Of a stretch of DNA of 38,001 nucleotides, positions 1 to 38,001 are shown one piece after another; within the stretch, counting starts at the first letter, position 1, and each line of letters begins with the position of its first letter. A program made the translations under genes and the position numbers. This DNA is from a virus: IMG/VR virus record IMGVR_UViG_3300008267_000360, positions 1 through 38,001 of that record. The stretch is one strand, 5' to 3'. Below the pieces are notes generated by a model. It did no database searches. It was not told the origin of the DNA and saw only the letters and a list, made by a program, of their open reading frames with translations.

Positions 1-156
1 AGAAACAAAGTGGAGGATTAGTTCTCAGTAAACCGAACCACTATAAAATAAGGGAATTGTGAAGTTTCGGATTGTTTAGAAAAACAATGACCTAAACGTG
101 TAGTGTTTTATGGTAAACATTTTTGGACCGGGGTTCGAACCCCCGCATCTCCACCA
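1..156 (+). ncRNA. ssrA: tmRNA, 3' part (starts before the window)
   Basis: The last 30 bases form the T arm and acceptor of a tmRNA: GGACCGGGGTTCGAACCCCC is followed by the acceptor end GCATCTCCACCA with an encoded CCA at 154-156. Upstream, at about 103-125, lie a TGTAG motif and a short hairpin, as expected for the last pseudoknot of tmRNAs. The 5' tRNA-like half and the tag reading frame are outside the window. tmRNA with SmpB rescues stalled ribosomes. Phage-encoded copies are known but uncommon; if this is host DNA it would be the ordinary chromosomal gene. A tRNA was considered, but no anticodon arm fits. Confidence 0.85.
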
Positions 157-159
157 AAT

Positions 160-185
160 AATAAAGGGACTTCGGTCCCTTTATT
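160..185 (+). terminator. Intrinsic terminator after the tmRNA
   Basis: An 11-bp stem (5' arm 160-170, 3' arm 175-185) with a TTCG tetraloop starts four bases after the tmRNA CCA end and is followed by a T-rich stretch. Confidence 0.85.
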
Positions 186-233
186 TCTTTATCAAACATT
201 AAGTGTTAATATATTTATTTATAAATACTCAAA

Positions 234-743
234 ATGGCCAATTCAAAATTTGAAAAATTTAACCAAAGGATTTTAAAAGATATTATTGTTAGATTATATA
301 AACTATTATTAGAAGATGGTGAAGAAAATCCTAAATTTTACAACATAAGTGACGATGGGGTTTTTAAATCAATTGAGACCATAACAAAACTAATGGGGGT
401 TGGTGATGGTGAGTATGAAGATATTGATTTCATTTACGCCTTATATAGTTTAAATTATCATTTAATTAACGATGGTAAAATTGAGGGAGACATCACTATA
501 CCAATCCTTGAAAAATATTCATTTGATGTAGATGTTCGTGAAACTGTTTATCAAACAGTAACTTATCGTCATATAGAATCGTCATATTCTGAAAAAAATG
601 CAGTTCCGATTTTTCAAAGAGCTGATTATGATGGTAATTTTTCAGTTTACGACGGTAATCCTATTCATACAGAAATTTACGATTCTGAAACTAATGATAT
701 TAGTTGGGATTACAAAAGTGTTAGAAAATTAAAGTCTAAGTAA
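234..743 (+). CDS. Hypothetical protein, 169 aa
   Basis: Not recognised. It is acidic and probably cytoplasmic, with a helical N-terminal half and a more beta-like C-terminal half (about residues 90-150), and no signal peptide or membrane segment. The start is set by TTTATAAATA six bases upstream of the ATG, the AT-rich motif seen before many genes here. Its 3' end overlaps the opposing gene at 729-1421 by 15 bases, so the two are convergent. Confidence 0.75.
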   Translation: MANSKFEKFNQRILKDIIVRLYKLLLEDGEENPKFYNISDDGVFKSIETITKLMGVGDGEYEDIDFIYALYSLNYHLINDGKIEGDITIPILEKYSFDVDVRETVYQTVTYRHIESSYSEKNAVPIFQRADYDGNFSVYDGNPIHTEIYDSETNDISWDYKSVRKLKSK

Positions 744-1421
744 TTCTTTAATTCTTAAGATTTCTTCGTTAAGTTTTTCTGTGGTCTCTCCACCTAAAAG
801 TTTTGTTCCGTTACCTAATAAGCTATCTCCATCACCGTCTTCTTCTTTGTCATCTTTAAAAAACTCCCATTTATCATCTTTTTTAACCTCATCATCTTTT
901 TTAACTTCATCATCATCTTCAACATCTGTATCAGGTTCTTCTTTATCTTTATAAAATGCACAAGGGTCATTTTTAGGTTTTTTTCCAAATGCGGTTCTTG
1001 GTACACTGATTATATTTTTTGCAATACATCTCGCTCTATCTCTAGCACTCATAACAGCACCCTCACCTTTAAAAGTTTTTCCAATAAAAGATTTTGCGTC
1101 AATATAATTACCTTTATACTTAACTCTAAATTCAACTTCCTCATCAGTAACACCGATAACTGTTGACTGAGAAACCGATTCACCTTTAACAACTTTAATA
1201 TCACCGTCAATATTATAGATTGAGACGTAATCTTCGTCTATAGAGTCTTTATGTGAAATAAAAACTTCATCACCATCAATTTTAATAACTTTACCAGGTA
1301 AAACCGAAGTAATTCTATGGTCTTTACCATTGTCAACGATATATTTTATACCACCGTTAGAAATATTGTTTGTTTTAATACCAACAATTTCAATTGGTAA
1401 TTTTACTTTAATTTCACCCAT
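729..1421 (-). CDS. Degenerate M23 (LytM-fold) domain protein
   Basis: Residues of about 35-115 follow the beta-sandwich pattern of M23 peptidases: PGKVIKIDGDEVFISH, then YVSIYNIDGDIKVVKGESV, then VIGVTDEEVEFRV. The HxHFEV zinc site is replaced by EVEFRV and no HxxxD is present, so the domain is probably catalytically dead. Residues of about 140-200 are an acidic and lysine-rich linker. The tail KLNEEILRIKELLRL is a predicted amphipathic helix like those ending two other proteins here. The start codon overlaps the stop of the upstream active M23 gene by one base (TAATG), so the pair is probably translationally coupled. Fold assignment is by pattern only. Confidence 0.7.
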   Translation of the reverse strand: MGEIKVKLPIEIVGIKTNNISNGGIKYIVDNGKDHRITSVLPGKVIKIDGDEVFISHKDSIDEDYVSIYNIDGDIKVVKGESVSQSTVIGVTDEEVEFRVKYKGNYIDAKSFIGKTFKGEGAVMSARDRARCIAKNIISVPRTAFGKKPKNDPCAFYKDKEEPDTDVEDDDEVKKDDEVKKDDKWEFFKDDKEEDGDGDSLLGNGTKLLGGETTEKLNEEILRIKELLRL

Positions 1422-2587
1422 TACTTTATTAATTTTTTAAACATTTTAAGTTCTTCTTGTAAAAGTTTACTATAATCTTTGTTAACGTTTTCAGCTTGTT
1501 GTTTACCGTTAACTAATGTATTCAAAACACCTCCAACCATTGCCTTTGCACTATCTCTATAAGGATTGGTTTGTGCGGTTGAGGAATTAGTCGTTGAACT
1601 ACTATTAGTTCCTGTATTTGTTTGTGGTTGTTGAGTTCCAGAAACTGACTTAACAAATAATTTTCCATCACTAAGTCTACCTAATACCCCGTTTGATGTA
1701 ACTCCCGTAATTGATGGTGTCGCTGACCCGTTCCAATAGTATTCGTATTTTCCTCCGACTTTAACCGCATTTTGGTAACCACCTTTCTGTGACAACTGTT
1801 CAATTTTTCCACCTGGGTCAAATGCTCTGATATCTGACGTAAGAGTTGTTGATGTGTACATTACTCCACCATTAGTGTTTGTTTGGGTTGCTCCATCAAT
1901 AACTAAAACTTGTTCATTAATTAACTCTCTGTAACGATATATCTCTTGAGCAATTTCATTAACTGAATCAGGAGTAGTTTCTCCTTTATCCATACCAAAT
2001 AATGTTTTAATTAAATCTTTGGCAATATTTTTATAACTTTTAGTTTTATTATCACTATTATCTAAATCAATATCATCATTTGAGTCATTGGTATCTGTAT
2101 TAGTATTGTCAGGGACTGTAAGATTACTTTGCTCTCCACTAATTGAATTTTCATAATATGACTTTGGATTCACGGGAGTTCCATTTTCCCATACTTCAAA
2201 ATGTATGTGAGCACCCATCGCATTACCTCTACCGACATCATTTTTCCCTCCACCGGATAATCCAACAACTTGACCTTGTTTAACTTGGTCTCCTTTATTA
2301 ACATCTAATCGTTTAACGTGACAATATTTTGATTTAACATTCTTACCATTAAATGTACCGTGATTAATGGTTATTAAACCACCGCAATTACCAGCATTTG
2401 GAGAGGCCTTTTCAATAACCCCATCTAATGGAGAAGTAATCTCTGTACCACTTGGATACGATAAATCAATTCCTTTATGATTTTTACTAGCCTTTCCACC
2501 AATATTTCTAGGTCCAAATGGTGAACTTATTCTTGCTTTACCTGAATTTGTAATATTTCCAAACTGTGCCATATCATATAAATACAT
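1421..2587 (-). CDS. M23-family metallopeptidase (peptidoglycan endopeptidase)
   Basis: Residues 20-145 are a full LytM/M23 domain that would cut peptide cross-links in peptidoglycan. The zinc ligands are visible as HKGID (H37, D41) and HIHFEV (H127, H129), with H90 in YCH. The rest, about 150-388, is Ser/Thr/Asn-rich linker, a small beta domain around 245-320, and a C-terminal helix ending FKKLIK. There is no signal peptide, which fits a virion-borne enzyme better than a secreted one. The start could be 2587 or, more likely by sequence, the Met at 2572 (MAQFGN). An internal INEQ at about residue 220 resembles the leader cleavage site discussed in the findings. Confidence 0.9.
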   Translation of the reverse strand: MYLYDMAQFGNITNSGKARISSPFGPRNIGGKASKNHKGIDLSYPSGTEITSPLDGVIEKASPNAGNCGGLITINHGTFNGKNVKSKYCHVKRLDVNKGDQVKQGQVVGLSGGGKNDVGRGNAMGAHIHFEVWENGTPVNPKSYYENSISGEQSNLTVPDNTNTDTNDSNDDIDLDNSDNKTKSYKNIAKDLIKTLFGMDKGETTPDSVNEIAQEIYRYRELINEQVLVIDGATQTNTNGGVMYTSTTLTSDIRAFDPGGKIEQLSQKGGYQNAVKVGGKYEYYWNGSATPSITGVTSNGVLGRLSDGKLFVKSVSGTQQPQTNTGTNSSSTTNSSTAQTNPYRDSAKAMVGGVLNTLVNGKQQAENVNKDYSKLLQEELKMFKKLIK

Positions 2588-2602
2588 TTTAAAAATAAAA
2601 AT

Positions 2603-2633
2603 TTTGTATAACTGAATTTTTGTAGTATATTTG
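2603..2633 (+). promoter_or_regulatory. Host-type promoter (TTTG-N19-TATATTTG)
   Basis: TTTG at 2603-2606 and TATATTTG at 2626-2633 match the Bacteroidota -33/-7 consensus. It lies 11 bases before the PspC-like gene. Confidence 0.75.
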
Positions 2634-2644
2634 TAAAAAAAACA

Positions 2645-2830
2645 ATGTATAGACTCTCAAATAGAATTCTTGGTGGTGTATGTTCAGGACTTGCACATAT
2701 GATTGGTATTGATACATTACTAATTAGACTAATTTTTATTTATTGTTTATTTACTACAGTACCAATTGTTACTATTTATATCTTGATGTGGATATTCTTA
2801 CCACTTAAAGATTATGAAAAATACAAATAA
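2645..2830 (+). CDS. PspC-domain small membrane protein
   Basis: This 61-aa protein is essentially a bare PspC domain: RLSNRILGGVCSGLAHMIGID is followed by one long hydrophobic helix ending LMWIFLPL. PspC proteins are inner-membrane partners in the phage-shock response. Here it may be acquired from the host and act on the host membrane, but that is inference. It is led by a host-type promoter and overlaps the next gene by 17 bases. Confidence 0.85.
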   Translation: MYRLSNRILGGVCSGLAHMIGIDTLLIRLIFIYCLFTTVPIVTIYILMWIFLPLKDYEKYK

Positions 2831-3020
2831 TGAAAAAAGTTTAATTATTATTCCTTTAGAATTGATTGAAGATTTAAAAGATTTTGATACTTGGAAAGAA
2901 TTTAAGAGTGACCCTGATTTTTTAATTAAAAAGGGTTCTAAAATTATAAACACAAATAAAAAACAAACCCACTTTGATGACCCTTGGGATAATTATAGTG
3001 GAACACATTTCGGTTACTAA
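2814..3020 (+). CDS. Hypothetical protein, 68 aa
   Basis: Not recognised. It is a small charged protein with an N-terminal helix (about residues 8-30) and a C-terminal stretch rich in D, W, Y and H. It overlaps the PspC-like gene by 17 bases and is followed two bases later by another small gene, so the three form one transcription unit. Confidence 0.65.
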   Translation: MKNTNNEKSLIIIPLELIEDLKDFDTWKEFKSDPDFLIKKGSKIINTNKKQTHFDDPWDNYSGTHFGY

Positions 3021-3022
3021 TT

Positions 3023-3196
3023 ATGTATTGTATTATAAAATATTTGAAAGTAGATAAAAAAGAATTACCTGTAATAATTCTTAATTCACAAGATGAGGTG
3101 TTAGAATTTGACACTCAAGACCAAGCGGAAGATATGTGCGGAATCCTTCAATTAAATTCTGATTCAGGCCACAGATACGTTGTCAAAAAGATTTGA
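3023..3196 (+). CDS. Hypothetical protein, 57 aa
   Basis: A short open frame starting MYCIIKYLKVDKKELPVII and ending HRYVVKKI*, two bases after the preceding stop. Pattern: a beta-strand pair, then a short acidic helix (DQAEDMCGILQL), then a last strand, like a compact alpha/beta domain. It is likely the third gene of the PspC operon. Function unknown. Confidence 0.65.
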   Translation: MYCIIKYLKVDKKELPVIILNSQDEVLEFDTQDQAEDMCGILQLNSDSGHRYVVKKI

Positions 3197-3223
3197 TAAT
3201 GTAACAAAAAAATCATATATTTG
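3192..3223 (+). promoter_or_regulatory. Promoter of tRNA-Arg
   Basis: TTTG at 3192-3195, a 20-base spacer, then TATATTTG at 3216-3223, placing the transcription start close to the tRNA 5' end at 3236. The -33 box overlaps the stop codon of the small gene ending at 3196. Confidence 0.75.
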
Positions 3224-3235
3224 TTACAGATAAAC

Positions 3236-3309
3236 GCCTTCGTAGCTCAGCTGGATAGAGCAACAACCTTCTAAGTTGTGGGCCACACGTTCGAATCGTG
3301 TCGAGGGTA
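3236..3309 (+). tRNA. tRNA-Arg (anticodon UCU)
   Basis: A full cloverleaf. The acceptor GCCTTCG pairs with CGAGGGT (with G-U pairs), the D arm is GCTC/GAGC, the anticodon stem ACAAC/GTTGT closes loop CTTCTAA with anticodon TCT, and the T arm ACACG/CGTGT closes TTCGAAT. The CCA is not encoded. It reads AGA (and AGG), a codon used very often in this window, which is the usual reason given for phage-borne tRNAs. Confidence 0.92.
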
Positions 3310-3316
3310 CTAAATA

Positions 3317-3342
3317 AAAAAGGTGGAAATATCCACCTTTTT
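3317..3342. terminator. Terminator shared by tRNA-Arg and the opposing gene
   Basis: An 11-bp stem (3317-3327 / 3332-3342) with loop AATA and A- and T-tracts on both sides, so it can work in both directions. It sits between the tRNA and the stop of the minus-strand gene at 3363. Confidence 0.8.
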
Positions 3343-3362
3343 CTGTTTTAAAACTATCAAAA

Positions 3363-4151
3363 TTACTTAGAAAATCTGTCAAAGTTATCAAGGAATATAT
3401 TGGCACCACTACCGTAAAAATCTAAATCTTTAGAGACTCCTAAAAATACCACATCACCTGTATCCGCATTTAATTCAGATTTATCTATTTTAACATCTTC
3501 GTTACGATACCTTAAAGTTTTTATGTCCTTATTTAAATCATAACTACTTAATTCAGAGTCATAATCAATAATATCATCATCATCTAACAGTTCAAGTTTT
3601 TCATAGATTTTTTGATTATAACTAAGAAAATATGATTGAGTACCTTGTATTTCAGAATTATCTTCAATTTCTCCATTACCACTACAGTCATAACATTCGT
3701 CAGTTCCTCTTCCGTAACATTCTTCACATTCTGATTTCCCACCTCCTTGACAGTTGTTACAAGTCTCCCCATCACTATCTTCACCATCACCATTACATTC
3801 ATCACAGTCCACCTCACCTGAACCACCACATTCATAACAATCATATTCACCATCACCACCACAACTACCACAAGTCACGTAAACATAATCTTGGGTAATC
3901 TCAACGGTTGAGTATGTATATAAATTTAATTTTATATAATCATACATTTTACTAATATCTTTATCCATAACATATAATGGGATTAAAAAATATAATAATA
4001 CGGTATCTTCACCATTTAATCTATTTAATGATTCGAAATATAAAGAATCCCTGTGACTTAATATATCACCAACCTCTGTTGGTGTTTTACCTTTTAATTC
4101 ACTATTGCCGGATAACCGTTTAATTAATTTCAGTAATTTTTCTTTTTCCAT
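3363..4151 (-). CDS. DnaJ-type Cys-rich zinc-finger protein
   Basis: The middle of the protein (about residues 95-165) carries six CxxC motifs, most in CxxCxGxG form (CGSCGGDG, CYECGGSG, CDECNGDG, CNNCQGGG, CEECYGRG, CYDCSGNG), as in the zinc-binding region of DnaJ/Hsp40. There is no J domain. The N-terminus is helical, the C-terminus (about 190-262) acidic. The Met at 4151 (MEKEKLLKLIKRL) is preferred over 4199 because the extra residues are not protein-like and run toward the opposing promoter. A chaperone-like or scaffold role is possible but not shown. Confidence 0.75.
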   Translation of the reverse strand: MEKEKLLKLIKRLSGNSELKGKTPTEVGDILSHRDSLYFESLNRLNGEDTVLLYFLIPLYVMDKDISKMYDYIKLNLYTYSTVEITQDYVYVTCGSCGGDGEYDCYECGGSGEVDCDECNGDGEDSDGETCNNCQGGGKSECEECYGRGTDECYDCSGNGEIEDNSEIQGTQSYFLSYNQKIYEKLELLDDDDIIDYDSELSSYDLNKDIKTLRYRNEDVKIDKSELNADTGDVVFLGVSKDLDFYGSGANIFLDNFDRFSK

Positions 4152-4178
4152 AATAATAAATATAGTTAAAATGTCATA

Positions 4179-4210
4179 TTTGGAAATTAACAAATTCATC
4201 TATATATTTG
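4179..4210 (+). promoter_or_regulatory. Host-type promoter of the HNH gene
   Basis: TTTG at 4179-4182, a 20-base spacer, then TATATTTG at 4203-4210. The start codon at 4219 is nine bases further on. Confidence 0.75.
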
Positions 4211-4218
4211 TATCAATT

Positions 4219-4707
4219 ATGAACTCAGTGTTAGTATTAAATGCGGATTATTCCCCGATAAATGTGACTTCGTTTAAACGAGGTTTTAGTTTATTGTATA
4301 AGGGTAAAGCTGAGGCGGTTAAAAGTACTGACGAAATAATCCTTTGTGGGTTAGGTTCAATTAAAAGACCAATAATTATTCGTCTTAATAACTACATAAA
4401 ATACAAAGCAAGAAAAATTAGAGTTAATCGTCATAGAATTATGAGACGTGATGGATATTCTTGTGTTTATTGCGGTAGTAAGAAAAATTTAACTATTGAC
4501 CATATAATACCTAAAAGTAAGGGTGGTGAAAACACTTGGATGAATCTTGTTACTTGTTGTAGTCCCTGTAATTTTAAAAAAGGTGATAAATTATTACACG
4601 AAAGTGGATTAACAATGATTAAACAACCTTCAGAACCAACAATATTTTATGATACATCAGGTGAAGTATTAAAAAAACTTTACGAAGAATATCTAAAAAG
4701 TTTTTAG
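4219..4707 (+). CDS. HNH endonuclease
   Basis: The N-terminal half (NSVLVLNADYSPINV) matches a common Bacteroidota HNH subfamily. The nuclease core follows at about residues 72-122: RDGYSCVYCGSKKNLTIDHI, then the GGENTWMNLVTCCSPCN motif. CxxC pairs bind structural zinc, and DHI supplies the metal-binding His. It is a free-standing DNA endonuclease, perhaps for host DNA breakdown or homing. The start at 4219 was chosen over 4105 because it follows the promoter and begins the conserved N-terminus. Confidence 0.88.
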   Translation: MNSVLVLNADYSPINVTSFKRGFSLLYKGKAEAVKSTDEIILCGLGSIKRPIIIRLNNYIKYKARKIRVNRHRIMRRDGYSCVYCGSKKNLTIDHIIPKSKGGENTWMNLVTCCSPCNFKKGDKLLHESGLTMIKQPSEPTIFYDTSGEVLKKLYEEYLKSF

Positions 4708-4713
4708 AAACAA

Positions 4714-4737
4714 AAAAGGTGACTCTCGTCACCTTTT
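4714..4737 (+). terminator. Terminator after the HNH gene
   Basis: A 10-bp stem AAAAGGTGAC/GTCACCTTTT with loop TCTC begins six bases after the HNH stop codon. Confidence 0.85.
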
Positions 4738-4775
4738 CTGTAGATTTAAATACCCCCTTTGAAATATATGGTTTA

Positions 4776-4802
4776 TATTGTAGGTTTCTCAACCTTACAA
4801 TT
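4776..4802 (-). terminator. Probable terminator of the 4811-7273 minus-strand operon
   Basis: An imperfect hairpin (stem GGTT/AACC extended by ATTGTA/TTACAAT with one bulged T, loop TCTC) lies nine bases beyond the stop of the gene ending at 4811. Confidence 0.5.
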
Positions 4803-4810
4803 TCTTAGGT

Positions 4811-5425
4811 CTAATTAAATACTACTGGAGCCTTTTTTTCTCTATACTCACCTCCGCTACCTTGATACTGAGCCTTTTTATATTCTTCTTTATCTCCGAA
4901 TAAACCACCAACCCATCCTAACGCACTACAAACCGCATCTCGGATTACACCTTTCATACTTTGAGCAAATTCGGTAGTTGCTAAACTGTCAACAATTGTT
5001 TTTCTAAGAGCTACGGTTAAAATATCTTCATCAACAAATTGTCTTGCAACATATTTTGTAATGATTTCAGGTAGTTGAGCAACAATTAAATCACTAAATT
5101 TACCACAATTAGTTAAGATACCTGGTATTTCAGTCCACTTAGCATTTGCCAATACAACTTCAACAGTATCACGTAAAAATCCTTCTTCCATACCCATACC
5201 GTCAAGGATTGAGGAAATTACTCTTTCCCAAATTGTGTTCATCCCTGTACCACCAAACCATCCTTTAAGTTTATTACCCATATCATCTAACAAACCTTCA
5301 TTTAAAGATTTGTTTTTTTCAATAGACTCTAAAAGTTGTGGTAACACAATCTTCATTCTGTACTTTGGTGGTGATTGTATAAACTTCTCACAAAGTATTT
5401 TAAATTCTTGTTCTTGTCTTGTCAT
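4811..5425 (-). CDS. Hypothetical leader-type protein, 204 aa
   Basis: Not recognised. A helical N-terminus runs to LNEG at residues 41-44, which fits the [L/I]-x-E-[G] site shared by the leader set. Next come a Gly-rich segment (LKGWFGGTGM), a helical body (about 60-160), and a Gly-Trp segment (ALGWVGGLFGDKEEYKKAQ) that may insert in or lie on a membrane. The Met at 5425 (MTRQEQEF) is used; 5452 would lengthen a 26-base overlap with the upstream gene. It is the last gene of an overlapping trio. Confidence 0.7.
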   Translation of the reverse strand: MTRQEQEFKILCEKFIQSPPKYRMKIVLPQLLESIEKNKSLNEGLLDDMGNKLKGWFGGTGMNTIWERVISSILDGMGMEEGFLRDTVEVVLANAKWTEIPGILTNCGKFSDLIVAQLPEIITKYVARQFVDEDILTVALRKTIVDSLATTEFAQSMKGVIRDAVCSALGWVGGLFGDKEEYKKAQYQGSGGEYREKKAPVVFN

Positions 5426-6974
5426 TTTTTTTAAGTATTTCAGTATTCTCACTAAGAGTTTTATTCATATCATAGTTCATCATTAACAAAGCTCTGTTTA
5501 ATGCTTCAACTGACTCCATTCTTGGTAATTCTCTTCTTTGTTTTTTATTTATATCTCTTTTGTTAAACCCGTACATTTTAACAACTTTATTTTCACCACT
5601 ACCTAAGTCTTTCCAATTGAAGTTAAACTTGTTTAGACACGCAAAACATTTGGCTTTATATGCTGGGTTTGCGGAATGTTCTTTTCTTTCACATTTTTTC
5701 CACGAATTATACCAATTAACTGCCTCACTAAATAAAATCTTACAATCGTCCTTTGATATATCATCATCCTCTTGTTGTAAAATAGAAATAACACTTCCTG
5801 GTGTCGAACAACCTTCAATAATTATATTAGAGTTTCCTCCGTCTAAAACTACAGGTTGTGTGTTATCTTGAGTGAAATCGGTTTTACAGTAAGAAGATAC
5901 ATAACCTTTCAAGTACTTTTTCTTATCTCCCATAAACGCATATCCATCTTCACCTGAACTTGCTTTAGTTCCACAGAAACAAATTACATCTTGTAAATTA
6001 TCACAGTGCATTTCGGTATCCATTTGGTAATTGATAACTATTCTACATTCTCTTCTTAAGAATGATGGGTCATCAGATGACATATTTTCTCTAATACTAT
6101 TGTACGCTCTTATAACTTGCTTATCAGTAATCTTACATAAACTCTCAACAACATCTTCAGTGTCAGGATTGGTAGTAATCACAGAAGTTTGAGTAGGGGT
6201 TGTACCAACACCTCCAACATTAGTCACTGTACTCGATGATAAAGGGGTATTAGCATTTGGCTTATTACATATTCCCATAGTTGAAATGGTTTGTGGTCCC
6301 GCAATACCATCAGGTTTTAATCCGATACTTGACTGGTATTTAATTACCATAGCCTTTGTTAATGGTCCGTAAATCCCATCAACCTTTCCTGTTTTAGAAA
6401 CATTTTTAAATCCTTTAGAAATTAAAAATTCCTGTACAGGGTTTACTGAGTCTCCTTTCATACAATTTTTTAAATATGATGAACCTGAACATAAACTATC
6501 TAAAGATGGTGCTTGTTTACAATTTCCTTTTTTAATTATAGTTTCTTGTTCTTTTTCAGGATTAACAATAGGTGTTATTAATTGTGAATCTTGACCTGTA
6601 TTACTTCCACTACCAAAATTTAAATCAAATGTTTTTTGGTCATTAGGGTTAATCACATTAACTCCTATTGAAGTAAGGTGAGAAAACATTTGTTTAACCG
6701 AATTCCAATCTGTTTTTCTTTCAAAATTAAATTCGTCATCAATAAATTCTCTTAAATTATATTGGTCATTAACAGCTCTAGCCGTTTCTAAGTTAGGAAT
6801 TTCTTTAATTGCCTCAACTGCAACATCTTCATCAGTGCCCATACCTGTACCAAATCCAAACCAGTTATCGGATGTTGATTTTTTAAGTTTGTTGACAATT
6901 TCGGTAACTTTACTTTGGTCAACAGATTCTTTTAAAATCCTTTTAACAATTTCTTTTATTTTACTATCATTCAT
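5400..6974 (-). CDS. Peptidoglycan-binding protein with N-terminal leader
   Basis: The first 20 residues (MNDSKIKEIVKRILKESVDQ) are a leader helix ending at ILKE-S. Residues 40-80 include GTGMGTDED, reminiscent of the annexin GxGTDE loop. At about 170-240 a PG_binding_1-like repeat is clear: VQEFLISKGF, DGIYGPLTKAMVIKYQ, LKPDGIAGPQTI. A Cys-rich region at about 285-430 contains some ten cysteines and may form disulfides. The C-terminus is basic. It probably sits in the virion or tail and holds onto the cell wall. It overlaps both neighbours. Confidence 0.8.
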   Translation of the reverse strand: MNDSKIKEIVKRILKESVDQSKVTEIVNKLKKSTSDNWFGFGTGMGTDEDVAVEAIKEIPNLETARAVNDQYNLREFIDDEFNFERKTDWNSVKQMFSHLTSIGVNVINPNDQKTFDLNFGSGSNTGQDSQLITPIVNPEKEQETIIKKGNCKQAPSLDSLCSGSSYLKNCMKGDSVNPVQEFLISKGFKNVSKTGKVDGIYGPLTKAMVIKYQSSIGLKPDGIAGPQTISTMGICNKPNANTPLSSSTVTNVGGVGTTPTQTSVITTNPDTEDVVESLCKITDKQVIRAYNSIRENMSSDDPSFLRRECRIVINYQMDTEMHCDNLQDVICFCGTKASSGEDGYAFMGDKKKYLKGYVSSYCKTDFTQDNTQPVVLDGGNSNIIIEGCSTPGSVISILQQEDDDISKDDCKILFSEAVNWYNSWKKCERKEHSANPAYKAKCFACLNKFNFNWKDLGSGENKVVKMYGFNKRDINKKQRRELPRMESVEALNRALLMMNYDMNKTLSENTEILKKNDKTRTRI

Positions 6975-7273
6975 AATAACGTATTTGATTTTCCTCGTTT
7001 AATTCCTGTTGTCCATTTTTCTTTATTATTCACAGGATTTGCTTTACCCCTTGTTAATCCACTTTCCCATTTTGTATTACCAATTTGATTTGCCTTTCCT
7101 CTTGTCAATCCTGTTTCCCATTTTGTAACTGTTGGATAACCTGCGGGGGGTGATGGAGCGGATGATGTGGTTGTTGACCCACCCGCTGCGGGTGCCGCAG
7201 CGTCTTGCTCATTAAGTTCATCTTTTGAAAAACTTTTGAGTAAATTAATGTATGTGTTAAAGTCAAACAACAT
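6971..7273 (-). CDS. Leader protein with three KWxTGLxRGKxN repeats
   Basis: The leader region ends at ELNEQ (residues 19-23). An Ala/Gly/Ser/Pro-rich linker follows (about 24-47), then three basic repeats: KWETGLTRGKAN, KWESGLTRGKAN and KWTTGIKRGKSN. The last repeat ends almost at the C-terminus. The unit is not one I can name; a regular W-G-RGK pattern suggests binding to nucleic acid or to a repeating surface. The stop overlaps the next gene's start by four bases, and TATTTATAAGATA lies upstream of the ATG, so this gene starts the operon. Confidence 0.75.
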   Translation of the reverse strand: MLFDFNTYINLLKSFSKDELNEQDAAAPAAGGSTTTSSAPSPPAGYPTVTKWETGLTRGKANQIGNTKWESGLTRGKANPVNNKEKWTTGIKRGKSNTLL

Positions 7274-7334
7274 TTTTATCTTATAAATATTTTTATATAT
7301 GAAAAAAAGTAGTATATTCGTAAAAAAAAGGAAT

Positions 7335-7841
7335 ATGAAAAATTTATTGGTCTTATTATCGTCATTATTCGTATTAACAGGGTGTTACAAACCTGATGAG
7401 TGGAACACTCAATACACATCATTAGGTGGTGAATACGTTGTTGAAAGAGTTACTTTATTAGCCTCTGACCAATCTCCTGTTGAGGAGGGTACTAACTATT
7501 ACACAGGTGATTTATATGTTAATGATAACGGTACATTACCATTAGACGCAATTGAGGTAGGGATTACTCGTTGGCACATCAGCAATTCAACAATTGGATT
7601 CAATCCTGCGGGTAGTTCAACTGGTCAAACACTATGGTTAAATCAATACGTATTATCTCGTACCACAACACCAGGTGGTGATGAAATGTTAAGTTTTAAT
7701 ATTAACGGTTCGGTTAAAAAATTTAAGATTGTTGATTGTACTTTGGAGTCATTAACATTGAGAAGTACAGGTCAGTGGGCTTTTGGTTCTTCAGGTCCGT
7801 ATGAGACAATTGTAATTAAGTTTACACGTATCGGTCCTTAA
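7335..7841 (+). CDS. Lipoprotein, 168 aa
   Basis: A signal peptide MKNLLVLLSSLFVLTGC has a lipobox LTGC (Cys17), so the mature protein is lipid-anchored. The rest is beta-rich with many Thr, Gly and Asn residues, typical of a small surface domain. The start at 7335 is preferred because the signal peptide begins there and a TATATTCG box is at 7313-7320. A phage-encoded lipoprotein could block receptors or superinfection, but this is inference. It converges with the gene ending at 7838. Confidence 0.85.
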   Translation: MKNLLVLLSSLFVLTGCYKPDEWNTQYTSLGGEYVVERVTLLASDQSPVEEGTNYYTGDLYVNDNGTLPLDAIEVGITRWHISNSTIGFNPAGSSTGQTLWLNQYVLSRTTTPGGDEMLSFNINGSVKKFKIVDCTLESLTLRSTGQWAFGSSGPYETIVIKFTRIGP

Positions 7842-8158
7842 AATATTTCGGTATCAGGTAATTTGTCAGAGTTGTTTGAGTAATACTCAATCAAAAAAGA
7901 TTTAAGTTCGTATTCATCAACTGAGGGTTCAAGGTCAGATTCTTCACTTTCAAAGATATAATCTTCTAAATCGTCGTAAGAGGAGTAAGAATCACTTAAA
8001 TCATCAAGATTGATTACCTGATACCCATACTCTAATATAACGTCGACATCAAACTCTTCTTGACGAATTACATCATCAGAATCTTCAGCAACTCTGAAAT
8101 CAACTTCAACCATATTTGTTTTTTGGTTGTAATAAAAATCTACAAGCTCAATAAACAT
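7838..8158 (-). CDS. Acidic hypothetical protein, 106 aa
   Basis: Not recognised. Strongly acidic, with runs such as DDLSDSYSSYDDLEDY and ESEESDLEPSVDEYE after a beta-rich N-terminus. Such proteins can mimic DNA or act as chaperone-like partners, but nothing specific is visible. It lies ten bases downstream of the Cys-rich leader gene and is probably cotranscribed with it. Confidence 0.7.
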   Translation of the reverse strand: MFIELVDFYYNQKTNMVEVDFRVAEDSDDVIRQEEFDVDVILEYGYQVINLDDLSDSYSSYDDLEDYIFESEESDLEPSVDEYELKSFLIEYYSNNSDKLPDTEIF

Positions 8159-8168
8159 TTTTTAAATT

Positions 8169-8636
8169 TTACTTGATTAATTTTTTGAACCAATCTAAAG
8201 ATTTGTCAATGTCTTCCATAACCATATTAGACTTTGACTTTAATTTAACGTTTTCTTCTAATTCTTCCATAGTATATCCCTTACTACCACACTCACACAT
8301 TTCACCTTCAGACATTTCACCGCCACATCGCTCACACATTTCACCTTCAGACATTTTTCCACTACTACATTGTTCACACATTTCACCTTCATATAATCCG
8401 CTACATTGTTCACAAACTTTTTTAAGTTTTTTGTTAACTTCAGTGTTTGTGTATTTTTTAACTTCACCTAAATTACTAACTGTTACACCTTCTTTATCCA
8501 ATGCGTAATCACCAACAGTTAATGGTGACATATTACCTTTGCTTTGTAATGCTTGGTATCCGTTATAAAGACTTCTGTGTTTTTCAGTGATTGAGGTTTT
8601 CTCTTGTTCTGATATGTTTAAAAAATAAGGGTTCAT
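8169..8636 (-). CDS. Leader protein with tandem zinc-ribbon-like CxxC repeats
   Basis: The N-terminus from Met 8636 (MNPYFLNISEQEKTSITEKH) is a type C leader. Residues of about 83-130 hold four copies of a Cys motif, CEQCSGLYEGEM, CEQCSSGKMSEGEM, CERCGGEMSEGEM and CECGSKGY, a clear tandem amplification at both DNA and protein level. The C-terminus ends DIDKSLDWFKKLIK, the same tail as the M23 peptidase. TATTTAT lies upstream at about 8656-8662. The earlier Met (8675) would add a non-leader stretch and is rejected. Confidence 0.75.
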   Translation of the reverse strand: MNPYFLNISEQEKTSITEKHRSLYNGYQALQSKGNMSPLTVGDYALDKEGVTVSNLGEVKKYTNTEVNKKLKKVCEQCSGLYEGEMCEQCSSGKMSEGEMCERCGGEMSEGEMCECGSKGYTMEELEENVKLKSKSNMVMEDIDKSLDWFKKLIK

Positions 8637-8709
8637 AATTAAAATGTTTTGCAATAAATATATGATATTAGACATTTGACAAAAAAAATATTTTTATTAT
8701 TTTTAACGA

Positions 8710-9216
8710 ATGAAACCTTACACATTAAATCAGCCGGTATATAAAGACCATCGAGGGTCATTTACCCCAATAGATATTACAGGAGAATGGGTCCAATCAA
8801 ATGTTAGCATTAATGACGACATTTTTACTTTCCGTGGATTACATTTCCAAGAATCAACAAAATCACAGACTAAATTATTATCAGTCATCCAAGGAAAGAT
8901 TATTGATTTTGTAGTTAATATTGATAAAAATAGTGATGACTTTGGTAAAGTTGAAACATTTGTATTAGATAGTGGTAGTTCTGTGATGGTACCAAAAGGA
9001 TATGCTCACGGATTTTTAACACTCCAAAGTGGAACAATTGTTAATTATTTGGTAGATGAACCTTATTCACTATCAGATGAAAGATGTATTAAATGGGACT
9101 CAGTTGAGGACGTTAGAGAAGTAATTGTTAAACTAATGTCAGGGTTTACTTTTAAAATGAAAATGAGTGATAAGGACACTCAAGGATTAACACTTGAAGA
9201 ATATAAAAATTTATGA
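8710..9216 (+). CDS. RmlC-like dTDP-4-dehydrorhamnose 3,5-epimerase family protein
   Basis: A cupin-fold sugar epimerase pattern throughout: DHRGSF near residue 18, FRGLHFQ near 47 (with the general-base His), TKLLSVIQGKIIDFVVNI, then PKGYAHGFLTL, and a following SLSDERCIKWD. The enzyme family converts dTDP-4-keto-6-deoxyglucose to the rhamnose precursor. At 168 aa it is slightly shorter than typical RmlC (about 180). No other rhamnose gene is nearby, so it may modify a host polysaccharide or a virion glycan, or act on another nucleotide sugar. Confidence 0.88.
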   Translation: MKPYTLNQPVYKDHRGSFTPIDITGEWVQSNVSINDDIFTFRGLHFQESTKSQTKLLSVIQGKIIDFVVNIDKNSDDFGKVETFVLDSGSSVMVPKGYAHGFLTLQSGTIVNYLVDEPYSLSDERCIKWDSVEDVREVIVKLMSGFTFKMKMSDKDTQGLTLEEYKNL

Positions 9217-9449
9217 CACGAGAAGAAGTAAACGAATTAGCCGAAGGTGCAATTATATTGGAAGGTTTTGACGATTGTATTGTTGGGGTCACCGAATCTT
9301 TTGGTGAAGGCATTAGAATACTTTATTCAAGGGATAAGATTTTATCGTCACTTCAAAAAGATATGAATGAAGAAGACTCCATTGAGTATTATTATTTTAA
9401 TATTGTTGGTGGATATTTTGGGGAACAAAACCCAATATTTTTAGTTTAA
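9213..9449 (+). CDS. Hypothetical protein, 78 aa
   Basis: Not recognised. A small acidic, probably alpha/beta protein. Its ATG overlaps the stop of the RmlC-like gene by four bases, so the two are translationally coupled, and it converges with the gene ending at 9446. No signal peptide or motif is visible. Confidence 0.7.
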   Translation: MTREEVNELAEGAIILEGFDDCIVGVTESFGEGIRILYSRDKILSSLQKDMNEEDSIEYYYFNIVGGYFGEQNPIFLV

Positions 9450-10030
9450 TAATGGGTCATCCAAAAATTAAGCACTTTTGGGGCCCATCTTTTCATCACT
9501 CTTGTAACAGTTTCAGGTGTAATTTCTTTACCTTCATCTTCTAATATTGTCATAGCTCCTCGAATCATTATTGATTTAACTTCTTCCGATAATTCAAGTA
9601 ATTCGTCAAATTCAGGACTATCTTCATTATAATGTTCTTTTTGTAAAATATCTTTACCGATATACAAATACGGACTTGCACCAAACATATTTGTGATTGA
9701 TATCTCTCTAAGTAAATCCAAGTATTTTTTAATTTTAAGCATTTTAAAATACTTTAAGATTTTTGAATCGTCAGCTAATGCTTGGACATTGTTTGCCTCA
9801 TTAATTTTTGGTTTTCTTTTATAATTTTTTTCAAAAACCCACTTATCGGTATCTAATAAAAATAAACCACCACCACCTCCACCTTCCCATTCAATACTAT
9901 ATTGTCGGAAAGGACCTTTATTAATTCCAATAACTGTACCTCGTCTACCGATATACGCCGGTTCACCATCCATTTCAAGACAGACAATTCTATCTCCAAT
10001 GTTTAATTCGGGATTAATTATTTTACTCAT
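9446..10030 (-). CDS. Hypothetical protein with N-terminal SH3/KOW-like barrel
   Basis: Residues 1-70 read as a small beta barrel: LNIGDRIVCLEMDGEPAYIG, then a turn, then RGTVIGINKGPFRQYSIEWE, with a run of six glycines. A linker contains KINEANN at about residue 76, which resembles the L/I-x-E sites of the leader set but is internal. The C-terminal 100 residues are helical and end in MKRWAPKVLNFW. The start lies 12 bases from the divergent gene's ATG across a palindromic AT element. Confidence 0.65.
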   Translation of the reverse strand: MSKIINPELNIGDRIVCLEMDGEPAYIGRRGTVIGINKGPFRQYSIEWEGGGGGGLFLLDTDKWVFEKNYKRKPKINEANNVQALADDSKILKYFKMLKIKKYLDLLREISITNMFGASPYLYIGKDILQKEHYNEDSPEFDELLELSEEVKSIMIRGAMTILEDEGKEITPETVTRVMKRWAPKVLNFWMTHY

Positions 10031-10044
10031 ATATTTATAAATAT
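10031..10044. promoter_or_regulatory. Palindromic AT element between divergent start codons
   Basis: ATATTTATAAATAT is a perfect 14-bp palindrome that fills the 12-base gap between the ATG codons of the genes at 10030 (minus) and 10043 (plus). It contains TATTTAT in both directions. If it is a promoter, both mRNAs must be nearly or fully leaderless. Confidence 0.6.
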
Positions 10045-10666
10045 GTCAAAGATTATATTGAGTGAACAACAACGTAAAATGATTCTTATTGAGTCAGTAT
10101 CTAACGATATTGAAGATGTACAAAAACATTCTGAAAAACTATCTGAAAAAATTTATTCCGAAATTAAAAATCAGTTATCGTTTGATTTTAAAATTCTTTT
10201 AACTTGGAGTACCGCAATTGGTGGATTTCTCACTCCATTAACCCAATTAATTAAAGGAGAAAATCCTGAGTTAAGTGAAATGGATTCATATCTAATTTTA
10301 TGTGGTGTTGTGTTTACCGTATTGTTTCAAAACAAAGAAAATTTTAAATTAGTTAAAGACGAATTAGTTAAACGTGGGATATATGATACATTTTTATATG
10401 TTAAAGATAAAGCTTTGGATTTAAGAAAAACATTTTTTAGTTTTTTGTCAGGTTTAAACATTACAACCCATACAATGTCAGGTATTGTCGCATATTCATT
10501 TTTAATCCCAATTGTTCCAATTCTAATGCAATTATCGTCAGGTGAATCATTAAGTCCTGATGATATTTCTGAAATAGTAAAAAGGGTATCTGCTTGGGGA
10601 CTAACAATTGTCTCAGCAAACACCCTTAAAAATGTTATTACTAAAATTATAAGTAAATTTAATTAG
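10043..10666 (+). CDS. Multi-pass membrane protein with type B leader
   Basis: It begins MSKIILSEQQRKMILIES, a type B leader with possible cleavage sites at LSEQ and LIES. A helical stretch (about 20-55) is followed by four likely membrane segments at about 57-75, 90-108, 140-165 and 185-203. The leader plus membrane segments suggest delivery into, or assembly at, a membrane. Holin and infection-membrane roles are possible but not shown. The 3' end overlaps the opposing gene by eight bases. Confidence 0.7.
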   Translation: MSKIILSEQQRKMILIESVSNDIEDVQKHSEKLSEKIYSEIKNQLSFDFKILLTWSTAIGGFLTPLTQLIKGENPELSEMDSYLILCGVVFTVLFQNKENFKLVKDELVKRGIYDTFLYVKDKALDLRKTFFSFLSGLNITTHTMSGIVAYSFLIPIVPILMQLSSGESLSPDDISEIVKRVSAWGLTIVSANTLKNVITKIISKFN

Positions 10667-11921
10667 GACTCCAAGGGTCATCAGATGCTCCTCCACCTCC
10701 AACACCTGATAGTCCTGAAAGGATAATATACGTGAGTAATCCGAAAATAACCCATTCCCCTGAATACTTAAGAAACTTTTTACCCTTTTTTAATATACCG
10801 GCACCTAAACTAAGTGCATCGTCAGCCTTTGCACCTAATGTACTTAAAAGTGTATCAATGTTTTTATTACCTGTTTTACCTAAATTAGCCAATTTCAATT
10901 TACCTGAAGCGACATCACTAAACTTTTTTAATACTGACGCTTGTTCAGGTGAAAGTTTTGACGATAAGGTTCTGTACATCCTCTCAAGTTGTTTTGAGTT
11001 TATATCTCTGGCCGTCTTAGTCGAGGTATATGCTTCAATAAAATCAATGAACATTTGATTATTTTCTGGTGATAATGTACCGTCAAATGATTTTAGTTTT
11101 GTCTCAAGTTTATTTAATTCTTTTACATATTTTGAAGTTGCTCTGTTTACTACAGGTACTGAACCAAATACATCAGCCATTTGGTCCCATCTATTGTTAG
11201 GAGGTAAGTAAGATTCAATTTGTTGTTCAAATTTACTTGTGCCACCCCCAAAATCAAAATCATTTACAGGTCGGTCATCAGGTTTAGGAGGGATTGGACC
11301 GTCCTTAGATTTTGATGAACCTCCTTTAGCATTAATTTTTTCTTCAATCTTATCAAGATATTGAGTTTCAAAATTATGTTTAACCTCTAATGTAAACGCA
11401 TCTGATGTATCTAAATCATTAATATACGATTCTAATTGAAGTTTAAATTTTTCCAATTCTTCAAGAGTAAGTTTATCCCCTCTTTCCGCGGCGTATCTAA
11501 TAATTCTCGCAAAGTCATTTCCCATAATAGCATCAGCAGCGTATCTTGTAAATTTCGCAGGATTTTGCTTTGATAACGCAACTACAAAATCTTCTAACAC
11601 ATCGTCAGTAGTATTTTTAAAATATTTTTCAATAACGTCATTTGGTTTTGCCGATGACAAATACTCCTTTTCAAATTGTGCATATAATCCATCAATATCT
11701 GATGTTCCGGGATTAGATGTTTTCAACATATTTTTAAGCTCAATTAATGAAGCTTGTTCAACACCTTGTTTCATACCTATCTTAACTGCATTTTGAAGAC
11801 CTGGTATTCCTTCATTCAATAAATTTTCACTTTCAAGTAGATAGTTTTTTTTGGTTGCAGTTATATGCATATTAAGAATTCTTTCTCTTTCAGATTCATT
11901 AATTACAAATAAATTTTTCAT
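10659..11921 (-). CDS. Large leader-bearing protein with C-terminal membrane segment
   Basis: A type C leader (MKNLFVINESERERILNMH) is followed by LLNEG at residues 34-38, a predicted cleavage site. Most of the 420 residues are helical and charged, with a low-complexity linker at about 200-225. The C-terminus has one membrane segment (WVIFGLLTYIILSGLSG) and a Gly-rich tail. No named domain was found. Helical body plus terminal membrane segment fits an internal virion or ejection protein. TATTTATAAAAAA precedes the start. Confidence 0.75.
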   Translation of the reverse strand: MKNLFVINESERERILNMHITATKKNYLLESENLLNEGIPGLQNAVKIGMKQGVEQASLIELKNMLKTSNPGTSDIDGLYAQFEKEYLSSAKPNDVIEKYFKNTTDDVLEDFVVALSKQNPAKFTRYAADAIMGNDFARIIRYAAERGDKLTLEELEKFKLQLESYINDLDTSDAFTLEVKHNFETQYLDKIEEKINAKGGSSKSKDGPIPPKPDDRPVNDFDFGGGTSKFEQQIESYLPPNNRWDQMADVFGSVPVVNRATSKYVKELNKLETKLKSFDGTLSPENNQMFIDFIEAYTSTKTARDINSKQLERMYRTLSSKLSPEQASVLKKFSDVASGKLKLANLGKTGNKNIDTLLSTLGAKADDALSLGAGILKKGKKFLKYSGEWVIFGLLTYIILSGLSGVGGGGASDDPWSPN

Positions 11922-11941
11922 ATATTTTTTTTATAAATAGT

Positions 11942-13453
11942 TTATTCAGGATAATCATCGGCAATTCTTGCTAAAACATCATCAATTTCCTCCTGTTTAA
12001 TATTTTGTTTTGTGGGTTTTTTAATTTTTATCATACTTTTTAACTCAGTTACCACTTCTTCAGGATGATTTACAAATGTCTCAAATTCTTCTTTATTGTC
12101 AAGCATTGCGTCAGCCATAACATTTTGAGTGTCTTTATCAAGTTCACCAATAGCTTTAATAATTTTGTCAGCATTTTCTTGAGTTAATTTAATATCGTGA
12201 ACTTTAAATAAATTCATAAACTTTTTTAATATGTCTTGACCTATTTTAGTTGTTGAAGCGGCTACAGCGGCGGTTAATAAATCCCAAGCAAGATATTCTG
12301 TGTTGTAAATTTTTGAATAACTTTTTAAATACGCTTTTTGTTGTTCTGTTAATTTCTCTCCTTGGGTTTGTAAGATATTGTCGGCTCGTCGTGCAATTGA
12401 TTCTTTAATCTCACTATTAAGTTTTGAAGGATTTAAAGTTTTTAAACTTTCAATAAACTCTATTTCAAAACTATTTAATTGTTTTAAAGGTTTACCTGAC
12501 GCAATTCTTTTTTCAATCATTTTTTGACCTTTCATTAGCTTAGCACTTTTGGTAATATTAGACGCAATTTTAAGTTCAGGTAGTAGTGTAACCACTAACA
12601 TAAACATACCCATATCCTTATCACCTTCCGCATAATAAAGAGACGCATCAATAGTACCAATCGCAGCAGAAATTACAGGACCTGCAACAGGTATAAATGC
12701 GGTACCTAATTCTAATACTGCTAAAATATTATGTATTTCTTCCGAAGTTAATCCTGTCTTATATTCTAAACTTTTAGCATTAACCGATTGTTGACCTTTA
12801 CTCATACCTGGAGCACTTCTGTTAACAAATGCTGACTTAGGAGATTCATTTATTTTAGTAATTACATTAATATAACTTGGCCCATAACAAGCAACTACAT
12901 CAGCATAACTTGGTATATGACCTGTATAACGTTTAATACTATTTGGACTTAACAACCCACCACTACTTTGTACACCTGAATCAAATGTTATTTTATCATA
13001 TGGTTTGTAATAAGCGATATCCTCATTATAACATATTGTTGAAACATTATACGTAGTTGTCGAGTTTTTATTATAATCAAGTCGTTTAATTATGTTACCT
13101 GATTTACAAGATTCTCTGCCGGGAGTTTTCCAAGATTTAGGACATCTACCTTCAGGAAACCATCCCCATTTTTCCGCAACTTTAAATTCAACTTCTTGAG
13201 CAAACCAAACAGCGTAAACCGCATACCATTGGTCTTCATTTACAACTCTGAAAATATCCATATTTGGTCTATTCGCAGAAGGTACTCCAACTGAATCAAA
13301 TAACTGAGATTGTCTTTGTTTGGATAAATAATATTTTTTGTAATATTGGTCGTACTCCAATTTCTGTTCAATCAATAATAAATTATCAGAATACGTTGTT
13401 GATTCATCGTATTCCATTAATAATTTAATTCTATTTAAGATATTTTCACTCAT
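11942..13453 (-). CDS. Large leader-bearing protein with toxin-like hydrophobic region
   Basis: The leader MSENILNRIKLLMEYDES runs to LLIEQ at residues 26-30. Residues of about 35-200 form a Trp/Tyr/Cys-rich domain. At about 245-295 lies a small-residue hydrophobic segment (AFIPVAGPVISAAIGTIDA, then MFMLVVTLLPEL) like those in polymorphic-toxin and pre-toxin regions. The C-terminal half is helical. It is the downstream partner of the cupin gene (overlap eight bases). A toxin or ejected membrane protein is plausible; no catalytic motif is visible. Confidence 0.7.
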   Translation of the reverse strand: MSENILNRIKLLMEYDESTTYSDNLLLIEQKLEYDQYYKKYYLSKQRQSQLFDSVGVPSANRPNMDIFRVVNEDQWYAVYAVWFAQEVEFKVAEKWGWFPEGRCPKSWKTPGRESCKSGNIIKRLDYNKNSTTTYNVSTICYNEDIAYYKPYDKITFDSGVQSSGGLLSPNSIKRYTGHIPSYADVVACYGPSYINVITKINESPKSAFVNRSAPGMSKGQQSVNAKSLEYKTGLTSEEIHNILAVLELGTAFIPVAGPVISAAIGTIDASLYYAEGDKDMGMFMLVVTLLPELKIASNITKSAKLMKGQKMIEKRIASGKPLKQLNSFEIEFIESLKTLNPSKLNSEIKESIARRADNILQTQGEKLTEQQKAYLKSYSKIYNTEYLAWDLLTAAVAASTTKIGQDILKKFMNLFKVHDIKLTQENADKIIKAIGELDKDTQNVMADAMLDNKEEFETFVNHPEEVVTELKSMIKIKKPTKQNIKQEEIDDVLARIADDYPE

Positions 13454-13718
13454 TAATAAATGTGATTTTAATTTTTAAATCACCTTCCCCCTTTATTGTT
13501 CTATGATAAATACCTTCAGGGATTAAATACTCACCTCCTACGTTCATTTTAATAGGTAACCCATTATCCAATTGTAGTGACCATCCGTTACCCTCAATAA
13601 CCTCAACTAATCGTGTTTCTCGGTCTCTATGCCAGTGTAACTCACCTGAATCAACGTCAGAGTTGAATACTCGTATTTTGGAATTTTCAGTTATTTCAGA
13701 ATCAATGTAAGGTTTCAT
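13446..13718 (-). CDS. Small cupin-fold protein
   Basis: A 90-aa single-domain cupin. GELHWHRDRETRLVEVIEG gives the HxHx...E metal-binding first motif, and GGEYLIPEGIYHR the second motif (G.....P..H). Such small cupins bind a metal or ligand, but substrates cannot be inferred from this alone. It overlaps the next gene by eight bases and the preceding gene by four. Confidence 0.8.
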   Translation of the reverse strand: MKPYIDSEITENSKIRVFNSDVDSGELHWHRDRETRLVEVIEGNGWSLQLDNGLPIKMNVGGEYLIPEGIYHRTIKGEGDLKIKITFINE

Positions 13719-14254
13719 ATATTACCAATACCCAGGATAAGTTTTACCTCCCCACAAAATTGGTGTCTTGCGGCAAATGATTTACGGGCTTTAGGATTCG
13801 ATACTTTAGCGGTTAATCCTCCGTGAACATCACCAAAAGAAATTTTCTTAACTCTACCTGTTGATGGGTTTTTTACATATACAACGTACTTTTTCCCTCC
13901 GCCGGTATTTCTTCTTGGTTTACCTATCTCAACCTTTTTACCATTATATTCAGCTTCATTAATGAATTCTTCAGATAATGGAAGGTCTAAATAAACTTCC
14001 ATACCATTTGATAATCTTACTTTTTCACCCAAATCAGTTTCAATAATTTCAACCTCTTCTTCGTTTAATGTAATCTCACCATCAAAATATAATTCTCTTA
14101 CTTCATTAATTAAATCAAAAAATGATTCAGAATGAGGTCTGTAAATGTTTTCAGTTAATGGTATGTTATTTTTTAAGTGGTATTTTAAACCTTCAGAACC
14201 AACCAATTCAGTTTGCTCCTTTAAAACCTTTTTAATTAAATTTTCAATTTTCAT
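13715..14254 (-). CDS. Leader protein with conserved basic C-terminal domain; possible frameshift
   Basis: A short leader ends at VLKEQ (residues 10-14). An acidic middle follows. From about residue 115 the motif KKYVVYVKNPSTGRVKKISF and then NPKARKSFAARH matches a domain I recall from hypothetical proteins of large phages and viruses, usually ending in a short Cys/Gly/Tyr/Trp tail. Here the frame instead runs into GEVKLILGIGNI*. The -1 frame gives WGGKTYPGYW*, ending at 13722, which looks like the expected tail (see findings). It begins four bases inside the upstream membrane gene. Confidence 0.65.
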   Translation of the reverse strand: MKIENLIKKVLKEQTELVGSEGLKYHLKNNIPLTENIYRPHSESFFDLINEVRELYFDGEITLNEEEVEIIETDLGEKVRLSNGMEVYLDLPLSEEFINEAEYNGKKVEIGKPRRNTGGGKKYVVYVKNPSTGRVKKISFGDVHGGLTAKVSNPKARKSFAARHQFCGEVKLILGIGNI

Positions 14255-14454
14255 TTTTTGTTACGAAATAAGAAATATAACCCAAAAAATAAAAGAGACA
14301 CCCCATAGAAAACCCCGGTGGTAATCCAATAGGAATTGGTAGCATCTAAAATCATTTTGAAAATGATGTCGAATCCTAAAGGGTTGAAAAACATCCCAGC
14401 CATTAGACAGTATGTCGCCACGTTTCTGTGAAATACTCTTCTCCAAGTCGTCAT
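14251..14454 (-). CDS. Small two-helix membrane protein
   Basis: 67 aa with two hydrophobic segments (about residues 14-34 and 43-62), basic ends and a C-terminal RNKK. Its size and topology are holin-like, but many unrelated small membrane proteins look the same. The stop overlaps the next start (ATGA). A competing frame at 14261-14461 lacks coupling and protein-like composition. Confidence 0.65.
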   Translation of the reverse strand: MTTWRRVFHRNVATYCLMAGMFFNPLGFDIIFKMILDATNSYWITTGVFYGVSLLFFGLYFLFRNKK

Positions 14455-14554
14455 TATCCATTCATTTGGATTTAAAATTTATGAGCAAAGCTCTTTTATA
14501 GAATAAATATTAAAATAAATAAAAAAATGGATAATTATAGGCAAATAACAAAAT

Positions 14555-14695
14555 ATGGCAGCAAAAGTTTCAAAAGGTTCCGCATCAAATAAAGTTAATT
14601 TTGGTGTGAAGAAGACAGGTAAATTCTCTAAAAAATTGACTAGTAACAAAAGGTCAAAGAATTACAAAAAAGCTTACAGAGGACAAGGTAGATAG
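14555..14695 (+). CDS. Very basic 46-aa protein
   Basis: Starts MAAKVSKGSASNKVNFGVKK and ends KKAYRGQGR*. About a third of residues are Lys or Arg with Gly/Ser between them and no acidic residue, like small DNA- or RNA-binding proteins. It stands alone between a divergent membrane gene and the next plus-strand promoter. A nucleoprotein or head-packaging role is inference. Confidence 0.7.
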   Translation: MAAKVSKGSASNKVNFGVKKTGKFSKKLTSNKRSKNYKKAYRGQGR

Positions 14696-14726
14696 TTGTT
14701 TTTTTGTTAGTAATTTTCTATATTTG
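14696..14726 (+). promoter_or_regulatory. Host-type promoter
   Basis: TTG at 14696-14698, a 20-base spacer, then TATATTTG at 14719-14726, with the ATG at 14732 only five bases further. Confidence 0.65.
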
Positions 14727-14731
14727 TATTA

Positions 14732-15064
14732 ATGAATAAGAAATTACTGTTACAAGAAATGTGTAATAAGTTTATTACTAAGACTTACCCCTACATTTTA
14801 GAGGTGAGAGTGAGAGACGTTTCTTATATTGACAACAGGATTGATTTAATCATTGATTTAATTACTAATGAATCTGAACTTAAAAAAATTAATATTTCCG
14901 ACACATTAATAGATTTTTTAAGAAATGATGAGACCGGTAGTGTTTGGAAGTACAGAAATTTTGACTTAGGGTCGAATAGAATTAGAAAAGATATAAAAGA
15001 TTTTATTAAACTTTTATATAATGAAAGAATTAATACTTTAACAGTACATTTAAAAGTCTCTTGA
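14732..15064 (+). CDS. Hypothetical protein, 110 aa
   Basis: Not recognised. The protein looks alpha/beta, with a central acidic strand region (YIDNRIDLIIDLIT) and a C-terminal helix-strand (DIKDFIKLLY, LTVHLKVS). It has a host-type promoter. The stop overlaps the opposing gene by 15 bases. Confidence 0.7.
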   Translation: MNKKLLLQEMCNKFITKTYPYILEVRVRDVSYIDNRIDLIIDLITNESELKKINISDTLIDFLRNDETGSVWKYRNFDLGSNRIRKDIKDFIKLLYNERINTLTVHLKVS

Positions 15065-15352
15065 CCTTACTTTATAATCTGTGTTCATATAGGGTATTCC
15101 AGTATTTTCTAAACCTAAATGAATACATAAATTTCTTGCATAATCAAAAAGTTTTCCTACCCAATTCTCATCTGTTTCCCCAAGGTATAAAACCAAATCG
15201 ACACCGAATCCCCAAATCCATTTTTCACTATTCTGCTCAAACATTGCTTTTACATCATCTTCATTAATTTTAAAACTAATTACAAATGGTAATTTTTTAA
15301 AATAACGAGACATTCCTTGTATAAAAAGTTTGATTTTTTTGTCAGTATCCAT
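15050..15352 (-). CDS. Hypothetical protein, 100 aa
   Basis: Not recognised. It has a helical N-terminus (KIKLFIQGMSRYF) and a mixed alpha/beta body. Its size, order of elements and hydrophobic pattern resemble the convergent neighbour at 14732-15064 (strand, acidic segment, helix), which could mean distant paralogy, but identity is too low to claim. The start codon faces the divergent gene across a 12-base AT-rich gap. Confidence 0.65.
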   Translation of the reverse strand: MDTDKKIKLFIQGMSRYFKKLPFVISFKINEDDVKAMFEQNSEKWIWGFGVDLVLYLGETDENWVGKLFDYARNLCIHLGLENTGIPYMNTDYKVRSRDF

Positions 15353-15364
15353 ATTATTATAAAT
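15353..15364. promoter_or_regulatory. AT element in a second 12-base divergent gap
   Basis: ATTATTATAAAT separates the ATG at 15352 (minus) from that at 15365 (plus). It contains ATAAAT and, read on the minus strand with flanking bases, TATTTAT. The geometry equals the gap at 10031-10042. Confidence 0.5.
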
Positions 15365-15634
15365 ATGTTGAAATTATTCTTTGAGAAAATGATGAACCGT
15401 GTTTTTAAAAAAGACATTGATTTGTTATTTGGTGAAGATAGTAAAATTAAAGTAGATTCTATGGGGTATTCAACACAATATAAAAAATTTCATTTGTCCG
15501 TTACATTATTTCCTGGTAATTATGAATATGCACTCGAAGTATACCCAGAAGGTTTGGAAGGTGTTGTGCAAGATTCTTGGAAATTTATGGGAATTTCTAA
15601 GGATATTATATTAACAACATCAATAGACCATTAA
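15365..15634 (+). CDS. Hypothetical protein, 89 aa
   Basis: Not recognised. A short N-terminal helix (MLKLFFEKMMNRVF) leads into a beta-rich domain (KIKVDSMGYSTQYKKFHLSV). The Met at 15365 is used since the AT element directly precedes it and the upstream extension overlaps the divergent gene. It is followed two bases later by the DUF6915-like gene. Confidence 0.65.
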   Translation: MLKLFFEKMMNRVFKKDIDLLFGEDSKIKVDSMGYSTQYKKFHLSVTLFPGNYEYALEVYPEGLEGVVQDSWKFMGISKDIILTTSIDH

Positions 15635-15636
15635 TT

Positions 15637-15990
15637 ATGGCACATCCAATTATTCATTCAAAAAGTTCTGCTAAAAAATTTGGTGGGAAATGGGAAGACT
15701 ATATCCATTTACACGAATGGTTAGATGAAACTAAAGCTTGGTATGGACATTCAACCCATAGGATGTTTAGACATCACTCTGAGGGTATTTTTGAGATGGA
15801 AAAACGATTTGGGACTCAGTTTACTAACAGTGACGGAAAGACTGTTTATACACGTTATGTGGGGGAACAACACGTTAAAGAAGATTGTAATAACTACATA
15901 CCAACAGCCAAAGAATGGATTGATGGATTACAGTCCAAAAAACGTCCAATATGGATGATGAAAACAATAAAATTAGAATTTGAAGATTAA
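15637..15990 (+). CDS. DUF6915-like protein
   Basis: The pattern MAHPIIHSKSSAKKFGGKWE, HxWxDETKA, HRMFRHHSEGIFEMEKRFG, NSDGKTVYTRYVGEQHVKED and IPTAKEWI fits the family known as DUF6915, found in bacteria and phages. Its function is not known. The many conserved His residues suggest metal binding. It is probably cotranscribed with the gene before it. Confidence 0.75.
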   Translation: MAHPIIHSKSSAKKFGGKWEDYIHLHEWLDETKAWYGHSTHRMFRHHSEGIFEMEKRFGTQFTNSDGKTVYTRYVGEQHVKEDCNNYIPTAKEWIDGLQSKKRPIWMMKTIKLEFED

Positions 15991-16001
15991 TATTTATTAG
16001 T

Positions 16002-16676
16002 ATGGAAAAAATAGAACAATTTATTAATGATAACTTACAGAATTTTAAATTACTTCATTTTTATTTGAAAAGTGAGGGACATCATTTAATTACTCAAGAC
16101 TTTTACATCCAATCGGGCTCGATTGATTATTACTATCAACCATTTGGTAATACACCATTAAAATTACCTAAAAGATTAGAAGAATTTTACGATAAATTAG
16201 TGACGTTGGTTACTGAGGAAGATTTTGATATTGATTATGACAATTACCACACAATTGAGGTTAGGTACACTGTGAAAAATAATACTTTAACAATAAAAGA
16301 TATAGAACATATAACTGTCACAAGAGATTCGTCATCAGTTACTGATGTGGAATCACCTGAAATATTAGACATTTTCAAATTATGGTTCGACAAAGGTTTT
16401 TCACTAGTTAAAGTTGATTTTAATGGTGGCGGTGATAGTGGTTATATTGATAGTGAAGGTTACAATGATAGTGAGCGTCGTATTGAAATACCGGCAGCTC
16501 TTGATGACTTTTTATACGAAATTCTTGGACGTAATTTTGGAGGATGGGAAATAAATGAAGGGTCCCAAGGAACCTTTGACATTCATACTGATGATAATGA
16601 AATTATTCTTTATATTGGAGTTAATGAAGAAGACACTGAGACCTCAACTATCTATACAAAACAAATTAATTTTTAG
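16002..16676 (+). CDS. DUF6878-like protein
   Basis: The C-terminal part has FNGGGDSGYID and then ALDDFLYEILGR, FGGWEINEGSQGTFDI, a combination I associate with DUF6878 proteins, whose role is unknown. The first 120 residues are less recognisable and acidic. A TATTTATTAG element lies just before the ATG. The stop overlaps the opposing leader gene by four bases. Confidence 0.7.
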   Translation: MEKIEQFINDNLQNFKLLHFYLKSEGHHLITQDFYIQSGSIDYYYQPFGNTPLKLPKRLEEFYDKLVTLVTEEDFDIDYDNYHTIEVRYTVKNNTLTIKDIEHITVTRDSSSVTDVESPEILDIFKLWFDKGFSLVKVDFNGGGDSGYIDSEGYNDSERRIEIPAALDDFLYEILGRNFGGWEINEGSQGTFDIHTDDNEIILYIGVNEEDTETSTIYTKQINF

Positions 16677-17056
16677 AATAACACAATTGCGATTGGTTTG
16701 TGACCTTCGAAAGATGGGTTTGCTTTGAAATATACCTTGTTAGAGTCGTGATAAATGTTTCCAGTTGACCCGTCCTTAATTTCAAAATCATCTTTATCAG
16801 GTGCATTTAACTGGGTATCGTCAACTTTGAAGTATCCGTTTTCAAAAGACGCTGGGTAATTTTGTCCCATATTATAAACTTTCATAAACTCATCCTTAGT
16901 TCTTGGTTTAAGAGTTTCAGGAGTTGCAGTAACAGGAACCTCCGCAGTTTCAGGAGCTTCAGATTGTTCAAATAATTTTCTTTTTAAAGATGGGTCAGAA
17001 TGTAACCCTAAGATTCTATTTTTTTCTGATTCTGTAATACTAATGCGATTTTTCAT
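16673..17056 (-). CDS. Type C leader protein, 127 aa
   Basis: MKNRISITESEKNRILGLH is a type C leader, and KLFEQ at residues 27-31 gives the cleavage-site form. A Glu/Pro/Thr/Ala linker (about 32-55) is followed by a small beta-rich C-terminal domain of unknown type. The Met at 17056 was chosen over 17089 because it starts the leader; TATTTAT lies further upstream at about 17082-17088. Confidence 0.75.
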   Translation of the reverse strand: MKNRISITESEKNRILGLHSDPSLKRKLFEQSEAPETAEVPVTATPETLKPRTKDEFMKVYNMGQNYPASFENGYFKVDDTQLNAPDKDDFEIKDGSTGNIYHDSNKVYFKANPSFEGHKPIAIVLF

Positions 17057-17113
17057 ATGATTATAATATACAAATAAATATTGCGTCAAATAAAAAAATA
17101 AATATTTATTAAT

Positions 17114-17470
17114 ATGAAGATTATTTTAAATAACAAAACACTCAATACTAAGGTTTGTAAAACCCCTGAAGAAAAGATGAAGGGTATGCAAAACAAACAA
17201 TTTAATGGGTTTGATTCAATGTTATTTTTATTGGGTAGCGACCACGATTGTTTTTGGATGAAGGATTGTATCATTCCTTTGGACATCCTGTTTTTGGACC
17301 ACAAATTTAATATCGTTAAAATTTTTCCATCTTGTCCTATTTGTAACACAGATGATTGTCAAAGATATTGTAGTGATGGTAATTACGTATTAGAATTACC
17401 ATCAGGTTACTGTAAGAAAAACAACGTAAAATTAGGGGACAAAGTTATTTTGTCCCTTCAGAATCTTTAA
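17114..17470 (+). CDS. DUF192 family protein
   Basis: The order CKTPEEKMKGMQNKQF, then FWMKDCIIPLDILFLD, a hydrophobic strand and the C-terminal YVLELPSGYCKKNNVKLGD is typical of DUF192, usually exported in bacteria. Here there is no signal peptide. An extra Cys-rich insertion (CPICNTDDCQRYC, about residues 76-88) may bind a metal. TATTTATTAA precedes the ATG. The 3' end overlaps the opposing DHH gene by 26 bases. Confidence 0.82.
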   Translation: MKIILNNKTLNTKVCKTPEEKMKGMQNKQFNGFDSMLFLLGSDHDCFWMKDCIIPLDILFLDHKFNIVKIFPSCPICNTDDCQRYCSDGNYVLELPSGYCKKNNVKLGDKVILSLQNL

Positions 17471-18863
17471 TCTTATCCTGTAATTTTTGTACAAATTCTT
17501 GTTGTAATGTCTTTAAGAATTTAACATATGCCGCATCTTCACTATCGGCAGGTTTACTATATTTACCCTCAGGTGGTCTTTTACTTCTTCCAAATAAGTT
17601 TAATCCTGAAATGTTTGTAATACATTTATGTCCACCTGAATTGGCTTGAATAATATCCCAAGCAGTCACACCAATTTTGTCTAACAAAGTTTTTTCTTCT
17701 TCGGTTAATGATGAAAATGGTTTTGACATTGCGTCTTTAACAATTCCAAGATATTCCATACCATTGTCAATATCCATCATTTTCTCACCATAAATTGCCG
17801 AAAAATCTTTGAATGTAAATCCTACAGATTCTTCTCCAAAATCTTTTGCAGATTCTGAAATCCATTTTATTGTTGATAGTGGAATGACTCTGTCTTTTAA
17901 TTTAGATTCCCACTTACCAAGTACTTCTTGAGCAATTTCACCAAGATTCACTCCTTTTAACTGTCTTTCTTTTTTGAATGGATTACAAGATGCCTGTAGT
18001 AACCCTAATGGCCAAGCAATTACTAAGAAATCCGCCTCAGGATTGTTTCTAAATGGAGTGTATCTATCATAAGAACCTGGTTTAATCATACTACCCCCAC
18101 CATACTGAACAATTATATTACCGTCAATTTTAACATTTGGGTTAGACTTCATTGACTTAACATAATCCTCCTTGTTTTTTTCAAGTTGTGATGTACCAGC
18201 GTACCCTTTTTCTTTAACAACCTTACTAATAATATTAAAAATTGATAATATTGACGGTTTGGCCGTCATTACAAGATGTTCTAAAAATTTAGGTTTGTTC
18301 TTAAATGCCAATAACAATTTGTTTGTCACCAAACCTAACATCATTCTATTTTCTTTACCTGATTTATCTTTATCGAACGAATAAATGTAATTCATTACCA
18401 TTTCAGGTGTAATATCTCTTGAAGCGTAATCCGCACTATCCACCATTGATATTGTTGCAACATCTTCAGGTGTGAAAATCTCAGACGAAGGTATGATTTG
18501 AGATAATGTCTCAACATTTGAACGAGCCCCTCTAAATTGTGTGGATTTTGTTTCTTCTGCCCCCGCTTGCCTGTCGTGGTGGTCTGTGTGAACAATAAAC
18601 ATTGGTTTTCCGTGAGCGAAATCAACTAAAACTGGCATAATTTCACCGTTAGCGTCAGCCTTTCTTACTGAGAACTCTTTATCTCCATATTGAATTATCT
18701 CAGAATCAACAACTTTGATTCCGTTATCTTCCAAATATTTTTTCATAGCTAAAGCGGTAGTTACACCGTCTAAATCCATATGAAAATAAATTTTTGCCTT
18801 CTTATATCTTTTTGATAATTCGTTAATGTTACGAATCCCACCCTCTGTAAGTAAATTTTTCAT
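17445..18863 (-). CDS. DHH-family phosphoesterase
   Basis: The N-terminal DHH domain is clear: HMDLDGVTTALAMKKYL (DxDG metal motif, about residue 29-32), then HTDHHDR around residue 97 (DHH), and a later VDSADY. A C-terminal GGHKCITN resembles the DHHA1 glycine-His motif. Members hydrolyse short oligonucleotides or cyclic dinucleotides, or are RecJ exonucleases; the substrate is open. The very N-terminus, MKNLLTEGG, has the LTEG form of the leader site. TATTTATAATATATG lies at the start. Confidence 0.85.
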   Translation of the reverse strand: MKNLLTEGGIRNINELSKRYKKAKIYFHMDLDGVTTALAMKKYLEDNGIKVVDSEIIQYGDKEFSVRKADANGEIMPVLVDFAHGKPMFIVHTDHHDRQAGAEETKSTQFRGARSNVETLSQIIPSSEIFTPEDVATISMVDSADYASRDITPEMVMNYIYSFDKDKSGKENRMMLGLVTNKLLLAFKNKPKFLEHLVMTAKPSILSIFNIISKVVKEKGYAGTSQLEKNKEDYVKSMKSNPNVKIDGNIIVQYGGGSMIKPGSYDRYTPFRNNPEADFLVIAWPLGLLQASCNPFKKERQLKGVNLGEIAQEVLGKWESKLKDRVIPLSTIKWISESAKDFGEESVGFTFKDFSAIYGEKMMDIDNGMEYLGIVKDAMSKPFSSLTEEEKTLLDKIGVTAWDIIQANSGGHKCITNISGLNLFGRSKRPPEGKYSKPADSEDAAYVKFLKTLQQEFVQKLQDKIKDSEGTK

Positions 18864-18900
18864 ATATTATAAATATTATTCTTTATGAAAACAATAATAT

Positions 18901-19083
18901 TTATTTGCCTGTCTTTTTACCCTTAACGTTTGGATGATTGAGATAGTAATCAAAGAATAAAATACAACTTCTACACAAAATGTATTTTTTATCTGATTTA
19001 TCGGATGTCATTTCACAACAATCGTCTTTTTCTTTTTTACACTGTTGACAAGTATTAGTATGTCGGTCTCCGAAAGTAATCAT
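18901..19083 (-). CDS. Small zinc-ribbon protein, 60 aa
   Basis: Two Cys pairs, CQQC at about residues 12-15 and CRSC at about 37-40, plus CC in between, form a likely zinc ribbon. A basic C-terminus follows. It lies between the DHH gene and a small helical gene on the same strand. Function unknown. Confidence 0.65.
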   Translation of the reverse strand: MITFGDRHTNTCQQCKKEKDDCCEMTSDKSDKKYILCRSCILFFDYYLNHPNVKGKKTGK

Positions 19084-19096
19084 TAGTTAAGTATAA

Positions 19097-19291
19097 CTAT
19101 TTCTTTTTAACTTGTCCATTTTTTTTATTAAACTTCACAATATCTTCTTCATAAATGTTTAACAAATTTTCCAATTTAGTTTTATTTTTTTCTAATGTCG
19201 CAAATAGGACCGCATCATAGAATTTATCTTTCAAACTAGGTTTACTTTCAAAGTACTCAAACATTAATTCAGTGATTTCGTCAATAGTCAT
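19097..19291 (-). CDS. Small helical protein, 64 aa
   Basis: Not recognised. It is mostly helical and charged (TIDEITELMFEYFESKPSL) with a Lys-rich end. A TATTTATCATTATG element begins the unit. The zinc-ribbon gene starts 14 bases beyond its stop and is probably cotranscribed. Confidence 0.65.
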   Translation of the reverse strand: MTIDEITELMFEYFESKPSLKDKFYDAVLFATLEKNKTKLENLLNIYEEDIVKFNKKNGQVKKK

Positions 19292-19336
19292 AATGATAAA
19301 TATTTTAATAGTATTTATTCTTTTTTAAAACATTCA

Positions 19337-19344
19337 TATATTTA
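19337..19344 (+). promoter_or_regulatory. Probable -7 box of the Asn attenuator transcript
   Basis: TATATTTA differs from TATATTTG in one base and would start transcription near 19350, just before the leader peptide's ATG at 19352. Confidence 0.5.
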
Positions 19345-19351
19345 ATATGAA

Positions 19352-19399
19352 ATGAATACACGAACCAAATCAAATAATAATAACCATTCAGAATCCTGA
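19352..19399 (+). CDS. Asn-rich attenuator leader peptide (15 aa)
   Basis: The frame reads M N T R T K S N N N N H S E S stop, with four consecutive Asn codons at 19373-19384 and a fifth near the start. The stop codon lies inside the 5' arm of the following terminator hairpin. Its position, size and codon bias match ribosome-mediated attenuators for amino-acid genes. A ribosome stalled at the last Asn codon would cover the base of the hairpin. The gene downstream is an AsnRS-like core, which fits. Confidence 0.75.
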   Translation: MNTRTKSNNNNHSES

Positions 19400-19419
19400 C
19401 ATCAGTCAGGATTTTTTTT
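19392..19419 (+). terminator. Attenuator terminator upstream of the AsnRS-like gene
   Basis: A 9-bp stem AATCCTGAC/GTCAGGATT (19392-19400 / 19405-19413), loop ATCA, followed by a run of T. It sits after the Asn-rich leader peptide and 37 bases before the structural gene, so it would block transcription unless a ribosome stalls. Confidence 0.85.
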
Positions 19420-19455
19420 GCCCATACGTTAACAATAAACTAAAAATAAAAAAAA

Positions 19456-20283
19456 ATGAAAAACACAGAAACTTACAACGAATTAGTTCAAAAAATGAGA
19501 ACATTCTTCCAAGAGAAAGGATTTAAAGAAGTTCCAACCCAATCAAGATTATCAATCTTAGCTGCGTGTGAAAACCCACACTCAATAACAACATTTAATT
19601 ACCAAGGAGAAGTTTGGCCATTACCACAGACAGGCCAAATGTGGTTAGAATATGAACTTCTTAAAAATCCTGAATGGAATGGTGTATATTGTATTTCAAC
19701 GTCATATAGACAAGAAAAAGACCCAATTCCAGGTCGTCACGAAATGATTTTCCCAATGTTTGAGTTTGAATCAAAAGGTGGAATGAAAGATATGTTAAAA
19801 CTTGAATCAGAGCTTTTAGATTATTTAGGGTTTGATAAAGCAATTGAGGTTAACTATGATGATGTTTGTGAAGAATATGGTGGAGTTCAAATTTTAGAAA
19901 ACGAACACGAAACAAGAATGTGGGAAGAGAAAGGTCCTGTAGTGTCTCTTCAAAATTTCCCATACAGAACTAACCCATTTTGGAATATGAGAGAAGGGAT
20001 GGACAAAATTTTCAACAAAGTAGATGTGATTCTTTACGGACAAGAAACTATTGGTTCCGCTGAAAGAAGTTCTAATGTAGAAGAAATGAGAAATAATTTC
20101 TACACAATTGAGAATGGGAAATACTCTGAAAAACTTTTTGAGTTATTCGGTAAAGAAAGAGTTGAGAAAGAATTAGAAGAATTTTTATCACACGATTTCT
20201 TCCCACGTTTTGGTGGAGGAATTGGAATGACAAGATTGGCAAGAGCCTATCAGTTAATGATGGAAGAAGTCGAAGCTTTCTAA
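19456..20283 (+). CDS. AsnRS/AspRS-like class II catalytic core (no anticodon domain)
   Basis: At 275 aa it has the class II synthetase core. Motif 2 is seen in SYRQEKDPIPGRHEMIFPMF at about residues 93-112, the Asp/Asn-type signature in DVILYGQETIGSAERSSN at about 191-208, and motif 3 in FGGGIGMTRLARAYQ at about 253-267. The N-terminal OB-fold anticodon-binding domain of AsnRS (about 100 residues) is missing, as in archaeal asparagine synthetases derived from AsnRS. It may make Asn, an Asn-adenylate product or charge a molecule without reading anticodons. Asn-dependent attenuation is indicated. Confidence 0.8.
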   Translation: MKNTETYNELVQKMRTFFQEKGFKEVPTQSRLSILAACENPHSITTFNYQGEVWPLPQTGQMWLEYELLKNPEWNGVYCISTSYRQEKDPIPGRHEMIFPMFEFESKGGMKDMLKLESELLDYLGFDKAIEVNYDDVCEEYGGVQILENEHETRMWEEKGPVVSLQNFPYRTNPFWNMREGMDKIFNKVDVILYGQETIGSAERSSNVEEMRNNFYTIENGKYSEKLFELFGKERVEKELEEFLSHDFFPRFGGGIGMTRLARAYQLMMEEVEAF

Positions 20284-20284
20284 T

Positions 20285-20310
20285 AAAAACCCCTCCAAAG
20301 AGGGGTTTTT
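20285..20310 (+). terminator. Terminator after the AsnRS-like gene
   Basis: An 11-bp stem AAAAACCCCTC/GAGGGGTTTTT with loop CAAA, two bases after the stop. The reverse orientation also has a T run, so it may also end the small opposing gene at 20314. Confidence 0.85.
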
Positions 20311-20313
20311 TTA

Positions 20314-20475
20314 TCACTCAACGTTTTCCAACAATTTACCCCAAACCAATCCTTGAATTGAAATCAAAACGATTGAGATTACAAACACACTTGTGTTTGA
20401 AGAGTGTACCAATAACAATACTGATAATACAAGGGCCATCATCGCTGCGGTCAATTTTAATTTCAAGTTTTTCAT
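20314..20475 (-). CDS. Small two-helix membrane protein, 53 aa
   Basis: Starts MKNLKLKLTAAMMALVLSVL and has two hydrophobic stretches (about residues 8-24 and 30-45), ending VWGKLLENVE*. It is shorter than the usual annotation cut-off but has a good TTTG-N19-TATCTTTG promoter and a terminator at its end. Holin-like or signal-anchor peptides look like this; nothing more can be said. Confidence 0.65.
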   Translation of the reverse strand: MKNLKLKLTAAMMALVLSVLLLVHSSNTSVFVISIVLISIQGLVWGKLLENVE

Positions 20476-20501
20476 AGTTGTTAGGGGTTTTAATTATATC
20501 T

Positions 20502-20532
20502 CAAAGATACACAAAAAATTTGAATGCACAAA
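20502..20532 (-). promoter_or_regulatory. Host-type promoter of the small membrane gene
   Basis: On the minus strand, TTTG (20529-20532), a 19-base spacer and TATCTTTG (20502-20509), 26 bases before the ATG at 20475. Confidence 0.65.
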
Positions 20533-20558
20533 AAAACCCTCAAAAAAATGAGGGTTTT
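20533..20558 (-). terminator. Terminator of the leader gene at 20579-20980
   Basis: A 10-bp stem AAAACCCTCA/TGAGGGTTTT with an A6 loop, 21 bases beyond the minus-strand stop codon. Confidence 0.75.
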
Positions 20559-20578
20559 AACATATTAAAATTGATTTA

Positions 20579-20980
20579 TTATCTTCTTTTTCTTACAATA
20601 CGACTTTCCATCATTGTAGAGTCATTTTCTTCATCAGAAATACCCATATCTTTGTTATATCTTTTTCTCGAAACCTCACCCATTCCTGAAGGGTCTAGGT
20701 CTGTGGTTTCCATTGCTGTTTGTAAAGCCTTTTCAACTTTATCAGCTTCAGCGTCGTTACCAGACTTTCTTAATTTTTTAATTGCGGCTTTAATGTAGTG
20801 TGAACCTGCAATTCCTAACATTCCGATTACAGTTGTAACGATTGTTATAATTGCTTCACCTGTGTCCAACGCTTCAGGATTAAAGAAGTTTTCAGGTTGC
20901 TCATTCATTTCAGTTTCATTAACAATGTTCTTAATTAAAGATGTTAATTCTGATTCAGTTAAACGTATTACTTTTTTCAT
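20579..20980 (-). CDS. Type A leader membrane protein, 133 aa
   Basis: MKKVIRLTESELTSLIKNIV is a type A leader, and EMNEQ at residues 24-28 is the predicted cleavage position. One membrane segment follows (about residues 42-65, IITIVTTVIGMLGIAGSHYI), then a basic and acidic tail ending VRKRR. The Met at 20980 starts the leader; TATTTATAATAAAC lies upstream. The pattern suggests a single-pass membrane-associated virion protein. Confidence 0.72.
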   Translation of the reverse strand: MKKVIRLTESELTSLIKNIVNETEMNEQPENFFNPEALDTGEAIITIVTTVIGMLGIAGSHYIKAAIKKLRKSGNDAEADKVEKALQTAMETTDLDPSGMGEVSRKRYNKDMGISDEENDSTMMESRIVRKRR

Positions 20981-21017
20981 TTTTTTTCTGTTTATTATAA
21001 ATATGCTGTAATTTGAA

Positions 21018-21049
21018 TTTGACAAAAAAAAATTAATATATTATACTTG
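21018..21049 (+). promoter_or_regulatory. Host-type promoter of the FKBP gene
   Basis: TTTG at 21018-21021, a 20-base spacer, TATACTTG at 21042-21049, with the ATG at 21054. Confidence 0.65.
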
Positions 21050-21053
21050 AATT

Positions 21054-21479
21054 ATGAGTACAATTAAAAGTGGTGATAATGTCACCGTAAACTACACAGG
21101 TAGATTAGAAGACGGAACAATCTTCGACAGTTCATTAAACGAAGGTAGAACTCCATTAGTTGCAACACTTGGACAAGGACAACTTATTCCAGGTTTTGAA
21201 GAAGGATTAATAGGATTATCTACGGGAGAAAAAAGAACAGTTGAAATTGAACCTGAAAATGCGTATGGTCAACACAACCCTATGATGATTCAAGAAATTG
21301 AAAAAACTAACGTACCTGAGGGTGTTCAAGTTGGTGATACTTTACAAGGTATGAACCAATACGGACCAATTAATGTAACAGTTTCAGAAGTTAAAGAAGA
21401 AACTGTGGTTTTAGATATGAATCATCCACTTGCTGGTAAGAAACTTATCTTTGACTTGGAAGTTGTATCGGTTAACTAA
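21054..21479 (+). CDS. FKBP-type peptidyl-prolyl isomerase (SlyD-like)
   Basis: The FKBP pattern covers the whole 141 residues: VTVNYTGRLEDGTIFDSSLN, GQGQLIPGFEEGLIGLSTGE, ENAYG, and an insert-in-flap region (about 70-120) as in SlyD. The C-terminal NHPLAGKKLIFDLEVVSV is also typical. There is no signal peptide and no His-rich tail. It would catalyse proline isomerisation and act as a folding helper in the cytoplasm. In a phage this is unusual; help in folding phage proteins is an inference. Confidence 0.92.
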   Translation: MSTIKSGDNVTVNYTGRLEDGTIFDSSLNEGRTPLVATLGQGQLIPGFEEGLIGLSTGEKRTVEIEPENAYGQHNPMMIQEIEKTNVPEGVQVGDTLQGMNQYGPINVTVSEVKEETVVLDMNHPLAGKKLIFDLEVVSVN

Positions 21480-21498
21480 TACAAAATCCTTTTAAACT

Positions 21499-21525
21499 AA
21501 AAACCCCTCTAAGTGAGGGGTTTTT
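21499..21525. terminator. Bidirectional terminator between FKBP and the next leader gene
   Basis: An 11-bp stem AAAAACCCCTC/GAGGGGTTTTT with loop TAAGT. It lies 20 bases after the FKBP stop and 19 bases from the stop of the opposing gene. Confidence 0.85.
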
Positions 21526-21543
21526 AATTATCGACAAATATTA

Positions 21544-21945
21544 TTACGCTCTAACAAAATCAATATTTTGTAACGTACTTTCTAATGTAAATTGTCTTTT
21601 GTTATTTTGTTTAGCATCATACCATTTACTGGCAAATTGTTTTTGGTCATCAGAGTCCATACAATAAGATTTTCTAATTGTCCAATCCTGGCTATTTCCA
21701 ACACAAATTTCTCCGTTAGAATTCCATAAACCTTTAACCACCAAATATTGGTCTCTACCATTTTGTTCAGGAAATTTCATTTTCCATTTAACACCTTCAA
21801 TTTCTAAAAGACCGTATTCAGCTAGTTTGATTGGTACCCAATTGTCAATTTTTTCATCTTCATTTAGTAATCTTTTATTTTCGCTGATTACTTTTTTAAC
21901 TAATCTAACGATATCTGATTCGGTTAATCTAACAACTTTTTTCAT
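21544..21945 (-). CDS. Type A leader protein, 133 aa
   Basis: MKKVVRLTESDIVRLVKKVI is a type A leader, followed by RLLNED at residues 25-30, matching the L-x-E site with D after it. The remaining 100 residues form a compact Trp-rich domain (GVKWKMKFPEQNGRDQYLVV, NSQDWTIRKSYC) of no named family. The Met at 21945 starts the leader; a TATTTATTAATAA element lies upstream. Confidence 0.72.
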   Translation of the reverse strand: MKKVVRLTESDIVRLVKKVISENKRLLNEDEKIDNWVPIKLAEYGLLEIEGVKWKMKFPEQNGRDQYLVVKGLWNSNGEICVGNSQDWTIRKSYCMDSDDQKQFASKWYDAKQNNKRQFTLESTLQNIDFVRA

Positions 21946-22010
21946 AATTTTAATTTTATTAATAAATATCAATATGGATAGAAAAATTTTTCAATATCAA
22001 AAAAAAACAC

Positions 22011-22018
22011 TATATTTG
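22011..22018 (+). promoter_or_regulatory. Host-type -7 box
   Basis: TATATTTG ends four bases before the ATG at 22023. Only TTTT is found at the expected -33 position. Confidence 0.55.
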
Positions 22019-22022
22019 TAAT

Positions 22023-22529
22023 ATGAAAAAGATAATCCTACCAATTCTAATACTTTCAGTGATTCTAATGAGTTTCACTTACAATGTTTTTTCATATAAA
22101 GTGATTAAAGTTATTGACTCATCCCCCCAACAATTTACAAAAAATGTAAATTATAAGAGTAACAACTTAGAGTCAATTATGACTTTTTGTCTTAATCAAA
22201 CAAAAAATGATTTAGAGTTTTCTTTAAGTAGTAAACAAAATAACAGTGTCCCGTACATTTCTAAATCAAAACAAGCAAACTGTATCGGTTACACTAATTA
22301 CTATAATTCTATGTTATCTAAATGTCTTTCAGAGAATAACATAGACTACGTTGAGATTACCCACGTAAGAGCTCTTGTTTTTATGGACGGTATTAATATG
22401 CACCAATTCAGTAATGACCCATCGTTTAAAGACCACGACATTTCAATTGTTAAAAATAAAAAAACAGGTGAAGTGTACTATGTTGACGCTAGTTTATCGG
22501 AAATGTTTGGTAATATTATCGTTAAATAA
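22023..22529 (+). CDS. Exported transglutaminase-like protein
   Basis: A signal peptide or N-anchor (MKKIILPILILSVILMSF) precedes a 140-residue domain. NCIGYTNYYNSML, a His in DHDISIVKN and an Asp in YYVDASLSEMFG give the Cys-His-Asp order of transglutaminase-like proteases. The spacing is right for that fold, but this is by pattern only. Such a protein would act outside the cytoplasm, perhaps on cell-wall peptides. It has a host-type -7 box and converges with the gene at 22531. Confidence 0.65.
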   Translation: MKKIILPILILSVILMSFTYNVFSYKVIKVIDSSPQQFTKNVNYKSNNLESIMTFCLNQTKNDLEFSLSSKQNNSVPYISKSKQANCIGYTNYYNSMLSKCLSENNIDYVEITHVRALVFMDGINMHQFSNDPSFKDHDISIVKNKKTGEVYYVDASLSEMFGNIIVK

Positions 22530-22530
22530 A

Positions 22531-23889
22531 TTACTGAACAAACGAACTATCTTGATTACTTAAGTAATTACCAGCCTTTAACATACCCCAAAATTGGTTG
22601 TTATCGTTTTGTGTGATAGTGTAGTCATTACCTTTATATTTCATAACTAAATTACCATTTGATGTAGACCAAGAACCTGTTGTCTTATCGTACACAGGTG
22701 AGAACGCCGACTTGTCTTTTTGTAAAACCAAAACTCCATCAGGATAAAAATCAACTAAAACATATGGTCTGTCAGTTGAGGAAGCGACTTGTAATTTTTT
22801 ATCGTCGTTTTTAGTCTTATGGAAATTATTCATTAATTTTTTAACTAATGGAAAATCTAATGCCGATGATTGAGGTTGATTAGTGTTACCACCTTTAAGG
22901 TATTCCTGCCCATATTGTTTAAATGCTCTTTTGATATATGAATTTTTGTAACTACCACTTTTATCCAATTTATATTTTTTAGCCCATTCAGGGTATTTGG
23001 TATTAACCCATTGTCTAAATGCATCTCCTTCTTGTTTATTTTTAAATGGAAGTACGGTATTCGTAGTTGATTGTTGAGATGTACTAACAACACTTTGAGC
23101 CCCTGCAGGTTTTTGAATAGTGTATCTAATTGGATATCCTGTATATCCACCTGTCTCTTTTAACGCAACTAATTTTCTAATAACACTATATAAACTTGAT
23201 TCACCTTTCCAAAACATACTTAAAGTATCCGAAAATTGTTTTAAAACTTCATCTTTAGGTAAGTTAAACGCATTAAAATCATAGTTATCAATAATTTCAA
23301 TTTTATTGTCATCAATTTTTTTAACTCCTCCTTTTGAAATCTCTCCTAACGTATACATAAACTCTCCCGCCAATCCAGGATTTGATAAACTTGCAGCTTG
23401 TGGGTTGTTTTTTAATCTTTCAGTTTCAGATTTAATACCTTCAGGAGTAATCGCAGTTGGTAAATTTTGAGCTCCTAATGTTCTCCACATATCATATTTA
23501 AAACCATTTTTTAATCCGTATTTAGTTGCGACATCCCATAAGTAAGTTTTCTCACCACTCTTTAACATTGATTCGTTTTTAGTTTCGGTAGTACCAATAA
23601 GGTAATAATAAAGAGCCCTTAAGTGTAAAGGTAAGTTACTTATCACTAAGTTATTCAATGACAAATTAGATACCACATACTTTGTGAAGGTTGCCAATGA
23701 ATTGATAAAATCTCTGGATGCCTGCATTTGTTTTTCAGATTCTTCAGGAGTTTGTTGACTTCTTTCCAAATACCTCTCGTATGCGGTCTGTTCATTAATT
23801 AAATTAAGATACAAATTTTTTGTTGAGCTCTTATGCATCTCCAAAATTCTTGTCTTTTCATCTTCGGGTATTAAAAATTGATTTTTCAT
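22531..23889 (-). CDS. Large type C leader protein, 452 aa
   Basis: A type C leader (MKNQFLIPEDEKTRILEMH) ends at LINEQT (residues 30-35). The central part (about residues 90-240) is mixed and not recognised. At about 285-340 the segment EGDAFRQWVNTKYPEWAKKY, followed by NSYIKRAFKQYGQEY, looks like a small helical domain. The C-terminal 90 residues are beta-rich. TATTTATATAATATG lies at the start. Virion cargo is the best inference. Confidence 0.72.
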   Translation of the reverse strand: MKNQFLIPEDEKTRILEMHKSSTKNLYLNLINEQTAYERYLERSQQTPEESEKQMQASRDFINSLATFTKYVVSNLSLNNLVISNLPLHLRALYYYLIGTTETKNESMLKSGEKTYLWDVATKYGLKNGFKYDMWRTLGAQNLPTAITPEGIKSETERLKNNPQAASLSNPGLAGEFMYTLGEISKGGVKKIDDNKIEIIDNYDFNAFNLPKDEVLKQFSDTLSMFWKGESSLYSVIRKLVALKETGGYTGYPIRYTIQKPAGAQSVVSTSQQSTTNTVLPFKNKQEGDAFRQWVNTKYPEWAKKYKLDKSGSYKNSYIKRAFKQYGQEYLKGGNTNQPQSSALDFPLVKKLMNNFHKTKNDDKKLQVASSTDRPYVLVDFYPDGVLVLQKDKSAFSPVYDKTTGSWSTSNGNLVMKYKGNDYTITQNDNNQFWGMLKAGNYLSNQDSSFVQ

Positions 23890-23972
23890 ATTATATAAAT
23901 ATATCGTAGTTTAATATAGATTTTTTAAAAAAAAAATGTATTTATTATTAATAAATTTTTATTTTTAAGATA

Positions 23973-24584
23973 GTGAGTATATCCCCTGAAATTATAGTTG
24001 CCTTCATTACAGGCGTATTAGGACCAATATCAATTATGTTTGTTAAAAACTTTTTGGATAAAAGAAAAAAGAAACCAGACTTGGTTCAAGAAACATTAAA
24101 AGTAAGTGAATTAATCACATCAAAAATCGAGCATATTAAAGAAGAATTTAAAGCTGACAGAGTTTGGATTACTCAATTCCACAACGGAGGTAACTTTTAT
24201 CCGACAGGTAAATCAATGGCTAAGTTTAGTGTTATGTATGAGACCGTTGGAGTAGGTGTAAATTCAATACAATCAAATTTCCATAACATTCCTGTTAATT
24301 TATTCAGCAAATCAATTAATCAACTATTAGAAAACGATGTCATCGAAATTCCTGATTTTAAAGATGAGTCAATCTCAACATTTGGTTTAAAATATATTGC
24401 GGAAGAAAGTGGTTGTAAATCAGGTTATTTATTTGCAATCAAATCTATTGATGACAAATTCATCGGGACATTAGGTTTAGATTATACAAAACGTAAGACT
24501 AAACTTGATATGGAATCTATTAATCATTTAGAAGTACACGCGACCTCATTAGGTGGTGTTTTAATGTCTCACTTATCTAAATAA
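23973..24584 (+). CDS. N-anchored GAF-like domain protein
   Basis: It starts with GTG. A membrane anchor (IIVAFITGVLGPISIMFV, residues 6-24) and a basic stop-transfer KKRKKK-like segment are followed by a helix and a GAF-like domain (about residues 50-200, ADRVWITQFHNGGNFYPTG, GYLFAIKSIDDKFIGTLGLD). GAF domains bind small ligands such as cyclic nucleotides. Its membrane anchor and sensor-like fold suggest a signalling or defence-interfering role, but no ligand can be named. Confidence 0.65.
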   Translation: MSISPEIIVAFITGVLGPISIMFVKNFLDKRKKKPDLVQETLKVSELITSKIEHIKEEFKADRVWITQFHNGGNFYPTGKSMAKFSVMYETVGVGVNSIQSNFHNIPVNLFSKSINQLLENDVIEIPDFKDESISTFGLKYIAEESGCKSGYLFAIKSIDDKFIGTLGLDYTKRKTKLDMESINHLEVHATSLGGVLMSHLSK

Positions 24585-24585
24585 T

Positions 24586-25107
24586 TTATCTAAGATTAAC
24601 TATATAATCTTTTGGTATTATTTTTTCAATTTCCTCTTCTCTGATTTCTTTTTCAAAATTAAAATCGGTCCAATCAATCCCATTTAATTTTGTTGGTACT
24701 ACCCATATTGCCTTTTCTCTAAGACCTTTATCGTTAAAATCGGCCCAATCCCCACCTAATTCTATTGACATATCACTTATAAATGTCATAAGTTTGGTGA
24801 GTTCTGACCTATCGGTAATTTCAGGAACCTCAACCGCAACTGCCGATTCGTATAAATCATCCTCAGGGGAAGTAACGTCGTAAGTTAATACCCTAAATGG
24901 TAATTTGTATGATTTAAACTCTTTATCACCGTGGACACTAAAATATATACTCCCACCCAACTTAGAGTCAACTAATGCGTTTAAATAAGGGTATTTTGAA
25001 ATCTTTTCTCTAAATTTTTTGAGTCCTCCAAAATGTTCAGCAATAGTAATAATTGATGAACCTTTATCAATTAGATTTATAATTTTTTGAGAAAAGTTAT
25101 CGGACAT
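24586..25107 (-). CDS. Hypothetical protein, 173 aa
   Basis: Not recognised. The N-terminus is helical (FSQKIINLIDKGSSIITIAE); the rest is alpha/beta and acidic. There is no leader. It overlaps the stop of the upstream peptidoglycan-binding gene by one base and so belongs to the same transcript. The downstream plus-strand GAF-like gene ends one base from it. Confidence 0.7.
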   Translation of the reverse strand: MSDNFSQKIINLIDKGSSIITIAEHFGGLKKFREKISKYPYLNALVDSKLGGSIYFSVHGDKEFKSYKLPFRVLTYDVTSPEDDLYESAVAVEVPEITDRSELTKLMTFISDMSIELGGDWADFNDKGLREKAIWVVPTKLNGIDWTDFNFEKEIREEEIEKIIPKDYIVNLR

Positions 25108-25796
25108 TACTTTTTATTGAGTAATTGTAATACAGCGTCTGCAGTATATGGTCCAAATCTACCATCTTTACCTTTAGGCCCTAATGCATCACCAAGTCCC
25201 GCATCAATTACTTTTTGTTGAATTTGTGCAACTTTATTCTCAGATGGAGTTTCAGTAGATGTTTGAGTAGGTTCACCACCTTGTTCAGTACTTGTTGTTT
25301 GTTCTGTACCTGATGATTGCTGTCCTGAAATAAAACCTTTTAATGAGTTAATTTCAGTGTCCCCGATATACCCAGCTTTAAATTTATTAGGGTTTGATGT
25401 AATATACTGAGCAATTTGTGATTGTAAGGATTTTTCAGAAATTGACCCTGAAAAAGTTTTACCGTCGGATAAAGTTATTTTAACATTTTTATCGTCGGCA
25501 GTCCATTGACCTGTAGTCGCCGCTGGGGCACCTGTACCTGTATTTTTAATATCAAAATATCCATTATTACAAACATTAGAAATGATATTACTTCTAAGTT
25601 TACCGTCATAGATTGTAGTCTGCCAGCAATCACCTTCTTTGTCGGGTTGAGAGAATCCAATAGTTTTTGCAACTGTCTCAGATGAAGTTTTTTGTCCTGA
25701 TGGATACAATGTACTGTTAAAAATATCCATAGCGGTTTGCTCGTAAAGATTCTTGATTCTTTTTCTTTCGTCTTCGGTAATAATAAATTTTTTCAT
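25107..25796 (-). CDS. Type C leader protein with C-terminal peptidoglycan-binding domain
   Basis: MKKFIITEDERKRIKNLYEQ ends at the LYEQ site (residues 17-20). A beta-rich middle (about 30-150) and a Thr/Ser/Glu-rich linker (155-185) lead to a PG_binding_1-like end at about residues 190-229, with VAQIQQKVIDAGL and GKDGRFGPYTADAVLQL. The same arrangement, leader then linker then wall-binding unit, is seen in the 5400-6974 protein. TATTTATTGGTATG lies at the start. Confidence 0.78.
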   Translation of the reverse strand: MKKFIITEDERKRIKNLYEQTAMDIFNSTLYPSGQKTSSETVAKTIGFSQPDKEGDCWQTTIYDGKLRSNIISNVCNNGYFDIKNTGTGAPAATTGQWTADDKNVKITLSDGKTFSGSISEKSLQSQIAQYITSNPNKFKAGYIGDTEINSLKGFISGQQSSGTEQTTSTEQGGEPTQTSTETPSENKVAQIQQKVIDAGLGDALGPKGKDGRFGPYTADAVLQLLNKK

Positions 25797-25817
25797 ACCA
25801 ATAAATATTATGAAAAA

Positions 25818-26009
25818 TTAAAAGTTGCTCATCATCTTTTGAATTTCAGATTCAATCATACCTTGACTATATTCTAATTTCTTAATTTCATTAAGTTGTG
25901 ATTGATTTAATTCAAAATTTTGTCCCTTGATTGACGCGATTTGATTACCTAAAATGGTGTGTTCATTTAAAAGGTAACTATACCTTTGAGCTAAAGCTTC
26001 TCTGTCCAT
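25818..26009 (-). CDS. Small coiled-coil protein, 63 aa
   Basis: Two helices with heptad-like spacing (ALAQRYSYLLNEHTILGNQI and ELNQSQLNEIKKLEYSQGMI) and a turn between them. No leader or signal is visible. A TATATTTATAAAA element lies upstream. Function unknown. Confidence 0.65.
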   Translation of the reverse strand: MDREALAQRYSYLLNEHTILGNQIASIKGQNFELNQSQLNEIKKLEYSQGMIESEIQKMMSNF

Positions 26010-26065
26010 AATAATTGTTTTTTATAAATATAAATGATGTTTAAGAATAAAGAATAGTTAAATAA

Positions 26066-26090
26066 AAAACCCCTCACTTGGAGGGGTTTT
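26066..26090. terminator. Terminator of the stand-alone leader gene
   Basis: A 10-bp stem AAAACCCCTC/GAGGGGTTTT with loop ACTTG, three bases beyond the minus-strand stop at 26093. Confidence 0.8.
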
Positions 26091-26092
26091 GA

Positions 26093-26242
26093 TTACTTTT
26101 CAGTTAGGAACGTTTTAACATCTCCTGATTTTGTTTCAATCAGTTTTTTGAAATTTTCAATGACAATTTTTTTACCACCTTCGTGTTGTTCACGAATTGC
26201 GTTTTTTGTCTCCTCAGATAAATCGTTTAATAAATGTTTCAT
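26093..26242 (-). CDS. Stand-alone leader peptide (49 aa)
   Basis: The whole protein equals the first 49 residues of the 28813-29217 protein in register, with about 60% identity. The alignment pairs MKHLLNDLSEETKNAIREQH with MKHLLNNLTEEEKNSIRRQH, then the shared TKSGDVK and FLTE/FLNE. It stops at FLTEK*, one residue after the Glu where the long paralogue continues with NEQTSS. It has its own TATTTAT element and terminator. It may be a truncated duplicate, or a real free leader. Confidence 0.75.
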   Translation of the reverse strand: MKHLLNDLSEETKNAIREQHEGGKKIVIENFKKLIETKSGDVKTFLTEK

Positions 26243-26288
26243 AGTATAATAGTTTATATATAAATACATTAAAAAACTAAAAACTTTT

Positions 26289-26471
26289 TTAGTGAGGAGT
26301 ACATTTATGATTTAATTGATTACCACCTTTGTTAACACGATGTGTCTTTCGGTGCATCGACTGACCTTGTTTTTTGTGTTTAGAATAATTGTATCCTTTT
26401 TGGGTCTGACAAGATTGTAGAAATAAACCTAAAGAGAAAATTAAAATAAGAGATAGAATAGTTTTTTTCAT
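26289..26471 (-). CDS. Small lipoprotein, 60 aa
   Basis: MKKTILSLILIFSLGLFLQS leads into a lipobox LQSC. The short mature part is basic, rich in His, Lys and Asn, and holds one more Cys. The Met at 26471 starts the signal peptide. It has a TTTG-N19-TATATTTG promoter on the minus strand. Small basic phage lipoproteins are known from spanins and exclusion proteins, but the family is not clear here. Confidence 0.75.
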   Translation of the reverse strand: MKKTILSLILIFSLGLFLQSCQTQKGYNYSKHKKQGQSMHRKTHRVNKGGNQLNHKCTPH

Positions 26472-26491
26472 ATGATTAGTGTTATATAATA

Positions 26492-26522
26492 CAAATATAT
26501 GATTTTTTTTATTTTTCACAAA
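26492..26522 (-). promoter_or_regulatory. Host-type promoter of the lipoprotein
   Basis: On the minus strand, TTTG (26519-26522), a 19-base spacer, then TATATTTG (26492-26499). Confidence 0.65.
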
Positions 26523-26527
26523 TAATT

Positions 26528-26815
26528 TTAACAATTATCATAATGCTCGTAAATTAAAGGGTTGTGTCCCGAAAAATTTCTAAATAGGTTACCGTATTCA
26601 TTTACAGTTTTACGTAAAAAATTACTTTGTTTCCCTCCGTCATTCAAATCAGTTAAATAGTTTCTGTCAAAAAAAATATTTAAAACAAATCTATTCATCA
26701 TATCATCATAATCAATCATAACATTACAGACACCATCATACGATTGTTTATTCAAAAATTTTGAGAATATTTTTATAATACCTTCGACTTGGGATTCAGT
26801 AATAATAATTTTCAT
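26528..26815 (-). CDS. Type B leader protein, 95 aa
   Basis: MKIIITESQVEGIIKIFSKF is a type B leader without an obvious L-x-E site behind it. The rest is a small beta-rich domain with an acidic strand (VMIDYDDMMNRFVLNIFFD). Its start codon is one base from the stop of the upstream leader gene at 26817, so both are on one transcript. Confidence 0.7.
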   Translation of the reverse strand: MKIIITESQVEGIIKIFSKFLNKQSYDGVCNVMIDYDDMMNRFVLNIFFDRNYLTDLNDGGKQSNFLRKTVNEYGNLFRNFSGHNPLIYEHYDNC

Positions 26816-26816
26816 A

Positions 26817-27152
26817 TTAATTACCCATTCCTGATTTTGCCAACTTTGTTAGGTTGTCATATATTTTACTTAAATCCCCTTTAGTTGCAGCATTTACTAA
26901 TACGTCATACTGACTACCCAATTGTTGTTTGTAGTTACCAATAGAATCAACTACACCTTTACTATCGCCAGTTAAACAATCCCATATAATACCTCCAATA
27001 ACATTTGATGGTAAAACTTTTACCGCCAATTTAATTGCGTTATATAAAATTTCACCCATATTCGCAGAAGTACCAACAAATGTTTGTTCTTGGATGACTC
27101 TTGTCACAATTCTTGTAACGTCTGATTCTGATAGTTTAACAATTTTTTTCAT
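26817..27152 (-). CDS. Type A leader protein, 111 aa
   Basis: MKKIVKLSESDVTRIVTRVI ends at VIQEQT (residues 19-24), one of the clearest leader-plus-site examples. The 88 residues after it hold a hydrophobic Gly-containing helix (LPSNVIGGIIWDCLTG) and a helical end. The Met at 27152 directly follows the TATTTATAATT element; 27176 would place the leader internally. Confidence 0.75.
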   Translation of the reverse strand: MKKIVKLSESDVTRIVTRVIQEQTFVGTSANMGEILYNAIKLAVKVLPSNVIGGIIWDCLTGDSKGVVDSIGNYKQQLGSQYDVLVNAATKGDLSKIYDNLTKLAKSGMGN

Positions 27153-27177
27153 AATTATAAATATATCAAAAAACAAA

Positions 27178-27199
27178 AAACCCCTGAGAATAGGGGTTT
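27178..27199 (-). terminator. Terminator of the gene ending at 27208
   Basis: An 8-bp stem AAACCCCT/AGGGGTTT with loop GAGAAT, followed on the minus strand by T-rich sequence. Confidence 0.75.
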
Positions 27200-27207
27200 A
27201 AGATATA

Positions 27208-27708
27208 TTACTCGACATCTTCGTACTTGTACCCCAAAGGAACAGGTGGAGTAAAACTCATATCATACTCCTCAAGTTCTTTCTTATACTCATCAATTCT
27301 TTCACGTGTGAAAATAGGAGCAAAAAGTGGTCGTCTACTGAACGGAACATTGTCTCGGTTATCCCACTCTTCAAGTTCCTTTTCCATATTAGGAATACTC
27401 TTAGTTAGATAATCCCATTCTTTCCAAGCTTTATACTCTTCTTCCGACTTGACGTAATACACTCCACCATAGTTTTGTAAATTCAAATCAGGATTGGTTG
27501 TATAAACATCAACAATACCTTCATCACCATCGTATTGATAACATAACTGATTAAGAACATATGTGTTACTTGGACGCTCAGTCCAACTTCTTCCATAAGA
27601 ACGAACTTTACATAGATACAAAAATCCGTCATCTATGAAATTAAGACGGTTTTCAATTTCATCTCTTAATTTAACAAGTTCTTCAAAAGTGTGGTTATCT
27701 AAATTCAT
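27208..27708 (-). CDS. Hypothetical protein, 166 aa
   Basis: Not recognised. A helical N-terminus (TFEELVKLRDEIENRL) is followed by a Tyr/Trp-rich middle and a charged helical segment with a repeat-like EELEEW/KELEEY pattern, ending GYKYEDVE. There is no leader. A TTTG-N20-TATATTTG promoter lies directly before the Met at 27708, which is preferred over 27726 for that reason. Confidence 0.7.
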   Translation of the reverse strand: MNLDNHTFEELVKLRDEIENRLNFIDDGFLYLCKVRSYGRSWTERPSNTYVLNQLCYQYDGDEGIVDVYTTNPDLNLQNYGGVYYVKSEEEYKAWKEWDYLTKSIPNMEKELEEWDNRDNVPFSRRPLFAPIFTRERIDEYKKELEEYDMSFTPPVPLGYKYEDVE

Positions 27709-27712
27709 AGGA

Positions 27713-27744
27713 CAAATATATAACAAAAAACCCCATCAAACAAA
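27713..27744 (-). promoter_or_regulatory. Host-type promoter
   Basis: On the minus strand, TTTG (27741-27744), a 20-base spacer, then TATATTTG (27713-27720). The -33 box lies inside the loop of the neighbouring terminator. Confidence 0.65.
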
Positions 27745-27754
27745 TGATGGGGTT
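27729..27754 (-). terminator. Terminator of the LysM gene
   Basis: A 10-bp stem AACCCCATCA/TGATGGGGTT with loop AACAAA, 19 bases beyond the stop at 27773. Confidence 0.75.
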
Positions 27755-27772
27755 CATAATTAATAATTTTTA

Positions 27773-28789
27773 TTATCCTTTTTTCCAAGTACTTCTCCTA
27801 ATATATTCTCCTGTTGTGGTATTTTGTTTAAAATCATCTTCTTTAACCATAACATACCCGCCAGCGTTAAGTCTCCTCTTATCATCATTATACATTGTAT
27901 CTAAATTTTGTCTTTGTGTACTTTTTTTAACTAAACAAATATCATATCCACTTTGGGACTTACAAAAATCTTCAGATACTTTATCTTTATCACTTTTATA
28001 AATAATACTTTTCAACTCATCTACAGTTGTTGTTGTTGTCGTTGTACTACCTGCATTGTCGTTTTTACTTGAGGTAACAGGTGTATTTGTTGGTTTGTTA
28101 GGATTATAACTTGTGTTATTGTAAAGTTCTTCTTGACTTTCCGGTGTACTTGTTACATCGTTTAAATATCTAACATAGGGACGACCAATTGGAGTTAGAA
28201 AATTATAAGTTTCTTTAGTGAATGGTTGACCTTCAGTTGCCGAATAAAATTTAAACCCACCAATTGGCATATCTACTAACTCAGTAGGGTACTTTTGTTT
28301 TATCTCATCAACAGTAAGGTTTGTACCAATACCCGTCATATCAATACCTTTTGACATTCCAACCTTATCTACATATTTTCCAAATGTTTTGAATGATGGC
28401 ATTTTAGTAAATAATTGTGTTATAATACTCTCAACGTCCGGACCATAAGCACTAACAACATCTGTCGGTGTTGTTGTTGCGGTAGTCGGTGCCGTTGTAT
28501 TAGTCTGTCCTGCGGCTTTAGTCTGAGTTTTTCCAGGTAACTTTAATTTCTGACCGACACGAATTAAATTGACATTTTTAATTTGATTTAAAGTTGCAAT
28601 TTCTCTCCAATTCAGTCCCAATTTTTGGCCAATCTTACTTAATGTATCACCTCTTTGAACTGTATATTCTTCGTTTGAGGTTTGTTCACTAATCATTTGT
28701 TGGTTATTAAACCTTTCATTCAGAAGTCGTTCTTCAAGTCTAAGATTCGCTTCTTGTATGTGTCTAATTTTACTATAACTTTTGTTCAT
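27773..28789 (-). CDS. LysM-domain protein with leader-like N-terminus
   Basis: Residues 1-37 are a charged helix ending at MISEQT (residues 32-37), the leader cleavage form. A LysM domain follows immediately at 42-85 (YTVQRGDTLSKIGQKLGL, LIRVGQKLKLPG), which binds peptidoglycan glycan chains. A Thr/Ala linker leads to a second domain of about 130 residues, another Ser/Thr-rich linker, and a C-terminal Cys/Lys domain (about 270-338). It lies 24 bases downstream of the 28813-29217 leader gene. Confidence 0.8.
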   Translation of the reverse strand: MNKSYSKIRHIQEANLRLEERLLNERFNNQQMISEQTSNEEYTVQRGDTLSKIGQKLGLNWREIATLNQIKNVNLIRVGQKLKLPGKTQTKAAGQTNTTAPTTATTTPTDVVSAYGPDVESIITQLFTKMPSFKTFGKYVDKVGMSKGIDMTGIGTNLTVDEIKQKYPTELVDMPIGGFKFYSATEGQPFTKETYNFLTPIGRPYVRYLNDVTSTPESQEELYNNTSYNPNKPTNTPVTSSKNDNAGSTTTTTTTVDELKSIIYKSDKDKVSEDFCKSQSGYDICLVKKSTQRQNLDTMYNDDKRRLNAGGYVMVKEDDFKQNTTTGEYIRRSTWKKG

Positions 28790-28812
28790 AATATTTTTAA
28801 TTATTTTTATTG

Positions 28813-29217
28813 TTAAATAGAACTGTCGTATCTATCATCTAACTTTTCAATTGGAAATGGACCTACACCATATTTCCATCTTTCAGGAGAGACAACAAAA
28901 ATTACCATCTTCCCATCAGATATTAATTTAACATTACCTTTAACATAATACTTATACGTTGGGTATTTTTTTATTAATTGTAACAATCGGTCTTTTTGTT
29001 GACCATTAGGTAATGAATTAATTTCCACTAATTGATAACCTTTTTGTATTAAAGGGTCGTTACTTGAGGTTTGTTCATTCAAGAATAATTTTACATCTCC
29101 TGACTTAGTGTTAATTAATTTTGAAAAATTTTCCGTAACAACGTTCATTCCTCCGGTATGTTGTCTACGTATAGAGTTTTTTTCTTCCTCTGTTAAATTA
29201 TTTAATAAATGTTTCAT
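28813..29217 (-). CDS. Leader protein, 134 aa (long paralogue of the stand-alone leader)
   Basis: MKHLLNNLTEEEKNSIRRQH to LFLNEQT (site at residues 46-49) is nearly the same in layout as the 49-aa protein at 26093-26242. After the site comes a small domain (about 55-134; YQLVEINSLPNGQQKDRLLQ, YKYYVKGNVKLISDGKMVIF) with no named family. The unit starts at a GTATTTATATATTATG element, and the LysM gene follows on the same transcript. Confidence 0.75.
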   Translation of the reverse strand: MKHLLNNLTEEEKNSIRRQHTGGMNVVTENFSKLINTKSGDVKLFLNEQTSSNDPLIQKGYQLVEINSLPNGQQKDRLLQLIKKYPTYKYYVKGNVKLISDGKMVIFVVSPERWKYGVGPFPIEKLDDRYDSSI

Positions 29218-29240
29218 AATATATAAATACCTCTTAAAAT

Positions 29241-29269
29241 AAAAACCCCCTTTATAGAAGGTGGTTTTT
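29241..29269 (-). terminator. Terminator after the small genes at 29281-29647
   Basis: A hairpin with arms AAAAACC and GGTTTTT and an inner CCTT/AAGG separated by one mismatch, loop TATAG, 11 bases beyond the stop at 29281. Confidence 0.65.
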
Positions 29270-29280
29270 GTATCAGTAAA

Positions 29281-29355
29281 TTATAATTCACACCATCCAA
29301 GACATACCTTACCAAAGGTAATCTTTTGAACAAATTTGCAAATAAATCTTTTCAT
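29281..29355 (-). CDS. Small Cys-containing peptide, 24 aa (tentative)
   Basis: MKRFICKFVQKITFGKVCLG plus WCEI*. Three Cys residues and a basic, amphipathic pattern, between the stop of the 29369 gene and a terminator. The gap has no other reading. It is too short for certainty. Confidence 0.35.
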   Translation of the reverse strand: MKRFICKFVQKITFGKVCLGWCEL

Positions 29356-29368
29356 AATAATATTTTAA

Positions 29369-29647
29369 TTACCAATTAAATCCCGTTAGAGCAGATAAAC
29401 AAGCGACTCCCGCCCCCAACATTGTCCATACAACATCCTTCCATTCAGGTTTACCATCTACAGAATCATACATCTCTTTACCAAGAGCAAAGAACAATGA
29501 TAGTAAAATACCGTTTTGTGAACCCAATGTGTAATTACCAATCAAAAAGATAATAGACCCATATAAAAAATGGTTAGCCTTATCACCAGGTATCACAAGA
29601 AATTCAATTACTCTCTGAAATAAATTCTTACCTTCAAATATGCTCAT
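29369..29647 (-). CDS. Small membrane protein with DKxxHF motif
   Basis: 92 aa with three hydrophobic segments (about residues 28-42, 47-58 and 72-88). GDKANHFLYG at about 22-31, and later KEMYDSVDGKPEWKD, recall the conserved D-K-H and K-E-D pattern of YfiM/DUF2279-like membrane proteins, but I cannot confirm it. A TATTTATAGTAAAC element lies 20 or so bases before the ATG. A lysis role is possible. Confidence 0.7.
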   Translation of the reverse strand: MSIFEGKNLFQRVIEFLVIPGDKANHFLYGSIIFLIGNYTLGSQNGILLSLFFALGKEMYDSVDGKPEWKDVVWTMLGAGVACLSALTGFNW

Positions 29648-29685
29648 AGTTTTAAATGTTTACTATAAATACATTATAAAATAAA

Positions 29686-29710
29686 AAACCCCACTACACA
29701 GGTGGGGTTT
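29686..29710 (-). terminator. Terminator of the gene at 29713
   Basis: A 9-bp stem AAACCCCAC/GTGGGGTTT with loop TACACAG, two bases beyond the stop codon of the minus-strand gene. Confidence 0.75.
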
Positions 29711-29712
29711 AA

Positions 29713-30117
29713 TTATTTCTTTTTCTTCTTTTTAATCCTGTATTTAAATGCCTCATCATCCTCGCCGTTACCTTCTTCATCCATAAAAAGACAATCAATA
29801 TCTAATCCAGTTAATTTTGAGAAGTGGTCAATCATCAATTTTGCAAATAATTTTTTTCTAAAAAGTGGTGCGAAATCTTTCAATTTATCAATAGTGCTAG
29901 TGTAAATCATAAGTTCGTATTTACATTTTTTCGTTATCATATGACTTGATGAACTTATAATCCATCCCATTTCTTCACCACCAACTGAAAAATCCAAACT
30001 ATCATCATCATCATCATCATCACCACTGGTTCTATCAAACTCAACGTCTTTGAAAAAGATGTTAATTAATCTATTTACAACTTTTGTGTATTGTTCTTTT
30101 GTAATTTTATACTTCAT
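29713..30117 (-). CDS. Type B leader protein with poly-Asp run, 134 aa
   Basis: MKYKITKEQYTKVVNRLINI is a type B leader variant. A run of seven Asp (about residues 34-40) is encoded by GAT/GAC repeats and follows an acidic segment. The remainder is alpha/beta, ending in a run of Lys (KKKKKK). The Met at 30117 starts the leader. Upstream, TATTTATATTTG combines the phage-type and host-type elements. Confidence 0.7.
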   Translation of the reverse strand: MKYKITKEQYTKVVNRLINIFFKDVEFDRTSGDDDDDDDSLDFSVGGEEMGWIISSSSHMITKKCKYELMIYTSTIDKLKDFAPLFRKKLFAKLMIDHFSKLTGLDIDCLFMDEEGNGEDDEAFKYRIKKKKKK

Positions 30118-30188
30118 ACAAATATAAATACCCATCTAAATAAAAAAAGGGGGTAGGGGGGATTGGAACAACGGAAAAAAATTATTTT
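30115..30188 (-). repeat. Intergenic cassette repeat, copy 1
   Basis: The first of five ~70-bp blocks between genes in 30.1-32.7 kb. The plus-strand core is AAAAAGGGGGTAGGGGGG, then ATTGGAACAACGGA and A-rich sequence running through the upstream gene's stop codon. The other end is the start codon and TATTTAT element of the next gene. Copies 1 and 5 agree over about 39 bases. Confidence 0.85.
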
Positions 30189-30520
30189 TCAACATTCATA
30201 AAGTTAACACCAATGAGACCTTTTCTTTCAGGGTCAACATATTCAATCATACTTTTAAATTTAATTTCCACAACGTTAACATAAGCTCCAACAACGTCTT
30301 TCTTTTTTTCTTTTCTAAGTTCAGGTGTGTACTTTAAAAACTTTGGTATATCAGGGATACTATAAACATCAACATAATACTTATGATATTCATATGGGTC
30401 ACCATATCTTACTTTAACCTTAAACTCAAACGGGTCGGTAATAAAATTATCAGTAATATACTTGTTTCCAAGATTATTGTATAACTTTGTTAAAATATTA
30501 GATAATTCAGTTAAATTCAT
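30182..30520 (-). CDS. Hypothetical protein, 112 aa
   Basis: Not recognised. A short helical N-terminus (MNLTELSNILTKLYNNLGNK) is followed by a Tyr/Pro-rich beta region (KVRYGDPYEYHKYYVDVYSI) and a C-terminal strand-helix. It lacks a clear leader. Both ends are bounded by copies of the cassette repeat, so it is a one-gene unit. Confidence 0.7.
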   Translation of the reverse strand: MNLTELSNILTKLYNNLGNKYITDNFITDPFEFKVKVRYGDPYEYHKYYVDVYSIPDIPKFLKYTPELRKEKKKDVVGAYVNVVEIKFKSMIEYVDPERKGLIGVNFMNVEK

Positions 30521-30588
30521 ATTACAATAAATACATTAGAAATAAAAAGGGGGTTGGGGGATTGAACAACAGAGAAAAATTATTTTTT
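30518..30588 (-). repeat. Intergenic cassette repeat, copy 2
   Basis: Core AAAAAGGGGGTTGGGGGATTG then AACAACAGAGAAAAATTATTT. It joins the 30580 gene's stop to the 30520 start codon with the element GTATTTATTGTAATATG. Confidence 0.8.
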
Positions 30589-31242
30589 ACAATCATCAAA
30601 TTTTTTGGATATAATTTCTTTCAATTCATCAAGTTCAGAGCGGAACCCTAAATTATAATGCCAAGCAATTTCATTCGAATATCTTTTTTTCATTTCCTCA
30701 ATTACTTCATCAGATGCTTGTTTTATTAATTCACATTCATCACTATAATCATTATAAAACCATCTATCAATCATTTCTTCCACAGTGTCTTGTATAGGTT
30801 TCCTCCATATAATCAATGAAATAATACGATGAATTAATGTACTAATTCTTTTTGATGTTTTTCTTTCAATAGACTTTAATTCTTTAAGGATATCACCATT
30901 AAGGTAATTTGATTCAATTAAATCTAACAATAAATTTATGGCTTTATCTTGATTATATCCGTTAATTGATAAGTTGTATTTAACACCTCCATCATTATTA
31001 TAAATTAATAATCTTAATCCTCCACCTGAATTTTCGTTTCTAATATCACCATAAAAATTTCTTACTTTGGTGGTGTTATCCAATAACTTATATAGTTTGG
31101 TATTTTCTAAAACATCAAAAATATTTAAACTGTCTTCCTTTTCTCCAATTCGTTTTGCTGGACGTTTTTTATCAGATTCGTTAACCACCCTACTGACTAT
31201 TCTAATCAAATCTGATTCAGTTAATCTTACAACTTTTTTCAT
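30580..31242 (-). CDS. Type A leader protein, 220 aa
   Basis: MKKVVRLTESDLIRIVSRVV ends at VVNES (residues 19-23). A basic stretch KKRPAKRIGEK follows (24-35) and is shared with the next gene. The rest is a helical, charged domain (about 60-220). Its ATG overlaps the stop of the 31239 gene by four bases. The unit is bounded by cassette copies 2 and 3, so it is a two-gene cassette. Confidence 0.72.
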   Translation of the reverse strand: MKKVVRLTESDLIRIVSRVVNESDKKRPAKRIGEKEDSLNIFDVLENTKLYKLLDNTTKVRNFYGDIRNENSGGGLRLLIYNNDGGVKYNLSINGYNQDKAINLLLDLIESNYLNGDILKELKSIERKTSKRISTLIHRIISLIIWRKPIQDTVEEMIDRWFYNDYSDECELIKQASDEVIEEMKKRYSNEIAWHYNLGFRSELDELKEIISKKFDDCKK

Positions 31243-31589
31243 ATTTCTTTTACAAATTGACCAAGACCAAGACTATTGAAACCTTTACTTCTTAATTTGT
31301 TTTTAACTCGGTTGGCATCCTCCCTCTCGAATCCCGCATCAACAAAATCATAAGGAGCTCCGACATCAACAATAATGTATTTATGGGACACATCAAATTT
31401 AACACATCCACCTGTAATATATTCTCTTAAATAACCACGGATTTCGTCATAAAAACTAGGTTTATCCTCAATTTGATTTGACGGACGTTTTTCGTCGGAA
31501 CTAAGTTTATCCCCAATTCGTTTGGCTGGACGTTTTTTAATAGATTCAATTAATCTTTGAATTTGTGATTCGGTAACAATGTATTTCAT
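31239..31589 (-). CDS. Type B leader protein, 116 aa
   Basis: MKYIVTESQIQRLIESIKKR is a type B leader. KKRPAKRIGDK follows, then a second copy, EKRPSNQIEDK, i.e. an internal duplication of about 15 residues. A small domain (YREYITGG-like strand, then DVGAPYDFVDAGFEREDANR) ends the protein. It is cotranscribed with 30580-31242, with which it shares the KRPxxxIxxK motif. Confidence 0.72.
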   Translation of the reverse strand: MKYIVTESQIQRLIESIKKRPAKRIGDKLSSDEKRPSNQIEDKPSFYDEIRGYLREYITGGCVKFDVSHKYIIVDVGAPYDFVDAGFEREDANRVKNKLRSKGFNSLGLGQFVKEI

Positions 31590-31655
31590 ATTACAATAAA
31601 TACACTAAAAATAAAAAGGGGGTATGGGGGATTGACAACAAAGAAAAAAAATTTT
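31587..31655 (-). repeat. Intergenic cassette repeat, copy 3
   Basis: Core AAAAAGGGGGTATGGGGGATTG, then ACAACAAAGAAAAAAATTTT. It is the most diverged copy; the gene on its right ends in ATTAAT rather than AATTATTT. Confidence 0.75.
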
Positions 31656-31660
31656 AGAAA

Positions 31661-32200
31661 TTAATCCATTATTTTTTTTTGATATTCTTCTTTATAAAGT
31701 TTTTCAAAATCATCAATAATTTTGTTTTGAGCTTTTTCACTAATCCTTCCATTAATGGTCTTTTCCAATTTAGAATAGAATTCATCTTCTCCGTCAGGGT
31801 TATTCATATAGTCCCACTTAATGCGGTTTGTGGGATACGTATTTCGTTTCCATATACCATTTTCTGTTTTATAATTAAAATTCACTTTAGTATTCCAAAA
31901 AATGGAAATTTCAACTTTACCTGAAGATTTTGTTATATGATAGATAATAACCAAAGCTGGTTCACTCCTATTATATTTTCTAAGTTCAGAAGTTAATTTA
32001 TCAGGATTAATAAAAAATGCGGGATATTGCATATAACTATAGTTTCCAAATCTACCTTGGAACTTGGAGTTTAGAAAATCGGTTACATCAGATTCAATTG
32101 CACTAGAAATATCGGTCTTTAAAAAACTTATTGTGTCCTCGTGTTTTTTAATTAGATTCCTTAATGCGGAATATTGTGCCTCAGTAATAATATATTTCAT
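31661..32200 (-). CDS. Type B leader protein, 179 aa
   Basis: MKYIITEAQYSALRNLIKKH is a type B leader. A helical part (about 20-50) and an alpha/beta domain (about 60-150, YMQYPAFFINPDKLTSELRK, VEISIFWNTKVNF) follow, then a charged helical end. It is not recognised. It stands alone between cassette copies 3 and 4. Confidence 0.72.
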   Translation of the reverse strand: MKYIITEAQYSALRNLIKKHEDTISFLKTDISSAIESDVTDFLNSKFQGRFGNYSYMQYPAFFINPDKLTSELRKYNRSEPALVIIYHITKSSGKVEISIFWNTKVNFNYKTENGIWKRNTYPTNRIKWDYMNNPDGEDEFYSKLEKTINGRISEKAQNKIIDDFEKLYKEEYQKKIMD

Positions 32201-32270
32201 ATATAAATAAATACACTAAAAACAAAAAAAGGGGTAGGGGGGATTGACAACGACGAAAAAAAATTATTTT
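32198..32270 (-). repeat. Intergenic cassette repeat, copy 4
   Basis: Core AAAAAAAGGGGTAGGGGGG then ATTGACAACGACGAAAAAAAATTATTT. It keeps the GTATTTATTTATATATG start-side element. Confidence 0.8.
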
Positions 32271-32629
32271 CTTCTTCTTAAAGTACTATACCCATCATCA
32301 ATAAATTTTTTCAAATAAGTTTCAACCTTATCTATAAAAAATTTATTCACCATTTCTGATGGCATAAATGCAAATAACTCTCTATTACTTTCAAGTTTCG
32401 GAAAATGTCCGTCAGGTGTTAATCTATTAAATCTGGAATCATATTTAAAGAAAAATTCATACCCAAGGTTATATCCAAGTTTTTCCCCATTTTTATAAAG
32501 ATAAACCGTTGCGGTTATTGAATCGTAACCATTATCATACAAATACAAAATATTGTATGTGATATTATGTCTTTTAAGAAGGTTTGAAAATAAATCGTCA
32601 GATTGGCTTTCAGTTATAATATACCTCAT
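32264..32629 (-). CDS. Type B leader protein, 121 aa
   Basis: MRYIITESQSDDLFSNLLKR is a type B leader. A beta-rich region follows (ITYNILYLYDNGYDSITATV), then a helical, basic end (RRRK). It resembles its neighbour at 31661-32200 only in the leader. It is a one-gene unit between cassette copies 4 and 5. Confidence 0.72.
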   Translation of the reverse strand: MRYIITESQSDDLFSNLLKRHNITYNILYLYDNGYDSITATVYLYKNGEKLGYNLGYEFFFKYDSRFNRLTPDGHFPKLESNRELFAFMPSEMVNKFFIDKVETYLKKFIDDGYSTLRRRK

Positions 32630-32700
32630 ATCACAATAAATACACCAAAAACAAAAAAGGGGGTAGGGGGGATTGGAACAACGGAAAAAAAATTATTTTA
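32627..32700 (-). repeat. Intergenic cassette repeat, copy 5
   Basis: Core AAAAAAGGGGGTAGGGGGG then ATTGGAACAACGGAAAAAAA, almost identical to copy 1 over about 39 bases although 2.5 kb away. This suggests recent exchange or amplification. Confidence 0.85.
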
Positions 32701-33031
32701 TTAATTCCCCCTTATTAATCACATCAATAATATCTTGTTCCTTAAACTCATCCTTCCAATTGTATTCGTGAGGAATATAATCAGGATAACAATGTTTACC
32801 CTTAGGAACTCCCAACTTATTAACAACCCAATTATGAATATCACCATCCAAATCCTTAGATGGATAAAACTCAAAAAATACTTTCCAAAAATCCCGATTA
32901 AAAAATGTATATCCGCTATCAGCAACATTAACAACCCATTCCCGATTAACGGGGTGGATTATCCAATACCATCCCTTATAATGATATACAGAAAAATTCT
33001 TAACATATAAATCAATTGCCTTATTAACCAT
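32693..33031 (-). CDS. Hypothetical protein, 112 aa
   Basis: Not recognised. Rich in Tyr and Trp (SVYHYKGWYWIIHPVNREWV), with an acidic middle (PSKDLDGDIHNWVV) and a helical end. It has no leader and no AT element, and lies three bases downstream of the coiled-coil gene, so it is the last gene of the HNH unit. Confidence 0.65.
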   Translation of the reverse strand: MVNKAIDLYVKNFSVYHYKGWYWIIHPVNREWVVNVADSGYTFFNRDFWKVFFEFYPSKDLDGDIHNWVVNKLGVPKGKHCYPDYIPHEYNWKDEFKEQDIIDVINKGELIK

Positions 33032-33034
33032 ATA

Positions 33035-33307
33035 TCAAAAATCAATATTGTAATCTACCCTCTTATATATTCTTCTATAATTCTCCAAGTCCTCTTTCAT
33101 ATACTGAACAAATAACTTAAAGTTAATCTTCTCATCAAATTTAAATCTCTCATTCTCCTTATCCCTCGTTAACTGATTGTCAATTGAATCAACAATCTCC
33201 TTTAGAATTTCCTTATAGATTAATTCCCTATCGGTAACCTTTCTTAACTCATCCCTCAGTTCAAGAATCTCTCCTTCCAATCTTTGGATTTCATCATTAC
33301 ATTCCAT
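33035..33307 (-). CDS. Coiled-coil protein, 90 aa
   Basis: A long charged helix with heptad-like hydrophobic positions (EIQRLEGEILELRDELRKVT), then a second charged helix. No other domain. The ATG lies 11 bases inside the end of the HNH gene, so it is probably translationally coupled. Confidence 0.68.
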   Translation of the reverse strand: MECNDEIQRLEGEILELRDELRKVTDRELIYKEILKEIVDSIDNQLTRDKENERFKFDEKINFKLFVQYMKEDLENYRRIYKRVDYNIDF

Positions 33308-33935
33308 TCCTCATTTCTTTTAAAAATTTATTATATAATTCAATATTAGAATCGTCAATCAAATTACTTTTTTTCAAATTTTCATCTTTCCATAACGGTC
33401 TAAGGTTGGTATAATGATTTAAATATTTAATTTCATCAATAGTATTACCAAGACTTGCAGGTACAATATGGTCAACATCCCATTCACCCCTGTTTCCCCA
33501 AGTCATACCATCTTGAAATAATCCTTCAATATACTTAATAAAACCATCATCATCAATCCCAAGAATCTCAGAAGTCTTACAAGGTTTTGAATAACCATTT
33601 TTTTTGAACAGTCCCCTAATACTCCTTGATAACATTTTCCTAAATCGATAAAGAGGGTCAATTTTTAATCTATTCTTTACCTGTTTTTTATTTTTAGTTA
33701 TTATCATAGACTTATACTCAGGGTCAGACTCCATCCTACGTTTCATACGAGCATATCTTTTATCACTCTGTATCTTTCTATAATCAGGGCTCAACTCCAT
33801 TTTACGTTTTCTACGCTCCCTACTCCTAACATTAAAACACTTCTTACAATAACTGCTCAATTTATTTTTTTCCTTAAAATAAAAATCAGTAGTATCTTTT
33901 TCCACTTTACAAGTAATACAAACTTTTGTTAACAT
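33297..33935 (-). CDS. HNH endonuclease with N-terminal zinc ribbon
   Basis: The N-terminus has two Cys pairs (VCITCKVEK and YCKKCFN, about residues 5-37) that form a zinc ribbon, then a basic linker. The HNH core is WDVDHIVPASLG (about residues 150-161) with YTNLRPLWKDENLKKSN at the end, typical of phage homing and packaging-linked HNH nucleases. This is a different family from the gene at 4219. A TTTG-N20-TATCTTTG promoter lies just before the ATG. Confidence 0.85.
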   Translation of the reverse strand: MLTKVCITCKVEKDTTDFYFKEKNKLSSYCKKCFNVRSRERRKRKMELSPDYRKIQSDKRYARMKRRMESDPEYKSMIITKNKKQVKNRLKIDPLYRFRKMLSRSIRGLFKKNGYSKPCKTSEILGIDDDGFIKYIEGLFQDGMTWGNRGEWDVDHIVPASLGNTIDEIKYLNHYTNLRPLWKDENLKKSNLIDDSNIELYNKFLKEMRNGM

Positions 33936-33939
33936 AATA

Positions 33940-33971
33940 CAAAGATACCATATTTCCCAAAAATTTCCAAA
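33940..33971 (-). promoter_or_regulatory. Host-type promoter of the HNH operon
   Basis: On the minus strand, TTTG (33968-33971), a 20-base spacer, then TATCTTTG (33940-33947), with the ATG at 33935. Confidence 0.65.
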
Positions 33972-33987
33972 AATTTTTTTTTCACAT

Positions 33988-34054
33988 ATGACCCTATTTC
34001 AAAGATAGGGGGTCATCTTATATAAAAAAAGAAACCCCTTGAAATTAATCAAAG
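33988..34054 (-). terminator. Two hairpins between the 34098 gene and the HNH gene
   Basis: One hairpin (33988-34016) pairs ATGACCC...TAT with ATA...GGGGGTCAT around TTCAAAG; a second (34031-34054) pairs ACCCCTTGA with TCAAAGGGT with one mismatch. Either could end the transcript from 34361 on the minus strand. The first is followed by a T-rich tract. Confidence 0.55.
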
Positions 34055-34097
34055 GGTCAGTCCAACAATACTATCATTGGAGGGGTTAATATATATA

Positions 34098-34361
34098 TTA
34101 CACATACCTAAATTCCCAAACAGCACTTGGGTCATAATCATTACCAGTTGGGAAAAACACCTTGAAGAGAGAATCAAAATCATCCTCAAATTCCAAAGAT
34201 ACCGCATACCCACCCGTATCAAAATAAAATACATAATCAGGTATTTCCTTATTCCTAAATCTATATGTCTCAACCTCCACATACTTAACACCATTAAACC
34301 AATCGTGTTTTGACATCTTCCTCTCAATCCAATCTTTTAAAAATTCAACCTTCTTATCCAT
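34098..34361 (-). CDS. Hypothetical protein, 87 aa
   Basis: Not recognised. An N-terminal helix (KVEFLKDWIERKMSKHDWFN) and an acidic beta-rich body (YAVSLEFEDDFDSLFKVFF). TATTTATCATAG lies some 50 bases upstream. A competing frame at 34049-34327 has poor composition and was rejected. Confidence 0.65.
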   Translation of the reverse strand: MDKKVEFLKDWIERKMSKHDWFNGVKYVEVETYRFRNKEIPDYVFYFDTGGYAVSLEFEDDFDSLFKVFFPTGNDYDPSAVWEFRYV

Positions 34362-34607
34362 TTCTATATTTTTTCCAAAAATTTATTTTTTAATATATAC
34401 ACTATGATAAATATGAGGGTCCCCTTTCTATAAAAAATTTCCCAAAATTTTATCGATGGGATTGTACCCCCCTTTTGACTGACAAAATGACCTATATAAG
34501 GGGGGATACGGCAGGGGGGTGTCAGTAGGGGGGAGGGGTAACCCCTACATAGGGGGGTAGTTATGAATAGTTATCAACAACTCCCCCCCACCTATATGTT
34601 AATAAGA
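34362..34607. other. Gene-free stretch with G-run cluster
   Basis: About 245 bases without a supported gene. The plus strand has four runs of six G at 34500, 34514, 34528 and 34552, with a further GGGG and a GGGGTAACCCC inverted repeat between the last two. A C-run (CCCCCC) is at 34467-34472. The middle could fold into a G-quadruplex or act as a regulatory site. Nothing else is visible. Confidence 0.7.
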
Positions 34608-34706
34608 TTATGCTACCCCACAGGTTCTTAGTAGGACCATTATGATTACCATACCTATTGCGTATAGTAGTATTGCGGAGTTGGGTGTTAGTTTAAATTG
34701 TTTCAT
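34608..34706 (-). CDS. Small membrane peptide, 32 aa
   Basis: MKQFKLTPNSAILLYAIGMV plus IIMVLLRTCGVA*: a polar start and a single hydrophobic helix ending in a Cys. Its ATG overlaps the stop of the 34703-34978 gene (ATGA), which supports translation. Below the usual length cut-off. Function unknown. Confidence 0.6.
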   Translation of the reverse strand: MKQFKLTPNSAILLYAIGMVIIMVLLRTCGVA

Positions 34707-34978
34707 AGTTTAGATAGTTCAAATAGTATGTGAGTAACTTGGTCTGTGTCTTGGTATGTCTTAACGTCTTCCCCATCACCGAGTGCAATCCAATCACCGT
34801 GGTTACCCCACCAAGCTCCCACCTCGAATGTATCCACACCATCACCATATAAGGTTGGACCACCGACAATAGATACGGTAACACCATTGGGGAGTTTAAC
34901 TAATCCTTGTACACCACCTTTAATTACACCGTGGGGTTTGAATACTACATCTCTGAATGTGGGAACTCTTTGTTTCAT
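34703..34978 (-). CDS. Hypothetical protein, 91 aa
   Basis: Not recognised. A Gly- and Val-rich, beta-type protein (VIKGGVQGLVKLPNGVTVSI, YGDGVDTFEVGAWWGNHGDW), with the Trp and acidic residues of a small beta barrel. A TATATTTG box at 34983-34990 on the minus strand lies five bases upstream. Coupled to the small membrane peptide. Confidence 0.7.
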   Translation of the reverse strand: MKQRVPTFRDVVFKPHGVIKGGVQGLVKLPNGVTVSIVGGPTLYGDGVDTFEVGAWWGNHGDWIALGDGEDVKTYQDTDQVTHILFELSKL

Positions 34979-35009
34979 TATACAAATATAGGATAATATG
35001 GTGGGGAAA

Positions 35010-35017
35010 TATATTTG
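35010..35017 (+). promoter_or_regulatory. TATATTTG box before the structured region
   Basis: A -7 type box 14 bases before the first inverted repeat. No TTTG was found at -33, so its strength is open. Confidence 0.4.
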
Positions 35018-35030
35018 TTTATTAAAAATA

Positions 35031-35104
35031 TTTGCCGTATCTTAGCTTGGTGCCTTATATATTTTTTTATATATGATAAAGCGTCAACACAAAGTTACGG
35101 CAAA
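35031..35104 (+). ncRNA. Candidate structured element A
   Basis: TTTGCCGTA (35031-35039) pairs perfectly with TACGGCAAA (35096-35104). Inside, a TTATATAT/ATATAT stem and the motifs GCCGTATCTTAGC, CCTTATA and GATAAAG occur. The same three motifs occur in the same order in element B. Confidence 0.45.
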
Positions 35105-35140
35105 GAAAGTTAGTATCCTAATTTTTTATTAATTATTTTC

Positions 35141-35223
35141 GCCATAACTTAGCCCTACGATGTACCTTATAACGATGAGGGGATAAAGGGCTGGCACCGA
35201 TAATGCTTGGAGTGTATACTCCA
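35141..35223 (+). ncRNA. Candidate structured element B
   Basis: GCC and AGCCCT (35141-35156) pair with AGGGCT and GGC (35187-35195). A second hairpin TGGAGT-GTAT-ACTCCA is at 35208-35223. GCCATAACTTAGC, CCTTATA and GATAAAG match element A in order. It ends about 55 bases before the promoter of the next gene. Confidence 0.45.
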
Positions 35224-35253
35224 CCCTGCCTTTAGAAAAAAAGTAAGATTTTT

Positions 35254-35285
35254 CTTGTATACAGAGAATCCCCGCCGTATATTTG
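35254..35285 (+). promoter_or_regulatory. Host-type promoter
   Basis: CTTG at 35254-35257, a 20-base spacer, then TATATTTG at 35278-35285, with the ATG at 35314 (28-base leader). Confidence 0.65.
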
Positions 35286-35313
35286 TAAAACAATCAAACA
35301 CGACACTACTACT

Positions 35314-35730
35314 ATGACACTAACAGCCGATAAGAAAACAACCAACCTTGTTAAGAAGTACTTCAAGAAGAACGGGTTAATCAACATCCCTTGTCAGTTC
35401 GACGGGTTCGGGGAATGTGTTGTTAGATTCGTGTCTGTTAGTGAGTCAGACAAGTGGAACTATAAAGAACAGAAGTACTCTCGTATGATTAACTTCGAGA
35501 TTACTATGAAGAAGAGTGGTCACAGATATTCTGAAGATAAAATCCCAACCCAATACTCTTGGAGAGATTCAAGACAACGTTTCTACAAGAACAGAAAGTA
35601 TATGGCTCAAATGCATATCAACCAAATGTTGACCAAAACAAAAATTCCATTATTCTTTGATATGGCAACAATCCCAAGACAAATTCACGGAGAAATGGTG
35701 GGCAACGTAACTTACAAATACATCGACTAA
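35314..35730 (+). CDS. Hypothetical protein, 138 aa
   Basis: Not recognised. A basic protein with an N-terminal helix (LVKKYFKKNGLINIPCQF), a beta-rich middle and a Lys/Arg-rich helix (SWRDSRQRFYKNRKYMAQMH). Codon use is richer in G and C than in the rest of the window (many AAG, AAC, TAC), like the next gene. This suggests a different origin or strong expression. Followed by the metalloprotease-like gene after one base. Confidence 0.72.
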   Translation: MTLTADKKTTNLVKKYFKKNGLINIPCQFDGFGECVVRFVSVSESDKWNYKEQKYSRMINFEITMKKSGHRYSEDKIPTQYSWRDSRQRFYKNRKYMAQMHINQMLTKTKIPLFFDMATIPRQIHGEMVGNVTYKYID

Positions 35731-35731
35731 T

Positions 35732-36136
35732 ATGAAACTAAAAGATAGGTGCGATAAATATTCCGTCCAAGAACTTAGGGACCTCGGCAAGATTGTGGTT
35801 GAGGTAACAAGAAAAGTTCTTGGACACGGGAATAAACCAACCCCTTCATTTCATATCCGAAACAATATGTCCAACCTATATGGCCAGTACTGTTATAGTC
35901 ATAAGATATTTATCAACCCATCCACCTGTGAGACCATATCGTATTTCGTTGGGGTGACCATTCACGAATACACCCACCACATACAAAAGGGACTGAAAAG
36001 AAACTACGACTCATCCGTAAAGAAACACGGGTATAACAACTGTCCCTTCGAGATAGAAGCAATCTCTAATGCCAAGAAGTACAAGAAGAAAGTATGGAAG
36101 GAAGTTAAACGACTAATGTGCGAAAGTAATTCGTAA
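35732..36136 (+). CDS. HExxH metalloprotease-like protein
   Basis: IHEYTHHIQKG at about residue 75-85 is the HExxH zinc motif with Glu as catalytic base, and NCPFEIEA about 25 residues later supplies the third ligand, as in minigluzincins and SprT-like proteins. The 134-aa size fits a minimal protease. There is no signal peptide, so it would act in the cytoplasm. The gene follows its neighbour by one base and its 3' end overlaps the opposing gene by 32 bases. Confidence 0.75.
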   Translation: MKLKDRCDKYSVQELRDLGKIVVEVTRKVLGHGNKPTPSFHIRNNMSNLYGQYCYSHKIFINPSTCETISYFVGVTIHEYTHHIQKGLKRNYDSSVKKHGYNNCPFEIEAISNAKKYKKKVWKEVKRLMCESNS

Positions 36137-36368
36137 TGGTCTGTATGGGAGATTCCTCACCCTTGAATAATTCCATATACTCAGGAGTGAAACTATATCC
36201 GACAAGAGTTATTATATCCCCTTGGTATGGGGTATGACTTATTCTATACTCCATCTTACCCACCTTCTCATCATTATAATATAGGTAAGCAGCCTTATGT
36301 CCCCTTAGGGTATCATATGACACCCTCGTATTTCTTAGTGTGTCGTATACTGAATTGGTCTCTGTCAT
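36105..36368 (-). CDS. Hypothetical protein, 87 aa
   Basis: Not recognised. It starts with a small internal repeat (VYDTLRNTRVSYDTLRGHKA), then a beta-rich body (AYLYYNDEKVGKMEYRISHT). It overlaps the metalloprotease-like gene by 32 bases, so coding in this overlap constrains both frames. Confidence 0.6.
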   Translation of the reverse strand: MTETNSVYDTLRNTRVSYDTLRGHKAAYLYYNDEKVGKMEYRISHTPYQGDIITLVGYSFTPEYMELFKGEESPIQTITNYFRTLVV

Positions 36369-37157
36369 AGCGTCAGGGGGAAATTGTTGATAACTTTATT
36401 TGTTAATTTTCTTGATTTTGTCAAAATGTCAGTTGACGTGACACAGGGGACAATCCCCTCGACGGGTTTTTAACATTATAACTATAATAAATATATGGTA
36501 TATTGTGTAGTATATGTTAATAAAATAACTCCCACTTTTTCCCACTGACGTATACGTGAGAGGGGTTTTTGTTCATATGAAAAGTAAGAAAAATGGTCCT
36601 GACGATAGCGTTAGAAGGGTTTTTTTTACTATGTATATAATCCAGCGAAAAGTAGGACGTATAAAAGAAATGGCGTGGACAGACTTTAGTCGTTATAATC
36701 TTCAACGAAAATAGGTTGTTATAGTGTCCTTCAATGGGGTTCTTAGACTTTCCCCTTTCAAATGAGACACAATATATGGACAATTATAATGGTGGTAAAA
36801 AGTGGGACATAATGTGTTATATAAGGGATAACCCTGTAGGGTTATGTGTCTTATAAGGGATATTGTCCCCTTCACACTCCACCATATATGTTATACCCTA
36901 ACAGGTATACTCATATCGTGTTATATACCCTTTAGGGTATCTCATTATCCCGATGGGGTACAATACCATTCACAGTAATATGTTATGTCCCTTATATGGT
37001 GTGTCTTTCGTTAGGGGGTTATTATATATGGGGAAATTAGGAAGTAAACAAATGAATGTACCCATTAGTGTAATGACCCGAAGGGGAATGGAACGACACG
37101 ATAGTGGAATGGGGGAATGAGTTTGTTTAGTTCGTAATTTATTACTATATTTGTACT
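36369..37157. other. Hairpin-rich gene-free region, ~790 bp
   Basis: No supported gene. Hairpins: TGTCA/TGACA at 36427-36443; GGGGA/TCCCC at 36446-36458; CTGACG/CGTGAG at about 36545-36560 and CTGACG/CGTTAG at about 36599-36614, each followed by G-rich bases and a T run. Further on come ATAACCC/GGGTTAT (36828-36845), TATACC/GGTATA (36892-36909) and ATACCC/GGGTAT (36925-36940). GTGTTATATA occurs twice (about 36814 and 36918). It could hold small RNAs, operators or a replication origin. Confidence 0.6.
37122..37153 (+). promoter_or_regulatory. Host-type promoter of the repeat protein
   Basis: TTTG at 37122-37125, a 20-base spacer, TATATTTG at 37146-37153, and the ATG four bases later at 37158. 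Confidence 0.7.
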
Positions 37158-37682
37158 ATGGTTATTACAGATAGATTAAAACAACTTATTTTTAAACACC
37201 TATATAAAGAGTTAGGTAATGTGGAGATAATCCCATATAATGGCTCTGTATGGTTTATTGATAGGGAAAATAGTTATTGGTATTTTCAGTTGTCTAAACA
37301 GGGATGTTTATATTGGAGATACTCATTCTTCCCATCATTTTTCAGCATTTTTTCTTTGGAACAGAGTGAGTTTGAACCAATACTATCTTCTTGGGTGGAA
37401 GAGGTATTAAATAGTAAGGTATCCACAACAGACATTGAGAATGTTATTTCTTTCAGGGAGGTGGAAGAGGTATTAAATAGTAGGGTATCCACAACTAATA
37501 GTCTATGGCCCCCTCGAATGCACAAGGTGGAAGAGGTCTTAAATAGTAAAGTATCTACAACTTATTCTTGTACTTTCACTTCAGACGAATTGTTGGAAGA
37601 TATATTAAATCATAAGGTATGTGAAACGGATGTAGAAATGTCTGTTATGAATTATGTGATGGAACAGGTCTTAAATCAATAA
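37158..37682 (+). CDS. Protein with five 22-residue repeats (VEEVLNSKVSTT)
   Basis: Residues 1-75 form an alpha/beta domain with many Trp and Tyr (VWFIDRENSYWYFQLSKQGC). From residue 80 a repeat of exactly 22 codons recurs: VEEVLNSKVSTT, VEEVLNSRVSTT, VEEVLNSKVSTT, LLEDILNHKVCET-like, then MEQVLNQ* at the end. Each is followed by about ten unrelated residues. The last two copies are more diverged. Variation between copies includes silent changes, so the repeat is held at protein level. Confidence 0.8.
   Translation: MVITDRLKQLIFKHLYKELGNVEIIPYNGSVWFIDRENSYWYFQLSKQGCLYWRYSFFPSFFSIFSLEQSEFEPILSSWVEEVLNSKVSTTDIENVISFREVEEVLNSRVSTTNSLWPPRMHKVEEVLNSKVSTTYSCTFTSDELLEDILNHKVCETDVEMSVMNYVMEQVLNQ
37395..37682 (+). 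repeat. 66-bp tandem repeat with 36-bp constant and 30-bp variable parts
   Basis: Units begin at 37395, 37461, 37527, 37593 and 37659, with 66 bases between each pair. The first three share GTGGAAGAGGTATTAAATAG and a TATCCACAAC-like end; the last two are degenerate. It lies wholly inside the reading frame of the gene at 37158-37682. Confidence 0.85.
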
Positions 37683-37991
37683 TTAGTTATTCTCTAAAAT
37701 ACCTGTATAGAAATCTAAAACCATATTAAAGATATCATCTAATACATCTTTTGGTAGTTCTTCATAAGGCATATAACTTTCTCCTACATCTTGTGAGTAA
37801 CCATAATGGAACACTGCAACATCTTCTTTATATATCATTTCTATTTGTGAAAGTTTACCATCTTCATCCTTGAGAACTATTGGGTTTTCATTCATATCCA
37901 TTAGTGTGATATATTCATCATTGGTTGTTTCTACTATTTCCTTAATAATCTTAATCTTATTGTTTGTTGTAAGGAACTCATCACCTAACAT
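37683..37991 (-). CDS. Hypothetical acidic protein, 102 aa
   Basis: Not recognised. Helical N-terminus (KIKIIKEIVETTNDEYITLM), a beta-rich acidic body and a helical end (LPKDVLDDIFNMVLDFY). An ATAAATATG element directly precedes the start near the window's right edge. Its stop abuts the stop of the repeat protein. Confidence 0.7.
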   Translation of the reverse strand: MLGDEFLTTNNKIKIIKEIVETTNDEYITLMDMNENPIVLKDEDGKLSQIEMIYKEDVAVFHYGYSQDVGESYMPYEELPKDVLDDIFNMVLDFYTGILENN

Positions 37992-38001
37992 ATTTATAAT
38001 G

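Follow-up and report, generated by a model that had tools for sequence, protein, structure and literature searches.

A short Asn-rich frame running into a terminator precedes an asparaginyl-tRNA synthetase-like gene in related phages, probably as a transcription attenuator

We analysed a 38-kb viral contig from IMG/VR (38,001 nucleotides; here referred to as the window), in which a plus-strand gene at 19456..20283 encodes a 275-aa protein that is a stand-alone class II synthetase catalytic domain. It is preceded on the same strand by a leader ORF at 19352..19399, with its ATG at 19352 and its TGA at 19397-19399. The 15 codons and the stop (ATG AAT ACA CGA ACC AAA TCA AAT AAT AAT AAC CAT TCA GAA TCC TGA) encode the peptide MNTRTKSNNNNHSES (M N T R T K S N N N N H S E S). 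Four Asn codons in a row, AAT AAT AAT AAC, occupy 19373..19384 (+), 7–16 nt 5′ of the stem of a terminator hairpin, and the resulting NNNN is found in no other 8–30-codon ATG ORF on either strand of the whole window. The hairpin (19392..19413, +) has a 9-bp stem, formed by AATCCTGAC (19392-19400) and GTCAGGATT (19405-19413) around an ATCA loop, and the leader stop codon lies inside its 5′ arm. The T8 run of the terminator (19412..19419, +), whose first two T are paired at the stem base, is followed by GCCC; the extended stem with its tail has a predicted energy of about −13.9 kcal/mol. The 15-codon frame, the Asn run, the 9-bp hairpin with its T run and the stop codon within the 5′ arm had all been described in the initial annotation and are all present in the sequence.

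A second terminator follows the gene at 20287..20310 (+), read from the sequence as CCCCTCCAAAGAGGGGTTTTTTT / AACCCCTCC-AAAG-AGAGGGG-T7, and the gene is thus a one-gene unit. Since the upstream neighbours (19097-19291 and 18901-19083) are on the minus strand, the plus-strand leader hairpin belongs to no listed upstream gene, and its reading as an upstream gene's terminator was ruled out in the window. This hairpin was missing from the output of a generic terminator scan of the window; the likely reason is greedy extension of its stem, by A-T and G-T pairing, into the T-run. GCCC is found 3′ of the T-run in most phage leaders, including that of the window (19412-19423), and ACCC or ATGC in others. 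Elsewhere in the window are a partial tmRNA gene at 1-156 (+), cut by the contig end, and a tRNA-Arg(TCT) at 3236-3310. The products of four minus-strand genes (20579-21025, 21544-21972, 26817-27176 and 30580-31242) are dissimilar apart from a MKKVVRLTESD(L/I)xR(I/L)V-like stretch that each has at or close to its N-terminus, suggestive of a common targeting or processing signal.

The encoded protein matched Pfam PF00152 (7e-13), the class II catalytic domain of the Asn/Asp/Lys type, and no anticodon domain was present in its 275 aa. It is included in PHROG 29758, which is listed as of unknown function. In a PDB profile search the best match was a eukaryotic cytoplasmic AsnRS (1.5e-10), and the AF2 model (pLDDT 92) had AsnRS 1x54 as its best Foldseek match (E 2e-18). 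The archaeal asparagine synthetase A 3reu (TM 0.74/0.71) was, among the matches listed, the only one of the same single-domain size. The score for TIGR00457 (AsnRS) was 27 bits against a cut-off of 342.6, and that for NF005053 (archaeal asparagine synthetase A, alike in architecture with a single domain of ~290 aa) was 21.9 bits against a cut-off of 322. The AsnRS-like fold predicted in the initial annotation is therefore borne out by PF00152 and 1x54, but the protein lacks an anticodon domain and could be an asparagine synthetase. We regard it as a single-domain protein resembling AsnRS and archaeal asparagine synthetase, and either activity, the charging of tRNA or the making of asparagine, would fit an Asn-sensing leader.

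Relatives of the protein were identified in Patescibacteria, Bacteroidota, DPANN archaea, Chlamydiae and others. Among 25 genomes that carry a relative, asnS was above the cut-off in 10 and GatB in 17, so these organisms usually have another route to Asn-tRNA as well, and a role as the sole AsnRS of the host is unlikely for most of the bacterial relatives examined. In a Chloroflexi MAG and in the cyanophages P-SSM7 and P-SSM2, where the relatives are annotated as 'tRNA ligase', the gene is directly followed by a tRNA-Asn(GUU) of 87–91 nt whose variable arm is long (type II). The sites of tRNA-Asn(GUU) were L082:3778-3864, L083:3786-3873, L324:3808-3898 and L309:1915-2003; in a Flavobacteriaceae MAG it was near the gene. 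The adjoining tRNA-Asn points to tRNA charging at least in those cyanophages and the Chloroflexi MAG, with a dedicated synthetase–tRNA pair as a possible arrangement. In the bacterial and archaeal relatives, a hairpin was found in 22 of the 78 with enough upstream sequence and the ORFs were not Asn-rich; thus, the attenuator appears to be a phage elaboration. Patescibacterial and related members (L261, L278, L282, L291 and L298) carry another leader, made of ATGCATAAA or a similar sequence, a GCCC-TTCG-GGGC-like hairpin and then TTTTTTTATGC. Its ends look complementary and it had no Rfam match, and it is possibly a separate cis-element.

The alignment of homologous upstream regions that the initial annotation had suggested was carried out on relatives collected by protein-guided scans of viral contigs, with several queries and 80 loci fetched per query (more than 590 viral relatives in the full set). 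The first set comprised 97 distinct upstream regions after removal of identical ones. The hairpin rule called for a run of at least 6 T shortly 5′ of the gene; the ORF rule called for an ATG 25–80 nt before the stem and an end within −25 to +20 nt of the stem, with amino-acid content ignored. A hairpin with a T-run just 5′ of the gene was present in 78 of the 97 regions, and a short ATG ORF ended at the hairpin in 70 of those 78. Clustered at 50% identity, the leader peptides formed 30 groups that are less than 50% alike, with examples such as MVTKKVKRKLRNLNNNNIFKKS, MRFRRKYNNNNNKIVIGNPVI, MMNNNRNLNINYKKS, MKKLQNNGDNNPF, MINNLINNK, MTRYKLYTPNNYIT, MENNITNNNYLLNKK and MHRKKQNKNNIIT, each ending at a stop codon. 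The hairpins vary as well, beginning with AATCCTGAC, AATCCTCC-TTCG, AATCCCTTC, AAGTCCCTA or AATCCGTC in different relatives. Hence the hairpin, the T-run and an Asn-rich short ORF recur in most related phages, with differing sequences.

Several unrelated leaders precede genes whose products are 94–96% identical to the window protein, which indicates that the leader is rebuilt fast on the same plan. Inside a group, Asn codons alternate between AAT and AAC (L009/L012) or move by whole codons (NN to NNN in L030/L031). Some lineages have few Asn codons (none in L096 under the rule used, one each in L372 and L380), others have a hairpin with no qualifying ORF (L051, L074 and L119), and in some others the whole element is absent. 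A later batch of 18 new upstream regions, fetched after the rule was fixed, had both hairpin and ORF in 14, and in its seven new groups Asn made up 15.1% of codons in frame vs 5.8% out of frame (p 0.02); the direction is the same, and weaker, in these more distant members. A distant blastn search of phage records with the leader gave spurious short matches only, and the query L085 retrieved no relatives in viral contigs. A different class of leader, with no terminator, was observed in L034, L038, L042, L044, L047, L227 and L229, and consists of a short inverted repeat with A9-10 immediately after it and then TTTCTATG or similar, before the same gene.

Asn accounts for 97 of the 465 leader codons of the 30 groups (20.9%); read in the two alternative frames, those nucleotides give 7.8% and 5.3%. 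AAY triplets numbered 97, 34 and 23 at offsets 0, 1 and 2, and in comparisons by group the ORF frame had more of them than one alternative frame in 21 groups (v 4) and more than the other in 25 (v 1). Stop-free dinucleotide shuffles gave 58.1 ± 6.8 Asn codons, with none of the 500 reaching 97, which corresponds to a z of 5.8, the next best amino acid being Arg with 2.5. NN runs were found in 18 of the 30 groups vs 5.3 ± 2.1 in shuffles (0/500). As a control, 66 distinct short ORFs found by the same rule 5′ of other hairpins in the same loci contained 7.0% Asn and had NN in 4/66, against 21.6% and 16/29 for the leaders (Fisher p 3e-14 for codons and 3e-7 for NN), p-values that, like the others here, are optimistic as the leader groups are not fully independent lineages. 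The leader arrangement and its Asn richness are beyond chance, and a composition artefact is ruled out by the comparisons with other frames, shuffles and control ORFs.

The Asn codons are also placed in a particular way relative to the stem. They peak 15–33 nt before its first G-C pair, make up 27.5% of codons within 0–27 nt 5′ of the stem vs 14% outside (p 4e-4), and are represented in this 0–27 nt zone in 25 of the 30 groups; between −12 and −9 nt from that G-C pair, in turn, there are none (0/36). The leader stop falls at −18 to +11 nt from the stem (18 nt inside to 11 nt outside) in 29 of the 30 groups, the exception being L236 with a doubtful stop at +22. In E. coli, a ribosome within ~27 nt of the terminator stem represses the terminator in vivo, and with a stop codon 5 bp away from the stem termination falls from ~90% to <10%, whereas in classical attenuators the leader stop is >20 bp from the terminator (Li et al., PMC4824070). 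With the stop at or in the stem, a direct block of the terminator by the ribosome would thus be expected. The initial annotation had held that a ribosome stalled at the last Asn codon would cover the arm. With the usual footprint and that codon in the A-site, it would reach ~19394 and cover the arm only in part, by about 3 nt; the ~27-nt suppression zone would still apply (PMC4824070).

In leaders aligned at the ATG, a TATATTTAT-like block is conserved at columns −12 to −6 and columns −30 to −28 are T-rich, and some leader groups, e.g. L080, have TTGACT-N17-TATATT. This alignment suggests a presumed leader promoter at 19325..19351 (+) of the window, with a TATATTTAAT-type −10-like element just 5′ of the leader ATG. 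With the promoter-like block in this place, transcription would start at the ATG or a few nt before it, and the leader ORF may have no or a very short 5′ UTR and be nearly leaderless. A further candidate leaderless transcript was observed at an FKBP-like gene (21054), where TTGACA-N17-TATACT ends 6 nt before the ATG (21019-21054, +).

The distance from the T-run to the gene ATG is 13 nt in the L059/L061/L063 group and 10 nt in L041/L065. As a promoter 3′ of the terminator cannot fit in 10–13 nt (L041, L059, L061, L063, L065 and L069-L071), the gene must be reached by terminator readthrough in those groups; in the others, a promoter in that place is conceivable. The nearest upstream ORF of at least 50 aa is on the opposite strand in 17 of the 30 groups, and opposite-strand neighbours rule out a terminator of an upstream gene for many groups, not in the window alone; it is the likely reading in L036/L039/L040/L043/L055/L056, where a plus-strand gene ends just before the hairpin. 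No antiterminator was found in the window, in which the leader with the 5′ arm folds to −2.7 vs −1.4 ± 1.4 when shuffled, and most other groups do not exceed their shuffles; L072, L132 and L147 have an additional stable leader structure. Neither a T-box nor another Rfam element was detected, as only tRNA and tmRNA reach the threshold in the window.

Taken together, we consider it likely that the element is a minimal, antiterminator-free, phage-borne transcription attenuator that senses Asn codons, in which scarce Asn-tRNA would lead to a stalled ribosome that blocks the terminator, so that the gene is transcribed. The hairpin and Asn-rich ORF that recur before the gene in most related phages support the attenuator reading of the initial annotation. 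From the sequences we infer that transcription would begin at or just before the leader ATG and that a ribosome would load onto the short leader ORF. By default, the hairpin and T-run would form within ~70 nt and transcription would end. When charged Asn-tRNA(Asn) is scarce, the ribosome would pause on the Asn codons, ~7–27 nt 5′ of the stem, and would keep the hairpin from closing beside RNA polymerase, and the synthetase-like gene would be transcribed. When it is plentiful, the ribosome would reach the stop at or inside the stem and be released, and the terminator would fold. As no alternative fold exceeds the shuffles, in most groups ribosome position alone would be the switch, with no separate antiterminator.

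The direction of the response deserves caution. Until it is released, a ribosome that has arrived at the stop codon would block the hairpin as well, and readthrough might not be low when Asn is replete, so the direction would depend on release and kinetics. In E. coli, terminators within the initial 100 bp mostly evade repression because the ribosome lags behind (PMC4824070), and some pausing or very fast initiation would therefore be needed. An opposite polarity similar to that of pyrBI/pyrE, in which a freely moving ribosome suppresses the terminator, an Asn stall frees the hairpin and the gene is expressed under ample Asn, would agree with the place of the leader stop, which in nearly all groups is inside the stem or no more than ~11 nt from it, with the fall in termination from ~90% to <10% caused in E. 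coli by a stop 5 bp from the stem (PMC4824070) and with the Asn-free positions at −12 to −9 nt. It would make little sense for an enzyme that charges or makes asparagine, and the Asn codons concentrate within the zone where termination is suppressed by a paused ribosome, not beyond it; we judge it unlikely. The same two points, an asparagine-related product, the nearest fold of which (AsnRS) matches the sensed amino acid, and Asn codons in the repression zone, favour readthrough upon stalling.

It is also conceivable that nothing is sensed, with a constitutive partial terminator, an ORF that arose by chance or for translation coupling, and Asn codons as an A+T-rich unstructured spacer. AAT is common in DNA such as this genome of 31% G+C, and low upstream structure would help any terminator; still, the excess is tied to Asn and to the ORF frame and goes beyond what stop-free dinucleotide shuffles and control ORFs from these phages show, which makes this explanation quite improbable. 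The promoter-like and terminator elements of the leader predict a discrete short transcript, which could encode a functional micropeptide or act in trans as a regulatory RNA, yet peptides and hairpins are almost unrelated between groups and only the Asn richness and the layout persist, so we give very little credence to either role. Nascent-peptide arrest is likewise unlikely, as the peptides are not conserved. The attenuator that responds to Asn-tRNA thus remains our preferred reading, and these phages probably sense asparagine supply during transcription of the gene.

If this holds, these phages would keep track of the charged Asn-tRNA that the infected cell has and respond by making an asparagine enzyme of their own, and PHROG 29758 would gain a functional clue, asparagine. 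The roughly 30 reshaped leaders would offer a natural series for asking whether a stalled ribosome alone, with no antiterminator, can control an intrinsic terminator. We give about even chances to a bolder statement, that this is the smallest ribosome-mediated attenuator known, a leaderless Asn-rich ORF running into a terminator with no antiterminator, in which ribosome position reports Asn-tRNA charging, and which is carried by a widespread phage family that has repeatedly rebuilt the leader and kept its logic. In the literature, searched as open-access text, we found no phage amino-acid attenuator and no leader keyed to asparagine.

Amino-acid attenuators are a textbook form of bacterial regulation. 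In common with those of the trpL, hisL, leuL and pheM-pheST type, the window has repeated codons for one amino acid in a short leader ORF, then an intrinsic terminator and then a gene tied to that amino acid. The phage element does not, however, have the three-hairpin design of trp-type attenuators: an antiterminator hairpin is missing from the window and most groups, and the leader stop is at or in the terminator stem, not >20 bp upstream. It further differs from classical attenuators in a possibly leaderless ORF, a total leader of ~70 nt, the sensing of Asn and its location in phages. T-box riboswitches 5′ of asnS and asnA in Firmicutes bind uncharged tRNA directly. They share with the phage element the control of an Asn-related synthetase gene by premature termination; unlike them, the element has no Rfam T-box match in the window and no T-box-like structure.

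The closest precedent found is that of the actinobacterial ilvB leaders, in which runs of Ile/Val/Leu codons overlap terminator hairpins and no antiterminator was proposed (PMC1262725). Regulatory codons adjoin or overlap the terminator with no alternative hairpin there as in the phage leaders, although the amino acids and the host group are different, and codon substitution had no effect in Streptomyces coelicolor ilvB, the mechanism of which was left unresolved (PMC1262725). In pyrBI/pyrE, as would be the case in the phage leaders, the ribosome itself stops the terminator from folding and there is no antiterminator (PMC10135430, PMC4824070). The corresponding anatomy is present in the phages: the ORF, which is predicted to be translated, extends to the stem, and in the window and most groups folding revealed no alternative structure. 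While pyrBI/pyrE senses UTP through pausing of RNA polymerase, the codons of the phage leader point to the supply of Asn-tRNA.

Follow-up and report, generated by a model that had tools for sequence, protein, structure and literature searches.

The gene considered here raises the question of what an N-terminal leader shared with larger proteins would do as a gene of its own, with no body behind it. The window, i.e. the whole 38,001-nt stretch of DNA that was analysed, is a 38-kb fragment of the giant freshwater phage carrying this gene, and the ORF translates to MKHLLNDLSEETKNAIREQHEGGKKIVIENFKKLIETKSGDVKTFLTEK followed directly by its stop (Table 1). As the first-pass annotation had proposed, the 49-aa protein aligns in a gap-free register with residues 1-49 of a bodied same-leader paralogue located 2.6 kb away, with 69% identity over the leader portions. 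An in-frame ATG at 26269 would give a product of 58 aa; because this alternative start overlaps the promoter-like element and all homologues start at MKH, the likely product is the one of 49 aa. Past Glu48 the protein has Lys49 only, where a T4-type capsid-targeted internal head protein (CTS protein) has its mature body, and no body continuation was found 3' of the stop in any frame. The gene has therefore been classed as a free leader and not as an internal protein. AlphaFold returns a low-confidence, mostly helical model for the leader (pLDDT 66).

Table 1. Location of the features discussed, in positions of the 38,001-nt window.
Feature	Position	Strand	Basis
Leader-only gene, 49 aa, end FLTE-K then stop	26093..26242	-	ORF translation; 17 distinct leader-only homologues
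Paralogue: leader residues 1-48 in common + 86-aa body, 134 aa total	28813..29217	-	Alignment
TATTTAT, putative promoter, 24 nt 5' of ATG	26260..26266	- (ATAAATA on + strand)	Sequence; also 5' of other leader genes
Intrinsic terminator-like hairpin CCCCTCACTTGGAGGGG (26070-26086) with T-run	26062..26090	-	Sequence
N63, ~62-aa neighbour marking the orthologous site	25818..26009	-	Also in L008, L009, L013, L029 and others
MNLxxYT gene, upstream syntenic gene (MNLDNHTFEELVKL...)	27208..27708	-	Conserved
Neighbour with a different leader (MKKIVKLSESDVTRIVTRVIQE)	26817..27152	-	Body weakly similar to MKHLL-leader body in L053
Short-leader genes, part 1	5400-6974, 10659-11921, 20579-20980, 21544-21945, 22531-23889	all -	L/I/V-x-E leader end
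Short-leader genes, part 2	25107-25796, 26817-27152, 27773-28789, 30580-31242	all -	L/I/V-x-E leader end

The upstream TATTTAT element and the terminator that had been assigned to the gene are both present, the latter as a hairpin (CCCCTCactTGGAGGGG) followed by a T-run and beginning a few nt 3' of the stop. In related loci, TATTTAT lies 5' of 66 of the 74 intact leader genes, 65 times at 18-26 nt before the ATG and once at 12 nt, for a background frequency of about 1 per kb, and is thus likely a phage promoter element. As for the standalone genes themselves, 15 of 17 have TATTTAT 18-25 nt upstream, and in 13 of 17 the stop is followed by a terminator-like hairpin at most 70 nt away, the downstream sequence having been inspected for all 17 copies (15 in one set, L169 and L186 separately).

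Scans of uncultured viral contigs yielded 77 distinct MKHLL-type proteins, among which stand-alone leader genes of related phages are well represented: 17 proteins are standalone (46-58 aa), 57 are bodied (106-532 aa) and 3 are broken. The broken ones, kept outside the standalone set, are decaying leader genes, namely L024 (1427-1585, body frameshifted), L046 (4001-4069, a standalone leader with a frameshift) and L174 (3001-3189, body down to 14 residues). Moreover, L007 matches the window over 8,147 nt with 100% identity and thus comes from the same population; it was not counted as independent support. As the 17 leader-only proteins all end at residues 46-58 and a single protein, the decaying L174 (62 aa), falls within the gap from 58 to 106 aa, the position of the stop is, on the evidence of these sequences, beyond chance. 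The standalone leader of L055 (4001-4147) has KPLINE as its very last residues; the gene that follows begins within the final codons of this leader (ATGAATAA) and carries a leader of another kind (MNKFFITESERKHIKSLY).

The standalone form appears specific to this class of leader. Indeed, a regex census of the same loci found no short form (<70 aa) among 177 members of four other leader classes (type 1, 0/94; C-half, 0/12; type 2, 0/15; type 3, 0/56), compared with 17/77 for the MKHLL class (Fisher P 4e-10), the loci having been fetched for holding an MKHLL leader so that the contrast is one between leader classes within one phage set. All 13 records of 125-326 kb have one full MKHLL-type leader each, which is standalone in three of them (G018, G019 and G049); these three have no bodied MKHLL protein, while other leader classes are present. 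A full MKHLL leader is absent from the two near-300-kb records that were chosen for their capsid similarity, so the wider clade does not have it as a core gene. On the leader tree, which has few supported branches, standalone and bodied states are scattered (15 changes versus a shuffled mean of 15.6). This tree is too short to count origins: at most 15 changes are seen and the supported branches force only 2, so that the 17 standalone copies, which are not all independent events, have a number of origins beyond its resolution. Given this scatter, some of the standalone copies may have arisen recently, in which case part of their constraint may go back to ancestors with a body.

Such constraint is apparent in pairwise comparisons. 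Pairs among L130, L132, L141 and L144 display 7-12 synonymous and 0 nonsynonymous differences over 44 codons, although their tails past Glu48 differ, and between the leaders of the window and L013 there are 13 synonymous against 4 nonsynonymous differences (omega 0.044). Since L132 and L144 have a common tail and L130 and L132 a common downstream gene, each of these two pairs probably inherited the standalone state from its common ancestor. Furthermore, the standalone tails after Glu48 are short and contain 6 hydrophobic residues out of 87, versus 160 out of 570 in the first ten residues of the bodies. The first-pass annotation had left room for a chance truncation; for the class as a whole, recurrence in 17 distinct leader-only proteins together with constraint leads us to reject it, and to regard leader-only genes not as accidents but as a recurring state under constraint.

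The window gene also occupies a conserved genomic position. A leader site between N63 and the MNLxxYT gene is found in the window and in L008, L009, L013 and L029, N63 being near the leader gene in one subgroup. Because these two genes flank the same site in the relatives, we regard the leader-only gene as the positional orthologue and the 134-aa paralogue as an extra copy. Full-length genes at this place in related phages, as the trace of a recent nonsense or deletion event, had been named in the first-pass annotation as evidence against its reading, and this is borne out in part. L008 and L009 do encode a bodied protein of 152 aa at the site; L013 and L029 are leader-only there, as is the window, which does not fit one recent nonsense event.

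That the leader may be an exchangeable module, another suggestion of the first-pass annotation, is strongly supported by its presence on many bodies, by bodies found on different leaders and by a breakpoint at codon 48. Indeed, one leader is shared by many unrelated bodies, in 57 distinct bodied MKHLL proteins, as the leader of T4-type CTS proteins is. In L013, the gene that lies 24 nt before the standalone leader joins a type-1 leader to a homologue of the L008 body (E 3e-10, 48% over 60 aa), and a homologue of the L014 body is found in L029, itself standalone, on a nearby C-half leader, a third leader type (48% over 94 aa); among others, the bodies of L032, L153 and L155 are likewise found on other leaders. 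Within the window, the body of the neighbour with a different leader matches the L053 body with 31.6% identity over 79 aa (E 1.5e-6). At the DNA level, L015 and L016 share 96.8% identity that ends precisely at codon 48; the bodies differ, and the match resumes downstream. Furthermore, the C-terminal half of the MKHLL leader also exists as a separate, shorter leader. The principle of a leader with variable cargo is already known from T4.

An L/I/V-x-E motif, at which cleavage is predicted, closes the leader in 54 of the 57 bodied proteins and in 15 of the 17 standalone ones, and reads FLTE in the window gene. Every one of the 61 leaders with Glu48 has L, I or V at position 46, and column conservation falls from residue 49 on. 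The two standalone proteins without L-x-E, L166 and L186, keep residues 1-43, so cutting would not always be needed for whatever the free leader does and might be of secondary importance. In T4, gp21 cuts after L/I-X-E and the propeptides of internal proteins, 10-19 residues long, target the core (PMC9026906), the internal proteins of T-even phages being diverse with only the targeting sequence conserved (PMC3012670). We infer cleavage and core targeting of the present leader from these parallels. As the 38-kb fragment does not include the region of the protease and capsid genes, the link to the head is taken from large relatives, where PF03420 (Peptidase_S77, T4 gp21-type prohead protease) was detected in 11 of 13 records above 200 kb and PF07068 (Gp23-type capsid protein) in 11 of 11 large records tested. 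The capsid proteins of these relatives have a conserved 60-aa N-terminus ending in LINE, followed by A/S and a variable stretch; this is as expected for a predicted gp21 propeptide and is the same motif as at the end of the leader.

The closest known parallel is offered by IPI-IPIII, internal head proteins of T4 that are cut by gp21 and likewise combine an N-terminal leader with diverse bodies and an L/I-x-E site (PMC9026906, PMC3012670), together with a gp21-type protease and a Gp23-type capsid protein, present here in related genomes. However, the T4 leaders are 10-19 aa long and body-bearing (PMC9026906, PMC3012670), whereas the present one is bipartite, has 48 aa, is without a match in any known family, and exists without a body as well. 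T4 gp67 and gp68 are small core-entering proteins, gp67 being cut by gp21 (PMC9026906). They are a possible functional parallel for the free leader. To our knowledge, neither is known as a stand-alone version of a cargo leader. In the giant phage SPN3US, whose protease is gp245, head and ejection proteins carry removable N-terminal propeptides of 20-254 aa according to the accessible part of the report, which describes no body-less propeptide gene (PMC10052503). Similarly, the accessible part of a study of bS21-encoding freshwater Bacteroidetes jumbo phages (up to 331 kb, predicted Bacteroidetes hosts) lists terminase, capsid and prohead protease genes but does not mention leaders (PMC9723584). 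These phages and the present records possibly belong to the same broad group. Judged by the capsid protein, Flavobacterium phage immuto is among the nearest isolates (~42% identity). As for the leader itself, no match was obtained in Pfam, the best PHROG hit (E 0.05) was not significant, and tblastn of the leader consensus found no match in 50,697 phage records (INPHARED isolates). A leader profile search of genome contigs gave no confirmed relative, hence no host is named, and a literature search for the type-1 leader motif gave no match.

Many other genes of the window start with short leaders ending in L/I/V-x-E (e.g. MKKVVRLTESDLIRIVSRVVNE), of few leader types, and the phage may load dozens of internal head proteins. 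Some of the bodies on these short leaders carry LysM or peptidoglycan-binding domains. The product of 1421-2587 (-) has a metallo-endopeptidase match (PHROG E 1e-23) and is a possible lysin or virion-associated wall enzyme. Finally, 19456-20283 (+), which we take to be an aminoacyl-tRNA-synthetase-like gene, is 94-96% identical to its counterparts in L009 and L013, most neighbours there being at ~40-73%; this suggests recent exchange or strong constraint.

We consider it probable that the MKHLL sequence is an exchangeable capsid-targeting leader, T4-like in principle, which also exists as a selected body-less gene. The sequences themselves establish modularity, recurrence, constraint and synteny, along with the protease and capsid genes of large relatives: leader and cargo are independent modules with recombination at the junction codon, and at one genomic site the leader stays whereas its cargo has been exchanged, has passed to a different leader or is missing. 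The body-less leader would most likely be made late from its own promoter, enter the prohead core through the contacts used by cargo leaders and serve there as a small peptide of the core or scaffold, to be cut or expelled afterwards; a scaffold was also among the possible roles named in the first-pass annotation. More tentatively, and as a proposal that we place somewhat short of an even chance, the 48-residue leader may be the primary gene, a small prohead-core component at a conserved site to which cargo proteins have been fused and from which they have been lost.

While a body-less core peptide is the role that fits best, its main rival is a relic of body swapping, i.e. a functionless leader left after recombination removes or moves the cargo and lasting only until it acquires a new cargo or disappears. 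In its favour, L013 and L029 have, on another leader nearby, a homologue of a body known from an MKHLL leader; L046 and L174 look like stages of decay, and the tree of leaders shows a rapid turnover between bodied and standalone states. We nevertheless hold this explanation to be unlikely, as the absence of nonsynonymous differences against 7-12 synonymous ones extends to pairs in which the standalone state is probably of common descent, as the promoter-like element and terminators have been retained, and as the other leader classes swap bodies too, yet left none of these remnants among 177 cases. It is more doubtful still that the leader functions outside the head, for instance by binding a host or phage regulator, with bodies added secondarily and L-x-E mattering only for fusions: the specificity of standalone forms for the MKHLL class and the loss of L-x-E from L166 and L186 would fit, but the motif is kept in the 15 other standalone copies, leaders of this class and other L-x-E leaders replace one another on the same bodies, and no known regulator was matched. 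The first-pass annotation had also envisaged a competitor. Such a decoy, tuning cargo loading by titrating core binding or the protease, is very improbable; it would suit the window, with its same-leader bodied paralogue close by, and hardly holds as a general rule, given that each of the 13 large records has one full MKHLL leader and that the three with a standalone one have other leader classes but no same-class cargo. Lastly, a sequencing error or a single chance nonsense mutation in the window can practically be dismissed: such assemblies do contain frameshifted copies (L024), but here a terminator directly follows the stop with no body in any frame, the independent orthologue in L013 has no body either, and 17 distinct proteins have this form.

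Capsid-targeting leaders are seen as disposable tags. Recurrent leader-only genes with a promoter-like element, a terminator and near-zero nonsynonymous change would mean that the tag has a role of its own, perhaps in building the core. Furthermore, the locus displays swapping of leader and cargo at the predicted cleavage codon, which would represent a naturally occurring means of loading cargo into very large phage heads. If the leader is indeed the primary gene, a targeting signal would exist as an independently selected protein.
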